From: Gammaproteobacteria bacterium
Lineage (GTDB): Bacteria; Pseudomonadota; Gammaproteobacteria; UBA6429; Thiohalophilaceae
Reading direction: 5' to 3'
NCBI GenBank assembly: GCA_024641475.1
Contig: JAHECZ010000009.1
Span: forward strand, 1-64,000
DNA length: 64,000 bases
The position numbers and the translations under genes are program-made. Every line of letters starts with the position of its first letter. Position 1 is the first letter of the stretch. A model generated the notes under the pieces. It saw only the letters and a list, made by a program, of their open reading frames with translations, searched no databases and was not told the origin of the DNA. This document shows positions 1 through 64,000 of this stretch, piece by piece.

Positions 1-548
1 ACAATAAACACATTGTGAGCCGTTGCTTCAATAACATGGCCATCAGTATCACCGACCAACCCTTCGTGTATTGTTGAATCATCCCATTCACCTCGCGCCA
101 GTATCTGCTCCAGACGATTCAGATGCTTGATACCGGCCAGTAGCGGCTGATGCGCCAGTTGTAACTGACAACGACGCACGCAAACGCCTTCAAGCTGATA
201 TTTTTGCTGAGTGTCTGGCCATGTATACCGTTGCATTATCCGTGTCGGTTGTGACGACGGCGTCGGTGCGTAACCGCGTTGCCCATTGCCGCGCGTGATT
301 ATCAATTTTAGCAGCGCCTTCGGCGTAGCTTGCATAAGCTGTAACAATTCGGTTTGCAACCCCATTAATTCCGGTATCTCAATACCCAAACGATCACAGC
401 CGGTCTGCAGCCGTTGATAATGGTATGGCCACAAGGGAATATTTGAGTTGATAACCGCCATGGTTTCAAAAATGCCATCGCCATATTGCATACCTCGATT
501 TACAACCGAAATGCAATCAGTTGGCTGGCCATTAATTAATGTCACCAT
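1..548 (-). CDS. pabC: 4-amino-4-deoxychorismate lyase PabC (3' end outside window)
   Basis: PLP-dependent fold-type IV lyase that splits aminodeoxychorismate into p-aminobenzoate and pyruvate for folate synthesis. About 182 codons are present; the C-terminus runs off the left edge. The N-terminus reads MVTLINGQP and is followed by the family signature around RGMQYGDGIFETM. A conserved lysine region (GIKHLNRLEQ) and the motif EATAHNVFIV near the window edge also fit PabC. An in-frame ATG at 557 would add three residues, but the ATG at 548 has a GGA about six bases upstream and matches the usual family start. It lies 15 nt downstream of pabB, which makes its substrate, so the two are probably cotranscribed at the end of the fatty-acid operon. 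Confidence 0.9.
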   Translation of the reverse strand, partial: MVTLINGQPTDCISVVNRGMQYGDGIFETMAVINSNIPLWPYHYQRLQTGCDRLGIEIPELMGLQTELLQLMQATPKALLKLIITRGNGQRGYAPTPSSQPTRIMQRYTWPDTQQKYQLEGVCVRRCQLQLAHQPLLAGIKHLNRLEQILARGEWDDSTIHEGLVGDTDGHVIEATAHNVFI

Positions 549-563
549 GTGTTCCATTGCGTA

Positions 564-1964
564 TTATTGCGACTGTAATGCCGCAAGCATGCCTTTCGCT
601 TTGGCTCGCGTCTCTTCCAGCTCACGTTGCGGGATTGAATCTGCCACAATACCGGCGCCGGCGCGAACAGTGATTTCATTGCCAACATAAACAATGCTGC
701 GAATTAAAATGTTCAAATCCATGTCGCCGTTGTGATTGAGATAACCGAACGAACCGGTGTACGCACCGCGTGGTGACTGCTCCAGTTCAGCAATAATTTC
801 CATGCAGCGCACTTTAGGGCACCCCGTAATAGTTCCGCCGGGAAATACAGCCCGGATGATCTGTGCTGGCGTTATATTTTCGCGTAATCGCCCGGTCACA
901 TTGGAAACTATATGGTGCACATGCGCATAGGACTCCAGGCACATTAATTCATCCACACGCACCGAACCCGGGATACAAATCTTACCTAAATCATTTCGTT
1001 CCAAATCCAGCAACATGACGTGTTCGGCACGTTCTTTAGGATGCGCAATCAATTCCTGCTGGAGCTGCTGATCAGGATTCAATTTTTCTGCGCGCGGCCG
1101 CGTCCCTGCTATCGGCCGGGTATCTATCATACCTTGATGTGCCCGTACCAATCGCTCTGGTGAAGAACTGATTATCCCGCCATTATCAAACCATGCCAAA
1201 CCGGTAAACGGTGCGGGATTGCATTCTCGCAAGCGTGCATAGATTGATGAAATGTTCGCGGCACCGTCGAACGTACCATGCCAGCAACGCGATAAATTCA
1301 CCTGATAGACGTCACCTGCATAAATGTATTCAAGTGCTCTGTCTACATTACTCATATATTGTTCGGCTGAATCTTCTTGCAACTGGAACTGTGGCGTTGT
1401 CATACCATCCGTTGTTGCGCCCAGCGAAAGCAGATCCGCTTTCAATTCATGTTGAAAATGTGCATAAGCTGTTTCTGTTACGATATGCGTGGTATCCGTG
1501 ACATGATCATAGATAATCGCCGCCGGGATGCGCGTCGCCTGTGCGATCGGCAATGTAGCCACATCCACAAGCAGTTCCAGGCGTGGCTCGATTTCGGCAA
1601 CCAATTCATAGCTCAAATAAATGAACCAACCACCCGTAAAAGGTAACTCGGATGAAACAGAAGGCGCAAATTGTTGCTGCCACAGTGAGTCTAATGCTGA
1701 CAAAAACCCGTCGAACTGCACGGGCTGTCCGTTCCATTCCAGCTTATTGTCAGGGCGCTTTCGCAGCGTTGCTTGCGGGAAAGCAAACAGAATATCGTAT
1801 TGACTGGTAGATGTATCCGCGAGCTCTGAGTGAGCCGTACTTTCCAGGAAAAATGGATAGCGTTGTGGATTGTTTAACGCTAATTGATGCAATAAAAAAC
1901 GACCCGGCAGGGTTTCATGACACAGTGGTTGATTATTTTTGAACACCCGTGCGTGAATCGACAA
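564..1964 (-). CDS. pabB: aminodeoxychorismate synthase component I (PabB/TrpE family)
   Basis: Chorismate-binding synthase of 466 aa that with a glutamine amidotransferase subunit aminates chorismate, here most likely to 4-amino-4-deoxychorismate. The C-terminal chorismate-binding domain is complete, with GGTITGCPKVRCMEII, RGAYTGSFGYL and the final VRAGAGIVADS block. The active-site stretch reads PIAGTRPR, the alanine form typical of anthranilate synthase TrpE, where E. coli PabB has the PIKGT lysine. I still call PabB because pabC follows immediately and no trp gene is nearby. No PabA/TrpG amidotransferase is in the window. The gene starts 19 nt downstream of fabF and is probably read from the same transcript. 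Anthranilate synthase activity cannot be excluded from sequence. Confidence 0.85.
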   Translation of the reverse strand: MSIHARVFKNNQPLCHETLPGRFLLHQLALNNPQRYPFFLESTAHSELADTSTSQYDILFAFPQATLRKRPDNKLEWNGQPVQFDGFLSALDSLWQQQFAPSVSSELPFTGGWFIYLSYELVAEIEPRLELLVDVATLPIAQATRIPAAIIYDHVTDTTHIVTETAYAHFQHELKADLLSLGATTDGMTTPQFQLQEDSAEQYMSNVDRALEYIYAGDVYQVNLSRCWHGTFDGAANISSIYARLRECNPAPFTGLAWFDNGGIISSSPERLVRAHQGMIDTRPIAGTRPRAEKLNPDQQLQQELIAHPKERAEHVMLLDLERNDLGKICIPGSVRVDELMCLESYAHVHHIVSNVTGRLRENITPAQIIRAVFPGGTITGCPKVRCMEIIAELEQSPRGAYTGSFGYLNHNGDMDLNILIRSIVYVGNEITVRAGAGIVADSIPQRELEETRAKAKGMLAALQSQ

Positions 1965-1983
1965 GTGGAATTACCACATGTGT

Positions 1984-3222
1984 TCAAGGTTTACGAAACA
2001 CCAGTGTGCCGTTGGTGCCACCAAAGCCGAATGAATTCGACATTGCCACATCAATTTTCATTTGGCGCGCACTACCTGGTATTAAATCCAGATCGCATTG
2101 TGGATCCTGATTGAAAATATTAATCGTGGGAGGTGCAACCTGGTCGCGAATTGCCAGAATGCTGAATACGGCTTCTATACCGCCCGCCGCACCCAATAAG
2201 TGGCCAGTCATCGATTTCGTTGAACTCATGGCAACTTTAGTCGCATGATTGCCAAAGGCACCTTTCACGGCAAATATTTCAGCCAGATCGCCCAGTGGCG
2301 TTGAGGTACCATGGGCATTGATATACGAAACCTGTTCGGGGTTTAGCCTGGCATTGCGCATCGCGTTTAACATGCAACGCTTGGCACCATCACCACCTTC
2401 GGATGGCGACGTCATGTGATACGCGTCACCGCTCATACCAAAGCCAACCAATTCAGCATAAATTCGTGCACCACGCGCCTTGGCAAACTCATAATCTTCC
2501 AGTACGACCACCCCGGCACCATCGCTAAGTACAAAACCATCGCGATCTTTATCCCAGGGACGGCTGGCGGTGTGAGGATCATCATTGCGAGTCGACAATG
2601 CACGCGCGGCTGCAAAGCCGCCAACGCCTAATGCTGTCGTTGCCATTTCAGCGCCACCGGCAATCATGACATCGGCATCGCCGTATTCAATCATCCGTGC
2701 AGCATCACCAATACTGTGAGTAGCCGTTGCACAAGCCGTCACGATGGCATAATTAGGACCTTTCAGGCCATAACGAATTGAGACATGGCCAGATATCATA
2801 TTAATAATTGCAGCAGGAATCAGAAACGGGGAAATTTTACGCGGACCGCCATCCTTGTACGCATCATAATTGCGCTCAATAGTGCCTAATCCGCCAATAC
2901 CAGAACCAATCGATACACCTATGCGCTCAGCATTGGCTTCGGTAACCTGCAAACCTGAATCAGCAATGGCTTCAGCGGCAGCTGCAATACCATAATGAAT
3001 AAAGGTATCCATTTTTTTGGCATCTTTGACACCAACGACGGCCGCAGAGTCAAAACCTTTCACAACTCCGCCGAAACGTACGGCAAAATTGCTGGCATCC
3101 ATATGGGTAAAAGGTTCAATGCCGCTCTTGCCGGCCAGAATTCCTTCCCAGCTGGTCTTTACATCCAAACCGAGCGGCGTTACCGCACCTAGACCGGTAA
3201 CCACAACACGACGTTTAGACAC
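1984..3222 (-). CDS. fabF: 3-oxoacyl-[ACP] synthase II FabF
   Basis: Condensing enzyme (KAS II) that elongates acyl-ACP with malonyl-ACP in the cytoplasm. The protein is 412 aa, essentially E. coli FabF length. The Cys-His-His triad is visible: Cys near residue 164 in [10 protein letters not shown], His in [11 protein letters not shown], and His in [13 protein letters not shown]. The C-terminal SFGFGGTN motif is intact. The reading frame is open upstream to 3276, but a GTG at 3222 gives the canonical N-terminus [11 protein letters not shown] and sits 8 nt after an AAGGAG ribosome binding site, so I use it. It follows acpP, from which it is separated by a strong hairpin. Confidence 0.97.
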
Positions 3223-3249
3223 CGTCAATACTCCTTCGTTTGACTGCTT

Positions 3250-3291
3250 CAAAAAGTCAAACGGCCGCTCCACCATTGTGGTTGCGGCCGT
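3250..3291 (-). terminator. acpP-fabF intergenic hairpin (attenuator or partial terminator)
   Basis: Read on the minus strand, ACGGCCGC and GCGGCCGT form a perfect 8-bp G+C-rich stem (3284-3291 with 3261-3268). The 15-nt interior can itself pair CCAC with GTGG. It is followed by a broken T-tract, TTTGACTTTTTG. It lies between the acpP stop and the fabF ribosome binding site. It could lower read-through so that acyl carrier protein is made in excess of FabF, or serve as an mRNA end-protecting structure. Confidence 0.5.
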
Positions 3292-3308
3292 CGACCATTT
3301 GGCTGTTC

Positions 3309-3545
3309 TTAGTTGGAATGCGCGTTGATATAGTCAACCGCCTGGCGAACCGTAGTGATCTTTTCGGCTTCATCATCAGGAATTTCAGTTTCAAATTCCT
3401 CTTCCAAAGCCATGACCAGTTCAACGGTATCGAGTGAATCTGCACCCAGATCGTCGACAAACGATGCGTCATCTTTTACTTCTTCTGCTTTGACGCCAAG
3501 TTGTTCAACTACGATCTTTTTGACGCGTTCTTCTACACTGCTCAT
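3309..3545 (-). CDS. acpP: acyl carrier protein AcpP
   Basis: Small acidic carrier (78 aa) that holds growing fatty acids on a 4'-phosphopantetheine arm. Ser37 in the invariant DSLDTVEL motif is the attachment site, loaded by the holo-ACP synthase encoded at 51246-51626. A GGAGAGGAG ribosome binding site precedes the ATG. Upstream in the fabG-acpP gap is a good separate promoter, consistent with the high expression known for ACP. Length and sequence are typical throughout. Confidence 0.99.
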
Positions 3546-3596
3546 GCGAAACTCCTCTCCAAAAGGTTATCGTTCTTTAATGAACGCTGGGCGCGT

Positions 3597-3627
3597 ATTT
3601 TAGGGGAAAGCCTTGGCACCTGCCAAG
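3597..3627 (-). promoter_or_regulatory. acpP promoter with overlapping palindrome
   Basis: On the minus strand TTGGCA (3626-3621) and TAAAAT (3602-3597) are separated by 18 bp, a good sigma70 promoter about 50 bp upstream of the acpP start. The -35 box is embedded in a perfect inverted repeat, CTTGGCACCTGCCAAG (3612-3627), which is a candidate operator. The site gives acpP its own transcription inside the fab operon. Confidence 0.6.
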
Positions 3628-3690
3628 CATTTTGACCATTATTTGCAAACCAGCGTGATTCAATAAAGTCTTATAATACAACAAGTTAAA

Positions 3691-4434
3691 TTATGCCATG
3701 TACATTCCGCCATTCACATGAAGGGTTTCGCCGGTAATATAAGCCCCTCCAGTGGATGCCAGGAAGACCACGGCTTTGGCAACTTCTTCTGCATGTCCCA
3801 AGCGATTAAGCGGGATCTGCGCCAGTAATGCATCACGCTGCGCCTCAGGTAATGCACGAGTCATGTCGGTATCGATGAAACCAGGCGCAACGACATTGAC
3901 GGTAATATTGCGTGATCCAACTTCGCGAGCAAGCGCCTTGCTAAACCCGATCACCCCGGCTTTTGCAGCAGCATAATTCGCTTGCCCGGCATTGCCTGAA
4001 ACACCCACCACAGAGGCGATACTGATGATTCTCCCTTTGCGAGCTTTCATCATGGCACGAATTGAACCTTTGCTAACCCGATACAGCGAGGTCAGGTTGG
4101 TATTGATAATATCTTGCCATTCATCTTCTTTCATCCTCATCAACAAATTGTCGCGTGTAATACCGGCGTTATTTACCAGAATCGTGGCTGCGCCAAATTG
4201 TTTTTCCACCATATCCAGGCCGGTATCAACGCTACCTTGATTGGTGACATCCATGACAATACCATGGCCTTTACCGCAGTGTTGGGTCAGATATGCAGTT
4301 ATGTCTGCTGCACCTTTCTCTGACGTTGCTGTACCGACTACCAGCGCGCCTTCTTTGGCCAGCTCAAGCGCAATCGCTTTGCCAATGCCACGACTGGCTC
4401 CGGTTACAAGCGCAATTTCATTTGCAAGTTGCAT
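3691..4434 (-). CDS. fabG: 3-oxoacyl-[ACP] reductase FabG
   Basis: NADPH-dependent short-chain dehydrogenase/reductase that reduces 3-oxoacyl-ACP to 3-hydroxyacyl-ACP. At 247 aa it is normal length. The cofactor motif TGASRGIG is at residues 11-18 and NNAG at about 88-91. The catalytic residues are Asn114, Ser141, Tyr154 and Lys158 (YAAAK). The C-terminus, TGETLHVNGGMYMA, is typical of bacterial FabG. It sits 20 nt downstream of fabD and precedes acpP. Confidence 0.98.
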   Translation of the reverse strand: MQLANEIALVTGASRGIGKAIALELAKEGALVVGTATSEKGAADITAYLTQHCGKGHGIVMDVTNQGSVDTGLDMVEKQFGAATILVNNAGITRDNLLMRMKEDEWQDIINTNLTSLYRVSKGSIRAMMKARKGRIISIASVVGVSGNAGQANYAAAKAGVIGFSKALAREVGSRNITVNVVAPGFIDTDMTRALPEAQRDALLAQIPLNRLGHAEEVAKAVVFLASTGGAYITGETLHVNGGMYMA

Positions 4435-4454
4435 GTAAGGCTCCCGTGATATAT

Positions 4455-5390
4455 TTAAGAATTAATCGATTGCAATGTGGACGACAGGCTTTCGGAATCA
4501 TGAATAGCAAAAGTCGCCAATGATTTCTCGATCCGCTTATTCAGTCCAGTTAATACTTTTCCAGGGCCACATTCAACAAGATTAACCACACCTTGCTTTG
4601 CCATCTGCTGAATGATCTCAACCCAACGTACCGGCTGGTACAGTTGCCGCATCAAGGCATCACGAATTAATGCTGGATCTGTTGGTTGAGCAACATCGAC
4701 ATTATTGAGCACAGTGATTTTTGGTTTTTGTATTGCCATCTCCGCCATATCGCGCATCAATTGTTGTGCGGCCGGACGCATGAGATCGCAATGCGACGGT
4801 ACACTAACAGGCAATAATACCGCACGCTTGGCACCTTTTTCTTTTGCCAGTATTGTGGCGCGTTCCACAGCATCTTTATGTCCGGCAATCACTACCTGCC
4901 CGGGCGAGTTAAAATTAACTGCCTGTACAACTTGTGATTGTGCCGCAAGTGCACATACTTCAGTGACGATCGCATCGTCCAGGCCGAGTATCGCTGCCAT
5001 CGCGCCTATTCCGTTTGGCACAGCTTGCTGCATATATTTGCCGCGTGCGGTAACCAGTTTTATTGCATCAGCAAATAGCAAACTGTCCGCGCAAACCAGC
5101 GCGGTATATTCCCCCAGACTATGCCCAGCCATGACGACAGGCATTTTGCCGTGCCTATCTAACCATATGCGCCAACAGGCAACGCCTGCGGCTAACATTG
5201 CCGGCTGAGTAATTTCCGTGCTATTCAACTTTGCTTCGGGACCGTTTTGAACGATGTCCCAGAGATCAAATCCTAACGCAGCAGACGCTTCATCATAGGT
5301 TGATTTGACTAACGAATGGTGTGTGGCCAAATCGCCTAACATGCCAATTGCTTGTGAACCTTGCCCGGGAAAAACAAATGCCAAACTCAT
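4455..5390 (-). CDS. fabD: malonyl CoA-ACP transacylase FabD
   Basis: Transfers malonyl from CoA to ACP to supply the extender unit for all elongation rounds. The 311-aa product has the N-terminal FVFPGQGSQ motif, the nucleophile Ser91 in GHSLGEY, and a conserved histidine in VPSHCDLM. Two adjacent ATGs occur at 5393 and 5390; the second is better spaced from the AGGGTGA Shine-Dalgarno sequence and is used here. It lies directly after fabH in the fatty-acid operon. Confidence 0.97.
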   Translation of the reverse strand: MSLAFVFPGQGSQAIGMLGDLATHHSLVKSTYDEASAALGFDLWDIVQNGPEAKLNSTEITQPAMLAAGVACWRIWLDRHGKMPVVMAGHSLGEYTALVCADSLLFADAIKLVTARGKYMQQAVPNGIGAMAAILGLDDAIVTEVCALAAQSQVVQAVNFNSPGQVVIAGHKDAVERATILAKEKGAKRAVLLPVSVPSHCDLMRPAAQQLMRDMAEMAIQKPKITVLNNVDVAQPTDPALIRDALMRQLYQPVRWVEIIQQMAKQGVVNLVECGPGKVLTGLNKRIEKSLATFAIHDSESLSSTLQSINS

Positions 5391-5405
5391 CATTCACCCT
5401 ACCGA

Positions 5406-6374
5406 TTAAAATTTAACTAGCGCAGAGCCCCAGGTGAATCCACCACCAAAAGCTTCTAATAAGAGTATTTCCCCGCGCTTAATACGTCCATCGCGTACTG
5501 CATAATCCAGCGCCAGCGGAATTGATGCGGCCGAGGTATTGCCGTGTTCATGAACTGTTACTACAACATGATCCATGTTCATTTTCAGTTTTTTTGCTGT
5601 AGCAGAAATGATACGGATATTCGCCTGATGCGGTACTAGCCAATCAATATCAGATTGCTGCATATTATTTGCTTCGAGTGTTTCATCAACAATTCTGCCC
5701 AGTGTATTAACTGCAACTTTGAATACTTCATTACCTTGCATCGTCATAAAGGCTTTGCCTTCACGGAATTTTTCCGGATGTTCGGATACACCTGCAGGTA
5801 CAGTAAGCAGCTCTTTATAAATCCCATCGGCATGAATATGCGTTGACATAATACCCGGTTCATCGCTGGCTTGCAGAATAACGGCACCTGCACCATCGCC
5901 AAATAACACACAGGTGGAACGATCCGTCCAATCCACAATACGTGACAATGTTTCTGCACCAACGATCAAGGCACATTTTGATGAATTGGTACGTATGAAT
6001 TTATCCGCAACTGACAATGCATAGACAAATCCGGTGCACACTGCCTGGATATCAAATGCGGGGATGCCATGAATATCCAAACGCTCTTGTAACAGACAGG
6101 CCGTACTGGGGAAGATTCGATCTGGAGTAGTCGTTGCACAGATAATTAAATCAATATCACTTGCCTTAATCCCGGCAGCAGCAATGGCGCGACGTGCGGC
6201 CTGCTCAGCTAAATCACAAGTAGTCTGACCTTCGGCAGCAATATGGCGTTTTTTGATGCCGGTACGTTCGGTGATCCATTCATCAGTGGTTTCAACCATT
6301 TTTTCCAATTCAAGATTGGAAAGTACTCTTTCCGGCAGATAGGAGCCTGTGCCGCTGATTTTTGCGTAAGTCAA
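5406..6374 (-). CDS. fabH: 3-oxoacyl-[ACP] synthase III FabH
   Basis: Initiating condensing enzyme (KAS III) that joins acetyl-CoA to malonyl-ACP. It has 322 aa with Cys113 in [10 protein letters not shown], His in VPHQANIRI and Asn in [12 protein letters not shown], the complete Cys-His-Asn triad. The start codon is TTG, preceded by an AAGGAAGG ribosome binding site. The TTG overlaps the plsX stop codon (TTGA, 4 nt), so translation is probably coupled to plsX. Confidence 0.97.
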
Positions 6375-7417
6375 ACTACCTTCCTTTTCATCAGCATTTG
6401 TTCTAATGATGCGCTAATTTGTTCCGGCACATTTTTAATTACTTCTCTGCGTGCTTCAAGTATGGCCTTGCCAAAAGCATAACTGTCCGCGCCACCATGA
6501 CTTTTAATAACAATGCCTTTTAGGCCGAGCAGGCTGGCACCGTTATAGGCACGCGGATCAACACGTTTACGAAAAGCTTTGAGTACTGGCATCGCTATTA
6601 ATGCGGAGAGCTTTCTGAGCCAACTGCGCTGAAATTCCTGTTTCATAAAATGCGAAATCATCTTGGCTACGCCTTCAGTAGTTTTGAGCATCACATTTCC
6701 GACAAAGCCATCGCAGACAATGACATCGGCATGACCCAGATAAATTCCATCACCTTCGACAAAACCAATATAATTCAAACCACTATTTTGCAATAACAAT
6801 GCGGCTTGTTTTACCTGTTCATTCCCTTTTATCTCTTCTGCACCGATATTCAACAGGCCCACGGTAGGATGAGTTTTGTTATCCACCGCGCTGACTAATA
6901 CTGACCCCATCACGGCAAATTCAAATAAATGTTCCGCTGCTGAGTCTACATTGGCGCCCAAATCGAGCACATGGCAATGTCCGGTTATGGTTGGCAGTGC
7001 CGTGCAAATAGCCGGCCGATCAATTCCCGATAAAGTTTTGAGAACAAATCGCGCCGTAGCCATCAGTGCACCAGTGTTACCGGCGCTGACACACGCTTGA
7101 GCGGTACCTTCTTTAACCAGATTAATTGCGACTCGCATAGAGGAATCTTTTTTACCGCGCAAAGCCTGCGAGGGTAATTCATCCATAGTCACGACTTGAG
7201 ATGCATGCTGAATACGTAGACGCGCATTAATACTGCCGCCGTGTTTATTAAGTTCGGACTCGATTGCCGCCTGATCGCCGACAAGAATCAGACTGATATC
7301 TGTCTGGCGGGTAAGCACATGTAATGCGGCAGGCACAGTGACCACAGGGCCGTGATCACCACCCATAGCGTCAAGTGCAATCGTAATTTGCTGTGTTGGG
7401 ATACTGGTGTTATTCAT
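6371..7417 (-). CDS. plsX: phosphate acyltransferase PlsX
   Basis: Makes acyl-phosphate from acyl-ACP, the acyl donor for PlsY in phospholipid synthesis, and is a peripheral membrane enzyme. The 348-aa protein carries the N-terminal [11 protein letters not shown] signature, [10 protein letters not shown], and [13 protein letters not shown] place the start at the ATG at 7417; an in-frame GTG immediately precedes it. Upstream, between rpmF and plsX, are two strong hairpins that may set its expression relative to rpmF. Confidence 0.97.
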
Positions 7418-7447
7418 CACTCGAAACGATGCCGGTTAAAATAGTTT

Positions 7448-7490
7448 TTGTTCTCAAGAACAACTACGGGACATGTCGAATGTCCCGTAG
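7448..7490 (-). repeat. tandem inverted repeats between rpmF and plsX
   Basis: Two adjacent perfect hairpins occupy most of the gap. CTACGGGACAT and ATGTCCCGTAG (7464-7474 and 7480-7490) form an 11-bp stem with a 5-nt loop. TTGTTCT and AGAACAA (7448-7454 and 7457-7463) form a 7-bp stem with a 2-nt loop. On the minus strand the first is followed by TTGTTCTTG, too broken for a strong terminator. Likely roles are attenuation, or an mRNA processing or stability boundary between the ribosomal-protein and lipid genes. Confidence 0.6.
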
Positions 7491-7537
7491 CTAGTTCGTA
7501 ACCTGTTCAGCACCGCGATTGCGATGAGCGAAAGTTA

Positions 7538-7720
7538 CTAATCTTGTTTGCCGGTATTCATTACCTTGCGACCACGATAAAACCCATCGGGGGTAACATG
7601 GTGACGCAGGTGCGTTTCACCTGTCGTTGCATCAATTGAAAGTGCTTTTGCATCCAATGAATCATGCGCACGACGCATGCCACGTTTGGATGAGCTCTTG
7701 CGGTTTTGCTGGACTGCCAT
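7538..7720 (-). CDS. rpmF: 50S ribosomal protein L32
   Basis: Ribosomal large-subunit protein of 60 aa. The basic N-terminus [19 protein letters not shown] and the block [17 protein letters not shown] are diagnostic for proteobacterial L32. As in Pseudomonas and E. coli it lies between yceD and plsX, tying ribosome and membrane-lipid synthesis together on one transcript. It begins 7 nt after the yceD stop codon. Confidence 0.99.
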
Positions 7721-7727
7721 TATTGCC

Positions 7728-8267
7728 TCACTTACTCTTTCGAGTTTTCTTTAAGTCTGCCAATACGGCAAACGGATTATCGCGTTTCACTGTATTCTTT
7801 GGCACCGTCTGTTTCGTGTCGGTAGAAATCTTCACGCGACAGAATTTTTCCGGGTGCATTGGCACCTGGGGTATTGCCAGTAGTAATTCCTCTTCAAGCA
7901 CTTCATTTAAAAGTACAGGTGTTTCTTCAACCAAATAGGGCTCGTAGCGAGTAGGAAGTTTTTCAATTTCTACTTCTGACCGAACCCAAGCTAAACCAAA
8001 CGTGTGTCTTAAAGGATAGGCAAATGGTTCCAGACAGCGTTGACAAACAAGCTGCAGATCCGCCTCTATTTCGCCTTGCACACACGCCACACCTAATTCA
8101 TCTACATCAAAACGCAACCCGACCCTGACATGACCCAAGTCACTCGCGAGTAAGGGAGCCAATCGCCGCATTTGACTAAGGGGTATTTCCCCAGTGAACT
8201 GGGAACCAGCCTCAGACATTCGAAACGGGTCGAACTGATGCGGCAGCCGGTTGTGCTGCTTTGACAT
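7728..8267 (-). CDS. yceD: YceD/DUF177 family protein
   Basis: A 179-aa member of the DUF177 family that is nearly always encoded upstream of rpmF; plant and bacterial homologues are linked to 23S rRNA or ribosome maturation. It has the family CxxC element in VCQRCLEPF and ends in the usual [12 protein letters not shown] block. The N-terminal LPHQFDPFR aligns with the LPLTLDPVR start of E. coli YceD, which supports the ATG at 8267. The promoter -10 box ends only 9 nt upstream of this ATG, so the transcript is probably leaderless or nearly so. Confidence 0.92.
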
Positions 8268-8276
8268 AGGGCGCGA

Positions 8277-8305
8277 ATTTTAACGATCGAGGGGTAGGCT
8301 GTCAA
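8277..8305 (-). promoter_or_regulatory. sigma70 promoter of the yceD-rpmF-plsX-fab operon
   Basis: On the minus strand a perfect TTGACA (8305-8300) is followed after 17 bp by TAAAAT (8282-8277). Expected transcription start is about 8270-8271, only 3-4 nt before the yceD ATG at 8267. This is the best promoter I see in the window. Confidence 0.8.
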
Positions 8306-8504
8306 AAAAATGTAGAAATTTCCGTAAGTTCCGGTTTTACTTAATCAGTTCAAGCAATCGTAAAGGTTAAATTATAACCATAATGAATGAGAACTTAGAA
8401 ATATTACCTCAATAAATATATGTATAGGCCCTATCAAAACGATATAATGCCACATCAATTTCTAATAATTTACTTTATATATAATTTGTTACATATTGTT
8501 TTAT
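8306..8504. promoter_or_regulatory. A+T-rich divergent control region, yceD/yceF
   Basis: This stretch is much richer in A+T than its surroundings. It contains a 15-bp inverted repeat, GGTTAAATTATAACC (8365-8379), and two TATAAT boxes on the plus strand (8443-8448 and 8480-8485) that could serve yceF; neither has a good -35. No ribosome binding site precedes the yceF ATG. No gene is visible inside. Confidence 0.45.
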
Positions 8505-9095
8505 ATGGATAATATTTCACATAAATTAATCTTGGCATCAACTTCACGATATCGCCAACAGCTATTGACACGCTTGGGAGTGAAATTTGAGGTACAAGCA
8601 CCCCACGTTGATGAAAGCCCACAAACCAACGAAAGCCCTGAACAGTTGGTAGCTCGACTGGCGGAGAGTAAGGCTAAAGCAATTGCTGATCGCTACCCGA
8701 ACGCTTTGATAATTGGATCAGATCAGGTCGCCCTTGTTGATGGGCAGATTCTTGGCAAACCACATACCTATGAAAATGCGGCAGCCCAGCTCAAGCGTGA
8801 ATCCGGAAAACGAATCACGTTTTTAACTGGGCTATGTGTTTATAACACAGCCTCATTGCACTGCCAGGTTGATGTGGTGCCTTACTATGTACTGATGCGG
8901 CAACTGAGCGATAGTCAGATTAAAAATTATTTATTGAAAGAACAGCCTTATGATTGTGCCGGTAGTTTTAAATCCGAAGGGCTGGGAATTGCATTATTTG
9001 ATCGGCTTGAAGGTACCGATCCCAATGCTTTAATCGGTCTACCCTTAATCCGGCTGGTCCATATGTTAGAAAACGAAGGTCTTTCTATCATATAA
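8505..9095 (+). CDS. yceF: Maf-like nucleotide pyrophosphatase YceF (7-methyl-GTP type)
   Basis: House-cleaning nucleoside triphosphate pyrophosphatase of the Maf superfamily. The 196-aa protein resembles E. coli YceF, which hydrolyses 7-methyl-GTP. It shows LILASTSRYRQQLL at the N-terminus, IIGSDQVALVDG with the catalytic aspartate, CAGSFKSEGLGIALF and the C-terminal GLPLIRL block. The frame opens with a TTG at 8496, but the ATG at 8505 is nearer the family start. It is divergent from yceD, unlike in E. coli where both point the same way. Confidence 0.9.
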   Translation: MDNISHKLILASTSRYRQQLLTRLGVKFEVQAPHVDESPQTNESPEQLVARLAESKAKAIADRYPNALIIGSDQVALVDGQILGKPHTYENAAAQLKRESGKRITFLTGLCVYNTASLHCQVDVVPYYVLMRQLSDSQIKNYLLKEQPYDCAGSFKSEGLGIALFDRLEGTDPNALIGLPLIRLVHMLENEGLSII

Positions 9096-9132
9096 ACCAG
9101 CCAGTGTCGTAACGCGAAAATTTCGTTAGCTA

Positions 9133-10113
9133 TTACTGTAATCCAGGTGAATGATTTAATCCCATTTGTTGTAACAGTGATTGACTGACTGAAGTTCCCA
9201 TTTGTTGCGCCAACCTTTCAAAAAAATCGTCATGTGGTGAGAAATCAACAATTTTATCGACTTTGATGATGTCACGTGCAACATAACTGCTATTACCTAA
9301 CCCATCGATCAAGCCGTTTTTCAAGCTTTCTTCACCAGTCCACACCAAACCACTAAATGTATTTGCATCTTCCTTCAAGCGAACACCCCGTCCGTCACGG
9401 ACAGCCTTAATAAATTGTTTGTGTACATTTTCCAGCAGTTGTTTGATATAAGCTGTTTCTTCTTTGCGCTGTGGTGAAAATGGATCTAAAAACCCTTTAT
9501 GTTCGCCAGCTGTATAGAGACGACGTTCAATACCCAATTTGTGCAGCGTTTCAACAAAGCCAAAACCATTCATCACCACACCGATAGAACCGACAATACT
9601 GGCTTTATCGGCATAAATCTCATCGGCGGAAGAAGCAATATAATAAGCGCCGGATGCACCAATATCTGCAATCACTGCATACACTTTTACATCTTTATGA
9701 AGTGCACGCAGTCGCTTAATTTCATCATAGACATAACCTGACTGCACTGGGCTGCCGCCAGGACTATTAATTCGCAGTATTATCCCTGCGGTATTTTTGT
9801 CTTTAAATGCGTTGCGAAGTGCATTGATGATACGGTCGGCACTTGCCTTGGCATCCGGGGCGATAATCCCTTTGATATCAATTAATGCCGTATGTTTGCC
9901 TACACTAAAGCGTTCACCATCACCACTGCCAGATGGAAGCAACATCACCAGCAGCACCACAATCAAATATGCAAGAAATATCGCTTTAAAGGCGATATTC
10001 CAACGACGACTGCGCCGTTGTTCATTGAGCGATGCAAACACCAGTTTGGTAAGTACATCCTGTTGCCAGCCATCGTCGGATTTGCCGGTATTTTCCTGAA
10101 TATTGTCACTCAT
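9133..10113 (-). CDS. sppA: signal peptide peptidase SppA (short form)
   Basis: Membrane-anchored serine protease that degrades cleaved signal peptides. It has 326 aa, the short 36-kDa-type form with one ClpP-like domain. A transmembrane anchor spans about residues 42-60 and the protease domain follows in the periplasm. Ser154 in GASGAYYIAS is the nucleophile and Lys206 in AGEHKGFLDPFSP the general base. The order rluC-sppA-yceF matches the Pseudomonas neighbourhood. It converges with yceF and follows rluC after 49 nt. Confidence 0.93.
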   Translation of the reverse strand: MSDNIQENTGKSDDGWQQDVLTKLVFASLNEQRRSRRWNIAFKAIFLAYLIVVLLVMLLPSGSGDGERFSVGKHTALIDIKGIIAPDAKASADRIINALRNAFKDKNTAGIILRINSPGGSPVQSGYVYDEIKRLRALHKDVKVYAVIADIGASGAYYIASSADEIYADKASIVGSIGVVMNGFGFVETLHKLGIERRLYTAGEHKGFLDPFSPQRKEETAYIKQLLENVHKQFIKAVRDGRGVRLKEDANTFSGLVWTGEESLKNGLIDGLGNSSYVARDIIKVDKIVDFSPHDDFFERLAQQMGTSVSQSLLQQMGLNHSPGLQ

Positions 10114-10162
10114 GCTTCACCTGTTTTCGTCATAAATGGATTCTACCAGTTTACATTTAGAT

Positions 10163-11137
10163 TTATGGATTAAATGTCAAACTGAGTTGTTGTAACACCT
10201 GCTGCAAGGCTGCATCAAGGGGCGCGGTAACTGTGATAGTTTGCTTTGGTTCTTGCAATGAAAATTCCAAACGCCAAGCATGTAAAAACAAGCGTTTTAA
10301 ACCATATTCGCGTATTTGCCGGTTGAATTCTTCATCACCATATTTGGGATCACCTGCAATTGGGTGATTTATATGCATTGCATGGACACGAACCTGATGG
10401 GTTCGCCCAGTGAACAATTGCGCTTCAACCAAACTTGCCAACGGCGATATCGACAACGGTCGAAATCGGGTTAATGATGCCTTGCCTGCCTTATTTACTT
10501 TCACCAATCGCTCGCCAGATGACAACAGATTCTTCTGCAATGGCACATTCACATCACGCGCCCCGCCTTGCCATTTCCCTTTAACCAACGCCAAATAGCG
10601 TTTATCCATATCTGCAGTAGATTCTTCCCGTAACAAAGTGTGTAACTGGCGCAAAGCATTGCGTGTTTTTGCGATAACCAGGCACCCGGATGTTTCACGA
10701 TCCAGCCGATGCACTAATTCCAGAAATGGGGCTTCAGGTCGCCATGAGCGTAATGCTTCAATAATCCCGAAACTTAAGCCACTACCGCCATGAACCGCCA
10801 TGCCACTAGGCTTGTTAATGATTAGCACTCGATCATCTTCATACAATACCGCATTGCTAATCCGCGCGATGGCTTTATTCGGTGCGGTAACAGCAGGAGT
10901 AATCTCCCTGAGCAATGGCGGAATACGAATATGATCACCTGCCTGTATTCGATAATGAGGTTTGATGCGGCCTTTATTCACACGCACCTCACCTCGACGC
11001 AATATTCGGTAAACCTGGCTTCTGGGAATATCTTTGAGGTACGTCAGCAAAAAATTATCGATTCGCTGACCAGCCTGGTCGGCAGCAATCTCAATTTTCT
11101 CCACAGGATTATTCAGGGGTTTTGCTGATGCAGTCAT
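10163..11137 (-). CDS. rluC: 23S rRNA pseudouridine synthase RluC
   Basis: Makes the 955/2504/2580 pseudouridines of 23S rRNA in E. coli. The 324-aa protein has an N-terminal S4 RNA-binding domain (residues about 22-85, with RSQVYRILRRGEVRVNKGR) and a RluA-family catalytic domain. The catalytic aspartate lies in HRLDRETSGCLV. The ending GRTHQVRVHAMHINHPIAGDPKYG is typical. It is divergent from rne across a long leader region, the same arrangement as in E. coli and Pseudomonas. Confidence 0.95.
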   Translation of the reverse strand: MTASAKPLNNPVEKIEIAADQAGQRIDNFLLTYLKDIPRSQVYRILRRGEVRVNKGRIKPHYRIQAGDHIRIPPLLREITPAVTAPNKAIARISNAVLYEDDRVLIINKPSGMAVHGGSGLSFGIIEALRSWRPEAPFLELVHRLDRETSGCLVIAKTRNALRQLHTLLREESTADMDKRYLALVKGKWQGGARDVNVPLQKNLLSSGERLVKVNKAGKASLTRFRPLSISPLASLVEAQLFTGRTHQVRVHAMHINHPIAGDPKYGDEEFNRQIREYGLKRLFLHAWRLEFSLQEPKQTITVTAPLDAALQQVLQQLSLTFNP

Positions 11138-11489
11138 AGTTGTGGATCTTATCAGGCTGAATCATTGCTGGCGTGACCAATGACTGTTATAGTTTGATCT
11201 GTATGCAGTTCTTCGCCAATGCACTATTTTGGTGCGTCCTGCTACCGAATTTGAGTTAGCCGTAGTTATTACGGTTGACCACTTTAGATAGGGAGTGTCT
11301 GCAACAATAAACGGACACACTGGATTAACCGCGCTCCCATCGCGACAAAGCATGGGGGGTGGACACAATACAAGCCGATTGGCACGTTGACCACAGCGAC
11401 GTCACTTGATGACCGCATGGTGTGAACCCGCCCTTATTGCAACTGGCCCAGCCAGCGTGGTCGAGCGCCACTGTAAAGGTTTTATATAA
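11138..11489 (+). promoter_or_regulatory. rne promoter and structured 5' leader
   Basis: This 352-nt gap between rluC and rne holds no convincing gene. In E. coli the rne 5' UTR is similarly long and folds into hairpins through which RNase E degrades its own mRNA. Here GTGTCTG (11295-11301) pairs with CGGACAC (11312-11318) around a 10-nt A-rich loop, flanked by GGGA/TCCC (11291-11294 and 11335-11338). A second GGACACA at 11361-11367 could compete for the same strand. An AAAGG sequence about 10 nt before the ATG is the probable ribosome binding site. I could not place the promoter with confidence. Confidence 0.6.
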
Positions 11490-13868
11490 ATGAAACGAAT
11501 GTTATTTAACGCAACTCAGCGTGAAGAGTTGCGAGTTGCACTGGTTGAAGGTCAATGGCTTTATGATCTGGATATCGAAACGACCCTGCGCGAATCACGC
11601 AAAGCGAACATCTACAAAGGTCGTATCACCCGGGTAGAACCCAGCCTTGAAGCAGCTTTTATCGACTATGGCGCCGAGCGCCATGGTTTCCTGCCTCTTA
11701 AAGAAATCTCTCGCGACTATTTTGACCCGGCCGTCGATATCTCTGGTGGCAAAATCAATATTAAAGAAGTTCTCAAGGAAGGTCAGGAACTGGTTGTCCA
11801 GGTCGCCAAGGAAGAACGCGGCAACAAAGGCGCGGCGCTGACAACGTTTATCAGCATGGCGGGTCGTTACCTGGTGTTGATGCCAAATAATCCACGTGCT
11901 GGTGGTGTTTCGCGCCGCATTGAAGGTGAAGATCGCACCGAAGCACGGGATGCGTTAAGTTCTCTGACGATACCCGACGATATGGGGATCATTTTACGTA
12001 CGGCTGGCGTTGGCAAGAGCGCCGAAGAACTGCAGTGGGATCTGGATTACCTCATTAAAGTCTGGACAGCTATTAAAATCGCATCCGATCAAAAAGCCGC
12101 CCCTTTCCTTATCTACCAAGAAAGTAATTTGATTACGCGTGCTATCCGCGATTACTTCCGCAATGACATCAATGAAATTCTGATTGACTCACCAGGACTT
12201 TATAATCAGGCCCGGCAGTTTGTCGAACAAGTCATGCCGCAATTTGTCAGTCGTGTCAAACTGTACTCCGATCCGGTTCCACTGTTTACCCGTTACCAGA
12301 TAGAATCACAAATCGAGTCGGCATTTCAGCGAGAAGTACGCCTGCCTTCCGGTGGCGCACTCGTCATTGATCACACCGAAGCACTGGTCACCATCGATAT
12401 CAACTCATCACGCGCCACCAAAGGTGGTGATATCGAAGAAACCGCACTGATGACCAACCTGGAAGCGGCTGATGAAATTGCCCGTCAACTTCGTCTACGC
12501 GATATTGGTGGCCTGATTGTTATCGATTTTATTGATATGACCCCATCACGCAATCAGCGTGAAGTTGAAAACCGCTTAAGAGACGCGCTCAAGCTGGATC
12601 GGGCTCGTGTGCAAATTGGCCGCATCTCCCGCTTCGGCTTGCTGGAAATGTCACGCCAACGCCTGCGCCCATCTCTGGGTGAATCCAGTAAAGTAGTTTG
12701 TCCGCGTTGTAATGGACAAGGTTCGATTCGCGGGATCGAATCACTGGCGCTGGCCGTGCTGCGTATGATTGAAGAAGACGGCATGAAAGAAAACACATCT
12801 CGTGTTATCGCCCAATTACCGGTTGAAGTAGCGACATTCCTTCTAAATGAAAAACGTCACAGTCTGAATGACATCGAAAAAAGACATGAAATCAGTGTTG
12901 TTCTTGTACCGAACATCTACTTGCAATCACCTCATTACGAAATAACCCGTATTCGTGATACAGATGTCACACCGGAAACTACCAGTCAGAACAGCTATGA
13001 AATGGTGACCGAACCGGATAGTAAAACGGAAACTGCGGCATCACAAAAAGCGTCCCAGCAAGTTGCCGAACAACCTGTGGTTAAAAATGTGTTACCGGAT
13101 ATCCCGCAGCCACCACAAGCGTCGACTGCGGCAGCCAATAAACCGGGTATCTTCATTCGAATTTGGCGCGCATTATTTGGCAGTGGTGAAAAACCCAAAG
13201 CATCACCGCCACGTCCAGCTCGCCCATCGTCTCAAGGGCAACATCGCGCGCGTGGCGATCGCCATGAACGCGGACGTGATCCACGTCGAGATAAAGGCTC
13301 ACAACACCGCCAGCATCCGCAGCAACGCCGCCAGCACCAACAGTCGACAACGACAACGACAACGACGGCGAGTGCCTCTACCCCGGCCCAACCTCAAGCC
13401 AATACCAGCAATAATGCGATAAGCACAGAGATTGTGACACCAGCACCACACGCCGCTAGTACTGGTACTTCTCCCGCTCCAGGTAACGGCATTTCTCAAA
13501 ATCCAAATCAGCGACGTGGTCGACGCAGTCGTCGTCGCCGTGGCCCACGCACACAACAACCAGGGCAAGAGATGGGTGATGCAGCGAACTCTCCCCATGA
13601 AAATCAGAATCATCAATCGAATGATTATGGTCAACATGAACATGTTGAAAATCAGTCACACCACGAGACATCGTCCACTTCTGCGCATACAACACACTCA
13701 GAACAACGCGACAACTACCGTGAACCACAGCAAAAAGTGACCGCTGATAGCCCACGCGAATCGTCCTGGAGTGATAAACCTGCTTCTACAGCTGACACTA
13801 ATCCGGTAAAACCCGTACACAACATCGATTCTGGCTCAGATTCGAATGGGGGCAACTCCCATAATTGA
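11490..13868 (+). CDS. rne: ribonuclease E
   Basis: Endoribonuclease that starts mRNA decay and processes rRNA and tRNA. The 792-aa protein has the S1 domain (about 37-120) and the catalytic DNase I-like region with Asp303 (VTIDINSSR) and Asp346 (VIDFIDM). The Zn-link is C404PRC407. An amphipathic segment near residues 552-567 ([14 protein letters not shown]) resembles the membrane-anchoring segment A. The rest is low-complexity, rich in Gln, Asn, Thr and His, with two arginine-rich RNA-binding blocks (about 585-615 and [15 protein letters not shown]). It is shorter than the 1061-aa E. coli enzyme, and I do not recognise a conserved degradosome partner site at the extreme C-terminus. Confidence 0.97.
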
Positions 13869-13893
13869 GTTATAGGGTAAAACTTAATCCGAA

Positions 13894-13918
13894 ACGGGGC
13901 CTGTTGGCCCCGTTTTTT
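13894..13918 (+). terminator. rne rho-independent terminator
   Basis: ACGGGGCC (13894-13901), loop TGTT, GGCCCCGT (13906-13913), followed by a run of T to 13918. An 8-bp G+C-rich stem with a U-tract 26 nt after the rne stop codon is a textbook intrinsic terminator. Confidence 0.93.
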
Positions 13919-13980
13919 CATCAAGAATCCGCCTGATTATCCGATATCTATACTGGCAGCTCTGATGGGAGGACAGTCTA

Positions 13981-14382
13981 ATGCGCACCTATTTCCTTGC
14001 TTTGACGCTATTACTCAGTAGTTTCACCGTCTATGCCAACAGTGGTGGTGGTGGTGAAAACGTAAATAATCCCTATTTCGAAATTGCGACACCATTTGTC
14101 GTAAATATTCAAGATGAAACAGCGATGCGATTTCTACAGGTAAATGCCCAACTGGTGCTAAGTCATCCGGAATTAAAAGCTCAAATAACAAAAAATTTAC
14201 CTGCCATACAAAACGTCATGATGCTGGTTTTAAGCGAACAAAGCGTTAAGGAAATACGCACATTACAAGGAAAGCAAAAATTACGTGATAAAACCTTAAA
14301 GGAAGTTCAGGAATTCTTGCAAAAAGAAATTGGCGATACTGCTGTAACTGAAATATTATTTACCGGTTTTATAATTCAATAA
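13981..14382 (+). CDS. exported FliL-like protein
   Basis: A 133-aa protein with a signal peptide (residues 1-19, cleavage probably after VYA) and a Gly-rich linker. A FliL-type domain follows: YFEIATPFVVNIQD, RFLQVNAQLVL, a central MLVLSEQSVKEIRTLQGKQKLRDKTLKEVQ helix region in pieces, and TEILFTGFIIQ at the end. FliL modulates flagellar stator function, but no motility gene is nearby and the usual transmembrane anchor is replaced by a cleavable signal. The true role is unknown. A strong GGGAGGA ribosome binding site precedes the ATG. It has its own space after the rne terminator and converges with the phosphatase gene. Confidence 0.75.
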   Translation: MRTYFLALTLLLSSFTVYANSGGGGENVNNPYFEIATPFVVNIQDETAMRFLQVNAQLVLSHPELKAQITKNLPAIQNVMMLVLSEQSVKEIRTLQGKQKLRDKTLKEVQEFLQKEIGDTAVTEILFTGFIIQ

Positions 14383-14391
14383 GAAACAGGT

Positions 14392-14877
14392 TTATTTTAG
14401 ATGGTGTTTACGGATATCAACCAGCAACCCACGTGACGCAGCATCAACTAACGAATACACCAGATCAAAACCATCTTGCCCGCCATAATAAGGATCCGGC
14501 ACTTCAGTATGTCGAGCATCATGTGCAAAATCCAGGAAAAGTCGTACTCTCTGCCGATATGCGTCCGGACATATTTCCAGCAAAATCTCCAGATTATCTC
14601 GATCCATAGCTAACACATAATCAAATTTTGAAAAATCATTTGCCTTGACTTGTCGTGCGCGCAAATCGCTGATATCCACGGTATGTTGCGCGGCTGTTGC
14701 CTGTGCGCGTCGATCAGGTGGCTTGCCCATGTGATAGGCATGCGTACCCGCCGAATCAGTATTGATACAGTGATTTAGTTCTTCTTGGGCGACTAACTGA
14801 CGGAATACTCCCTCAGCCATCGGTGAGCGGCATATATTCCCCATACAAACAAACAATATTTGAATTTTCGGTTGCAT
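14392..14877 (-). CDS. low-molecular-weight protein-tyrosine phosphatase
   Basis: Cytoplasmic phosphotyrosine phosphatase of 161 aa. The P-loop is C11MGNICR17S with catalytic Cys11 and Arg17; the general-acid aspartate is in DPYYGG. Pseudomonas has the same gene beside kdsB. In other bacteria such enzymes act on tyrosine kinases that control polysaccharide export, but no kinase is encoded nearby, so the substrate is open. It is last in the long lolC-to-kdsB minus-strand series, 52 nt after kdsB. Confidence 0.93.
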   Translation of the reverse strand: MQPKIQILFVCMGNICRSPMAEGVFRQLVAQEELNHCINTDSAGTHAYHMGKPPDRRAQATAAQHTVDISDLRARQVKANDFSKFDYVLAMDRDNLEILLEICPDAYRQRVRLFLDFAHDARHTEVPDPYYGGQDGFDLVYSLVDAASRGLLVDIRKHHLK

Positions 14878-14929
14878 CGTATTCTTTTAATAATTAGTGA
14901 TATAAATTGTTCTGCAGATTTTATTGCGA

Positions 14930-15709
14930 TTAACTTGCGCTGGTATTTGCTGCTTTAAGCATTAACGCTTCTACCAGACGTAACTCTTCTTCAGTGTCCA
15001 CGCCTGGTCCCGGGGTTTCAGCAGCCTGCGCAATAGCGATACGTCCACCGTGCCACAGGACACGTAATTGTTCCAGCTTTTCGATATCTTCATATGGACT
15101 TGGCGAGAGTTCTGCGTACTTGTGGAGAAACGCAGCTCGATAAGCATACATACCAATATGCCGTTGATAGACATATGTTTGTAATGCAATTTGGCGTTGC
15201 TCAGGCGAATGATCACGTTGTTGCGGAATACATGCACGGCTAAAATATTGCGCATACCCTTGTCTATCACGCACAACCTTGACAATATTTGGATTATTCA
15301 AGCCTGACTCGTCCAGAATTGGCATCGACAATGTGGCCATGTCCGCAGCAGCATGGTCCCGTAATAATTGTGCGACCTGACTGACACAGCTGGCAGGCAT
15401 CAATGGCTCATCGCCTTGCAAGTTCACCACGACTGCTTCCGCAGGAATTTTTCTTTGCTGGATAACTTCACCGATACGGTGTGTTCCAGAAATATGTGAA
15501 GATGAAGTCATACAGACATCTGCGCCAAATGTCTTGGCGGAATCAGCAATACGTTGGTCATCCGTAGCGATGATAATTGATTTTGCGGTGGTTCTTTGCG
15601 CACTCTCAAACACATGCTGCAACATGGTTTTGCCTGCTATCATGCGCAACACCTTGCCAGGCAATCGTGTCGAATCATACCTGGCCGGGATGATAACAAA
15701 AAATGACAC
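14930..15709 (-). CDS. kdsB: 3-deoxy-manno-octulosonate cytidylyltransferase KdsB
   Basis: Activates Kdo as CMP-Kdo for the LPS inner core. The 259-aa protein has the N-terminal nucleotide-binding motif IPARYDSTRLPGK, the Mg-binding NLQGDEP and HIGMYAYR. The start codon is GTG and shares one base with the stop codon of the Trm112-like gene (TAGTG), indicating translational coupling. Together with lpxK and msbA it forms a lipid A/Kdo maturation cluster. Confidence 0.97.
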   Translation of the reverse strand: MSFFVIIPARYDSTRLPGKVLRMIAGKTMLQHVFESAQRTTAKSIIIATDDQRIADSAKTFGADVCMTSSSHISGTHRIGEVIQQRKIPAEAVVVNLQGDEPLMPASCVSQVAQLLRDHAAADMATLSMPILDESGLNNPNIVKVVRDRQGYAQYFSRACIPQQRDHSPEQRQIALQTYVYQRHIGMYAYRAAFLHKYAELSPSPYEDIEKLEQLRVLWHGGRIAIAQAAETPGPGVDTEEELRLVEALMLKAANTSAS

Positions 15710-15891
15710 TAAGCCACTTCCTCTTCAGGAGGCAGAGCTCGCGCATCTTCTTCCAGCATGACTGGAAATCCATCGCGCACAGGATATGCCAGACGATCAA
15801 TGCGGCAGATTAATTCACTTGCTTCCTGACGATATACCAATTGTCCTTTGCATAGCGGACAAACCAGTATATCAAGGAGTTTTTTGTCCAT
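15709..15891 (-). CDS. ycaR: Trm112 family protein YcaR
   Basis: Small protein of 60 aa, with [14 protein letters not shown] and [18 protein letters not shown] as in E. coli YcaR. Trm112-like proteins act as small zinc-binding or chaperone-like partners of methyltransferases; the bacterial role next to lpxK/kdsB is not settled. Only one CxxC pair is present, plus a later single cysteine. It overlaps lpxK by 20 nt and kdsB by 1 nt, so all three are translated together. Confidence 0.92.
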
Positions 15892-16885
15892 GATGCTTCT
15901 CCAATAACGTCAAAAGTCTCATGCCAAATTCATCTGGCATATGTGCGTCAATCGGCACATACCACCACGATGGTTTGCTAAAACGTTCGCATTTTACTGC
16001 ATCTTTCTCAGTCATAAGTACAGTTTGATCTTCAGTGAATGCCAGATCAGTTGGCTCAAAGAAGTGGTGATCAGCGAATGCGCGCGTAGTCATGCGAATG
16101 CCATAGCTGCGCATAAAATTAAAAAATCGATCTGGATTTCCAATCGCAGCAATTGCAATAGCAGATTCTGATTTAAATTCATCAAGTGGACGATGCATGC
16201 CTGTTTGTAGATTTATCGCATCCATGCTGGTGTAACGCATGGGATATTCCTGTTGCATGGCTGTACCGTTGGTAACCAGAAAATCCACTTCGTGCAATCT
16301 CGAAGCGGATTCGCGTAATGGTCCGGCCGGCAAGCAATAACCATTACCAAATCGACGCACACCATCAATAACCGCAATTTCGATTTGCCTATCGAGTGCG
16401 TAATGTTGCAGCCCATCATCACTAAGAATTACATCAACTTTGGCATAACGTCGCAAGGCGTTTGCGGAAGCCACTCTATCCGGCCCAACCGCCATGGGAC
16501 AACCAGTACGCCGTGAAATAACCAGCGCTTCATCACCAACAATAATAGGATCAGCATCCGGGCGCACCTGTTGAGGCCAGCGGCGCGCCTGACCAAAATA
16601 ACCTCGACTGATAATACCAGGCTTGTACCCTGCGGCTTTTAGATAGTTTGCCAGCCAAATTACCAGCGGTGTCTTACCTGTTCCCCCGACGGAAATATTA
16701 CCGACAACAATGACAGGAATACCCAGCGCATGGGTTTTAAATATACCCAAACGATAAAACCATCTGCGAATAAATATAATTATTTTAAAAATCCAGGCCA
16801 ATGGTCGCAGCGCCAGAACCCAGCCACTTTTTCCATACCAGATACTTTCCAGTTTATCTGCAATATTTTGTCTCAATTTGCTCAC
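15872..16885 (-). CDS. lpxK: tetraacyldisaccharide 4'-kinase LpxK
   Basis: Inner-membrane kinase that adds the 4'-phosphate to make lipid IV-A. The 337-aa protein has an N-terminal membrane-associated helix ([15 protein letters not shown]), a P-loop [25 protein letters not shown], and the C-terminal [11 protein letters not shown] motif. It starts 6 nt after msbA, so lipid A synthesis and its flippase are encoded together. Confidence 0.96.
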
Positions 16886-16890
16886 GACAG

Positions 16891-18657
16891 TTATCTCTGT
16901 GCATCCTGGGAGGAAAATTGTAATTGGTGCAATCGAGCATATGCACCACCTTTAGCTATCAAGTCACGATGATTTCCTTGCTCAAGCACTTGTCCATCCT
17001 GCATGACAATAATTTTATCGACTTTTTCTATCGTTGATAATCGATGGGCGATGATTAAACTGGTTCTGCCTTTCATCAATTCATCCAAGGCGGACTGAAT
17101 ATACCGTTCCGACTCGGTATCGAGTGCAGATGTTGCCTCGTCTAAAATTAATATTGGGGCGTTTTTGAGGATCGCACGCGCAATCGCCAAACGCTGGCGT
17201 TGCCCACCGGAGAGGAGAACCCCGTTTTCACCCACTAAAGTATCAAAACCATTGGGTAACTTTTCAATAAATTCCAGCGCGTGGGCAGCCTTGGCTGCCT
17301 GCCGTATCGCATCATCACTGGCTTTTCCCAATGCGCCATATGCCAGGTTGTGCGCAATCGTATCATTGAACAAGGTAACATGCTGACTGACGAGAGAAAT
17401 GTGGGCGCGAAGATTTGCCAAAGTTAATTTTTTTATATCACAATTATCAATGCTGATTGTGCCCGACTGGTAATCGTAAAACCGCGGCAACAGACTCACC
17501 AGGCTGGTTTTTCCCGCACCAGAACGTCCAACAAATGCCACGCTTTGTCCAGCCTTAATTTCCAGATTGAGATCTTGCAGCACCGGCTTGCCGCTTGACG
17601 AGTATGCAAAGCCAACATGTTCAAAACGAATATTGCCAGTCAATTCACGAATAGACTCGCTGCCATTATCTATTTCAGTTGGCTGTTCCAGAAAGTCAAA
17701 CACACTATGTGCGGCCGCAATGCCACGTTGCAATGTAACATTAACTGTGGTTAAACGACGGGCGTGCTGCAGCATTAACACCATCGCCACCATAAAAGAC
17801 ATAAATTTGCCTGGCGTTAATGCAACTACCATTGAAGGTTGCGTTGCATAGAATAAAATACCGGAAAATGTTGTCGCCACAATAAATTCAATCGTTGGCG
17901 AACTAAGTGCATTTGTCATGGAAATTTTGAGAAACTGCTTGCGATTATATTCATTTATCGTTTTGAATTGATCGCGCTCATACGCCTGACCGCCAAACAC
18001 CTTGATTTCCCGATTAGCATCTATGCATTCTTCAGTGACGGTAGACACATCGCCCATTGAGCCCTGGATACGTCGGCTTAATTTACGAAATCGCTTGCTG
18101 ATGGTGACAACCAAAAACGCCAGCACCGGAACCACCACCAACAGCATCAACGTCAGCCGCACACTTTGCATTAACATAAATCCCAGCAAGGCGGCGATTG
18201 TGATCGTCTCTTGAATCAAAATGGTCACGACATTTGATGATGCATCCCCGACCTGTTCGACATCATAGACCATGCGCGACACCAACGTGCCTGAAGATGT
18301 CGTATCATAATATGACGAAGGCAAAGCCAGCAGGTGATCAAAAATCCTGAAGCGCAGATCTCGTACGACACTACGAGCAACAAAATTCATTCCGTAATTA
18401 GACATGAAACTGCCGACAACGCGTATCGCAAATACCAGAATCAAAAGCAATGGCACCCAGCGAATGGTTTCCACATCTTTCTTTAAGAAACTACCATCCA
18501 GCATGGGCTCTACAAGTTTGGCGAATGCTGTTTCGGTAAAGGCAAACAGCAGCATGCCACAAATGGCCAGGAGAAAGACTCGCCAGTATGGCAACGCATT
18601 GGATAGCAAACGGCGGTAAAGTGCCACGCCATCAAATTTGACAGTTGCAGATGTCAT
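16891..18657 (-). CDS. msbA: lipid A export ATP-binding/permease MsbA
   Basis: Homodimeric ABC exporter that flips lipid A-core across the inner membrane. It has 588 aa. The N-terminal half carries six membrane segments. The ATPase domain has Walker A GRSGAGKTSL, signature LSGGQRQRLAIARA, Walker B ILILDEATSALD and the H-loop IIAHRLSTI. The order exbB-exbD-msbA-lpxK suggests one operon dedicated to envelope biogenesis. Confidence 0.96.
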   Translation of the reverse strand: MTSATVKFDGVALYRRLLSNALPYWRVFLLAICGMLLFAFTETAFAKLVEPMLDGSFLKKDVETIRWVPLLLILVFAIRVVGSFMSNYGMNFVARSVVRDLRFRIFDHLLALPSSYYDTTSSGTLVSRMVYDVEQVGDASSNVVTILIQETITIAALLGFMLMQSVRLTLMLLVVVPVLAFLVVTISKRFRKLSRRIQGSMGDVSTVTEECIDANREIKVFGGQAYERDQFKTINEYNRKQFLKISMTNALSSPTIEFIVATTFSGILFYATQPSMVVALTPGKFMSFMVAMVLMLQHARRLTTVNVTLQRGIAAAHSVFDFLEQPTEIDNGSESIRELTGNIRFEHVGFAYSSSGKPVLQDLNLEIKAGQSVAFVGRSGAGKTSLVSLLPRFYDYQSGTISIDNCDIKKLTLANLRAHISLVSQHVTLFNDTIAHNLAYGALGKASDDAIRQAAKAAHALEFIEKLPNGFDTLVGENGVLLSGGQRQRLAIARAILKNAPILILDEATSALDTESERYIQSALDELMKGRTSLIIAHRLSTIEKVDKIIVMQDGQVLEQGNHRDLIAKGGAYARLHQLQFSSQDAQR

Positions 18658-18663
18658 CAGATT

Positions 18664-19089
18664 TTATTTTGCTTCGCCGGCTTGTTTGGTCGTCAGACTG
18701 AATTTATTCAGACCTAACTGGCGCACCGCATCCATGGCAGCTACCACGGCTTGATAGGGTGTAGCTCGATCAGAGCTGATGATCACGTGAGGTTTTGGAT
18801 GGCCTGCCATGGTTAACTGAATGGCGCTCATTAACGTTTCTACCCTGCCATCTTTCAAGCGCTTTTGATTGACAAAATATCGGCCAGAATTATCGATAAT
18901 AATCTCTATTACAAATTCCTGTTTTTGTGCAGCAGCAGCCTTGGCTTCCGGCAGATCGATTTGGATTTCCGCTTCACGTTGAAATGTCGTAGTGACCATA
19001 AAAAATATCAACAACAGAAACACCATATCGATCATAGGAGCCAGATCGATCGCCGTATCATCTTCAGAACGGTCTGGTCCGAATTTCAT
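18664..19089 (-). CDS. exbD: ExbD/TolR family biopolymer transporter
   Basis: Proton-channel partner of ExbB, 141 aa. A single transmembrane helix (about 17-37, IDMVFLLLIFFMVTT) carries the conserved Asp of ExbD/TolR proteins at its start (LAPMIDMVF). The periplasmic domain is short with a PYQAVVAAMDAVRQLG block. It overlaps exbB by 4 nt (ATGA). No tonB or TonB-dependent receptor lies nearby; pairing with msbA is shared with Pseudomonas. Confidence 0.92.
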   Translation of the reverse strand: MKFGPDRSEDDTAIDLAPMIDMVFLLLIFFMVTTTFQREAEIQIDLPEAKAAAAQKQEFVIEIIIDNSGRYFVNQKRLKDGRVETLMSAIQLTMAGHPKPHVIISSDRATPYQAVVAAMDAVRQLGLNKFSLTTKQAGEAK

Positions 19090-19730
19090 GGTGTCGCTTT
19101 TTTCTTTGCTGCAGTTGCAGACGCTTCACGTTCGCCGTGAATAATATCGACAACCTTCAACGCTTCCTCTTCCATGCGCAACGTCAGCGCATTCACTTTG
19201 CCACGAAAATATCGATAAAAAAACAGGGTTGGTATCGCAACGGTCAAACCTGCCGCTGTCGTTATCAATGCAGTCGCAATACCTGTGGCAACCACAGTGG
19301 GATTACCCACACCATGTTCTGCGATAGCATTAAATGCCTGAATCATACCAATGACGGTGCCATACAATCCCAACAAGGTTGATAGAGAGGCGATACTGCC
19401 CAGGGTATTTAAATAGCGTTCGAGTTCATGCGCTACCTGACGACCGACGTCTTGCAGTGTTTCTTTCATGATCTCACGTGGGTGATGGCGGTTTGCCAGT
19501 CCCACGGCAAGAATTCGGCCAAGCGGAGAATTGTTGCTCAGTGTTTCTATGCGTTGATCATCCAGGGTATTGGCCTTGTACCATTGCCATACTTGCCCAA
19601 CAAGTGCTGGCGGAGTAATTCGGGATGTGCGTAATGACCAAAATCGTTCGGCGATGATGCCCACGCTTGCGACAGAAAACAGTACCAACGGAATCATGAC
19701 CCAACCACCAGCAAGCAATATTTCGTACAC
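19086..19730 (-). CDS. exbB: MotA/TolQ/ExbB family proton channel
   Basis: Inner-membrane subunit of an ExbB-ExbD motor, 214 aa. Three hydrophobic segments are visible: near the N-terminus (GGWVMIPLVLFSVASVGIIAE), around LGSIASLSTLLGLYGTVIGMI, and ATGIATALITTAAGLTVAIPTLFFY. GLYGTV and TAAGL are the family hallmarks. The start is a GTG preceded by GAGGTG. It is separated from comEC by 91 nt and heads the exbBD-msbA-lpxK unit. Confidence 0.93.
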   Translation of the reverse strand: MYEILLAGGWVMIPLVLFSVASVGIIAERFWSLRTSRITPPALVGQVWQWYKANTLDDQRIETLSNNSPLGRILAVGLANRHHPREIMKETLQDVGRQVAHELERYLNTLGSIASLSTLLGLYGTVIGMIQAFNAIAEHGVGNPTVVATGIATALITTAAGLTVAIPTLFFYRYFRGKVNALTLRMEEEALKVVDIIHGEREASATAAKKKATP

Positions 19731-19821
19731 GCGTCACACCTCTTCTGCCTAAGCATCAATAATTCAAACGCTTACTTTAACAAAGACCCATCGTGGCTGA
19801 AAGGGTAACCGTCACGCTGGC

Positions 19822-22131
19822 TTACGGTTGTCGCCAATACCGCTGCATTTCCACCCGGTAACGTTGTGGCGGCTCCAAAAGTACACCGGCACGTAGCCAA
19901 AAGCGGATGGCCCCGGCAGAGGCTGTGTCATACGTCATTGCACCCGCCGCCTGATAGCGTGCCACCACGCTGGTATTCGGAAAATGATGGCGATTATGCT
20001 TCCCCGTCGCAAATAAGACATAATCGGGTCTGACTGCCTGGATAAATTCGACTGTGGAGGATGTCCGGCTGCCATGGTGAGGAGCAACCAGAATTTGCGC
20101 TGGTAATTGCGTTAAGCTGTCCCTAATTAACGCTGATTCGGCGCGTGATTCAATATCGCCGGTCAATAAAATATGTTGAGTGCCACGACTGACTCGCAAC
20201 ACACAGGAAAGATCGTTTTCCTTTGTTACTGCAGTGTAAGCCGCCGCAGGCGGGTGCAATACCGTAAAATTCACCCCCTCCCATTCCCAGTGCTGCCCTT
20301 GCTGACAGCGCACAGCCAATAATTGCTCAAATTTCTCTGGCACGCTGGAACTCACCTGGGTTATTGCAAAATTCTCCACAATACCTTGCATACCACCGCT
20401 ATGGTCATTGTCACCATGGCTGATTATTAAATAGTCAATGCGGTCATAGCCATAATGACGCAGAAATGGGGCAATCACTGCTGTTCCCGTATTAAACCGA
20501 TCTGAATATTTTGGTCCGGTATCAAATACCAGCAGATGATTGTGAGTCTGAACCACGGCTGCCAGCCCTTGCCCCACATCCAGTAACGTAAAATAGGCAT
20601 CACCCCAGTCAGGGCGATCCGATTTTGGCAGGAGCATCGGAATCAGCGCGAATACCGCTAACCAGCGCCTTGGCAACCCTGGTGGCAGCCCCAGCAGCAT
20701 TAAACCAATCACCGCCACGAATACGGCCAGCAAGTTTACAGCGGGTATGGTGATCATCGCGAAAGGCAGGCTGGCCGCCCAATGCAGTAACCACCATAAG
20801 CCATCTATGAGCCCGGTTGCGGCATGTAATACCACTTGGCCCAACACCGGGACCAAACCAAGTAACAAGGTACCGAGTAACGATAGCGGTAAAACCACAA
20901 ACGTGACATAAGGCACGGCGAACAGGTTGACCAGCGGTGCATACATGGGCACTTGTTCGAACAAAACGATGAGTAACGGAATAAGTCCAAGACAAATAGC
21001 CAGTTGCATACCTGTCATTTCTTGCCAAATCGACCGGGCTGCCCGATGCCGCCCCATTGAGACGAATAAAATTATGGACACCGCGCCAAACGACAACCAA
21101 AAGCCTATCGCCATCACCGCCAGCGGGTCGGACAGGAGGATCAGCCAGAGCGCAAAGGCCAGGAGGTAGCTTGGTTTGATGCGGTAATTAAAGAAAATAG
21201 CCACAAATACCACCGCCAACATCCAGCAGGCGCGTTGGGTGGGAATTGAAAAACCGGCCAACGCTGAATAGCTCACCGCCGCCAGACAAGCCGCAATAGC
21301 AGCCGCTCTGGGTGCCGCAATCCACAGCGTTAAACCCGCTGACCGGCGCCACAACGTTCCCACGAGCCAAAAGACCAATCCAGCTATCAAGCTGATATGT
21401 AAGCCGGATATGGCCAGTAAATGCGACGTCCCCGTGGCACGTAATGTCTGCCAATCCGAGCTGTCCAATGTGGACTGAATTCCCAATACCAACGCCACAA
21501 CCACCCGGCCGCTCACCTTACCAACCAACACCGAATCAAGGCGGTCACGCACATGTTGCCGCAAAGATTGGAGCGGATATTCCCAGGGATGAGAGCCTAG
21601 CAGGGCTGTTGCTGCATCAGGCTTAACGTAACCACTGGCACCAATACCTTTTTGTATAAGCCAGGCTTCTTGATCGAAACTGGCCGGATTCGAGAAACCT
21701 TGCGGCGATTTCAAGCGAATTGTCAGTCGCCACTGATCGCCCGGTAGTAATAATTTGGTGGTATTGCGCCAGCGTAGACGCAGGCGCTTCGGGATTTTCG
21801 CCGTCACCGGTGAAATAAGGTGCGATACTTCAAATTCAAAACGCGTAATGTCAGATTGCTTCTCTGCTAACGAAGCAATCGAGCCCTCGACAACGATATT
21901 CCGATCCAGCAAAGCGTTATCAAGTGTAATGGGTAATGTCAGATAGGCGTAACCCAGGCTCCATAAAAAGCCGCCCACCGCCCACACTAAAACTCGAAAA
22001 AACGCCGTGTGAATTCGCCACAAGCCGATGATTACAAGGGGGGAAAAGACGAGAAGAAAAACTGATGGCAGCTCTGCGAGCTGCTGAAATAGTACGACGC
22101 CACCAAGCCAGGCAAGAATTCCGCTTCGCAT
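19822..22131 (-). CDS. comEC: DNA internalization competence protein ComEC/Rec2
   Basis: Inner-membrane channel for single-stranded DNA in natural transformation. The 769-aa protein has the three expected parts. The N-terminal DUF4131 segment is followed by a competence domain with many membrane helices (ATGTSHLLAISGLHISL is the signature). The C-terminal metallo-beta-lactamase-like domain has SHGDNDHSGG and APHHGSRTSS. The gene is intact, so the organism may be able to take up DNA. Its place between lolD and exbB matches Pseudomonas. Confidence 0.95.
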   Translation of the reverse strand: MRSGILAWLGGVVLFQQLAELPSVFLLVFSPLVIIGLWRIHTAFFRVLVWAVGGFLWSLGYAYLTLPITLDNALLDRNIVVEGSIASLAEKQSDITRFEFEVSHLISPVTAKIPKRLRLRWRNTTKLLLPGDQWRLTIRLKSPQGFSNPASFDQEAWLIQKGIGASGYVKPDAATALLGSHPWEYPLQSLRQHVRDRLDSVLVGKVSGRVVVALVLGIQSTLDSSDWQTLRATGTSHLLAISGLHISLIAGLVFWLVGTLWRRSAGLTLWIAAPRAAAIAACLAAVSYSALAGFSIPTQRACWMLAVVFVAIFFNYRIKPSYLLAFALWLILLSDPLAVMAIGFWLSFGAVSIILFVSMGRHRAARSIWQEMTGMQLAICLGLIPLLIVLFEQVPMYAPLVNLFAVPYVTFVVLPLSLLGTLLLGLVPVLGQVVLHAATGLIDGLWWLLHWAASLPFAMITIPAVNLLAVFVAVIGLMLLGLPPGLPRRWLAVFALIPMLLPKSDRPDWGDAYFTLLDVGQGLAAVVQTHNHLLVFDTGPKYSDRFNTGTAVIAPFLRHYGYDRIDYLIISHGDNDHSGGMQGIVENFAITQVSSSVPEKFEQLLAVRCQQGQHWEWEGVNFTVLHPPAAAYTAVTKENDLSCVLRVSRGTQHILLTGDIESRAESALIRDSLTQLPAQILVAPHHGSRTSSTVEFIQAVRPDYVLFATGKHNRHHFPNTSVVARYQAAGAMTYDTASAGAIRFWLRAGVLLEPPQRYRVEMQRYWRQP

Positions 22132-22168
22132 ATCTGCTCACATCCATGTTCGCAGATCCGACGATAAC

Positions 22169-22846
22169 TTATGTCATACCCGGTTGCAATCGGCCATCGT
22201 GTAAATGCAGCACGCGATCCATTTTGGCGGCAAAATGAGGATCATGAGTAACCACCAGAAAACTGGTGTGATAATCCCGATTGAGTTCCAGCATCAGTTC
22301 ATATACCTGATCGGCCGTTTTGGTATCCAGGTTGCCAGTCGGCTCATCGGCCATCACGCACTTGGGTTTGGTGATCAGCGCACGGGCTAAAGCAACGCGC
22401 TGACGCTCACCACCAGATAATTCATTTGGTTTATGCTGAATGCGATGTCCCAGACCAACACGTTCCAACAAGGCAGTTGCCTCCCGCTCGCATTCAGGTA
22501 CATCCACACCACGGATCAATAAGGGCATGGCGACATTTTCCAATGCGGTAAATTCCATTAATAAATGGTGAAACTGATAGACAAAACCCAGCGTGCGATT
22601 GCGTAATTGTCCACGGGCGTTGTCACTGAGTTGGTGCATCATCTGTCCATCGACCCGCACTTCACCCTGAGTTGGCAGATCCAATCCACCGAGCAAATGC
22701 AGTAAGGTACTTTTGCCAGAACCGGAAGCACCAATGATCGCAACCTGTTCACCGACGCCAATCGAGAGATTAACGCCATGCAGCACTTCCACCTTGGCCG
22801 GGCCTTCGGTATATGTCTTGGTTAGATTGACACACTCGATCACCAT
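22169..22846 (-). CDS. lolD: lipoprotein-releasing system ATPase LolD
   Basis: ATPase of the LolCDE complex that extracts outer-membrane lipoproteins from the inner membrane for the carrier LolA. The 225-aa protein has Walker [12 protein letters not shown], signature [15 protein letters not shown], Walker [13 protein letters not shown] and the [22 protein letters not shown] region typical of LolD/MacB-type ATPases. It follows the permease gene by 9 nt. Confidence 0.96.
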
Positions 22847-22855
22847 ACTCGATAC

Positions 22856-24100
22856 CTATTCATAACGCAGAGCATCAGCAGGTTGAGTACGGCTGGCACG
22901 CCAGGCAGGCAGAATGGTAGCAAGAATCGACGTCACTAACGCAGCACTGCAGATGTAAGCAACCTGATCCCAGTGTAAATCGCTGGGCAAATCCGGGATA
23001 AGATACACCGAGGGGTCAATGGGCTGAAAACCCCAATGGATCGATACCCATTGATACAATGGTTCGATATTAAGCGCGATGACGACACCGAGAATGCCAC
23101 CCAGTAACGTTCCGGCAAATCCAATAATGCTACCTTGCACGATAAAAATGCGCATGACGCTGCCTGTGGAAGCACCAAAGGTACGCATGATGGCAATATC
23201 GGATTTCTTTTCCGTCACCACCATGACCAGGGTGGAAATAATATTAATTGCGGCAACCAGGATCACCAAAAACAATAATAACGATATCATGGTTTTTTCC
23301 ATTTTCACCGCCTTGAACCAATTACTGTGATAATAACTCCAGTCACGCACCCAGAAGTCGGGTAATTGTTGGCGCAATTCCCTGGTTACCGGCATAACTT
23401 GTAATAAATTCTGTACCTGAACCTGCACGCCGCTGACATTATCGCCCAACTGAAAGACACGACGTGCGTCATCAAGATTCATCAGTCCTACGGCACTGTC
23501 ATACTCATAGTAACCAACCTGAAAAATACCCACGACACTGAAACGTTTTAAGCGTGGCATCACACCAGCCGGTGTGATATTCGCACTGGGCGTCACCACG
23601 GTGATTTTATCACCGATATCGACACCAAGAGTACGTGCCAGCGATTTACCCAGGACAATGCCAAATTCACCTGCACGCAAATTATCGAGCTTGCCGCTGA
23701 CCATATGTGAGGCAACTTTCGATACGGCAGATTCTTGCGCTGGATCAACACCACGAAACATGGCGCCGTGAACATTGCTACGGTAGATCAACATACCTTC
23801 AGCCTGCACATAAGGTGCGGCACCGGTCACGTGCGGGTTCTGCCGCACCTGCCCGACGACTTGCTGCCAGTTATTCAACTGGCCTTCGTAATTGGTAACG
23901 GTGACGTGCGCGATCATATTCAGAATACGATCGCGTACTTCCTTCTCAAAACCATTCATCACTGACAACACAATGATCAAAGTCATCACACCAAGGATGA
24001 TGCACAAAATTGAAATAAAGGAAATTAACGAAATAAACCCGTTGCGCCTTTTGGCGCGGGTATAACGCAGACCGACGAACAACTCTAGCGGTAGATACAT
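22856..24100 (-). CDS. lolC: lipoprotein-releasing ABC permease LolC/LolE family
   Basis: Inner-membrane permease of the Lol system, 414 aa with four membrane helices: one N-terminal (FISLISFISILCIILGVMTL) and three in the C-terminal third (about 270-390). They bracket a large periplasmic domain. The N-terminus FVGLRYTRAKRRNGFISLIS is the family signature. Only one permease is encoded here, whereas E. coli has separate LolC and LolE; a single LolF-type permease dimer is possible, but a second gene could lie elsewhere. Confidence 0.93.
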   Translation of the reverse strand: MYLPLELFVGLRYTRAKRRNGFISLISFISILCIILGVMTLIIVLSVMNGFEKEVRDRILNMIAHVTVTNYEGQLNNWQQVVGQVRQNPHVTGAAPYVQAEGMLIYRSNVHGAMFRGVDPAQESAVSKVASHMVSGKLDNLRAGEFGIVLGKSLARTLGVDIGDKITVVTPSANITPAGVMPRLKRFSVVGIFQVGYYEYDSAVGLMNLDDARRVFQLGDNVSGVQVQVQNLLQVMPVTRELRQQLPDFWVRDWSYYHSNWFKAVKMEKTMISLLLFLVILVAAINIISTLVMVVTEKKSDIAIMRTFGASTGSVMRIFIVQGSIIGFAGTLLGGILGVVIALNIEPLYQWVSIHWGFQPIDPSVYLIPDLPSDLHWDQVAYICSAALVTSILATILPAWRASRTQPADALRYE

Positions 24101-24167
24101 GGGACGCTATTAAACCATATGTCACGCGGCATGAATACTACCAATAAATATTTCACAGGCTGGACAA

Positions 24168-26381
24168 TTAACTGCGGGTGATCCGGCGAATATCCTGGAT
24201 ATTGTTCAATTGTGACAGGCGGGTAAGCGCGCGACTCAATTGTTCAACGCCATTGACCTCCAGGGTAAGATTCATTAATGCCGTACTTTCCAGTTTGTTC
24301 GACTGGGTATTCACGGTCGTCACGTTAACTTTTTCGTTACTGAGCACGGTTAAAATATCACGTAATAGTCCCTGCCGATCGATGGCCTCAATACGAATAT
24401 CGACCGGATAGGCATCTAATGGCGCGCCACTGTTCCATTCGACCGTAATCAAACGACCCAGTTTGTCTTCGCTCATATTTAAAATATTGCGGCAATCATG
24501 CCGATGAATAGTTACACCTCGACCACGCGTTATATAACCAATGATGGCATCGCCGGGCGCGGGCGAACAACATCGACCCAGGTTGGTAAGCAAATTGCCA
24601 ACACCCTGGATATGAATAGCCGAAGTATTTTTTATTTTCTTTCTGTTTGTTTCTGGCGTGTCAGATGGAGCAGTCACAGTCGGCGTAGCGAGTGTTTGTC
24701 CTCTTGCTGCAATCTGATTCGGTGTAATATCGCCACGGCCATAAGCGGCATAAAATTCTTCCACGCCGGGGTGTTTGAATTGTTCTGCCATTGCCGCATG
24801 ACTTATGCCTTGCATGCCAATACGACGCAAGTCTTTTTCCAATGCTTCCCGGCCCAATTCCACATTCTGTGAGTGATCCTGTTGCTTGAACCAGGCTTGT
24901 ACTTTGGAGCGGGCACGCGAAGTTTTCAGATACCCCAACAATGGATTTATCCAGTCACGACTGGGCTGACCATTACGCGCTGTGATAATTTCCACCTGCT
25001 CCCCATTTTTCAATTCATATACCAGCGGTACCATGCGCCCATTCACACGCGCACCACGACAACGGTGGCCGACATCAGTATGAATATGGTATGCGAAATC
25101 CAGCGGTGTCGCGCCTTGCTGTAAATCCATAATATTGCCCTGCGGGGTCAGCACATAAACACGATCCTGGAAAACTTCGGATTTAAATCGATCAATAAAA
25201 TCACCTGCATCACGCGACTCATCTTTCCATTCCAGGAACTGTCGTAACCAGGCTATTTTCTGTTCATAGGCGGCATCACCGCGCTTACCTTCTTTATAGG
25301 CCCAATGTGCCGCCACACCGAGTTCGGCTTGTTTGTGCATGTCATGAGTGCGGATCTGCACCTCCAGGGTTTTGCCCTGTGGCCCGACTACGGCGGTATG
25401 AATTGACTGATACATGTTTTCTTTGGGTGTTGCGATGTAATCATCAAACTCTTTGGGAATATGGCGCCACAAGGTATGAATCACACCCAACGCAGCGTAA
25501 CAATCCTGTATGCGCGGCACCAGAATACGTACCGCACGAAGATCATGTAACGCATGAATATCAACACCTTTGCGTTGCATCTTGCGCCAGATACTATAGA
25601 GGTGTTTGGGACGTCCATAAATTTCTGCCACGATACCTGATTCGCCAAGCTCGGTTTTAATCTTGTTAATTACCTCGTCAATGTAGCGCTCGCGATCGAT
25701 GCGTCGCTCATCCAGAAAAACCGCCACCTTTTTATAGTCGACAGGTTGCAAATAACGAAAGGCCAAATCCTCCAGCTCCCATTTGAGTTGCCAGATACCC
25801 AGGCGATTTGCCAGGGGCGCATAAATATCGGCGGTTTCCTGCGCAATACGTAATTGCTTGTCTTGTGCCAAATATTTGAGTGTACGCATGTTGTGCAAGC
25901 GATCTGCCAGCTTGATTAACACTACTCGCACATCTTCTGCCATTGCTAATAACAGTTTGCGTAAATTTTCCACCTGCATGCGTTCCTTGCCGGCTTTCTC
26001 CGTCAAGCCTTGCAGATCGATGCTGGCCATTTTCGTGACCCCATTCACCAGGCGGGCAACACCGCTACCGAATGTCTGTTCAATCTCGGTTAATTTAATA
26101 CTGGTATCTTCAACCACATCATGCAAAATCGCCGCGATAATCGCTTCGCTATCCAGGCGTAACTGCACCAGAATTTCTGCTACGGCCAGGGCATGTAAAA
26201 TATAGGGTTCACCCGATGCGCGGGTTTGCTGTTTATGTGCGTTGTTAGCAAGGGTAAATGCCCGACGAATGCTGATCGCTTCAGGCGCATCCGTACTAAA
26301 CCCAAGCGAGCGCAGCCAGGACTCCACCTGCTCCTGGGTGACTTGCTCTTGAGTATCAAAATGCGTATCAACGTAAACCAT
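24168..26381 (-). CDS. relA: RelA/SpoT family (p)ppGpp synthetase, RelA type
   Basis: Stringent-response alarmone enzyme of 737 aa with HD, synthetase, TGS, helical/CC and ACT regions. The synthetase has the EXDD motif (EFDDYIA, 311-317), a RelA hallmark, with YQSIHT following. The N-terminal HD domain nevertheless keeps the residues of an active hydrolase: H63, H87-D88, E91-D92, D160 and N164. In E. coli RelA this site is degenerate. In Pseudomonas relA lies beside rlmD and cysM, which are also in this window but 23 kb away. It may therefore be a RelA lineage member that can also degrade ppGpp. Confidence 0.93.
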   Translation of the reverse strand: MVYVDTHFDTQEQVTQEQVESWLRSLGFSTDAPEAISIRRAFTLANNAHKQQTRASGEPYILHALAVAEILVQLRLDSEAIIAAILHDVVEDTSIKLTEIEQTFGSGVARLVNGVTKMASIDLQGLTEKAGKERMQVENLRKLLLAMAEDVRVVLIKLADRLHNMRTLKYLAQDKQLRIAQETADIYAPLANRLGIWQLKWELEDLAFRYLQPVDYKKVAVFLDERRIDRERYIDEVINKIKTELGESGIVAEIYGRPKHLYSIWRKMQRKGVDIHALHDLRAVRILVPRIQDCYAALGVIHTLWRHIPKEFDDYIATPKENMYQSIHTAVVGPQGKTLEVQIRTHDMHKQAELGVAAHWAYKEGKRGDAAYEQKIAWLRQFLEWKDESRDAGDFIDRFKSEVFQDRVYVLTPQGNIMDLQQGATPLDFAYHIHTDVGHRCRGARVNGRMVPLVYELKNGEQVEIITARNGQPSRDWINPLLGYLKTSRARSKVQAWFKQQDHSQNVELGREALEKDLRRIGMQGISHAAMAEQFKHPGVEEFYAAYGRGDITPNQIAARGQTLATPTVTAPSDTPETNRKKIKNTSAIHIQGVGNLLTNLGRCCSPAPGDAIIGYITRGRGVTIHRHDCRNILNMSEDKLGRLITVEWNSGAPLDAYPVDIRIEAIDRQGLLRDILTVLSNEKVNVTTVNTQSNKLESTALMNLTLEVNGVEQLSRALTRLSQLNNIQDIRRITRS

Positions 26382-26459
26382 GGAACTGTCATAGGGATTC
26401 TGAATCGAAGATAAAAGTATAGAATTTAAACAATACTATTCACAGACGTATCTATCTGA

Positions 26460-26488
26460 TTGACAGACTATATTTAATTCACAACAAT
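26460..26488 (+). promoter_or_regulatory. promoter upstream of the 26520 gene
   Basis: A perfect TTGACA (26460-26465), a 17-bp spacer, and AACAAT (26483-26488, four of six consensus bases). A start near 26495 would give a 25-nt leader containing TAAGGAG, correctly spaced from the ATG at 26520. Confidence 0.55.
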
Positions 26489-26519
26489 CTCTGATGGAAA
26501 TGGCAGTAAGGAGCTACCG

Positions 26520-26993
26520 ATGCGATACCCGCTTTTAGTGATAATTTTCGGCCTAAGTTTGGCCAGCCTGTTCCCAGCCGTAATAGCAGAATCTCTCAAT
26601 ATGGAGGAGTTATTACCCAAAGAAGAGGCAACGGCACCTGCCGATGACGCAACGGATGCGGATTCACCCACAAATACCGAAACTGCACCTGGCCAGCCGG
26701 CAGCGACATCACCCAGTGTTGCTCCACCACCAGCGGCGGCTGCCATGCCAGAAACAGTCCCGGCACCCACAACCAGTGGCGATGTACTGAGCATGCCAAC
26801 ACCGCCCAAAAGTGTCAGCCTGACCTTACCCGGCCGTGGTATGAAGACCTCTGAAGTTGAAGCCAAATTTGGTGCCCCACTCGAAAAAGTCGAAGCAGTT
26901 GGTAAACCACCGATCTCTCGCTGGGTATACGCTGAATTCACGGTTTATTTTGAAGGCGATACTGTTCTGCATGCCGTACTGAAAGATCCCTGA
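26520..26993 (+). CDS. exported proline/alanine-rich protein of unknown function
   Basis: I do not recognise a named family. The 157-aa product has a signal peptide (1-23, cleavage after VIA) and a long low-complexity linker rich in Ala, Pro and Thr (about 30-95). The compact C-terminal part is about 55 residues: LPGRGMKTSEVEAKFGAP, then ISRWVYAEFTVYFEGDTVLHAVL. That pattern resembles a small SmpA/OmlA-like or beta-hairpin periplasmic domain. It has a strong ribosome binding site and its stop codon shares the TGATG junction with aguA, so the two are probably cotranscribed. Confidence 0.75.
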   Translation: MRYPLLVIIFGLSLASLFPAVIAESLNMEELLPKEEATAPADDATDADSPTNTETAPGQPAATSPSVAPPPAAAAMPETVPAPTTSGDVLSMPTPPKSVSLTLPGRGMKTSEVEAKFGAPLEKVEAVGKPPISRWVYAEFTVYFEGDTVLHAVLKDP

Positions 26994-28042
26994 TGACTGC
27001 ACCCGCCAGTTCACCTGTTTTCCCTGCCGAGTGGGCAACCCAATCCGCTGTTATCCTGGCCTGGCCGCACCCGCATAGCGATTGGGTTGCACGCCTGGAA
27101 TTAGTCGAACCCGCATTCGCGGCAATCGTGGCTGCAATTGCCGCTCGGCAGATCGTGATTCTTGTGTGTTTTGATACAACCCATCGTCTCCATGTTGAAC
27201 GCTATTTGCCTGGGTATGACGTCAATATGGCCAATGTGCGCCTGTATGAAGCTAATAGTAATGATACCTGGGTACGTGATTACGGACCGCTGACCGTATT
27301 GACTGCTGACAAACCACATCTGCTTGATTTTCGTTTTAATGGCTGGGGCGGCAAGTATTCCGCCGAACTGGACGATCGCGTCACCCAGCATTTACAGGAG
27401 CAAAATGCGTTTGGCAATACCGCGGTGACCTATGCTTCGATCCTGCTCGAAGGCGGCAGCCTCGATACCGATGGGGCAGGCACATTATTGACAACGGAAC
27501 GCTGCTTGCTTGGCCCAACACGCAATCCCGCCATGACCAAAATAGATTACGAACGTGTCTTTAAAACCCAGCTCGGTATCGATCGCGTTTTCTGGATCGT
27601 TAATGGCGAATTGCAAGGTGATGATACCGATGGCCATATCGATATGCTGGCACGTTTTTGCAACCGTACCACGATTGCCTATATGAGCTGTGATGATTCG
27701 CGCGATGAGCATTTCGCTACATTACAGCGCATGCACGATGAATTACTCCAATTACATGATATTGATAACCAACCCTATCGACTTGTGCCATTGCCACTAC
27801 CACAAGCCAAGTATAATGATGAAGGTCGCCGCCTGCCGGCGAGTTACGCAAATTTCCTGATTATCAATGGCGCAGTTCTGGTACCAACTTACGCTGATCC
27901 GAATGATGCGATTGCACTACAGAATTTACAGTCATGTTTTCCGGAACGGGAAGTTATCGGAATTCCCTGTTTACGTATCATTGAGCAAAATGGCAGTCTG
28001 CATTGCCTGACCATGCAACTGCCTGCGGGTGTCATAAGCTAG
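26993..28042 (+). CDS. aguA: agmatine deiminase AguA
   Basis: Converts agmatine to N-carbamoylputrescine and ammonia. It is a 349-aa guanidino-modifying enzyme with NDTWVRDYGPL, the LEGGSLDTDG motif, GDDTDGHIDMLARF with catalytic His, and the nucleophilic Cys338 in GSLHCLTMQLP near the C-terminus. All elements are intact. The next enzyme of the pathway, AguB, is encoded 540 nt downstream on the same strand, beyond one opposing lipoprotein gene. Together they give an arginine-decarboxylase-dependent route to putrescine. Confidence 0.95.
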   Translation: MTAPASSPVFPAEWATQSAVILAWPHPHSDWVARLELVEPAFAAIVAAIAARQIVILVCFDTTHRLHVERYLPGYDVNMANVRLYEANSNDTWVRDYGPLTVLTADKPHLLDFRFNGWGGKYSAELDDRVTQHLQEQNAFGNTAVTYASILLEGGSLDTDGAGTLLTTERCLLGPTRNPAMTKIDYERVFKTQLGIDRVFWIVNGELQGDDTDGHIDMLARFCNRTTIAYMSCDDSRDEHFATLQRMHDELLQLHDIDNQPYRLVPLPLPQAKYNDEGRRLPASYANFLIINGAVLVPTYADPNDAIALQNLQSCFPEREVIGIPCLRIIEQNGSLHCLTMQLPAGVIS

Positions 28043-28066
28043 ATAAACAGGTAGCAGCTGTTCCGG

Positions 28067-28459
28067 TTATTTGATATTTGGAAAAGGACTGGTGATTCGC
28101 CAATGACCACTTTCCTTCTCCAAGTCCCACTCCAGCGTGAAATTCATTTTTCGTTCAATGGCAGTGTCTTCATTGTAAAAACGTATTTCAATCAATTGGG
28201 TAATCCTGGTTTGGTCTGCACTCAATTGACTATTAACAACGTTGTAGCCTGAAACCCGAATATGGCTGAGCCGTTTACGTTCCTGTTCTGAAAAAGGTTC
28301 TTTCTCGTTGATATGGGCTGAATAAGCTTTATCGTAATCACCCCAGCGCAAGGCACGTTCGTAAGCAAAATTCAATTGCTGAAATTTCAAATGCTGGTCA
28401 GACAATCCGGCACAACCAACCAGCAATACCATGCCCAGATATACTATCCAACGTTGCAT
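28067..28459 (-). CDS. putative lipoprotein of unknown function
   Basis: A 130-aa protein with a lipoprotein signal: MQRWIVYLGMVLLVGCAG, with lipobox LVGC and the acylated Cys at residue 16. The mature part is a small alpha/beta domain (FAYERALRWGDYDKAY, ITQLIEIRFYNED, FTLEWDLEKESGHWRITSPFP) resembling NTF2-like fold lipoproteins, but I do not assign a family. Asp is absent after the Cys, so outer-membrane sorting is expected. It lies on the opposite strand between the two agmatine-pathway genes. Confidence 0.75.
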   Translation of the reverse strand: MQRWIVYLGMVLLVGCAGLSDQHLKFQQLNFAYERALRWGDYDKAYSAHINEKEPFSEQERKRLSHIRVSGYNVVNSQLSADQTRITQLIEIRFYNEDTAIERKMNFTLEWDLEKESGHWRITSPFPNIK

Positions 28460-28581
28460 CTTGCCAACCTCCTTGCACTTATTAACCAGGCCATGGTAGC
28501 AGGTGTTTATGAATTTTGCACCGGCGCCCGCGTCATGAAATAATTACGTTATACTTGCCGCCATCACACTGTGGAACGACC

Positions 28582-29484
28582 ATGTTAAAACAACCAATAC
28601 GCATAGGACTCGTGCAACATTCCTGCAGCACAGACCGTGCCGCCAATCTTACTGCCAGTATGGACGGAATCCGCCAGGCCGCCGCCGCAGGAGCGCAATT
28701 GGTATTATTGCAGGAACTCCACGTCAGTTTGTATTTCTGTCAAACCGAAGACACCCAGTGTTTTGATCTGGCTGAACCCATCCCTGGCCCAACCAGCCAG
28801 CAACTCGCTGCTCTCGCCCAACAACTCAAGATTGTGATTGTGGCATCACTGTTTGAAAAACGTGCCACTGGTCTCTATCACAATACCGCCGTGGTATTTG
28901 AAACTGACGGCAGCCTTGCCGGAATGTATCGCAAAATGCATATACCGGACGATCCGGCCTACTATGAAAAATTTTATTTTACCCCTGGCGATTTGGGATT
29001 CCATCCAATCGCAACATCCGTCGGCAAGCTCGGGGTGTTGGTTTGTTGGGATCAGTGGTTTCCTGAAGCAGCCCGACTCATGACTTTAGCTGGTGCCGAC
29101 CTGCTACTCTATCCCACCGCGATTGGCTGGGATGATGCCGATAGTGCGGCAGAAAAACACCGTCAATGCGATGCGTGGATCACGGTGCAGCGTGGCCATG
29201 CGATTGCCAACGGCATTCCCGTGCTTGCATGCAATCGCACCGGCTTTGAAGCAAACCCGGTCACACCCAATCAGGGTATCCATTTTTGGGGCAACAGTTT
29301 TGTCTGCGGTCCACAAGGTGAAATGCTGGCGCAGGCCACGCAAGCTAAATCCGAAGTTCTATTGTGTGATATCGACATGCAACGCGTCGAGCAAGTACGC
29401 CGCATCTGGCCCTATCTGCGCGATCGCCGTATCGATGCCTATCCGGATTTATTATTACGCTATCGAGATGGAAAAAAGACCTGA
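28582..29484 (+). CDS. aguB: N-carbamoylputrescine amidase AguB
   Basis: Nitrilase-superfamily enzyme that hydrolyses N-carbamoylputrescine to putrescine, CO2 and ammonia. The 300-aa protein has the catalytic triad Glu45 (LLQELH), Lys118 (YRKMHIPDD) and Cys155 (LVCWDQWFPEAAR). The frame is open from 28516, but the ATG at 28582 gives the normal N-terminus (MLKQPIRIGLVQHS) and has a GGAA sequence six bases upstream. With AguA it completes agmatine to putrescine. Confidence 0.95.
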   Translation: MLKQPIRIGLVQHSCSTDRAANLTASMDGIRQAAAAGAQLVLLQELHVSLYFCQTEDTQCFDLAEPIPGPTSQQLAALAQQLKIVIVASLFEKRATGLYHNTAVVFETDGSLAGMYRKMHIPDDPAYYEKFYFTPGDLGFHPIATSVGKLGVLVCWDQWFPEAARLMTLAGADLLLYPTAIGWDDADSAAEKHRQCDAWITVQRGHAIANGIPVLACNRTGFEANPVTPNQGIHFWGNSFVCGPQGEMLAQATQAKSEVLLCDIDMQRVEQVRRIWPYLRDRRIDAYPDLLLRYRDGKKT

Positions 29485-29567
29485 TTATGTTGGCCCACGC
29501 CAAGCCGGGGGATATATACGTAACGCCAATAAATTACTGGCTTGTCGATGCAAATAACCGATACACA

Positions 29568-29581
29568 AATCCTTAAGGATT
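29568..29581. repeat. palindrome at the DAHP synthase ribosome binding site
   Basis: AATCCTTAAGGATT is a perfect 14-bp palindrome ending 10 bp before the ATG at 29592 and including part of the AAGGATTAGGA ribosome binding region. It could be an operator or simply chance A+T-rich symmetry. Confidence 0.35.
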
Positions 29582-29591
29582 AGGAAAAACC

Positions 29592-30704
29592 ATGATTGTG
29601 ATTCTCGAAGCCAATTTAGCACAAAGCAGCGATGAATACCGTCAGGTACGCAACCACCTGGAAAAACTGCCCGGCATCACGTTGCGTGAGCACCAGGAAT
29701 TCGGCATCGAACAAGTGCTCACCGAGTTTTATCTGATAGGCAATACCGCAGCGCTCGCCAAAGAAGAAATCGAAAATCTGCCTGGGGTAGATCGCGTCGT
29801 GCGTATTTCAGAGGAATACCGCATCCTTGGACAACATCGCGACGATCACCGCCCAACCGCATTTACCTATAACGGTGTCACCTTCTCACAGGAGAATCTC
29901 AATGTCTTTGCCGGTCTGTGTGCGGTAGACACGCCGGAACATGTCGAGTTGATGCTGGCTGCATTGCAACAACATGGCCAGGTATGTACGCGCATGGGCG
30001 CGTATAAACCCCGCACCAATCCCTATTCCTTTCAAGGCCATGGCAAATCCTGCCTGCCCTATGTATTCGACCTGGCTGGTAAATACGGCATCAAAGTCAT
30101 CGCGATGGAAGTCACCCATGAAAATCATGTCGAAGAAATCAATCAGGCTTTGCAACAAACCGGCAATCCCACCGGAGTGTTATTACAGATCGGTACACGC
30201 AATACGCAAAATTTTGAATTACTCAAAGCCGTGGGACGACAGCGCCGGTTTCCCGTATTGATTAAACGTGGTTTTGGCATCACGCTGGAAGAATCCTTAA
30301 ATGCCGCCGAGTACCTGGCCAGCGAAGGCAATACCCATATCGTGTTTGGTTTGCGAGGCATGAAAACCAATATGGCGGATCCACATCGGAATTTTGTTGA
30401 TTTTGCCCATGTGCCGGTGGTGAAACGACTCACCCGCATGCCGGTATGTATCGATCCCTCTCACTCGGTAGGTTCACGCCATTCTGCACCCGATGGTATT
30501 ACGGATTTGCTACATGCGACTGCACAGGGTGTTATTGCCGGCGCCAATATGATCCTGATCGATTTTCACCCGCACCCAGGCAAAGCCCTGGTGGATGGCC
30601 CACAGGCATTGACGCTCGATGAGTTGGGTTATTTCCTGGAAGATGTCCGAATTGCCCGTGCCGCATATGAAATGCGCGTCAGCCTGGCAAAATCACAACA
30701 TTAA
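29592..30704 (+). CDS. aroF: 3-deoxy-7-phosphoheptulonate synthase, class I-beta (AroF type)
   Basis: First enzyme of the shikimate pathway, joining phosphoenolpyruvate and erythrose-4-phosphate. The 370-aa protein has an N-terminal ferredoxin-like regulatory domain (about 1-70, starting MIVILEANLAQSSDEYRQV) and a TIM barrel. Barrel motifs include GAYKPRTNPYSFQG, LQIGTRNTQNF, PVLIKRGFG, CIDPSHSVG and IDFHPHPGKALVDGPQ. This is the I-beta type found in Thermotoga and Gram-positives, not the enteric AroFGH I-alpha type. The front domain is known in that type to confer feedback control by Tyr or Phe. Its stop codon overlaps that of the convergent PagP-like gene (TTAA). Confidence 0.93.
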   Translation: MIVILEANLAQSSDEYRQVRNHLEKLPGITLREHQEFGIEQVLTEFYLIGNTAALAKEEIENLPGVDRVVRISEEYRILGQHRDDHRPTAFTYNGVTFSQENLNVFAGLCAVDTPEHVELMLAALQQHGQVCTRMGAYKPRTNPYSFQGHGKSCLPYVFDLAGKYGIKVIAMEVTHENHVEEINQALQQTGNPTGVLLQIGTRNTQNFELLKAVGRQRRFPVLIKRGFGITLEESLNAAEYLASEGNTHIVFGLRGMKTNMADPHRNFVDFAHVPVVKRLTRMPVCIDPSHSVGSRHSAPDGITDLLHATAQGVIAGANMILIDFHPHPGKALVDGPQALTLDELGYFLEDVRIARAAYEMRVSLAKSQH

Positions 30705-31180
30705 AATTCAGCGATGCGTACCATCGCCTGGAAAAACAGTAATGGTACATGCTTGGGTGAAATACTTGGTATATAGGTTGCGTTGACAGTAACCCACTTG
30801 TTACCTACTGCAACAAACGGTAACGCACCGAAAAATGGATTATTGTCGTGATAATCATGGCGAGTCATCAAGAACGCAATCACACCAACATCGGCATGCC
30901 AGCCATCGGTGCCAGCACCAAAATGAAAGCGTCGCTTGGTACCACCACCCGCATATTTAGACGTTTGGTTATTACTGTCTTTAAAGACACTGCTATGTAA
31001 AAAACGTACCCACTTGTCGCGTTCATTAAAATCGTAATTCAGGCCCAGGCCCCAATTTTTTTCATTATAGTTACCATCATTCAGGTGAACTGCTTTACCG
31101 TTAAGCACCACATCCAACTCATCTGCCGCAGCGGGCAATACGGTAAACGTCAGCAGTAGCATTCCAAGTAAAATACGCAT
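30701..31180 (-). CDS. PagP-like outer-membrane beta-barrel (putative lipid A acyltransferase)
   Basis: A 159-aa exported protein: signal peptide 1-19 (cleavage after AAA), then alternating beta-strands with a terminal phenylalanine typical of barrels. By recalled comparison it shares several blocks with E. coli PagP: YNEKNWGLG versus YNERPWGGG, FKDSNNQ versus FKDSWNK, a GYG/GGG turn, and LPFVAVGNKWVTVNATYIP versus LPLASVGYGPVTFQMTYIP. The Asp68-Ser69 pair sits where PagP has its catalytic Asp-Ser; His32 (KAVHLND) may be the third residue. PagP moves palmitate from phospholipid to lipid A. The overall similarity is low, so I give it no symbol. A divergent Pseudomonas PagP is known. Confidence 0.65.
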   Translation of the reverse strand: MRILLGMLLLTFTVLPAAADELDVVLNGKAVHLNDGNYNEKNWGLGLNYDFNERDKWVRFLHSSVFKDSNNQTSKYAGGGTKRRFHFGAGTDGWHADVGVIAFLMTRHDYHDNNPFFGALPFVAVGNKWVTVNATYIPSISPKHVPLLFFQAMVRIAEF

Positions 31181-31414
31181 CGCCAGTAACCAGTTTTTTT
31201 GTGAACTGGTTCTACTATCGGTCCTGCTATGGAGCTCTTAAAAAACCACCAAATACGGCATTAAAAGATGAATTATCAGGCAGTTACCTTGCCTGGATAG
31301 AGATGCGACATTGTATTGACGCAATTGGGCAGTGATCGCGCTCACGATTCAGGCGTTGAGCCTGTACTTTGACGTGATCTGACTCACATAGAAAGCTTTG
31401 ACGTGATGATTTTT
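31181..31414. promoter_or_regulatory. leader and control region of the PagP-like gene
   Basis: No gene is visible in these 234 bp. Going from the PAP2 stop toward the PagP-like start I see two copies of CTTTGACGTGAT (31396-31407 and 31367-31378). A hairpin CAGGC/GCCTG (31350-31364) and a CRP-like palindrome GTGA-N6-TCAC (31332-31345) come next. A second hairpin CAGGCA/TGCCTG (31277-31295) follows. Last is an 8-bp stem AACCAGTT/AACTGGTT (31188-31211) ending 7 nt before the ATG. No clear -10/-35 pair was found. Confidence 0.5.
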
Positions 31415-32617
31415 TTATTCCGGCCAGATGATTTTGCCGGTTTTCACGCGTAGTTTTAGTTTGGATTTTTGTATTGGTGTGAGTTTGTCGGCAATACGGA
31501 TCGTTCCATCCTGAACCTGAAATTCCACATCCTGCAGACGATTCAGATTAACCTTAAACTTATAATGTGTAATGAGTTCGGTATAAATGCCGGTGTGCGT
31601 CAAACTACCCAAGATGCGCTGATTTTTATCATCAAGCACGCTGACAAGTTCATTGGTAGGCAGACCAAAACCATTGGCGGTTCCCTGTAAACTCATCAGC
31701 ATATTCGGATCGGCGCTGAGCTGAATCGTCACATCACCACGATCAATCTTATAAATCATACTGGACATAGTCGTGCGTGATGTCAGGGATACATGTTGAT
31801 CGACGGTGGTATCGAAGGGGCTTGCCAGTAATGTGGCAAAGATCATCAACAATACCAATCCAATATAGCCAGTCGTACGATAGATGCCCAGGCGTGGAAT
31901 CGGAATATCACCAGCCTGCTCGATGCGTTGTTCGCGTTGTGGGAATCTCAGTATAAAATGGTAAAGCAACGATGCGGAGAAGAAAGTCAAATACCCCGCC
32001 CACAGCACATCGGAAACAAAATGTCCTCCGGCAACAATGCGTCCTGTACCCATCAACAAGCCAAACAGAATGCCCAGCGCCAATGCCGCACGCGCCAGCG
32101 CCTTATGTCGTCTGCGCAAAATAAAAAAGAATCCCATGAATGTAAAACCGGTGGTGGCGTGTCCGGCTGGGAAGGATTTATACATCTGGCTCTGCCCCAT
32201 CAGCAGCGGTGGCAGGTAGGCTTGGGTTCCACCGAGTTGCACGGTTTCACTGGGGCGTGGCCGACCCCAGTAACCTTTAAATACACCATTAATCAGCAGC
32301 CCTGGCCCCAGGACAATCAACAACAGCATATATAAAGCGTATAAGCGTAGTCGGTGTTGTTGTTGCGTCGGCTTACGGATAAACACCAGAATAGCGATAC
32401 TGCCAAACACCAATGCGCCGGTAATGTAGGGTGCGCCATGATAGAAAAATTGCCACAGTGGCCGCAGTCCTTGATCCCATGCGGCTATCGGACTGTGCGG
32501 ATGATAAAACAAGCCGGACACATAGACATCAAGGCCGGTATTCCAGAATACCAAGGTCGTGAGCAGCATCAGGCTGCATAACAACGTCAATTCAAAAATC
32601 CAGGGGCGTGCTTGCAT
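31415..32617 (-). CDS. PAP2-family phosphatase with extra C-terminal domain
   Basis: Membrane phosphatase of 400 aa. The first 225 residues are a PAP2 domain with about six helices: K114-x6-R121P122 (KGYWGRPRP), P150AGH153, and R193-x5-H199-x3-D203 (GRIVAGGHFVSD). The usual PSGH and SR serines are Ala and Gly. Related enzymes remove or transfer lipid A or polyprenyl phosphates in the periplasm (LpxE, LpxT, PgpB types). A seventh helix (250-267) is followed by about 130 residues of beta-rich sequence (DRGDVTIQLS, DVEFQVQDGTIRI) that I cannot assign. It is last of three minus-strand envelope genes. Confidence 0.8.
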   Translation of the reverse strand: MQARPWIFELTLLCSLMLLTTLVFWNTGLDVYVSGLFYHPHSPIAAWDQGLRPLWQFFYHGAPYITGALVFGSIAILVFIRKPTQQQHRLRLYALYMLLLIVLGPGLLINGVFKGYWGRPRPSETVQLGGTQAYLPPLLMGQSQMYKSFPAGHATTGFTFMGFFFILRRRHKALARAALALGILFGLLMGTGRIVAGGHFVSDVLWAGYLTFFSASLLYHFILRFPQREQRIEQAGDIPIPRLGIYRTTGYIGLVLLMIFATLLASPFDTTVDQHVSLTSRTTMSSMIYKIDRGDVTIQLSADPNMLMSLQGTANGFGLPTNELVSVLDDKNQRILGSLTHTGIYTELITHYKFKVNLNRLQDVEFQVQDGTIRIADKLTPIQKSKLKLRVKTGKIIWPE

Positions 32618-32619
32618 AG

Positions 32620-34122
32620 TTAGTGTGCCTGCTGCGGTGAATCGGCTGTATAGCCACGAAATTCATGCAGATAAAACACGTGGAAATTCTTTTTATATGA
32701 CTTGTTAACGCGTAATTCGATATCAGACAACTTACGCGTCAGCAGAAATGACTGTGTCATTTGCTCTGCCAGCGCTGGCGATGATGTGACATAGATAAAA
32801 TCACTACCCAGCTTACCATCCATTGTCGTCACCAAATCAAAATGATCATGAATCTCCTTGCGCGGATTCCATTTCACCGCATCCAGCGGATGTGGTCGTA
32901 TATAATAGACCATCTCAGCCATCTCATAACGCGAATCAAATAACATGGTTGCCGCAGGATAGTTGGCTTTGAGTTTTTGCACTTCCTGAGCGAGACTGCG
33001 CCAGCCGCGGGCATCGCGTAGAATATCATTGTCTCGTGTCAGTTCTATTCCGAAGATCCCCAATGCAGATTCATAATGGTAAACCAGACTACCTACCGAT
33101 AAATTCAGAATAATCGCGGCAACCAACCAGCGCGTTCTGGAATTTTCTGCCAGGTAATATCCAACCAAAATCGAAGCTGCAATATACGTCGGTACAGCCC
33201 AGTTGGCATTCGCGCTCCCAAGCAAGGCTTGCAATGTAATGACACTCAGAAATACCAGCGCAAATACGATCAATCGGTGCGGCGGTGTCTCTTGCCAGTT
33301 TTTCAGCAATTGAAAAGCATAAACCAGAAAAACAGCAAAGGATATAAATCCAAATACTCCAAACTGACCTAACAGGAAAAATGCCAACTCATCCCACTGC
33401 AACCAGGCCTGATCGAGATGGGAAATTTCCATGGTGTGATGTAAAGTGGGATAGTGATGCCGCACATTCCAGATGACGTTGGGTAAAAATATCAATAACG
33501 CCAGCCCGGCGGCTAAATATAGCCTTGGGTTGCGTAAATGATGCCGGTAGGTTCGCATGCTTAACAACAATAACAACACCGAAGGGGCGAAAAACACCAT
33601 CGTGTATTTACTCAGCAGTCCTAATCCGGTAACGACACCCAACGCCAGCCATTGCCAGGGTTTATTCGTTTCAATCACTGTAAGAAACAACACCAGACTC
33701 AAACACCAAAATAACAATAATGGCGCATCGGTCGTAATCAGGATATTGCCCATGGCAACACCCGGCATCGTGAAAAAGATGGCGGCGGCGTAAAATGCCG
33801 TTTTGCTGTTAAAGAGACGCCTGCTGAAAACATAGAGAATTAGCGCGATTGCCGGATAAATCAGTAATGACGCCGCTCTGACACCGACCTCGCTATCACC
33901 GCAGATTGCCGTGACTGTTGCGATCAACCATGCCAGCATGGGTGGCTTGGAGTAATAACCAAAATCCAGTTGCGTTGACCAGTACCAGTATTGCGCCTCA
34001 TCCATACTCAGATTTGGGCCGCTGGTCATTAATACCAGGCAACGATAGGCCAGTATGCATGCAATCAGGACTACGGCTGCGAACTGATATCGGTCAGTCA
34101 ACCAGGAGCGCATTAATCGCAT
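32620..34122 (-). CDS. ArnT/PMT-type (GT39-like) glycosyltransferase
   Basis: Integral membrane glycosyltransferase, 500 aa, with about ten or more hydrophobic segments and a soluble C-terminal part from about residue 390. The first periplasmic loop has MDEAQYWYWSTQLDFGYYSKPPMLAW, the position of the catalytic Asp-Glu in this superfamily. Members use a polyprenyl-phosphate sugar donor to glycosylate lipid A, lipids or proteins on the periplasmic face. It starts 10 nt after the GT2 gene, a probable maker of such a donor. Sugar and acceptor cannot be told from sequence. Confidence 0.85.
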   Translation of the reverse strand: MRLMRSWLTDRYQFAAVVLIACILAYRCLVLMTSGPNLSMDEAQYWYWSTQLDFGYYSKPPMLAWLIATVTAICGDSEVGVRAASLLIYPAIALILYVFSRRLFNSKTAFYAAAIFFTMPGVAMGNILITTDAPLLLFWCLSLVLFLTVIETNKPWQWLALGVVTGLGLLSKYTMVFFAPSVLLLLLSMRTYRHHLRNPRLYLAAGLALLIFLPNVIWNVRHHYPTLHHTMEISHLDQAWLQWDELAFFLLGQFGVFGFISFAVFLVYAFQLLKNWQETPPHRLIVFALVFLSVITLQALLGSANANWAVPTYIAASILVGYYLAENSRTRWLVAAIILNLSVGSLVYHYESALGIFGIELTRDNDILRDARGWRSLAQEVQKLKANYPAATMLFDSRYEMAEMVYYIRPHPLDAVKWNPRKEIHDHFDLVTTMDGKLGSDFIYVTSSPALAEQMTQSFLLTRKLSDIELRVNKSYKKNFHVFYLHEFRGYTADSPQQAH

Positions 34123-34131
34123 TCCATTCTG

Positions 34132-35148
34132 TTACGCGCTTTGGCTCGATGCAGCTGAGCCGGTTGGATCGGCTTGCGTGTTACTGAAATGGGTGACCGC
34201 GTGAATCGTGTACGGTGCGTTGGTGGTGGAGCCGAAATAGTTACGTGCGAGTAATTCTGCCAGCACACCGGTTGTCAGGAATTGCAAGGAGGTGATGATG
34301 CAAAGCACACCAATAAACAACAGCGGTCGTGAGCCAATATCCTCATTCAGTATAAATTTGACGCCGGCTAAATAACTTAAAATGACAAATCCAATGAGCC
34401 CTATCGTCAAGCCAAATGCACCGAAAAAATGTCCCGGCCGGGTCTGATAACGCTGAAAAAATAATACCGTCAGCAAGTCAATGATCACCCGGAACACGCG
34501 GGAGATACCGTATTTCGATGTACCCAGTGTGCGTGGATTGTGTTTGACTTCCATCTCGCCGATGCGTGATGGCTTGGTTACCGTGGCAAACCAGGCGGGA
34601 ATAAACCGGTGCATTTCGCCAAACAGACGGACTTTTTTCAAAATTGCGGCGCGATACACTTTTAGACTGCAACCATAATCACTGATGTGCACCCCTGTCA
34701 CGCGGCGAATTAACATATTGGCGATCTTCGAAGGGATCTTGCGGATAATCAATTTGTCTTTGCGCTTGCGCCGCCAGCCGGACAGCAAATCCAGATCACG
34801 TTCCAGTAATTGTGCCACCATGGCGGGAATATCAACGGGATCATTCTGCATATCCCCGTCCATCGTCACGATAAGTTCACCGTTCGCGGCATCGATACCC
34901 GCCTGCATGGCCGCAGTCTGACCAAAATTACGTTGCAGCTCGACAATCTTGATATCGGTATTGAAGCGCGCAGCCACTGTATGCAGCTGTTTGACCGTCT
35001 CATCGCGACTGCCGTCATCGACCAGAATCAATTCCCAGGGATGTTGCCACGTTCCCAGGACCTGATGGGTATAGGTGAGCAAAGGTTCAACATTTTCCAC
35101 TTCATTATAGAGCGGGACAATAATGGAGACTTTGGGAAGATTCGACAA
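34132..35148 (-). CDS. GT2 polyprenyl-phosphate glycosyltransferase (DPM1/ArnC-like)
   Basis: A 338-aa cytoplasmic-facing glycosyltransferase that is expected to charge undecaprenyl phosphate with a sugar. It has VSIIVPLYNEVENVE, LVDDGSRDET, and the DGD metal motif at 97-99 (TMDGDMQNDP). Two C-terminal helices (about 245-265 and 280-305, ending TGVLAELLARNYF) are arranged as in ArnC. The start is TTG (MSNLPKVSIIVP); there is no better ATG. It heads the minus-strand half of the envelope block, upstream of the GT39-like gene that may use its product. Confidence 0.87.
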   Translation of the reverse strand: MSNLPKVSIIVPLYNEVENVEPLLTYTHQVLGTWQHPWELILVDDGSRDETVKQLHTVAARFNTDIKIVELQRNFGQTAAMQAGIDAANGELIVTMDGDMQNDPVDIPAMVAQLLERDLDLLSGWRRKRKDKLIIRKIPSKIANMLIRRVTGVHISDYGCSLKVYRAAILKKVRLFGEMHRFIPAWFATVTKPSRIGEMEVKHNPRTLGTSKYGISRVFRVIIDLLTVLFFQRYQTRPGHFFGAFGLTIGLIGFVILSYLAGVKFILNEDIGSRPLLFIGVLCIITSLQFLTTGVLAELLARNYFGSTTNAPYTIHAVTHFSNTQADPTGSAASSQSA

Positions 35149-35366
35149 TGTTATTACTCGCCAGTTGTGACATGAGGCGATACCATTATCGACCTCAGGA
35201 TAGTCATCTATGAGTGTGGCGAATTCTAATCGGATGGTCCGGGCATGACAAGCTTACCCAGGCTACCCATAACCAGTCTAAACAAGTCATAATACACTGA
35301 TACTATTATTTTTATCTTCACCGTAACGGAAAGCCAGCACACGCACCTTTGGCCGTAAAACTACCG

Positions 35367-36311
35367 ATGACATCGCGACTTAAATCGTACACCTATCAAT
35401 TCCTGTTGAGCATCAGTCTCTTGGCCCTCTATGTGGTACTGGTGCAGTGGTTATGGGATTGGCGGGCATTATTGCGTGCCTGGGCGGCAATACCGCTGAC
35501 GGCTGCTTTGCTGGCATTCACGCTGGTCATGGCCAGCTATTTATTACGGGCCTGGCGCTTTTATGATTATTTCCGGGCGGATATGACAGGTCGATTCGCA
35601 CTGTGTGTCAAACTCACCTTTTACCATAATCTCCTCAACAACCTGATGCCGGTACGCAGCGGCGAAGTCAGTTTTCCGTTGTTAATGTCGCGCTATTTCG
35701 GCGTTGGATTATTGCGTTCAAGCAGTGTCTTGCTGTGGTACCGGATAATGGATTTACATACGATCACCTGTCTTGGTTTATTGGCGTTTTCCGCTCATAC
35801 CTCGTCCCTGTCGAACTGGCTGATTATTGGCTTCATCTTGTGGTTGCCCGTCCCCATTCTGTTGTATCTGGCCCATCTAAAACTGGCACAGCAATTAAAA
35901 AAATACCCACAGCTACGCCTGGCCACACTGCTGGCAACCGCGCTGGATGCGCTGCCACAAACACCCGGGATTTTGTGGCGTGCCTGGCTGCTGACCTGGG
36001 CCAATTGGCTGATAAAATTGATTGCCCTCGCATGGGTACTCCAGCAATTTCTCACGATGCCATATGCAGCAGCCTGGATCGGCGTCATGGCCGGTGATCT
36101 CACCAGCGTACTGCCGATTAATGCTCCAGCTGGCATCGGCACTTATGAGGCCGGCGTGTCCTTTGGCCTGGCCACCTGGGGACAAGCCTTTAACGATGGC
36201 ATGCCCGCTGCGGTCAATCTGCATCTGTTTCTACTCACGACAACCGTCATCAGTGGTGCGATCGCCTGGTTTATCCGGCAGCATCCCATCCCGGACGCCG
36301 TGACGCCCTGA
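35367..36311 (+). CDS. UPF0104/lysylphosphatidylglycerol synthase TM-family protein
   Basis: Integral membrane protein of 314 aa with about eight helices and the family landmarks RAWRFYDYF, NNLMPVRSGEVSFPLLM and LPINAPAGIGTYEAGVSFGL. The family includes the membrane half of MprF, which flips aminoacyl-lipids, and archaeal or bacterial proteins tied to polyprenyl-linked sugars. A lipid flippase or lipid-sugar role is likely by context. An in-frame TTG at 35349 would add six residues; the ATG at 35367 is used, though neither has a clear ribosome binding site. Its stop abuts the next ATG (TGAATG). Confidence 0.8.
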   Translation: MTSRLKSYTYQFLLSISLLALYVVLVQWLWDWRALLRAWAAIPLTAALLAFTLVMASYLLRAWRFYDYFRADMTGRFALCVKLTFYHNLLNNLMPVRSGEVSFPLLMSRYFGVGLLRSSSVLLWYRIMDLHTITCLGLLAFSAHTSSLSNWLIIGFILWLPVPILLYLAHLKLAQQLKKYPQLRLATLLATALDALPQTPGILWRAWLLTWANWLIKLIALAWVLQQFLTMPYAAAWIGVMAGDLTSVLPINAPAGIGTYEAGVSFGLATWGQAFNDGMPAAVNLHLFLLTTTVISGAIAWFIRQHPIPDAVTP

Positions 36312-37916
36312 ATGATGCATCAAATGCCCCACACAGCCCCTGTCTTGCAGCGCATTGGGCAATGGCTGAACCACATACCGCAACCCATATTACTGCTGGC
36401 ACTGCTGTCGCTGGCCTTTTTGTATCGTCTGGGCAGCCAGGCCTTGTTCGATCTTGATGAAGGGGCCTTTAGCGCGGCCACCGTTGAGATGTTACAGCGC
36501 CATGATTTCATCACGACTTACCTCAATGGCGAACCGCGCTTTGATAAACCGATCTTGATTTACTGGTTGCAGGCCATCAGTGTCAGTCTGCTCGGCGTCA
36601 ACGAATGGGCCTTGCGCCTGCCATCGGCGCTCGCTGCCGCTGCCTGGATGTGGGCGTTGCTGAGATTCGCGCGACGCCACGTAAACCCGGCCAGCGCATT
36701 TCCCACTGCCGTCATCGGTGCCACCGCATTTTTCGTAACGATCATCGGACGCGCGGCGATCGCGGATGCCATGTTAAACCTGTGCCTGACCCTGGCGATG
36801 CTGGCAATCTATCAATACAGCGCGCAACCACACCGTAAAACCATTTACACCGCTTTTTTCTGGATTGGCCTGGGAGTACTCACCAAAGGTCCGATTGCGA
36901 TCATTATTCCCTTGTGTGTGAGTTTCATTTACTTCGCCTGGTCACGTGAGTTAAAGACCTGGTTAGGTGCGTTATTGCAGCCCGGGGCATGGATAATTTT
37001 TATCGTCATTGTCGCTCCCTGGTATTTGCTGGAATATCGCGACCAGGGTCAGGCCTTCATCGACGGATTCATTTTAAAACATAACGTCGGTCGCTTCACC
37101 GCCACGATGGAAGGGCACGGCGGCAATGTATTGTATTATTTGCCTGTCTTGTTATTTATTGTTATGCCCTATACCGGTTTATTAATCACTATCATCAGTC
37201 GAATCAAGACTACATTCACAAATCGTCTGGATCGTTTCTTGTGGCTCTGGTTTGGCTTTGTGTTTATTTTCTTTTCGTTCTCCAATACACAATTGCCGCA
37301 TTATCTGCTCTATGGCGTACCTCCTTTAATCCTGCTGATGAGCAAACATCGCGAACAATTACATTCCAGGGTATTGGCTTATTTGCCCGCGATACTGTTT
37401 TTTACATTGTTAGTGTTTTTACCGGAAGTATTACAACTCGCTGTACAAGGTAATGAAAACTTGTTTGTACAGGCCATGCGCACGCAAGCAGTCCATGCCA
37501 TGGATATGCAATACCGATTATGGCCAGCATTAGCGCTGCTGTTGTCACTTGTATTTCTGATGATGTCACGCCAGCAGCTGCGCCCATGGCAAGGATTGAC
37601 AATATTGGGCGTACTCCAGATAGTCGTTATCATGCAGGCAGTACTTCCTGCAGTAGCAACATTCCAGCAGGAGCCAATCAAACAAGTGGCGCTGCATGCC
37701 AGACAATTCGATGAACCCGTGGTGATGTGGCGTGTCAGCCTGCCGAGTTTTTCGGTGTATCGTCAGGCCATCACCCCCGATCGCGATCCAAAACCTGGCG
37801 AATTGGTGTTTACCCAAATAGACAAGCTGTCAGCACTGGGGCCCTACACGCCGATCTTTCAACAAGCAGGTATCGTGTTGGTACGCAAATTACCAGCAGT
37901 AACAGTACAGAAATAA
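36312..37916 (+). CDS. ArnT-like (GT39/GT83) glycosyltransferase
   Basis: Integral membrane glycosyltransferase of 534 aa, closer to ArnT than the one at 32620. The first loop reads LDEGAFSAATVEML, then DFITTYLNGEPRFDKPILIYW, which match the ArnT signature of catalytic acid pair and substrate loop. About a dozen hydrophobic segments follow, then a C-terminal soluble tail with VVMWRVSLPSFSVYRQ. ArnT transfers aminoarabinose from undecaprenyl phosphate to lipid A phosphate; no aminoarabinose synthesis genes (arnA, arnB, arnD) are here, so the sugar is unknown. It starts directly at the stop of the preceding gene. Confidence 0.87.
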   Translation: MMHQMPHTAPVLQRIGQWLNHIPQPILLLALLSLAFLYRLGSQALFDLDEGAFSAATVEMLQRHDFITTYLNGEPRFDKPILIYWLQAISVSLLGVNEWALRLPSALAAAAWMWALLRFARRHVNPASAFPTAVIGATAFFVTIIGRAAIADAMLNLCLTLAMLAIYQYSAQPHRKTIYTAFFWIGLGVLTKGPIAIIIPLCVSFIYFAWSRELKTWLGALLQPGAWIIFIVIVAPWYLLEYRDQGQAFIDGFILKHNVGRFTATMEGHGGNVLYYLPVLLFIVMPYTGLLITIISRIKTTFTNRLDRFLWLWFGFVFIFFSFSNTQLPHYLLYGVPPLILLMSKHREQLHSRVLAYLPAILFFTLLVFLPEVLQLAVQGNENLFVQAMRTQAVHAMDMQYRLWPALALLLSLVFLMMSRQQLRPWQGLTILGVLQIVVIMQAVLPAVATFQQEPIKQVALHARQFDEPVVMWRVSLPSFSVYRQAITPDRDPKPGELVFTQIDKLSALGPYTPIFQQAGIVLVRKLPAVTVQK

Positions 37917-37917
37917 A

Positions 37918-38736
37918 ATGACACCGACATCACCAGCCAAAACATATTTTTATTACAGCGGTGCGGCATCCGCATTGGTTTTGTTGGGCGTGCTCATTTA
38001 TTTCAACAATCTATCGCTGTTTTATTGGTTGAATCGACTCGGCGGGCATTTGCCTGCCGCATTTTGGGCATTTATCAGTTTCTGTGGCGATGCGCTGCCT
38101 GTCTTTCTCATTTGCATCCTGTTTGTACGTCGCTACCCCGAATTGATCATGACCGCATTTATCGCTGCCGTATTTGGATTCGCCGTGACGCATGGTATCA
38201 AGGATTTCACCAATATCGATCGCCCGGTGTATGTTTTGCCGCCTGATACTTTTCACTTCACCGGTATTGAACTTACCGGATATGCCTTTCCCTCCGGACA
38301 TACCTTAACCGCTTTCTTGTTCGCAATTTTATTTGCACATCAAGTAAAACACTCAGGCTGGACGATCGTGTTATTTTTCTTTGCCGGGTTAATCGGAATA
38401 AGTCGGATCATGGTCGGCGCACATTGGCCACTGGATATATTCGGTGGGGCGTTATTCGGGTTACTCAGTGGCTGGATTAGTATCCGCATTGAACGCAAAT
38501 GGCACTGGAGTCAGCGCATCTGGGGCATGCGTGCTTTGGCAGTATTGTATATACTGGGCGCGATAAGCATGTGGAATCATGATGGTGGCTTCCCGCAATT
38601 GTTGTGGCTGGCGCACGGCATCAGTGTTCTGAGTTTGATATTTGCCCTTGCCTGTTTATATGAACTATGCCGCTATCCGCACCGGCATTTACAACGGTTG
38701 CAATCACGAGTCGCTCAAGAAGCCACCCCGCAATGA
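37918..38736 (+). CDS. PAP2-family membrane phosphatase
   Basis: A 272-aa six-helix membrane phosphatase with all three motifs intact: KDFTNIDRP, FPSGHTLTAF and SRIMVGAHWPLDIFGG. Such enzymes dephosphorylate undecaprenyl pyrophosphate, phosphatidylglycerol phosphate or lipid A on the periplasmic side. Polyprenyl carrier recycling would suit the glycosyltransferase genes around it. It starts one base after the previous stop codon and overlaps mfd by 4 nt (ATGA). Confidence 0.87.
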   Translation: MTPTSPAKTYFYYSGAASALVLLGVLIYFNNLSLFYWLNRLGGHLPAAFWAFISFCGDALPVFLICILFVRRYPELIMTAFIAAVFGFAVTHGIKDFTNIDRPVYVLPPDTFHFTGIELTGYAFPSGHTLTAFLFAILFAHQVKHSGWTIVLFFFAGLIGISRIMVGAHWPLDIFGGALFGLLSGWISIRIERKWHWSQRIWGMRALAVLYILGAISMWNHDGGFPQLLWLAHGISVLSLIFALACLYELCRYPHRHLQRLQSRVAQEATPQ

Positions 38737-41700
38737 CCGACACACCCGTCTGTTCGATTTTGTCTCCACCATTGCCTGCACGTACAGGTGAACGGTTACG
38801 CTGGGGGCATTTATATGGCAACAGTATTGCGCTGGCAATCCAGCAAGCCAGTACGCGTCATAACGGACCCGTGTTGGTTGTTAGTGAAAATACCGCAACG
38901 GCACAACGGCTGGTCGACGCATTACAGTTTTATCTGCAAGATACCGACCTGCCATTGCTGCATTTTCCCGATTGGGAAACACTCCCTTATGACGTGTTTT
39001 CACCTCATCAGGATATTATTTCTGAGCGCATCGAGAGTTTGTACCACCTGCCCGGATTGACACGCGGCATCCTGGTCGTACCGATCCAGACATTGATGCA
39101 ACGCTTGAGTCCACGTGACTATATCGAACGCAACAGTCTGGTGATCACGGCAAAGCAACAAATGGATCGCGAGGCATTCCGTACCCGTCTGGTACAACAT
39201 GGTTATCAGGCCGTCCCCACGGTAATGGAACACGGCGAATTTGCGGTACGCGGAAATTTAATTGACTTGTACCCAATGGGCAGTGCCTGGCCATATCGAA
39301 TTGAATTTTTCGATGATGAAATCGAAGCGATCCGTACCTTTAATCCCGAAACCCAGCGCACCCTGGAAAAAACCGCCGCGATTCGCTTGTTACCGGCGCG
39401 TGAATATCCGTTTGATGAAAATGGCACGCGACTGTTTCGCCAGCAATTCCGTAGCCGCTTTGAAGGCGATCCGCAAAAATCCAGCGTCTATCGCGATATC
39501 AGCGCGGGACTCGCGCCGGCGGGGATCGAATATTACATTCCATTGTTCTTTGAAAACACCAGCACACTGTTTGATTTTCTACCGCCCAATGCCTTGTTGA
39601 TCAACGAAGCCAATTGCGAGGATATGGCCCAACACTTCTGGTCGGAAATCACCGAACGCCATGAGCAATATCGGCATAATATCGATCGGCCATTGCTGCC
39701 ACCACGTGATTTATTTTTACAGACGAATGAAGTCTTTGAAGCATTAAACCGCTTTGCCCGTATCGAATGGCAGGCATTTGCCTACGAAACCAAACAAGCC
39801 ACCCATTTTGCAACGAGTGCACCCGGTATTTTCACCTTCCATGCCCGCGCCGAACAACCGGCGGCTGCGTTACTGCAATTTCTGGATACTTTTCCTGGAC
39901 GTGTCTTGTTCACGGCGGAAACTGTCGGACGACGTGAAACCTTAATCGAAATTTTGCGCAACCAGGGTATCACTCCGACAGGTTTTGACAGTTGGCAACG
40001 CTTTGTTGCGGACACCACCCGAATTGGTTTAACCGTGGCACCACTGGATCAAGGTTTGCTATTGACTGATCCGCATGTGGCAGTTATCGCTGAGACGCAA
40101 TTGTTTGGCGAACAGGTCATGCAACGCCGCCGTCGGCAACGTGGCCAGCGTGACACTGAGAATATCATTCGTGATTTAGCCGAACTGAATGTCGGCTCAC
40201 CGGTGGTGCATGAAGAATATGGCGTAGGCCGTTATGTGGGATTACAAACACTAACGGTTGGCGGTATTCAGACAGAATTTCTGACATTGGAATACGCGGA
40301 TCAAGACAAGCTGTATGTCCCCGTCTCCGCGCTACACCTGATTAGCCGTTATACCGGTATGTCGCCTGAATCGGCGCCATTGCACAAACTCGGCAGCGGA
40401 CAATGGGAACGGGCCAAACGCAAGGCCAGTGAACGCGTCCGCGATGTTGCGGCGGAACTGTTGGCCATCTATGCACAACGCGAGGCGCGCAGTGGTTTTG
40501 CCTACCCGGTAGATGAAGCACAGTATCGCGCCTTTGCCGCTGAATTTCCGTTTGAGGAAACGCCGGACCAACAGGCTGCTATCGATAATGTCATGCGCAA
40601 TATGCATGCGCCACAACCGATGGATCATCTGGTTTGTGGTGATGTGGGCTTTGGTAAAACTGAAGTGGCGATGCGCGCCGCATTTATTGCTGTAACAGCA
40701 GGCAAGCAGGTCGCCGTACTCACGCCTACCACCCTGCTCACACAGCAACACATGCTGACATTTCGCGATCGCTTTGCCGAATGGCCGGTGCGTATTGAAT
40801 CCCTGTCACGCTTTGTCGGACGCAAGGAACAAACACAAATTATCGCAGAGCTCAAGGAAGGCAAGATCGACATCATAATCGGCACGCATAAATTGCTACA
40901 ACCCGACGTAAAATACAAAAATCTGGGACTGGTGATTATCGATGAGGAACATCGCTTCGGCGTACGTCAAAAAGAATTATTCAAGGCACTGCGTGCCGAA
41001 GTGGATGTGTTAACCCTGACGGCGACACCGATCCCCCGCACACTGAACATGGCCATCTCCGGAATGCGTGATTTATCCATCATCGCCACCCCGCCGGCAA
41101 AACGTCTGGCGATTAAAACCTTTGTCTCGCAATGGAATGACGAACTCATCAAAGAAGCCTGTTTGCGCGAAATCCGCCGTGGTGGTCAGGTTTACTTTGT
41201 GCACAACGAAGTCGACAACATTGAAAATCAAACCAGAAAGCTCGCCGAACTGCTGCCCGAGGCACGGGTGCATTTTGCCCATGGCCAAATGCGTGAACGC
41301 GAGCTCGAACAGGTGATGTCGGACTTCTATCACCAACGTTTTAATATATTAGTGTGTACCACGATCATCGAAACCGGCATCGACGTGCCCAATGCCAACA
41401 CCATGGTAATCAATCGCGCCGATCATTTTGGTCTGGCACAGTTATATCAATTACGCGGCCGTGTCGGCCGTTCCCACCATCGTGCCTATGCCTATCTCAT
41501 CGTGCCGCCGGCCAAGGTCATGACCGATGATGCACGTCGACGTCTGGAAGCCATCGCCTCGATCGAAACCCTTGGTACCGGGTTCACTCTGGCGACACAT
41601 GATCTGGAGATCCGTGGCGCAGGTGAATTGCTCGGTGATGAACAAAGTGGACAAATGCAGGAGATTGGGTACAACCTGTACATCGAATTACTCAATCGTG

Positions 41701-42203
41701 CGGTAACCGCCCTGAAGCAAGGCAAGATTATCGATCTGGAGCAACCGTTACACAGCATGGCGGAAATTGATTTGCATTTGCCGGCACTGATTCCGGACGA
41801 TTATCTGCCGGATGTACACGAACGTCTGGTGCTCTATAAACGTATTGCCCATGCCGACAATCCCGAGGCATTACGTGAACTGCAAGTGGAAATGATCGAT
41901 CGCTTTGGCTTGTTACCGGAACAAGCCAAGCTGCTATTCCATCTCACGCTATTGCGGCAAAAAGCAACTGCACTAGGCATTCGCAAGATCGATATTGGTG
42001 ATCAAGGCGGTCGTATCATCTTTAATGACAAACCCAATATTGATCCAGTCAAAATCATCCAGCTTATTCAACAAAAGAATTCGCCATATAAACTCGACGG
42101 CAAAGACAAATTGCGCATCAATAAATCACTTGGCAGTCGCGAAGCGCGCATCCTGGAGTTGGAAGTGTTACTCAACCAACTGCAACTCAAGGCTGTTGCC
42201 TAA
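38733..42203 (+). CDS. mfd: transcription-repair coupling factor Mfd
   Basis: ATP-dependent translocase that removes stalled RNA polymerase at DNA lesions and recruits UvrA. The 1156-aa protein has the N-terminal UvrB-homology region, the RNA-polymerase-interacting domain (EEYGVGRYVGLQTL), the helicase core (GDVGFGKTEVAMRA, DEEHRFGVRQKE, TATPIPRTL, ETGIDVPNANT, QLRGRVGRS) and the C-terminal TRCF domain. The frame extends further upstream, but the ATG at 38733 yields a normal length and overlaps the PAP2 stop, pointing to translational coupling with the envelope genes. Confidence 0.96.
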   Translation: MTDTPVCSILSPPLPARTGERLRWGHLYGNSIALAIQQASTRHNGPVLVVSENTATAQRLVDALQFYLQDTDLPLLHFPDWETLPYDVFSPHQDIISERIESLYHLPGLTRGILVVPIQTLMQRLSPRDYIERNSLVITAKQQMDREAFRTRLVQHGYQAVPTVMEHGEFAVRGNLIDLYPMGSAWPYRIEFFDDEIEAIRTFNPETQRTLEKTAAIRLLPAREYPFDENGTRLFRQQFRSRFEGDPQKSSVYRDISAGLAPAGIEYYIPLFFENTSTLFDFLPPNALLINEANCEDMAQHFWSEITERHEQYRHNIDRPLLPPRDLFLQTNEVFEALNRFARIEWQAFAYETKQATHFATSAPGIFTFHARAEQPAAALLQFLDTFPGRVLFTAETVGRRETLIEILRNQGITPTGFDSWQRFVADTTRIGLTVAPLDQGLLLTDPHVAVIAETQLFGEQVMQRRRRQRGQRDTENIIRDLAELNVGSPVVHEEYGVGRYVGLQTLTVGGIQTEFLTLEYADQDKLYVPVSALHLISRYTGMSPESAPLHKLGSGQWERAKRKASERVRDVAAELLAIYAQREARSGFAYPVDEAQYRAFAAEFPFEETPDQQAAIDNVMRNMHAPQPMDHLVCGDVGFGKTEVAMRAAFIAVTAGKQVAVLTPTTLLTQQHMLTFRDRFAEWPVRIESLSRFVGRKEQTQIIAELKEGKIDIIIGTHKLLQPDVKYKNLGLVIIDEEHRFGVRQKELFKALRAEVDVLTLTATPIPRTLNMAISGMRDLSIIATPPAKRLAIKTFVSQWNDELIKEACLREIRRGGQVYFVHNEVDNIENQTRKLAELLPEARVHFAHGQMRERELEQVMSDFYHQRFNILVCTTIIETGIDVPNANTMVINRADHFGLAQLYQLRGRVGRSHHRAYAYLIVPPAKVMTDDARRRLEAIASIETLGTGFTLATHDLEIRGAGELLGDEQSGQMQEIGYNLYIELLNRAVTALKQGKIIDLEQPLHSMAEIDLHLPALIPDDYLPDVHERLVLYKRIAHADNPEALRELQVEMIDRFGLLPEQAKLLFHLTLLRQKATALGIRKIDIGDQGGRIIFNDKPNIDPVKIIQLIQQKNSPYKLDGKDKLRINKSLGSREARILELEVLLNQLQLKAVA

Positions 42204-42212
42204 AATTCTGTT

Positions 42213-43100
42213 CTAAATAAGACCGCGCACGCCCTTCACAAAATCATATAGTTTTTTATAGACCGCCTCGCCCTTTTCATGCACTTCCACCAGCACGATA
42301 CCGACGGTATAAGGCTGTGTCAGCGCATGTGCGTGCAATGGTACCCAACCGGATATTTGCGCATTGCCGTTGTAGCCATTTTCGCTGCTACTGGCTTTGA
42401 ACTCATAAAATATATTTTGTTGAATTACCTGTTCGGTATCACTATTTGGATGGCGGTAGGAAAATGCAACCACAATGGGTAATGAGACAGGCTCAGGTTG
42501 AGTCGACGTTTCATCGGTTTGCTGCACAGGCGTTTGCGGCGCGGTATAGTGGATATTATCCAACAGAACACGAAACGCCTGCCGTTCCTTGGAAAAAATC
42601 ATCGTCAGACGCAGATGCCATTGTTCAATTTCAATGCCGGGTTTGCCATTTAAGGTAACATGACGATACTTGTCAGTGGCCAGCTTGGGGAAATCACGTT
42701 GTGCCGCCGCCATATCCGGGTAGTGCGCGTCATAATGCATGTCAAAGCTGCGCGCATCGTCATTTGGCAAATCGGCCAGGATTCCTTCGCCGGAATGGCG
42801 CACCGACACGTAGCGACCAATCGGCATTGTCACGGAATCAATACTGAAACGGTCCTTGTCACTGCGAAATTCAACCGGAGAAAACATCAGCACACTGCCG
42901 GTGGAGAGACGTGCAGAGGCAGGCAAGGTCAGGCTCGCCGCATTCAGCTTACCCACTTGCAAAGTGGCTTCACCTGGAATCAAGGGTAGTGAAGGTGTTT
43001 CGCCACTTAGCGGATTACTGACTGAACTTGCACAGGCAGAGATAAACAGTGTTAACGCAGCCAGCATGGCATACTGCCAGACATGATTAATCATACTCAT
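42213..43100 (-). CDS. putative lipoprotein of unknown function
   Basis: A 295-aa protein with a lipoprotein signal (hydrophobic AMLAALTLFISAC, lipobox ISAC, Cys near residue 23). I do not recognise the mature sequence. It is mostly beta-rich: PVEFRSDKDRFSIDSVTMPIGRYVSVRHSGEG, HYPDMAAAQRDFPKLATDKYRHVTLNGKPGIE in parts, followed by a Pro/Thr linker and a second half ending EKGEAVYKKLYDFVKGVRGLI. Its start overlaps the stop of def (ATGA), so it is translated with peptide deformylase. It converges with mfd after 9 bp. Confidence 0.75.
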   Translation of the reverse strand: MSMINHVWQYAMLAALTLFISACASSVSNPLSGETPSLPLIPGEATLQVGKLNAASLTLPASARLSTGSVLMFSPVEFRSDKDRFSIDSVTMPIGRYVSVRHSGEGILADLPNDDARSFDMHYDAHYPDMAAAQRDFPKLATDKYRHVTLNGKPGIEIEQWHLRLTMIFSKERQAFRVLLDNIHYTAPQTPVQQTDETSTQPEPVSLPIVVAFSYRHPNSDTEQVIQQNIFYEFKASSSENGYNGNAQISGWVPLHAHALTQPYTVGIVLVEVHEKGEAVYKKLYDFVKGVRGLI

Positions 43101-43630
43101 ACAGTTAATTCCTCTCGTAGGGGAAACAAGGCCTGTTCAAAGCCAAATTGGGACATATCGGTCATGCGTTGCGGATAGAGTATGCCATCGAGATGATCGA
43201 CCTCATGCTGTACCACCCGGGCATGAAACTCGGTAACAATACGGTCTATCGGCGCACCCTGCATGTCAAAGCCACGGTAACGGATGTGTTGATAGCGTGG
43301 CACAACCCCGCGTAAACCGGGGAGACTCAAACAGCCTTCCCATCCCGTTTCGACACTATCCGCTTGCGGGATAATTTCCGGATTGATCAAAATTGTTTCA
43401 GGAATGGCTTCGACCTCGGGATAGCGTGGATTCTGTTGTATGGCGAAAATCACCACCCGTAAGCTGACACCAATCTGCGGCGCGGCCAGCCCTGCTCCAA
43501 AATTCGCCAGCATGGTTTCACGCATATCGGTAATTAACGCCTGTAGTTCAGGTGTGTTAAACTCCTGTACCGGTTTGGCCACCGCTTTAAGCAGTGGATG
43601 TCCCATACGCAAGATTTCTCTAACCGCCAT
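43097..43630 (-). CDS. def: peptide deformylase
   Basis: Metalloenzyme that removes the N-formyl group from new proteins. The 177-aa protein has the three motifs GAGLAAPQIG, EGC100LSLPG and QH142E143VDH146LDG. The frame is open to 43687, but the ATG at 43630 gives the standard MAVREILRMG start and lies six bases after a GGA. It is not next to fmt as in many genomes, so a second copy may exist elsewhere. It is divergent from csiV with only a 30-bp gap between start codons. Confidence 0.94.
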   Translation of the reverse strand: MAVREILRMGHPLLKAVAKPVQEFNTPELQALITDMRETMLANFGAGLAAPQIGVSLRVVIFAIQQNPRYPEVEAIPETILINPEIIPQADSVETGWEGCLSLPGLRGVVPRYQHIRYRGFDMQGAPIDRIVTEFHARVVQHEVDHLDGILYPQRMTDMSQFGFEQALFPLREELTV

Positions 43631-43660
43631 ACACATTTCCAGGTGAGAACAGCAAATACG

Positions 43661-44362
43661 ATGTGCAGCATAAACGAACTCAGACATTGGCGAAAGCTCA
43701 GCCTGACACTTATCGGGATTCTGTTAATTCCGACCTTGTATGCGGAAGAAACCCGCAATTACCAGGTGGAGATTGTCATTTTTGAAAATCTGGATCCGGC
43801 TGCGCATCAGGCGGAACAATGGCCAACGCAAGTGCAGCTGCAACTCCCCGCACCTATCATTGAACTCGGCTCCGCCGCCGATAGTAAACTTGGCTTCCGT
43901 CTCTTACCGTCCAGCAGCTTTAAACTGAATCAAGATGCGCAACAACTGACTGACTCGCATAATTTCCGCGTGTTACTGCACACGGCCTGGCGTCAGCCCG
44001 GTTTGGAACAACAAGTTGCCTTACCCGTACATCTGTCGAAATCGATACCAGCAAATACGCAACCGGTTGTTGCACACGAGGCAACTGCACAAACCAACAC
44101 GCCCGCTGGTAATAAACAATTAGATGGTTATCTGAAATTAATGCTCAGTAAGTATCTGCATGCCGAGATCGATCTGATTTATCATGACACCCCAACCCCT
44201 GCAGTAACCACACTCTCAAGTCCTGCCGGTAATTTGCCGCAATCCAATCCGTCTGGGCCTGTTTATCATCTCAAAGACATACGTAAAATGCGTAGCAAAG
44301 AGATGCACTACATTGATAGTCCCGTATTAGGCATGTTGATCGAAGTCTTCCCGTTGCAGTAA
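43661..44362 (+). CDS. csiV: CsiV family periplasmic protein
   Basis: Exported protein of 233 aa. After a signal peptide (1-28, cleavage after LYA) comes YQVEIVIFENLDPAAHQAEQWP, the CsiV family opening, and the end is KEMHYIDSPVLGMLIEVFPL. In Acinetobacter CsiV is a peptidoglycan-binding factor required for cell morphology and antibiotic tolerance. In Pseudomonas the gene follows mfd; here def and a lipoprotein gene lie between them on the other strand. The middle is Thr/Pro-rich and variable. The start at 43661 is chosen because it gives a normal signal peptide; the frame extends upstream to 43598. Confidence 0.82.
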   Translation: MCSINELRHWRKLSLTLIGILLIPTLYAEETRNYQVEIVIFENLDPAAHQAEQWPTQVQLQLPAPIIELGSAADSKLGFRLLPSSSFKLNQDAQQLTDSHNFRVLLHTAWRQPGLEQQVALPVHLSKSIPANTQPVVAHEATAQTNTPAGNKQLDGYLKLMLSKYLHAEIDLIYHDTPTPAVTTLSSPAGNLPQSNPSGPVYHLKDIRKMRSKEMHYIDSPVLGMLIEVFPLQ

Positions 44363-44391
44363 TACGGGCTACGCTGTCGAAATCAATAGAG

Positions 44392-45135
44392 TTATAAAGT
44401 TGGGATCACGGCTTCGAGGATGCGTTTAACCTGATCGACACCCGCCACCAGGTTGTGTTCAATTTCCTGCATGGTGATTTCTTCACCCTCGCCGCGTCCC
44501 GCTGCTTTGTTAACCACCACAGCGATACTGGCATAACACAGCTGTTTCTCGCGCGCTAATGCGGCCTCAGGCATACCGGTCATACCCACGATATGACAAC
44601 CATCACGTTCAAACCGATCGATTTCCGCAGCGCTCTCCAAACGCGGACCCTGGGTTGCGCCATAGGTTGCCTTGGGTTCAATCTGTATTTTGGCTTGCGC
44701 GGCTGCCTTGATGAGTGACTGGCGTAATTCCTCGCAATAAGGTGATGTAAAATCAATATGCACCACCTCATTCAGGCCTTCTTCAAAAAAAGTATGCGCA
44801 CGTGACCAGGTATAATCGATAATCTGATCTGGAATGACAATGCGCTGTGCAGACATCGCGGTCGATATTCCACCTACGGCATTGATGGCAATAACCTGCT
44901 CCACACCCACGTTCTTTAGTACCGTGATATTGGCGCGATAATTCACCTTATGCGGCGGTATGGTATGTCCGGCACCATGGCGCGGTAAAAAAATCACTTC
45001 TTTCCCCGCCAGCAGGCCGCGAGTCAAGGGTGCAGAAGGTTCACCATATTTACAAACATGCACTTCCCGACCAGTGATAGTGAGATTGGTCAGCTTGGTC
45101 AGTCCAGTGCCACCAATAATCGCGATTTTAGACAT
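44392..45135 (-). CDS. S-methyl-5'-thioinosine phosphorylase (MTAP/PNP family)
   Basis: Purine nucleoside phosphorylase family, 247 aa, with IGGTGL, LPRHGAGHTIPPHKVNYRANI, NAVGG, YGATQGPRLES and GMTGMPEAALARE. The base-binding element reads VVVNKAAGRGE. The Asn there, in place of the Asp that adenine-specific MTA phosphorylases use, suggests 6-oxopurine specificity, as in the Pseudomonas aeruginosa methylthioinosine phosphorylase encoded at the same locus. It would release hypoxanthine, the substrate of the enzyme encoded 6 nt upstream. Plain MTA phosphorylase is the alternative. Confidence 0.85.
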   Translation of the reverse strand: MSKIAIIGGTGLTKLTNLTITGREVHVCKYGEPSAPLTRGLLAGKEVIFLPRHGAGHTIPPHKVNYRANITVLKNVGVEQVIAINAVGGISTAMSAQRIVIPDQIIDYTWSRAHTFFEEGLNEVVHIDFTSPYCEELRQSLIKAAAQAKIQIEPKATYGATQGPRLESAAEIDRFERDGCHIVGMTGMPEAALAREKQLCYASIAVVVNKAAGRGEGEEITMQEIEHNLVAGVDQVKRILEAVIPTL

Positions 45136-45141
45136 ACTAAT

Positions 45142-45687
45142 TTACATTCCTTTTACTGCATAAATGCCGGGGGCATTACGTAAATAACCTTTGTAATCCA
45201 TTCCATACCCGAATAAATAGCGATCGGGGGTTTCCAGACCGACATACGTAATCGGAACCGGTTCCTTGCGTGAATGAATCTTATTAATCAATACCGCTGT
45301 CTGCACATCCAGCGCGCCTTCTGCCCAACAATGTTCAATGATGGCATTGAGGGTTATGCCTTCATCGAGAATATCATCAATGATCAGCACGGTACGGCCT
45401 TTGAGCGAATGTTGTGGACGTACGATCCATTGCAAACGTCCACCCTGGGTGTCACCCCGATATCGCGTTGCATGGATATAATCAATTTGCAGAGGAAAGT
45501 TCAGACGTGTCAGCAAATGTCCTGCCGGAATAATTCCTCCGGTCATGACACACAGGATCAGGGGATCAGTTTCGGCTAATTTGGCAGTAATCGCGGCTGC
45601 CAGTTGGTCCAGGGCGGATTGCACCTGCGCATGGCTATAAAGGCAATCTGCGTCACTCAGGGTACGTTGGGCTTCGTCTGCATTCAT
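45142..45687 (-). CDS. hpt: hypoxanthine-guanine phosphoribosyltransferase
   Basis: Purine salvage enzyme of 181 aa converting hypoxanthine or guanine with PRPP to IMP or GMP. It has the PRPP-binding loop LIIDDILDEGITLNAI, the flexible-loop region HATRYRGDTQGG, and a base-binding end DRYLFGYGMDYKGYLRN. The phosphoribosyl motif is intact. It precedes the methylthioinosine phosphorylase by 6 nt, so the hypoxanthine that enzyme releases can be recaptured directly. Confidence 0.9.
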   Translation of the reverse strand: MNADEAQRTLSDADCLYSHAQVQSALDQLAAAITAKLAETDPLILCVMTGGIIPAGHLLTRLNFPLQIDYIHATRYRGDTQGGRLQWIVRPQHSLKGRTVLIIDDILDEGITLNAIIEHCWAEGALDVQTAVLINKIHSRKEPVPITYVGLETPDRYLFGYGMDYKGYLRNAPGIYAVKGM

Positions 45688-45779
45688 ATAATCAATGTCT
45701 TCTTGGTGTGAAATGCCGACGCAGTATAGAACAGCGCTATGAGCTTGCCAATGATTTCAATTCAATACAATGTCTCGGG

Positions 45780-46829
45780 CTAGAAGTTCAACGCGTAACT
45801 GGGATTATCCAGATAATGCGCCAAGTCATGGCGAACTTGCGACCAGCGTGCCTGCTGCTGCAGTTCCTGATGGTGAATTGCATGGCGTCCATGCATACGC
45901 GCCAAACGGCTACGCGCAACAGGATTCTGATAAGGACCGAGTTGATCCAATATTTCAACAGCACCCGGACGATTATTGCAAATCAGTGCCATATCACAGC
46001 CGGCCGCAAATGCTGCACGTGCACGTGAGACATAATCATTACCAGCAACACTCGCCCCCTCCATATTCAAATCATCACTGAATATCACGCCCTGAAAACC
46101 AAGCTCACCACGTAATACGGTTTGTAACCAGTAGCGGGAGAATCCCGCCGGAGTTGGATCGATCTGCGAATAGATCACATGGGCAGGCATGATCGCAGCC
46201 AGCCCATTGTCAATCAGACGACGAAACGGTGCAATGTCATCGCGCCACAACGTATCGCGATCGCGCCTATCTTCCGGAATCGCCACATGCGAATCTGCCG
46301 TTACTGCACCATGGCCGGGGAAGTGTTTGCCAGTCGCCGCCATCCCCGCGGCTTGCATCCCTTTCATATAGGCAAAGGCCAGTTCAAACACGATGGCCGG
46401 ATCACGGTGAAACGATCGATCACCAATTACGTCGCTCACGCCATAATTCAAATCCAATACCGGCGCGAAACTGAAATCGATGCCTACCGCACGTAATTCG
46501 ATCGCCATTAACCAGCCAAGTTCTTCGGACAGATGCCGCGCCTTGTCAGGTTGCGATTCGAACAATTGCCCCAAGCGCCCTGTTGCGGGTAAACGACTAA
46601 ACCCTTCACGAAAACGTTGTACCCGACCGCCTTCGTGATCAACCGCAATCAATAACTGCGGATCTCGTAGTGCTTTAATTTGTGCGACCAGAGCGGATAA
46701 TTGCGCTACATTGACATAATTGCGGGTAAACAGGATCACCCCCCCGACCAATGGATGCTGCAGCATGTCACGTTCCTCGGCACTCAGTTCGGTACCGATG
46801 AGGTCGAGCATGACTGGACCTAATCCCAT
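45780..46829 (-). CDS. nagZ: beta-N-acetylhexosaminidase NagZ
   Basis: Cytoplasmic GH3 glycosidase that removes GlcNAc from anhydro-muropeptides during peptidoglycan recycling. The 349-aa protein has VDHEGGRVQR, GKHFPGHGAVTADSH (catalytic His in the mobile loop) and SDDLNMEGA with the nucleophile Asp. In organisms with an inducible AmpC its product signals beta-lactamase expression; no ampR or ampC is here. It starts 3 nt after a signal-less YkuD-domain gene that may act in the same recycling pathway. Confidence 0.96.
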   Translation of the reverse strand: MGLGPVMLDLIGTELSAEERDMLQHPLVGGVILFTRNYVNVAQLSALVAQIKALRDPQLLIAVDHEGGRVQRFREGFSRLPATGRLGQLFESQPDKARHLSEELGWLMAIELRAVGIDFSFAPVLDLNYGVSDVIGDRSFHRDPAIVFELAFAYMKGMQAAGMAATGKHFPGHGAVTADSHVAIPEDRRDRDTLWRDDIAPFRRLIDNGLAAIMPAHVIYSQIDPTPAGFSRYWLQTVLRGELGFQGVIFSDDLNMEGASVAGNDYVSRARAAFAAGCDMALICNNRPGAVEILDQLGPYQNPVARSRLARMHGRHAIHHQELQQQARWSQVRHDLAHYLDNPSYALNF

Positions 46830-46831
46830 TT

Positions 46832-47326
46832 TTATTGCTCCGTAATCAGGACGCGCGTACCAACTGGCGTCATATCGAATAACTTTACCATTTCCACATT
46901 ACCTAGCTTGATGCAGCCATGTGAGCTCGGTACGCCCATCGGATCTTCATCCGGGCAACCATGAATGTAGATATAACGACGCATCGTGTCGACATTGTGC
47001 AAACGATTAAATCCTGGTTCCAGCCCGCTGAGCCATAAAATTCGCGTCAGAATCCAATCGCGCTGTGGAAATTGTGCGCGTAATTCGGGTGAATAGAGTT
47101 CGCCAGTGGCGCGCCGACCTTTAAAAACTGCATTAAGCTCGCTGCCAGCGCCAATTTTGGCGCGGATAACGTGCCAGCCACGTGGCGTACATTCGCTGCC
47201 GTTTACTTCACCCACACCATTTTTACCGGTGGCAATTCGGGTTTGCAATAATATTGTATTACCCAGGCTTAACGTGAGTTGTTGAGTGGCAACATTGACC
47301 AGTATGGTGTGTTCAATTTTATTCAT
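46832..47326 (-). CDS. YkuD-domain protein without signal peptide (ElsL-like L,D-carboxypeptidase?)
   Basis: YkuD catalytic domain of 164 aa with H122GCPDEDPMG and S135HGC138IKLGN, the His-Cys pair of L,D-transpeptidases. The N-terminus MNKIEHTILVNVATQQLTLSL goes straight into the domain with no hydrophobic leader, so the protein should stay in the cytoplasm. Acinetobacter ElsL, a signal-less YkuD protein, is a cytoplasmic L,D-carboxypeptidase of peptidoglycan recycling. Placement 3 nt before nagZ supports the same job here. A TTG at 47332 would add two residues; the ATG at 47326 overlaps the CYTH stop (ATGA) and is preferred. Confidence 0.85.
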   Translation of the reverse strand: MNKIEHTILVNVATQQLTLSLGNTILLQTRIATGKNGVGEVNGSECTPRGWHVIRAKIGAGSELNAVFKGRRATGELYSPELRAQFPQRDWILTRILWLSGLEPGFNRLHNVDTMRRYIYIHGCPDEDPMGVPSSHGCIKLGNVEMVKLFDMTPVGTRVLITEQ

Positions 47327-47793
47327 GACCAAACCTTGAATGGATGTTTAACCAGACTGACATTATAGTAGCGTGGATCATCGGTTACTTCTGCACCCAG
47401 CCACAGTGGGCGCTCAAATGACTCGGCTTCATGCTGCAACTCAATTTCCGCCACGATCAAACCGGCATTGTCACCGGCAAACACATCCACTTCCCATTGA
47501 TGATTGGCATAATTTACCAGATAGCGTACTTTATCGATCAAGGGTTGTTCGCATAATTCATTCAACATGGCTTGGGCATCCGCAAGCGGAATGGCATATT
47601 CAAATTCCTGACGACGCATACCTAATGTTGCGCTTTTAATATTCAGCCGCGCATGTTCACCTTCAATGCGCACCCGCACGGAGGCATGTTTGCTACCGAC
47701 AAGATAGCCTTGCATGAAATGCGTACCCGCATCTGCCAGGGCTCGCCAGCTGTCATCTTTCAAAAGAAATTTGCGTTCAATCTCTATCGCCAT
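47323..47793 (-). CDS. CYTH domain protein (triphosphate-tunnel enzyme)
   Basis: A 156-aa single-domain CYTH protein with the EIERKFLL motif at the N-terminus. Charged tunnel residues follow (ASVRVRIEG, ARLNIKSA, WEVDVFAGDNAGLIVAEIEL, DPRYYNVSLVKHPF). Enzymes of this size are usually inorganic triphosphatases, less often class IV adenylate cyclases or thiamine triphosphatases; the substrate cannot be read from sequence. It lies between rlmD (2 nt gap) and the YkuD gene (4-nt overlap). Confidence 0.87.
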   Translation of the reverse strand: MAIEIERKFLLKDDSWRALADAGTHFMQGYLVGSKHASVRVRIEGEHARLNIKSATLGMRRQEFEYAIPLADAQAMLNELCEQPLIDKVRYLVNYANHQWEVDVFAGDNAGLIVAEIELQHEAESFERPLWLGAEVTDDPRYYNVSLVKHPFKVWS

Positions 47794-47795
47794 AC

Positions 47796-49118
47796 TTAAT
47801 CCAGTGTAAACACGGCCAGTGCTTCGACATGTGCTGTATGCGGAAACATATCCAGCACACCCACTTGTTGCAGGTGGTAACCATATTGATTCACCAATAT
47901 GCCGGCATCACGCGCCAAGGTGGACGGATTGCAGGAGACATAGACAATGCGCTGCGCCCTGGTCGCCACAATACCAGGCAATACTTCGGCAGCACCATTG
48001 CGTGGTGGATCCAGCAAGACTCGGTGATAACGCGCTTTCATCCAGGGGAAATCCTGACAATCCCGTGACAAATCCGCGATATGGTGTTGCACGTTGGTAA
48101 TGCCATTGCGTTGCGCATTTTCTCTGGCACGCGCCACCAGTCCGCTGTCACCTTCCACTGCAACGACCTGCGCCGCACGGCGAGCAATCGGCAGGGAAAA
48201 ATTTCCCAGGCCACTGAATAATTCCAGCACCGTTGTGGATTCATCCAATTGCAACTCTGCAATCGCCGCATCTATCATGGCCAGATTTACTTCACGATTC
48301 ACCTGAATAAAATCGCTGGGCACAAACTGTAACGTGATTTGTTGTCGATCTACCTGATAGCTTAAGGTACTGTCTTTCGGCCAAACCGGCGCAATACTAT
48401 CCAACCCTTTGGGTTGTTGATAGAGATGCCAGCCAGTTTGTTTAGCCATGTTGACAAGCAGATCCATATCCTGCGTAGTTAACGGTTCAAGATGCCGTAG
48501 CACCATCGCAGTGGCATTATCCGCAATGGCAACTTCCACTTGCGGGACAGATTGGAAACACGACAAGGATCTCACCAGTGTGGCAATATCCGCCAGCTTA
48601 TGTCCCACGTTCGGATGCAGCGTTTCACAGACAGCTAGATCAGCAAGTAAATGACTGGCCTTCTCGCGAAAACCAATCATCAATCGTTGTTTTTTATGTA
48701 CGAACCGGGTTCCCAGACGCGCTTTGCGCCGATATCCCCAGGCAAGTCCTGTCACAGGTGCAACAACTTCTTTTGGTATTACATGACCAATGCGTTGCAA
48801 ATTATCCAGTAGAATTTTTTGTTTGAATTCCAATTGCTTGTGCGCAGCAAGATGCTGCAGGTTACAGCCACCGCAGATATCAAAATGCGGACAGGCTGGC
48901 GTGATACGATCTACTGACGCCGTGAGAATTTCCTGTATTTTACCCGTATCGTAATTGCGTTTGCGTTCGGTATAGACAAAGCGCACTACTTCACCGGGTA
49001 ACGTCCCAGGGATAAACACGGCTTTACCGTTGACGCGTGCAACGCCATGACCTTCATGGGTAAGATCATGAATAGTGGCTTCAACAGGTTCAGTCGGGAT
49101 ACGATGACGACGGCTCAT
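47796..49118 (-). CDS. rlmD: 23S rRNA (uracil-1939-C5)-methyltransferase RlmD
   Basis: SAM-dependent methyltransferase making m5U1939 in 23S rRNA. The 440-aa protein has an N-terminal TRAM domain (ATIHDLTHEGHGVARVNGKA), a 4Fe-4S cluster motif CPHFDICGGCNLQH, the SAM motif LELFSGLGNFSLP, and VYVSCNPSTLARD with the catalytic Cys. The frame is open to 49214, but the ATG at 49118 (MSRRHRIPTEP) gives normal length and starts in the short gap after the exonuclease gene. Confidence 0.95.
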   Translation of the reverse strand: MSRRHRIPTEPVEATIHDLTHEGHGVARVNGKAVFIPGTLPGEVVRFVYTERKRNYDTGKIQEILTASVDRITPACPHFDICGGCNLQHLAAHKQLEFKQKILLDNLQRIGHVIPKEVVAPVTGLAWGYRRKARLGTRFVHKKQRLMIGFREKASHLLADLAVCETLHPNVGHKLADIATLVRSLSCFQSVPQVEVAIADNATAMVLRHLEPLTTQDMDLLVNMAKQTGWHLYQQPKGLDSIAPVWPKDSTLSYQVDRQQITLQFVPSDFIQVNREVNLAMIDAAIAELQLDESTTVLELFSGLGNFSLPIARRAAQVVAVEGDSGLVARARENAQRNGITNVQHHIADLSRDCQDFPWMKARYHRVLLDPPRNGAAEVLPGIVATRAQRIVYVSCNPSTLARDAGILVNQYGYHLQQVGVLDMFPHTAHVEALAVFTLD

Positions 49119-49135
49119 GCAATTGCTCTGATTGA

Positions 49136-49906
49136 TCAGGATGGCCAGGCCGCAACAAATTCTTGCAGATGTGCCCGACCGTCCGTGTGTAACGTATCGC
49201 GTACCAGCTGGCATTCCTGCTGATATTCAACCTCGCTCAAATGGCCACGCATTACTTGAAACCGCAGATAAATTAAATACGTATTCACCACATCGGTTTC
49301 ACAGTAATCACGAATACGCTGTATTTCCCCGGCTTGATATGCCGGCCATACTTGTGAACCATCCATGCCGAGTTTGCCCGGAAAACCCAGCATCACGGCG
49401 ATTTCATGCAGGGGTGCTACAGCACGCGGCTCATAACCTGCCAGTACATCCATCAGATCAGTATGGCGATAATGATAACGACTCAGATAATTGTTATAAC
49501 GAAAACTGTTGTCGTCATCGCCATGTTCCCAATAGCGATGGGCATTCACGCCATGCAACAAGGCCCGATAATGTAATACCGGCAAATCAAATCCCTTGCC
49601 GTTCCAGGAAACCAGTGTCGGGGTATATTTCTCAACGCCGGAAAAAAAGCGTTCTACCAGTTCTTTTTCCGGTGACGTCGGGTCGCCCAGCGTCCACACG
49701 GTAAATTTATCACGACTGCGCATGGCGACAGAGATGGCAACAATACGCTGCAGATGTGGACGTAAAAATTCCGTACCGGTTTCCTGTCGGCGTTTCTGAA
49801 ACATCACGCTGGCGGTGTCTTGATCGGACAGACCCTGTAGTTCATGGATTTTCCGCCCGGTATCACAATCCGGTACCGTTTCAATGTCAAAAACAAATAC
49901 GTTCAT
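49136..49906 (-). CDS. predicted PolB-like 3'-5' exonuclease
   Basis: DnaQ-like nuclease of 256 aa. D7IE9TVPD is the first catalytic motif; LVSWNGKGFDLPVLHYRAL and YCETDVVNTYLIYLRF provide the others. This matches the predicted 3'-5' exonuclease group related to DNA polymerase B proofreading domains (PF10108). The cellular role is not established. It is encoded 8 nt after cysM and just before rlmD, a grouping also seen in other gammaproteobacteria. Confidence 0.88.
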   Translation of the reverse strand: MNVFVFDIETVPDCDTGRKIHELQGLSDQDTASVMFQKRRQETGTEFLRPHLQRIVAISVAMRSRDKFTVWTLGDPTSPEKELVERFFSGVEKYTPTLVSWNGKGFDLPVLHYRALLHGVNAHRYWEHGDDDNSFRYNNYLSRYHYRHTDLMDVLAGYEPRAVAPLHEIAVMLGFPGKLGMDGSQVWPAYQAGEIQRIRDYCETDVVNTYLIYLRFQVMRGHLSEVEYQQECQLVRDTLHTDGRAHLQEFVAAWPS

Positions 49907-49914
49907 ATGAAGGC

Positions 49915-50805
49915 TCAGGACGGAAATACGTTAGTAGATAAATAGCGATCGCCACGATCACAAATAATGGCGACGATGACGGCATTACGCACTTCAGTTG
50001 ATAAACGCAATGCAGCTGAGACGGCGCCGCCGGAAGAGATGCCACAGAAAATACCTTCGCGTGCCGCCAGTTGGCGCGTCATTTCTTCTGATTCCGTCTG
50101 ATTGACTTCCATAACGCTATCAACTCGGGAGGCATCAAAAATCGACGGTAAATATTCTTTCGACCAGCGGCGTATACCCGGAATCTTGGCACCTTCCGCT
50201 GGTTGTACGCCAATGATCTGAATGGCTGGATTTTTTTCTTTGAGAAATTGCGAGGTTCCCATGATCGTCCCGGTAGTCCCCATGGAACTGACAAAATGGG
50301 TAACAGCGCCATGCGTATCGCGCCAAATCTCCGGACCTGTTCCATAATAATGCGCTGCCGGATTATCCGGATTGGAAAATTGATCCAATACTTTGCCCTT
50401 ACCTTCACGTTGCATTTGTGTGGCCAGATCACGCGCACCTTCCATGCTGGCTGCTTCTGTGACTAATACCAGTTCTGCGCCAAATGCCTTCATTGTGGCA
50501 CGCCGCTCCAGACTCATGTTCTCCGGCATAATCAAGACCAAACGATAACCTTTTATAGCCGCTGCCATCGCCAGCGCGATACCCGTATTGCCACTGGTCG
50601 CCTCGATCAGGGTATCACCGGGTTTTATTTCGCCACGCGATTCAGCACGGGCAATCATACTCAATGCCGGTCGATCTTTGACCGAACCTGCCGGGTTATT
50701 GCCTTCCAGTTTGACCAGAATATGATTTGTGGTATTACCCGGTAAACGCTGTAAACGTACCAGTGGTGTGTTGCCAACAAAGGCTTCGATGGTGGGATAG
50801 TCCAT
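49915..50805 (-). CDS. cysM: cysteine synthase B CysM
   Basis: PLP enzyme making cysteine (or S-sulfocysteine from thiosulfate) from O-acetylserine. The 296-aa protein has Lys43 in NNPAGSVKDRPA as the Schiff-base lysine, EATSGNTGIALA, and SSMGTTGTIMG for the phosphate loop; GISSGGAVSAAL ends the active site. The NNPAGS pattern and short length favour CysM over CysK. It heads the minus-strand run towards nagZ and is divergent from the Hpt gene. Confidence 0.95.
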   Translation of the reverse strand: MDYPTIEAFVGNTPLVRLQRLPGNTTNHILVKLEGNNPAGSVKDRPALSMIARAESRGEIKPGDTLIEATSGNTGIALAMAAAIKGYRLVLIMPENMSLERRATMKAFGAELVLVTEAASMEGARDLATQMQREGKGKVLDQFSNPDNPAAHYYGTGPEIWRDTHGAVTHFVSSMGTTGTIMGTSQFLKEKNPAIQIIGVQPAEGAKIPGIRRWSKEYLPSIFDASRVDSVMEVNQTESEEMTRQLAAREGIFCGISSGGAVSAALRLSTEVRNAVIVAIICDRGDRYLSTNVFPS

Positions 50806-50889
50806 GCACTCTTATATTATCTGCGGCAAATTTTGCCAAGCTGATTCTAACAGATTATTATTCGACACGACGAGACAGGAATTTACCAC

Positions 50890-51240
50890 ATGAGCAAGGT
50901 CATCGATATACAGCTGGCACTGGAACAGGCTGGCGGCAATGAGGCGCTTGCCAAAGATCTGCTGACCATGTTACTCAAGGAATTGCCTGTCCTCAATGAT
51001 AAATTGCAACAGGCGATTCATGCGCAAGATAACACTGCGATGTGGGATCACGCGCATAAACTCTATGGCTCGACTGCCTATTGTGGTGTTCCGGGTTTGA
51101 AACACACAGCCAAATCACTGGAAGACGCTATCAAACAACGTAATCAAGATGTGATTATTGCTGCGCATGGCAGGGTATTTGATGAAATTACATTGTTGCT
51201 CGCAGCAGGTCCAGGCTGGCTCGCCCGGAGCTGGAGTTAA
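50890..51240 (+). CDS. stand-alone histidine phosphotransfer (Hpt) protein
   Basis: A 116-aa helical protein with the Hpt motif H54AH56KLYGSTAYCGVPGL. His56 is the expected phospho-accepting residue in a multi-step phosphorelay. Flanking helices (LTMLLKELPVLNDKLQQAI, AKSLEDAIKQ) fit the four-helix bundle. No hybrid kinase or receiver gene is in the window. In Pseudomonas the hybrid kinase gacS is encoded near cysM, so a BarA/GacS-type kinase is one possible partner, but this is inference. An ACAGGA ribosome binding sequence precedes the ATG. Confidence 0.87.
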   Translation: MSKVIDIQLALEQAGGNEALAKDLLTMLLKELPVLNDKLQQAIHAQDNTAMWDHAHKLYGSTAYCGVPGLKHTAKSLEDAIKQRNQDVIIAAHGRVFDEITLLLAAGPGWLARSWS

Positions 51241-51245
51241 ATTAC

Positions 51246-51626
51246 TCAGGATTTATCCAGTACGACAAAGGCCACGGCGTATTCTTCTTCGTCTGACAAG
51301 CTCAGATGCCAGGCCTGTACCGCATGCTGTACAAGTAAAGTGGCAGCGACACCGGCAAATTGCAGGATCGGTTTGCCATAGCTGTCGTGCGCAACATAGA
51401 TATCTTTAAACCGCACACCATCGCGAAAACCCGTACCCAACGCCTTGGCAGCCGCTTCTTTGGCAGCAAAGCGTTTGGCGAGGAAATGTGCCGGGCGAGT
51501 TTGCGTTAAAAACTCGGCATATTCCTGCGGATGTAATAGCCGTGCCGCAAAGCGCGTCCCATAAGTCTCGATATTACGTTGCATGCGCGACACGCGCACG
51601 ATATCGGTACCAATCCCGTAAATCAT
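51246..51626 (-). CDS. acpS: holo-[acyl-carrier-protein] synthase AcpS
   Basis: Attaches the phosphopantetheine arm to Ser37 of AcpP. The 126-aa protein equals E. coli length, with [11 protein letters not shown] at the start and [20 protein letters not shown] as the CoA/metal motif. The open frame runs to 51758; the ATG at 51626 gives the standard start and overlaps the pdxJ stop (ATGA). It is last in the lepA operon and converges with the Hpt gene, 5 bp apart. Confidence 0.95.
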
Positions 51627-52366
51627 GCCAATCGCGCTGCCTGCATGGTTTGCTTCATCGTCGCCACGGCGGCATGCAGACCGGAAAAAATTGCCTGGGC
51701 TACAATTGCATGGCCGATATTTAATTCGCGAATATCCGGCAAGGCCGCGATCGCGCAAACATTATGGTAATCCAGTCCATGACCGGCATTCACATGCAGC
51801 CCCAAAGACGTTCCCAACTCCACAGCATGACTGATGCGCGCCAGTTCCTGTTGGTGTGCTGCCGCCGTATGCGCATTGGCATAATGGCCAGTATGAATTT
51901 CAATAACCGGCGCCTGACAATCGGCTGCTGCGCGAATTTGCGCGGCATCGGCATCCACAAATAACGAAACCCGTACACCGGCCGCGGCTAATTGGGCACA
52001 AGCAGCACGAATTTTACTGAGTTGTCCGACGACATCCAGACCACCTTCGGTCGTGAGTTCCTCGCGGCGCTCAGGTACCAGACAACAATCGGCTGGCTGA
52101 ATTTCACAGGCGATACGTAACATTTCCGGAGTCACGGCCATTTCCAGATTCATGCGCGTTTGCAGGATTTCCTTGAGCATCCGCACATCGCGATCCTGGA
52201 TGTGACGGCGGTCTTCACGCAGATGCAAGGTAATCGCATCCGCACCGGCTTGTTCAGCAATCAGGGCGGCCTGAATCGGCTCGGGATAGCGTGTCCCGCG
52301 TGCCTGCCTGATGGTGGCAACGTGATCGATATTGACGCCGAGCAAAATAGAATTGGAAGTTGTCAT
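51623..52366 (-). CDS. pdxJ: pyridoxine 5'-phosphate synthase PdxJ
   Basis: Final ring-closing enzyme of the DXP-dependent vitamin B6 pathway. The 247-aa TIM barrel has [45 protein letters not shown] and AGHGLDYHN. The frame is open to 52447, but the ATG at 52366 gives the usual N-terminus; 31 nt separate it from recO. The recO-pdxJ-acpS order is conserved in many gammaproteobacteria. Confidence 0.96.
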
Positions 52367-52397
52367 GATGATACTGTGCAAAATATTCGTAAATGAT

Positions 52398-53114
52398 TCA
52401 ACTACGAAACTGCCGATACAGTTCCCGGGTTTTGATCGGAGTTTCACCCAGGTAGTGATCCAGTACGGTCCGCATTAACAGTTTCGCCTGTTGGCGATGT
52501 TCCGTTTGGGATAACTGCCGTTCGTGTAACGCTATGAGGGTTGCACCGTCAATACGTAACGCAGCGTGAGCGGAGATGGTGAGACTTACTGGCCCCTGCT
52601 CCACGACATAATGGTAACTCTGTGTCGCCATCACCGGTTCGCCACGGCTAATCTCGATGGACAGGTTTAATCCATAACCCAATTCTTCCAACAGTTGTAA
52701 TTCAAAGTAGCGCAACACAATGTCCGGCATGGGCTGGTTTTGTAATGACTGCAAGGTATCGCGGTATAACGCAAACAAGCCAGGATGCGGATCATGTCGA
52801 TGCAATAAACGCATCAGCAATTCATTCAGATATAACCCGTGGTAAAGCTGCTCCCCTTGTAATACAGCAAGTCCCGCAACCGGTTCGGCTTTATATAAGG
52901 TAGGCAGTTCACCCTTACCGCCAAAATACACAAACAACGGAATGAAGGGCTGGAGTACGCCATAAAACGCCGACTTGGGTGTGCGTGCACCTTTGGCCAG
53001 CAGACCCATGCGTCCGGCGTGCTCGGTTAATATTTCGACGATCGTACTGGTATTGCTATAGGCACGTGAATGCAACACAAACGCCTGTTCGGTATGATGA
53101 TTACTTGGTGTCAT
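52398..53114 (-). CDS. recO: DNA repair protein RecO
   Basis: Loads RecA onto SSB-coated gaps together with RecR. The 238-aa protein has an N-terminal OB fold ([34 protein letters not shown]) followed by the helical domain with [21 protein letters not shown] and a short C-terminal region. The proteobacterial form lacks the full zinc-binding cysteine set, as here. The ATG at 53114 overlaps the 3' end of era by 14 nt; the longer upstream frame would run deep into era. Confidence 0.94.
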
Positions 53115-54003
53115 CACGATAGCCCAATTGCTGCAGCGCCCGCTCATCATCCGACCAGCCGGATTTTACTTTTACCCAGGTTTCAAGAAATACTTTTTTG
53201 TCGAAAAATCGTTCCAAATCCTCACGAGCCTGTTGGCCAATACGCTTAAGCATCTCACCATTTTTACCGATGACAATGGCCTTTTGATTATCACGCTCTA
53301 CATAGATAGTGGCGTAAATGCGCAGCAGTGTATCGGTCTCATCGAACTTATCAATTTCCACGGTCGTCGAATAGGGTAACTCCGCCGATAAATTGCGCAC
53401 GACTTTTTCACGTATAAATTCTGTCGCAACAAACCGTGAACTTTTATCGGTCAGTGCATCATCCGGATATAATGGAAGTGACTCAGGTAAATGTTGGCGA
53501 ATTGCAGCTTCCAATTCTTCCAACTGTGTCGATTTGAGCGCCGAGATAGGCACAATAGCGGCAAATTGGTGTTTCTGACCAAGCTGTTCCAGAAATGGTA
53601 ATAACTGCGCTTTTTCGTTGATGCGATCGATTTTATTTACGGCGGCAAGGATTGGCACGGCAAGACCACGTAGTGATTCCAACACCAGATCATCTTCGCT
53701 GGTCCATTTGCGTGCTTCCACAACAAACACCACCACTTGCATATCCGGCAGAATACTGCGTGCCGCGCGGTTCAGATAACGATGTAATGCACGTCCTGCG
53801 CCATGATGAATACCCGGGGTATCCACGTAGACAAACTGACTGTCAGGCGTGGTTTTAATCCCCAAAATGCGGTGGCGTGTGGTCTGGGGTTTGCGCGTAG
53901 TAATACTGATCTTTTGGCCAATCAGGTGGTTAAGTAACGTCGACTTGCCAACGTTAGGGCGTCCCACCAGGGCGATATAGCCGCTACGAAAATCATCGCT
54001 CAT
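53101..54003 (-). CDS. era: GTPase Era
   Basis: Essential GTPase that binds 16S rRNA near its 3' end during 30S maturation. The 300-aa protein has GRPNVGKSTLLN (G1), DTPGIHHGAGRALH (G3) and NKIDRI (G4) in the N-terminal domain and a C-terminal KH domain with IVIGKNGEMLKRIGQQAREDLE. Its start overlaps the rnc stop by 4 nt, the usual rnc-era coupling. Confidence 0.97.
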   Translation of the reverse strand: MSDDFRSGYIALVGRPNVGKSTLLNHLIGQKISITTRKPQTTRHRILGIKTTPDSQFVYVDTPGIHHGAGRALHRYLNRAARSILPDMQVVVFVVEARKWTSEDDLVLESLRGLAVPILAAVNKIDRINEKAQLLPFLEQLGQKHQFAAIVPISALKSTQLEELEAAIRQHLPESLPLYPDDALTDKSSRFVATEFIREKVVRNLSAELPYSTTVEIDKFDETDTLLRIYATIYVERDNQKAIVIGKNGEMLKRIGQQAREDLERFFDKKVFLETWVKVKSGWSDDERALQQLGYRDDTK

Positions 54004-54680
54004 ATTTTTGCTGCTTCTAATAATTCGAGGGTATGTTGTGCTGATTCCTGTTCGGCCTTGCGACGACTACTGCCGCGACCCACAATTGGCTCATCCAATA
54101 AAACAACGCGGCAGTGTACCTCAAACACCTGATTATGCGCCTGACCATGCATCTGCACCACTTGGTAATCGGGTAAATCCAGCCCACGTGCCTGCATGAT
54201 TTCCTGCAAACGTGTTTTAGGATCTTTTAGCGAGGCATCGATGCGGGCAGCGGCAAGCTGTTCACTGAAATGCTGCAGAATAAAATCCTTTGCCTTGACC
54301 ATGCCACCATCCAGATAGATGGCACCAATGATAGCTTCCAGGGTGTCCGCCAGGATGGAGGCACGACGAAAACCGCCACTTTTGAGTTCGCCACCACCCA
54401 GATGCACATGCTCACCCAATTGCAGGCCAGCCGCGATAACACTCAAGGTTTCACCTTTCACCAGTTGCGCCCGCAAGCGACTCAAGTCACCTTCATCCGC
54501 AGCAGGAAACCGTTGAAACAATTCTGTCGAAATCGTGAGATTTAAAACAGCATCACCGAGAAATTCGAGTCGCTCATTATGGGTCTTGTCTGCACTGCGG
54601 TGCGTCAGCGCACAATCCAATAATACCGGGTCGTGAAATGCATAACCCAGACGGCGCGACAACAGCTCAAGTCCGGGCAT
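54000..54680 (-). CDS. rnc: ribonuclease III
   Basis: Double-strand-specific endoribonuclease for rRNA processing and mRNA control. The 226-aa protein has the RNase III signature NERLEFLGDAVLNLTIS, the second acidic cluster DTLEAIIGAIYLDGG, and a C-terminal dsRNA-binding domain (DPKTRLQEIMQARGLDLPDY). It overlaps the DUF4845 stop by one base (TAATG) and era by 4 nt. In E. coli the enzyme cleaves its own leader; no separate leader is visible here because the gene is embedded in the operon. Confidence 0.97.
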   Translation of the reverse strand: MPGLELLSRRLGYAFHDPVLLDCALTHRSADKTHNERLEFLGDAVLNLTISTELFQRFPAADEGDLSRLRAQLVKGETLSVIAAGLQLGEHVHLGGGELKSGGFRRASILADTLEAIIGAIYLDGGMVKAKDFILQHFSEQLAAARIDASLKDPKTRLQEIMQARGLDLPDYQVVQMHGQAHNQVFEVHCRVVLLDEPIVGRGSSRRKAEQESAQHTLELLEAAKI

Positions 54681-55060
54681 TACTGCTGCATCGGGATATC
54701 GACTGCTTCATCGACAACCAGAGTGATATACAGGTTAGTAATCAATGGTTCCTTGAATTCGTGGCCGACATGCACATTGTAAGCATGATCGCCCCGTGTC
54801 ACGTCGATCTCGTCAGGCGTAATGACTTGTAACATATCGATATCAAAGCGATTGATCAGCATTTTTTTAATTTCCAGAGCTGATTTGCCTTGCACGGTCA
54901 CATCGGTTTTAAGTGAATTCAATGCGCTGGACACTTTGAAGGTATTGAGATACATCGGCATGATTTTGATAACCAATAAAGCAATGACAACTATCAGCAG
55001 GAGTACGATTAACCAACCAATCGCTGTCATACCTTGTTGTTGTTTCAGACTTCGCATCAT
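54680..55060 (-). CDS. DUF4845 membrane protein
   Basis: A 126-aa protein of the DUF4845 family, regularly found between lepB and rnc in gamma- and betaproteobacteria; function unknown. The N-terminus is short and basic, then QQQGMTAIGWLIVLLLIVVIALLVIK, a single hydrophobic helix preceded by a Gly-Met step like a type IV prepilin site but without the conserved Glu at +5. The rest (KSALEIKKMLINRFDIDML, GDHAYNVHVGHEF) is a small extracytoplasmic domain. Confidence 0.87.
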   Translation of the reverse strand: MMRSLKQQQGMTAIGWLIVLLLIVVIALLVIKIMPMYLNTFKVSSALNSLKTDVTVQGKSALEIKKMLINRFDIDMLQVITPDEIDVTRGDHAYNVHVGHEFKEPLITNLYITLVVDEAVDIPMQQ

Positions 55061-55086
55061 GTTCTCCTTAATAAGCTATCCAGTTA

Positions 55087-56055
55087 TTATTTGATTTTCA
55101 TGCCTACGCGCGGCCACTTGGGACCATGGCCCTCATCCCAGGAAAACCAGATAAAGAACGCCCGACCCTTGAGATTTTCATCCGGGACAAAACCCCAGAC
55201 ACGGCTGTCGCTACTATTATCACGGTTATCTCCCATCGCAAAATAATGATGTGGCGGCACAACGGTTTCCTGATTTTCCGGCAAAAACGGCAATGACGAA
55301 AATGCATTGTCTTTCAGTAAAATATTATGGGTGACATCGCCGAGATTTTCCACGTACTCATGCTTGTCCGGCTGTTTGGCATAGATACCTTTCATCGCGT
55401 AATTGACCGGTTGATCGTTAATATACACCTGTTTGTTCATATATTTGATCCGATCACCAGGTAGCCCGACCACGCGCTTGATATAATCCAGCTTGGGATC
55501 ATCCGGATAACGGAACACAAAAACATCACCCCGCTGCGGACTCCCCAAATCCAGCAATTTGGTATTAAATACGGGCATGCGTAACCCATAGGCAAAGCGA
55601 TTGACCAGAATGAAATCGCCCTTCTCCAGTGTCGGCAACATCGATTCAGAGGGGATCTGAAAAGGTTCGACAACAAAGCTGCGCACAATCAGTACAATAA
55701 AGACCACGGGAAATAAAAACCGGGAAAATTCCACGGCGATATTTTCTTTGCCGCTGGCAGTCAGCTCTGCAGATTTTTTTGTACGTGTAACCAGCCAATA
55801 ACCACCCCAGATCACCCCGGTAAATACCGTCAGGGTTAATAACACAACCGCCAGATCAAATACGCGAATCATTAACACAATCAATCCGATCGCAAACACG
55901 AACTGCGAATATTCAAGCCATACCGGTGGTTTGGCCGCTTCGGCAGACACCGCCGGAACATCGCGTTTACTCAATACAAATGCATGCAAAGCCCAAATTG
56001 CTGCTGCGGCAATTGTTACGATTAATATCAATAACGAGAGTTCATCCAATTTCAT
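55087..56055 (-). CDS. lepB: signal peptidase I LepB
   Basis: Inner-membrane serine protease that cleaves Sec and Tat signal peptides. The 322-aa protein has several N-terminal hydrophobic segments (8-28, 50-63, 69-90 and 112-126), then the catalytic domain. Ser138 in PSESMLPTL is the nucleophile and Lys193 in [13 protein letters not shown] the base; [11 protein letters not shown] is the third box. Its start overlaps the lepA stop (4 nt), the standard lepA-lepB pair. Confidence 0.96.
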
Positions 56056-57860
56056 TTATTATCCTTTCCTACATTGAGTACCGCTAAAAATGCATCTTGC
56101 GGTATTTCCACCTTGCCGACCTGTTTCATACGGCGCTTGCCTTCTTTCTGCTTCTCCAACAGTTTGCGTTTACGCGTAATATCACCACCATAGCATTTGG
56201 CGATAACATTTTTACGGAGTGCTTTCACATTGGTACGTGCAATAACCTTGGCGCCGATTGCAGCCTGGATTGCCACTTCGAACATCTGTTGCGGAATCAA
56301 CTCCTTCATTTTTTCAACCAATTCCCGCCCACGCGATGCCGACACGGCACGATGCACAATGCAGGACAAGGCATCGACTTTTTCACCGTTGATTAAAATA
56401 TCCAGCTTTACCAGATCCGAAATCTGGAAACGGCTGAATTCATAATCCAGTGATGCATAACCACGACTCACGGATTTGAGCCGATCGTAAAAATCCATAA
56501 CCACTTCATTGAGCGGCATTTCATAGGTTATCGATACCTGACTGCCCAGATATTGCAGCTTCTTTTGTGAGCCGCGCTTCTCGGTACAGAGGCTGATAAT
56601 ATTACCGACATAGTCATGCGGCACCAGAATATGCGCCGTAATAATGGGTTCGCGAATTTCCAGATAGAAACCGGGCTCGGGCATTTTTGACGGATTATCA
56701 ATCTGGATCGTCTCGCCTTTGTTGGTGACCAATTCAAATACGACCGTCGGCGCCGTCGAGATCAAACTCAAATTATATTCACGTTCCAAGCGTTCCTGAA
56801 TAATTTCCATATGCAGCATTCCCAGAAAGCCGCAGCGGAAACCGAAACCCAGCGCCTGTGAAGTCTCAGGCTCATAAAACAAGGCCGCATCGTTGAGCCT
56901 GAGTTTGGCGAGAGCATCTCGCAGCGCCTCGTACTGCTCGGTGTCAATTGGAAACAAACCGGCAAACACTTGCGGCTTGACGGCTTTAAATCCCGGCAAG
57001 GGTTTTGCCGCAGGATGATCGGTTCCGGTAATCGTATCGCCCACCGGAGCACCGTCAATTTCCTTGATGCCAGCAATCATGTAACCCACTTCACCCGCCT
57101 TGAGGCTGTCCGTGTCCTTTTTCTTGGGGGTGAAAATGCCGACCTTGTCGACATAATAGGTTCGGCCTGCCGCCATCATCGTAATTTTTTGACGCGGTCT
57201 GAGTTCGCCATTGACCACCCGTACCAGCGAGACCACACCTAAATAATTATCGAACCAGGAATCGATGATGAGCGCTTGTAATGAATCAGTTAATTCGCCT
57301 TTGGGTGGCGGGATACGCTGGACCAACACCTCTAATAATTCATCCACACCCTGACCGGTCTTGGCGCTAACACTCTTGGCATCCGAAGCCTCAATGCCGA
57401 TGATTTCCTCGATTTCCTTGATAACCCGTTCTGGCTCGGCCTGCGGCAGGTCAATTTTATTGAGCACCGGTACGACTTCCAGCCCCTGCTCCAGTGCGGT
57501 GTAGCAATTCGCCACACTCTGGGCCTCGACGCCTTGTGAGGCGTCCACGACCAGTAACGCGCCTTCACAGGCAGCCAGGGAGCGTGACACTTCATAGGCA
57601 AAATCCACATGACCGGGGGTATCAATCATATTCAACTGATATTTGCGGCCATCTTTCGCCTTGTAATATAAGGTGACGCTTTGGGCTTTGATGGTAATGC
57701 CGCGTTCCTTTTCTATATCCATAGAATCAAGGACCTGCGCGGACATTTCCCGTACTGTCAGGCCACCACACTGCTGGATGAAACGATCTGCCAAGGTCGA
57801 TTTGCCATGGTCGATATGGGCAATAATTGAAAAGTTACGGATATGCGACAAATCGCTCAC
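56052..57860 (-). CDS. lepA: elongation factor 4 (LepA)
   Basis: Ribosomal GTPase related to EF-G that affects translation fidelity and 30S maturation. The 602-aa protein has [13 protein letters not shown] (G1), [10 protein letters not shown] (G3), NKIDLP (G4) and the LepA-specific C-terminal domain ending [19 protein letters not shown]. Two in-frame GTG codons are possible (57866 and 57860); the second is correctly spaced from AGGGG and begins [15 protein letters not shown] terminator belonging to the previous operon ends just upstream, so its promoter must lie inside the 3' end of that region. Confidence 0.95.
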
Positions 57861-57884
57861 AAACACCCCTGGGTGGTCAATATG

Positions 57885-57909
57885 AAAAAGGCGCCTACCT
57901 GGCGCCTTT
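57885..57909 (-). terminator. intrinsic terminator of the rpoE-mucABCD operon, overlapping a coding end
   Basis: On the minus strand AAAGGCGCC (57909-57901), loop AGGTA, GGCGCCTTT (57895-57887) form a 9-bp stem followed by TTT. The left arm and loop encode the final Lys-Gly-Ala-Arg and the stop codon of the glutaredoxin-like gene. The position separates the stress operon from lepA-lepB. Confidence 0.85.
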
Positions 57910-58179
57910 GTGGGATTGGTATTTTATCGGATTTTGGCCAGTGCTTAAATACACCCGCACCGCCACCTGATCCAGCTCATAATGACAGAGTTCGCCTTCT
58001 GGCGCGACCAGCAGCGGAACCTTCAAGCCAAATAAACTGGCTGTTTGCGGATCCCGATCCACGTCCACAAGTGTCAGTGTGGTGTCGGTATGTCCTGCCA
58101 GTAAATTCTGCAACTGGACTAAAAAGTCTTCGCACAGATGACAGCCTTCACGAACATATAATGTCAGTTCGCGCTTCAT
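57895..58179 (-). CDS. glutaredoxin-like (DUF836) protein
   Basis: Small thioredoxin-fold protein of 94 aa with the redox motif C13HLC16 in [11 protein letters not shown] and a cis-Pro region [10 protein letters not shown]. This glutaredoxin-like group (DUF836) is typical next to mucD or lepA in gammaproteobacteria; the partner is not known. The C-terminal residues KGAR are encoded by a transcription terminator, so that end is probably not functionally constrained. It overlaps mucD by 4 nt. Confidence 0.85.
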
Positions 58180-59630
58180 TCACCCGGAACTTTCAACGGT
58201 AAATACATCGGGGAGCGATGCCGCTGAACCAGAACCGGCACGGACTTGTTTTTATCCAGCGCGGTGACCAAATCGCGAAAATGCGCGACGCCTTTCACAT
58301 CCTGGTTATTAAATTTCAGAATAATGTCACCTCGATGGATGCCTGCCTCGCTGGCCGCCCCATCTTCGATACGACTGACCACCACACCACCTTTTTTAAC
58401 ATCTTCGCGGCTGCGTAATTCCGGCGGCAGTTCATCAACAGCCATGCCGAGCTTGTCCAATTCGGCCGGTTTGGTTTCATTATCAGCGTCTGCGCCACGT
58501 CCAGCGAGTTGTTCCTCGGCAGGTAGTTCCGCCACTTTAACTGCGAGGGATGCCGGTTTACCATCACGAATGATTTTTACTTTCACTTTTTTATCGATTG
58601 GCGTGGTACCTACCGCCAGCGGAAGATCCGAAGAATGGTGAATCATCTTGCCATCGAACTCGATAACGACATCGCCAACCTTGAAGCCGGCTTTCTCAGC
58701 GGGTGACTCATCGATCACGCGCAATACAGCCGCGCCCATAGGTTTATCCATACCAAATGATTCAGCCAATTCCCGATTGACATCCTGAATCAGAATTCCC
58801 AACCAGCCACGTGTGACCTTGCCTTTATCCTTAATCTGTTTGACGACATCCATCGCCACATTAATGGGAATCGCAAACGACAATCCCATGAACCCACCCG
58901 AGCGGGTATATATCTGCGAGTTAATGCCGATTACCTCGCCCTGCAAATTAAACAAGGGTCCACCGGAATTACCGGGATTAATCGCTACGTCGGTTTGAAT
59001 AAACGGAACATAATTTTCACTTGGCAAGCTACGTCCCTTGGCGCTGATAACACCAACCGAAACGGAATGATCAAATCCGAAGGGGGAGCCAATGGCCATC
59101 ACCCATTCGCCGACTTTTTCCTTTTCCGCATTGCCCAACTTGAGCGTTGGTAGATTAGATGCATCAATCTTGAGTAACGCAATATCACTACGTGCATCAC
59201 TGCCAATAACCTTGGCTTTTAATTCGCGCCGATCATTGAGTCGCACAACGATCTCGCTGGCATCCTTGACAACGTGATGATTCGTCAAGACATAACCATT
59301 GGCATCGATAATGAATCCTGAACCCAATGATTGGGTATTGAATTCATCCATTCCGCCACCGTTGGGATCACCAAAGAAATGTTTAAATAGATCGCCAAAC
59401 GGTGAATCCTCGGGCATTTCCGGCATTTCACCACGTCCCTGGGGTTGTGGTATTTTCTTATGCTTTATTTTCTGTGAGGTGCTGATATTGACTACGGCAG
59501 GGCCAACTTTTTCAACCAGCTCTGTAAAATCCGGCAACCCAGCCGCCTGCGCCGCCACCAGCGGCGATAACAGCATGGCGCTAAACAGTACGATTATCCC
59601 TGCAATACCTGACATGGATTTTGTTGACAT
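58176..59630 (-). CDS. mucD: periplasmic serine protease DegP/MucD
   Basis: HtrA-type protease and chaperone that removes misfolded envelope proteins and dampens the sigma-E/AlgU response. The 484-aa protein has a signal peptide (1-28), the catalytic triad His119 (TNHHVVKDAS), Asp149 (SDIALLKID) and Ser222 (GNSGGPL), and two PDZ domains from about residue 285. The ATG at 59630 follows GAGGTGAAG directly and leads into the signal peptide; the open frame continues upstream. It belongs to the operon rpoE-mucA-mucB-rseC-mucD. Confidence 0.96.
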   Translation of the reverse strand: MSTKSMSGIAGIIVLFSAMLLSPLVAAQAAGLPDFTELVEKVGPAVVNISTSQKIKHKKIPQPQGRGEMPEMPEDSPFGDLFKHFFGDPNGGGMDEFNTQSLGSGFIIDANGYVLTNHHVVKDASEIVVRLNDRRELKAKVIGSDARSDIALLKIDASNLPTLKLGNAEKEKVGEWVMAIGSPFGFDHSVSVGVISAKGRSLPSENYVPFIQTDVAINPGNSGGPLFNLQGEVIGINSQIYTRSGGFMGLSFAIPINVAMDVVKQIKDKGKVTRGWLGILIQDVNRELAESFGMDKPMGAAVLRVIDESPAEKAGFKVGDVVIEFDGKMIHHSSDLPLAVGTTPIDKKVKVKIIRDGKPASLAVKVAELPAEEQLAGRGADADNETKPAELDKLGMAVDELPPELRSREDVKKGGVVVSRIEDGAASEAGIHRGDIILKFNNQDVKGVAHFRDLVTALDKNKSVPVLVQRHRSPMYLPLKVPGE

Positions 59631-59637
59631 CTTCACC

Positions 59638-60135
59638 TCAAAACTCCTTGGACATTGGAACACTCAGTTCAATACGATTGCCACTTGCGCCACGGCGCAA
59701 AATGACCGGTTGATAATCCGGATTATTCACGACGCGCCGCTGCATTTTGCTCACTACACGTAATGCGACTAACAATCCCAACACAGCGAACAATAATAAT
59801 ACGGCATCATTTACCGCGATTAATAACATCTCAGCAAAAATCCAGCGACCGACAATGGCAAACAGGCCCATTGACAACAAGGGCATAAGATAGATAAGCA
59901 GCGATGCCTTAACCAGGGCATCTTCTTTCATACCAACAATCACATGATCACCGACTGCAACATGAATAGCATCAATTACCCGCATCTGGTTCATGCGCTT
60001 GCCATACCAACTGGCAAAAACCGAGGTACCACAACCCTTGGCAGCAGCACACTGGCCACAACTGCTTTGCCTTGCGACTTCAATTATCGCAAAGCCATCA
60101 GCCACGGCGATGACAGTGGCTTCCTCTTCAATCAT
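59638..60135 (-). CDS. rseC: RseC/MucC family membrane protein
   Basis: Inner-membrane protein of 165 aa that in E. coli contributes to reduction of SoxR and positively affects sigma-E. It has an N-terminal cytoplasmic Cys cluster (SSCGQCAAAKGCGTS, three cysteines) and two central hydrophobic helices (about 77-97 and 105-125), then a short tail. It corresponds to Pseudomonas mucC. It overlaps mucB by 4 nt and precedes mucD by 7 nt. Confidence 0.9.
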   Translation of the reverse strand: MIEEEATVIAVADGFAIIEVARQSSCGQCAAAKGCGTSVFASWYGKRMNQMRVIDAIHVAVGDHVIVGMKEDALVKASLLIYLMPLLSMGLFAIVGRWIFAEMLLIAVNDAVLLLFAVLGLLVALRVVSKMQRRVVNNPDYQPVILRRGASGNRIELSVPMSKEF

Positions 60136-61112
60136 GGCGTATCGCTTTCATCATAGTAAACTGAATTATTGATCATTTTCAGCGTTGCCTGCGGGACTTC
60201 GCCTACGGCAAGAATATGAAATCTTTCGGTAACCCGACCATAGGCATTGACGGCACCAAGCCGGGATACCCCATTGAGTTTTTTAGATTTAACCGTTAAT
60301 GGTTCTATAAACACGGACACGGTGGACAGACCATCGGTATACACCAGATGATCTATATAGGATTTGGAGTTTGGCAAGCGGTGGTGGCGGGCAACATCCT
60401 CATAAAACCCGGCGGGCAAATTTAATACTGTCCAGCCGCCCTTGGATTCCTCAGGATAAGGCGCATCTTCAGTTTCGATCCATTTATAATCTTTACTGGT
60501 AATGCTTGGCTCTAACTCAGCATCGTCAATCTGATCGACAAATTGTAATTCTGTAAACATAAAATGTTCAATTAAGCGCTTACGCTCATCGTACATTTTC
60601 TTTTGTAATAGCAATCCGGTTTTAGCGTCGATCCATAAGCGATTTTCATAGCGGAAGTTATCTTTTGGTCGAATTACCAGCTTCTGGGCAATTCGGCCTG
60701 CCACTTTCTCCTGTTTCTCAAGTACGAAGATATAGGTATCCATCAAATCTTCAACGTCAACCGGAAATTCCGGAGGGAACTCGCTTTCCTGTCGACCTTT
60801 TTCCACCATCACCGAACGCACATCCGGCAAAATACACAAGACGCGATCGCGGGAATGAATTACTTCCCGACCAATGGCATCTTGAGAAACCAATCGGGCA
60901 CGCTCGCCGTTTTCTTCGTCGACCGCATGAACAATTCGCATCGCAGTCAGTTGTTTACCCTGCTGATAAACAAAGGTACCGTTATAGTTTAACGTATGGG
61001 AAGCAGAATGCATTAATTGCAACCAACGCTCAACGTCACTGGTATTGGTTGCATAACACCAGGTTGAAGACAGCAGCAAACTTATTGCAAGAGCATGGCG
61101 CAGCAACGACAT
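60132..61112 (-). CDS. mucB: sigma-E regulatory protein MucB/RseB
   Basis: Periplasmic protein that shields the anti-sigma factor MucA from proteolysis and senses mislocalised LPS or lipoprotein. The 326-aa protein has a signal peptide (1-21, cleavage after CYA), the LolA/LolB-like N-terminal domain (NYNGTFVYQQGKQLTAMRIVHAVDEENGERARL in pieces) and the C-terminal RseB domain (DGLSTVSVFIEP, VNAYGRVTERFHILAVGEVP). It is encoded directly behind mucA with no gap. Confidence 0.95.
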   Translation of the reverse strand: MSLLRHALAISLLLSSTWCYATNTSDVERWLQLMHSASHTLNYNGTFVYQQGKQLTAMRIVHAVDEENGERARLVSQDAIGREVIHSRDRVLCILPDVRSVMVEKGRQESEFPPEFPVDVEDLMDTYIFVLEKQEKVAGRIAQKLVIRPKDNFRYENRLWIDAKTGLLLQKKMYDERKRLIEHFMFTELQFVDQIDDAELEPSITSKDYKWIETEDAPYPEESKGGWTVLNLPAGFYEDVARHHRLPNSKSYIDHLVYTDGLSTVSVFIEPLTVKSKKLNGVSRLGAVNAYGRVTERFHILAVGEVPQATLKMINNSVYYDESDTP

Positions 61113-61643
61113 TTACTCGATCCGGTTACCCGCTTGTTGTTGTGCCGAAGAATAACTGATTAACCGGGTATAGGGCAGCATCCCTTGCATTTTGGCGCTG
61201 GCGGAATACTCATTATGGTTAACGATATAATCGCTCAATGTCTGTTCAACCTCGGCGGTGGTTTGGCCGTCCTGATTGAATGCGGTCAAGCCAACCCCTT
61301 CTTCATCACCCGGTAATACCCGCTGACTAAACCAGATTGCCGTCACTAACATGAGACTGGCAGCGACCGACCAGCCAATTAATTGGCCGGTATGACGCGA
61401 AATTCTTCGCTTATGCCGTGGCGCGAGCAGTGCTGGCTCTGCCTGCAAGGCTGTGGTAATCCGCTGGCTCAAAACGGTAGCCTGCGGAAGATGACGATTT
61501 TTCATTACGTCACGAATCAGGTGATAACGCGACCATGCATTGGAAAATTCCGCATCCAGTTTTAGCTGATCGACGAACGCCTCTGCAGAGGTAAATTCAC
61601 CATCCATAAATGCGGAGAGCGATTCTTTCTTCTGATCATTCAT
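61113..61643 (-). CDS. mucA: anti-sigma factor MucA/RseA
   Basis: Membrane anti-sigma factor holding RpoE/AlgU inactive until regulated proteolysis. The 176-aa protein has the cytoplasmic RseA N-domain (ESLSAFMDGEF, SRYHLIRDVMK), one transmembrane helix (about 88-106, LIGWSVAASLMLVTAIWF) and a periplasmic domain ending PYTRLISYSSAQQQAGNRIE. Everything expected for site-1/site-2 cleavage is present. It lies 28 nt after rpoE. Confidence 0.94.
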   Translation of the reverse strand: MNDQKKESLSAFMDGEFTSAEAFVDQLKLDAEFSNAWSRYHLIRDVMKNRHLPQATVLSQRITTALQAEPALLAPRHKRRISRHTGQLIGWSVAASLMLVTAIWFSQRVLPGDEEGVGLTAFNQDGQTTAEVEQTLSDYIVNHNEYSASAKMQGMLPYTRLISYSSAQQQAGNRIE

Positions 61644-61671
61644 ACATTCACCTCGATTCCATTAATGGCCA

Positions 61672-62253
61672 TCATTGCTCATCTAGTAACGGTTTGAGTT
61701 GCTTGTCGATAGCCTCCCGTGCCCGAAAAATCCGGGATCGCACGGTGCCAATGGGGCATCCCATGGCTTCGGCAATATCTTCGTAACTCATATCTTCCAA
61801 TTCACGCAAAGTAATTGCAGTGCGTAATTCTTCGGGCAAGGAATCGATAGTCTTAAAAATGACCCGTTCGATTTCATCCCGCATCAAATTATGTTCCGGC
61901 GTCGCCGTATCCTTTAATTCCGACGCACCTTCGTAATGTTCTGCATCTTCCACGGCCACATCGTCCTGTGGTGGTCGTCTAACCTGCGAGGATAAAAAAT
62001 TCTTGGCCGTATTAATCGCAATTCGGTATAGCCATGTATAAAACGCGCTCTCGCCACGAAAGTTAGGCAAGGCACGATAGGCTTTGATAAAAGCCTCTTG
62101 CGACAAGTCCAGTGCCTCGGAAGGATCGCGCACATAGCGCGATATTACTTTCACGACACGTGACTGATAACGCACGACCAGGGCATCAAAAGCGCGCTTC
62201 TCGCCAATTAAAACCCGATCTACCAGTGCCTGGTCAGTTTCCCGATCACCCAT
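61672..62253 (-). CDS. rpoE: RNA polymerase sigma factor RpoE/AlgU
   Basis: Extracytoplasmic-function sigma factor for envelope stress. The 193-aa protein has region 2 (ALVVRYQSRVVKVISRYVRDPSEALDLSQEAFIKAYRALPNF in pieces, with FYTWLYRIAINTAKN) and region 4 (LPEELRTAITLRELEDMSYEDIAEAMGCPIGTVRSRIFRAREAI in pieces). The frame extends to 62304, but the ATG at 62253 (MGDRETDQALVDRV) aligns with known starts. It heads rpoE-mucA-mucB-rseC-mucD-grx and is divergent from nadB, as in E. coli and Pseudomonas. Autoregulation is expected, but I could not find a convincing sigma-E promoter. Confidence 0.96.
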   Translation of the reverse strand: MGDRETDQALVDRVLIGEKRAFDALVVRYQSRVVKVISRYVRDPSEALDLSQEAFIKAYRALPNFRGESAFYTWLYRIAINTAKNFLSSQVRRPPQDDVAVEDAEHYEGASELKDTATPEHNLMRDEIERVIFKTIDSLPEELRTAITLRELEDMSYEDIAEAMGCPIGTVRSRIFRAREAIDKQLKPLLDEQ

Positions 62254-62499
62254 CCGGACATTAACCCTTTTTTCCAGCTTCAAAGTGTCCGGCGGACACA
62301 GCATAAGACAGCTTAATCATGCTAGAGTTCGCTCGCACAGAAAAATAAACGTTATTGTAACTGATGATGTAGACACACCAACCGCAGCTATAACCTGTTC
62401 TTACAACTGGGATTTTATAGGTATGCAAGGCTGAACTAAAGTGGTGCATCACGGCCTTTCCTGAGGCTTAGTGTAAGGTTTTTTTACCGGAACAGATAC
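62254..62499. promoter_or_regulatory. divergent rpoE/nadB control region
   Basis: No gene is visible in these 246 bp. A 6-bp stem GTGTCC/GGACAC (62285-62299) lies in the rpoE leader. On the minus strand there is a TATAAAAT box without a good -35, and GAACAGG followed 18 bp later by TGTCTAC, a weak sigma-E-like pair with too long a spacer. A run of seven T at 62480-62486 precedes nadB but has no stem. Confidence 0.4.
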
Positions 62500-64000
62500 A
62501 TGCAAATTGAGTCTGACGTGGTCATTATCGGTGGCGGTGCTGCTGGATTAAGTCTGGCATTGCGTTTGGGCAAAAACTGTCGTATCTCTTTGATTTCTAA
62601 AGTTAAAGTGGAAGAAGGCAGTACTTATTATGCGCAGGGTGGAATTGCTGCCGTCCTCGATACTGAGGATTCAATTGAGTCACATATTCAGGACACACTC
62701 ACTGCCGGAGCGGGACTTTGTCATGCCGATACGGTTCGTCATACCGTAAGCCATAGCAAGGAAAATATTCAGTGGCTAATCGATTCTGGCGTAGCGTTTA
62801 CCCGTCAACAACCTAACCAATCCGGTGAATACCATCTAACTCAGGAGGGAGGACATCAGCATCGTCGTGTCATTCATGCTGCAGATGCAACGGGCAAAGC
62901 CCTGGAAACCACCCTGGTTGACTTGGTCAAACGCAATCCGAATATCAAGATATATGAACATCACATCGCGATTGATCTGATTACTGCCCACAAACTGGGG
63001 CAGCCTAAACAGGCCTGTCATGGTGTGTATGCATTAGATCGGCAATCCAATCATGTGCGCGTATTTCGCGCACCGTGTACGGTCCTGGCGACGGGCGGTG
63101 CGAGTAAAGTTTATCTCTACACCAGCAATCCGGACACCGCAACCGGCGATGGTATTGCGATGGCCTGGCGTGCCGGCTGCCGTGTGGCTAACATGGAATT
63201 CAATCAGTTTCACCCTACTGTCCTCTATCATCCTCACGCCAAAGCCTTTCTATTGACTGAAGCCTTGCGCGGAGAAGGAGCTCGCCTGTTATTGCCCAAT
63301 GGCCAGGAATTCATGCGGCAATTTGATCCGCGAGGTGAATTGGCATCCCGCGACATCGTGGCGCGCGCCATTGATCATGAGATGAAGCGCCTGGGCAGTG
63401 AATATGTGCTATTGGACATCAGCCATAAACCAGCGGAGTTCATCAAAGAACACTTCCCGACGATTTATCAACGTTGTTTGCAGTTTGGTTATGACATCAC
63501 CAAACAAGCAATACCTGTGGTGCCTGCGGCCCACTACACCTGTGGAGGCGTCATCACCAATCTGGACGGACAAACCGATATTCCAGGACTTTATGCGGTT
63601 GGCGAAGTCGCCCATACCGGATTGCATGGCGCCAACCGCTTGGCAAGTAACTCATTACTGGAATGTCTGGTGTTTGCTCAGGCGGCCAGCGCACACATTC
63701 AGCGGGAAAAATGTTCGCCTGTCACCACGACGTTGCCGGAATGGGATGAATCACGGGTCACGGATTCGGATGAAGAAGTGGTGGTAACCCATAACTGGCA
63801 TGAACTGCGGCAATTCATGTGGGACTATGTTGGTATTGTCAGGACGACAAAACGTCTACAACGCGCCGAACGTCGCGTGAATTTATTGCTGCATGAAATC
63901 GATGAGTATTATGGAAACTTCCGGGTCACCAATGATTTATTAGAGCTGCGCAATTTGTCTGTCTGTGCCAGCCTGATTATTCAATCTGCATTGCGCCGCA
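62500..64000 (+). CDS. nadB: L-aspartate oxidase NadB (3' end outside window)
   Basis: Flavoenzyme that oxidises aspartate to iminoaspartate in NAD synthesis. About 500 codons are present of an expected 530-540. The FAD motif [15 protein letters not shown] is at the N-terminus; [36 protein letters not shown] and [13 protein letters not shown] match the fumarate reductase-like active site, and [19 protein letters not shown] follows. The ATG at 62500 gives the family start; I see no clear ribosome binding site, only GGAACAG about 6 nt upstream. Confidence 0.95.

Follow-up and report, generated by a model that had tools for sequence, protein, structure and literature searches.

A gammaproteobacterial RelA with an EXDD synthetase motif and a complete HD hydrolase site

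The 64,000-nucleotide stretch of DNA analyzed here (the window; positions 1 to 64,000 of contig JAHECZ010000009.1, assembly GCA_024641475.1, from a gammaproteobacterium of the Thiohalophilaceae) encodes a long RSH protein that is RelA by descent and by profile. In this protein the sites for both synthesis and hydrolysis are complete; its HD domain is under purifying selection and has the ancestry of the other RelA HD domains, and a separate SpoT is encoded in the same genome. Judging from the sequence, the protein is very probably a bifunctional, ribosome-regulated RelA (RelA[HS]) that retains a working ancestral hydrolase beside SpoT.

The gene, its class and its host genome

The protein (Table 1) passed the curated cut-off of the NCBIfam relA profile PRK10872 (790.8 bits vs 728) and failed that of the spoT profile PRK11092 (597 vs 947). 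When the HD and motif columns were left out, it fell into one clade with E. coli RelA (43 rows, SH-aLRT 99), and neither the trees nor the clade tests clustered it with SpoT. EFDDYIA, placed at residues 311–317 in the initial annotation, was found starting at 311, so that EFDD occurs instead of the RXKD-type motif characteristic of SpoT[HS]; the H63, H87, D88, E91, D92, D160 and N164 listed with it were all confirmed, HDVVED beginning at residue 87. According to the definition excerpted from PMC3153485, RelA[hS] has a degenerate HD domain, but here every diagnostic residue is present. The complete HD, the complete SYNTH, and the TGS and ACT domains on a single chain are those of a Rel[HS]; however, a Rel[HS] is the only long RSH of its genome, and this genome carries two.

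Table 1. Features of the window relA gene and its product
Feature	Position in the window	Strand	Basis
relA CDS, long RSH of the RelA clade, EXDD motif and complete HD site, 737 aa	24168..26381	(-)	
HD_4 (ppGpp hydrolase) domain, residues 41-197	25791..26261	(-)	Pfam
H63, metal ligand by homology (= H54 of A. baumannii SpoT)	26193..26195	(-)	alignment; PMC9974481 (excerpts)
H87-D92 (HDVVED), metal and catalytic motif HDxxED	26106..26123	(-)	
D160-N164 (DRLHN)	25890..25904	(-)	
alpha6-alpha7 stretch with H-loop, 23 residues between positions 117 and 141	25962..26030	(-)	
RelA_SpoT (SYNTH) domain, residues 256-366	25284..25616	(-)	Pfam
EFDD, residues 311-314	25440..25451	(-)	
TGS domain, residues 408-467	24981..25160	(-)	Pfam
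ACT_4/RRM domain, residues 657-733	24183..24413	(-)	Pfam

With E. coli RelA (RelA[hS], PRK10872), the protein shares not only the clade but also EFDD, the 23-residue H-loop stretch, a TGS–ACT C-terminal half and the presence of SpoT alongside, and the E. coli RelA structure 5iqr was its best sequence match in the PDB. However, E. coli RelA (L116), which makes ppGpp only according to the excerpted text of PMC8012599, has R, F, P, D, A, E and H at seven core HD positions, whereas the window protein keeps the whole site.

In the host genome (131 contigs, 97% complete), the RelA_SpoT domain and the HD_4 domain each occur exactly twice. A separate spoT, which the initial annotation had proposed to look for, was found: the second RSH is a SpoT with a KFKD motif and an intact HD (L002:415-2550), which ruled out the window RelA as the sole hydrolase of the genome. 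The ORFs directly upstream of spoT we take to encode an omega-subunit-like (rpoZ-like) protein and the end of a guanylate-kinase-like protein; this order is the one annotated in E. coli K-12, gmk-rpoZ-spoT. KFKD in place of RFKD was observed in the host SpoT and also in SpoTs L005, L034, L035, L373 and L377.

In the window, lolC/E, lolD and comEC come after relA on its strand (19822-26381, minus strand). The relA-lolC-lolD-comEC order was retained in one congeneric genome (L004 and L036, which share identity figures and hence are probably one genome). Among the 82 loci searched, many of which have short flanks, lolC was found near relA only at L004 and L036, so the shared order is uninformative in general about a conserved operon partner of relA.

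Completeness of the HD site and constraint on it

Loss of other essential HD residues, which the initial annotation had named as a finding that would refute its reading, was looked for in an alignment and not seen. The excerpts of PMC9974481 report that A. baumannii SpoT no longer hydrolyzes when R45, Y51, E82, D83 or N147 is substituted, that H54 and H78 bind Mn2+, and that the site is lined by K140, K158 and R161. In the alignment, these residues correspond to R54, Y60, E91, D92 and N164, to H63 and H87, and to K157, K175 and R178 of the window protein, respectively, and all are identical. R54, K117, R161 and T167 are further residues present beyond those listed initially. The suggestion that the enzyme may both make and destroy ppGpp was borne out at the sequence level, where the sites for both reactions are complete.

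Two milder differences speak against a working hydrolase. Residue 64 is A in the window protein, P in SpoT (18/18), in Bacillota Rels (29/29) and also in alphaproteobacterial Rels, and variable among intact RelAs. Residue 113 is N where most enzymes have D, but N also occurs in 3/29 Bacillota Rels. An AlphaFold model of the protein (22 sequences) had a mean pLDDT of only 75; its N-terminal half, compared with the S. aureus Rel catalytic domains in complex with pppGpp, gave a TM of 0.94 over the target and an rmsd of 1.9 over 341 columns.

To avoid circularity, conservation was assessed at non-defining sites, i.e., HD positions outside those that define a site as intact. H49, Q52, G57, V112, R161 and T167 were 100% conserved across 78 intact RelAs of Gammaproteobacteria plus the window protein; in 77 decayed RelAs, a count that includes the truncated L259, the commonest letter at positions 49, 52 and 167 reached only 17%, 16% and 22%, respectively. 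The invariance of such sites indicates that the complete HD site is not due to chance. HD identity was also compared with SYNTH identity in pairs, leaving out the eight diagnostic residues. In the SYNTH identity bin 0.60–0.65, HD identity was 0.58 for pairs of intact RelAs (n = 1098), 0.55 for Chloroflexota and 0.63 for SpoT, and 0.33 for pairs of decayed RelAs (n = 359); the ranges were 0.56–0.59 for intact RelAs vs 0.32–0.36 for decayed ones. The kind of constraint acting on the HD domain in intact RelAs matches that in enzymes known or presumed to hydrolyze.

The HD pocket could, however, have been kept for binding, acting as an allosteric sensor of Mn2+ and (p)ppGpp that controls the synthetase and hydrolyzes hardly or not at all in the cell, this work being done by SpoT. 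We regard such a role as unlikely. A SpoT is indeed present in the genome, the HD fold of E. coli RelA regulates the synthetase without catalysis (PMC8012599, in excerpt), and intact RelAs differ from one another at some residues on the phosphate side (K175, present in the window protein, is retained in only 53/78); nevertheless, constraint on the catalytic E91/D92, N164 and H87/D88 is as strong as that on the binding residues, whereas in a pure sensor the ED motif would be expected to drift.

Intact and decayed RelAs across the class

RelAs were read in a sample of 370 genomes of the window's class, from the highest score downward; the low-scoring ones were left unread, so the intact share is not a random estimate. 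Among the 110 distinct RelAs read in this top-scoring-first manner, which came from 69 families, 56 keep 8 of the 8 diagnostic HD residues, none keeps 7, one keeps 6, two keep 5, 50 keep 4 or fewer, and one lies on a truncated contig; 53 of the 110 are decayed. Partly decayed sites, with 5–6 of the 8 residues, were found at L269, L295 and L301. Within the window's own family (L008–L030), 21 further distinct RelAs were intact, one was decayed and one was cut off. The combination of EXDD and intact HD being common in relatives, a local oddity or a misread motif was discarded as an explanation. In a small phylum-wide sample, all of the further distinct RelAs read (21/21) were decayed, which, together with the top-down reading of the class sample, counts against generality of the intact state.

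For counting losses, regain of the eight residues was taken as impossible. On the best RelA tree (LG+G4; 60 intact and 54 decayed rows, the truncated L259 having been dropped), intact and decayed RelAs were interspersed and 17 losses were needed; when branches under SH-aLRT 95 were collapsed, at least 6 were still required. The "early RelA state" proposed in the initial annotation holds insofar as the intact site is ancestral within RelA, but it does not correspond to one early branch, as it persists in 28 of the 69 families read.

That the HD of the window protein has only recently been orphaned, being unused and with its decay still to come, seems very improbable. Related lineages have lost the site repeatedly, even within families that also hold intact RelAs (f108, f101 and f34; f139 was left out of these mixed families since L259, the row counted there as "decayed", lies on a truncated contig). 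However, constraint on the HD is full over deep divergence, as the identity ranges given above attest, and none of the 110 RelAs of the class sample has 7 of 8 residues.

Two genomes, G070 (L308) and G080 (L319), had a single RSH match each, in both cases a RelA with EXDD whose HD has decayed; true absence of SpoT there would be remarkable, and incomplete assembly is likelier. A mirror image of the window protein was encountered among alphaproteobacterial long RSHs: L363, L364, L368 and L369 (genomes G598, G620, G595 and G610) combine RFKD with a decayed HD and form one clade, and each of these genomes has several further RSH matches.

The EXDD motif, the H-loop and the origin of RelA

The EXDD form, which the initial annotation took as the mark of RelA, does not belong to RelA alone. 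Among 39 distinct long RSHs from Chloroflexota (the 29 with the best scores and 10 picked from further down the list, whereby the EXDD share is biased upward), 32 read (E/Q)XDD, one GFDD, one SFDD and five RXKD, and HD was intact in 39/39; within the 10 lower-scoring ones, (E/Q)XDD occurred in 3. Since (E/Q)XDD and an intact HD go together in most Chloroflexota Rels read, the EXDD motif is no sign of a dead hydrolase. Of 26 genomes titled Chloroflexota, 24 yielded only one synthetase-bearing RSH (G040 and G046 show a second), so the EXDD plus HD architecture presumably does both jobs there. In three genomes of the phylum (G539, G547 and G449), at least two long RSH genes lie near each other on the same contig, in frames of more than 800 codons.

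Chloroflexota Rels (Anaerolineae, Thermoflexus and others), about 50% identical to the window protein, were the nearest relatives of RelA outside Proteobacteria in all trees. They resemble it in motif, in intact HD and, mostly, in having a lengthened H-loop, but differ in that each is usually the genome's only synthetase-bearing RSH and in that the H-loop is variable and often longer. In a wide, pattern-based scan (one genome per species, at least 80 loci), the matches beyond Proteobacteria, among the loci listed, were Chloroflexota, a single Limnochordaceae and a locus with a Planctomycetota title and a motif string identical to that of Zoogloea. L109, titled Planctomycetota, has a diagnostic-residue string nearly that of Zoogloea L114 and L108; its contig is probably misassigned. 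The Bacteroidota long RSHs L381 and L385 read R(L/I)RDWVS at the RXKD site, neither RXKD nor EXDD.

The stretch between positions 117 and 141, which contains the H-loop, has 23 residues in both the window protein and E. coli RelA, and exceeds 17 in 78/78 intact RelAs and in 17/18 of the Chloroflexota set nearest RelA. SpoT[HS] of Beta- and Gammaproteobacteria has a complete HD site with the same residues as the window protein, but an RXKD-type motif, a stretch of 17 (18/18) and a place in a different clade. Bacillota Rels (B. subtilis, S. aureus) are also alike in intact HD (29/29) and domain order, but have KD at the last two motif positions (29/29) and 17 residues in the stretch (28/29); the alphaproteobacterial figure is 17 in 10/12 Rels. 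The length of the stretch agrees with the trees that place RelA near Chloroflexota Rels. In the excerpts of PMC8012599, the H-loop is described as confined to RelA homologs and as longer where the hydrolase is inactive, and the long form as controlling synthesis in E. coli RelA; here, a lengthened H-loop accompanies intact HD sites too and is not exclusive to RelA. Its presence in the window protein means that regulation of the hydrolase may differ from that in Rel.

In the RSH family tree that had been suggested as a check, the window protein lay in the RelA clade, away from SpoT. With the HD and EXDD columns removed, both FastTree (340 proteins) and an IQ-TREE site-mixture analysis (88 proteins) put all RelAs in one clade; in the latter, this clade had a support of 99 and lay within the EXDD Rels of Chloroflexota (two successive nodes, each at 99). 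SpoT grouped with alphaproteobacterial Rels (100) in the SYNTH+CTD trees. A full-length tree with Actinomycetota, Fusobacteriota and Bacteroidota added recovered RelA at 100/100, RelA plus six Chloroflexota at 98/85 and, with the seventh, at 100/99. Long-branch attraction of SpoT and alphaproteobacterial sequences to the root was considered as an explanation; the placement of RelA was unchanged by removal of SpoT, Alphaproteobacteria, Bacteroidota and Fusobacteriota (RelA 100/100; with six Chloroflexota 96/86, with seven 100/99).

AU tests, run without the outlying SpoT-labeled row L380, rejected RelA and SpoT as one clade (p 1e-9 with full length, 0.003 with SYNTH+CTD). A clade of RelA, SpoT and alphaproteobacterial Rels was rejected with full length (p 0.014), but with SYNTH+CTD alone it was not (lnL 4.7 lower, p 0.41), a result that speaks against a Chloroflexota origin. 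Monophyly of all Chloroflexota, a group named after the trees were seen, was rejected only moderately (p 0.0075; p 0.027 without SpoT and Alphaproteobacteria), which likewise tells against that origin.

In an HD-only tree of intact proteins, 23/23 RelA HDs formed one clade (98/80), beside Chloroflexota and not SpoT, and RelA together with seven Chloroflexota (Anaerolineae-type) HDs was supported at 95/84. Because the RelA HDs join those of Anaerolineae type and not those of SpoT, the HD site was inherited, not borrowed; borrowing from SpoT is contradicted. If a RelA had lost its HD and then regained one through gene conversion or recombination, with SpoT or a different Rel as the source, an EXDD synthetase with a live HD could in principle result, and a SpoT is found in the same genome, but the single HD clade, congruent with SYNTH+CTD, and the RelA-length H-loop sitting within the HD make this the least credible of the explanations.

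We lean towards the view that RelA derives by transfer from a Chloroflexota-like bifunctional EXDD Rel, and is not SpoT's duplicate, the hydrolase having then been lost repeatedly. The donor would have been an EXDD Rel nearest to the Anaerolineae/Thermoflexus type, and the recipient an ancestor of Gammaproteobacteria (in the GTDB sense, with the betas) that already held a vertically inherited Rel, namely SpoT. At transfer, RelA would already have possessed EXDD, a long H-loop and an active hydrolase; many parallel hydrolase losses would then have produced the textbook synthetase-only RelA, the window protein representing one of many lineages that kept both activities. A closer donor may exist in phyla beyond those sampled, which include Desulfobacterota, Acidobacteriota, Nitrospirota, Deinococcota and Cyanobacteriota among the unsampled ones.

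Proposed function and implications

As for the catalytic activity, the ribosome switch and the substrate preference of the window RelA, which we infer, the protein would be, in Atkinson's notation, a RelA[HS]: an EXDD (p)ppGpp synthetase that is also a Mn2+-dependent (p)ppGpp 3'-pyrophosphohydrolase. A preference for GDP has been associated with EXDD (work cited in the excerpts of PMC3153485). When bound to a starved ribosome that carries deacylated tRNA, the enzyme would have its synthetase on and its hydrolase off; upon release from the ribosome, the balance would flip to hydrolysis, by homology with Rel. Beside a normal SpoT, the enzyme would provide a second hydrolase, that is, an off-switch coupled to the sensor of amino-acid starvation. 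The intact SpoT means that a second hydrolase is not needed for survival, which counts against this function. The hydrolase would represent the ancestral RelA state, which persists in this protein as in many related families and has disappeared repeatedly in others.

In the excerpted text of PMC3153485, RelA is defined as hydrolase-dead and derived from a Rel duplication, and long RSHs are considered little prone to transfer. The duplication is placed in Beta- and Gammaproteobacteria, with RelA becoming synthetase-only "relatively soon after" it (PMC9974481 and PMC3153485, in excerpt), and gammaproteobacterial RelAs are stated only to synthesize (PMC8012599, in excerpt). In the open-access PMC literature, we found no report of an intact-HD RelA or of a Chloroflexota origin of RelA.

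If these RelAs hydrolyze ppGpp, the standard duplication account would be wrong on timing, and EXDD could not be used to annotate an enzyme as synthetase-only. If the Chloroflexota origin is true, the founding enzyme of the stringent response would be a transferred gene, contrary to the notion that long RSHs rarely move. Close relatives with intact and decayed RelAs would provide natural pairs for assessing the effect of a live hydrolase and why it is shed.
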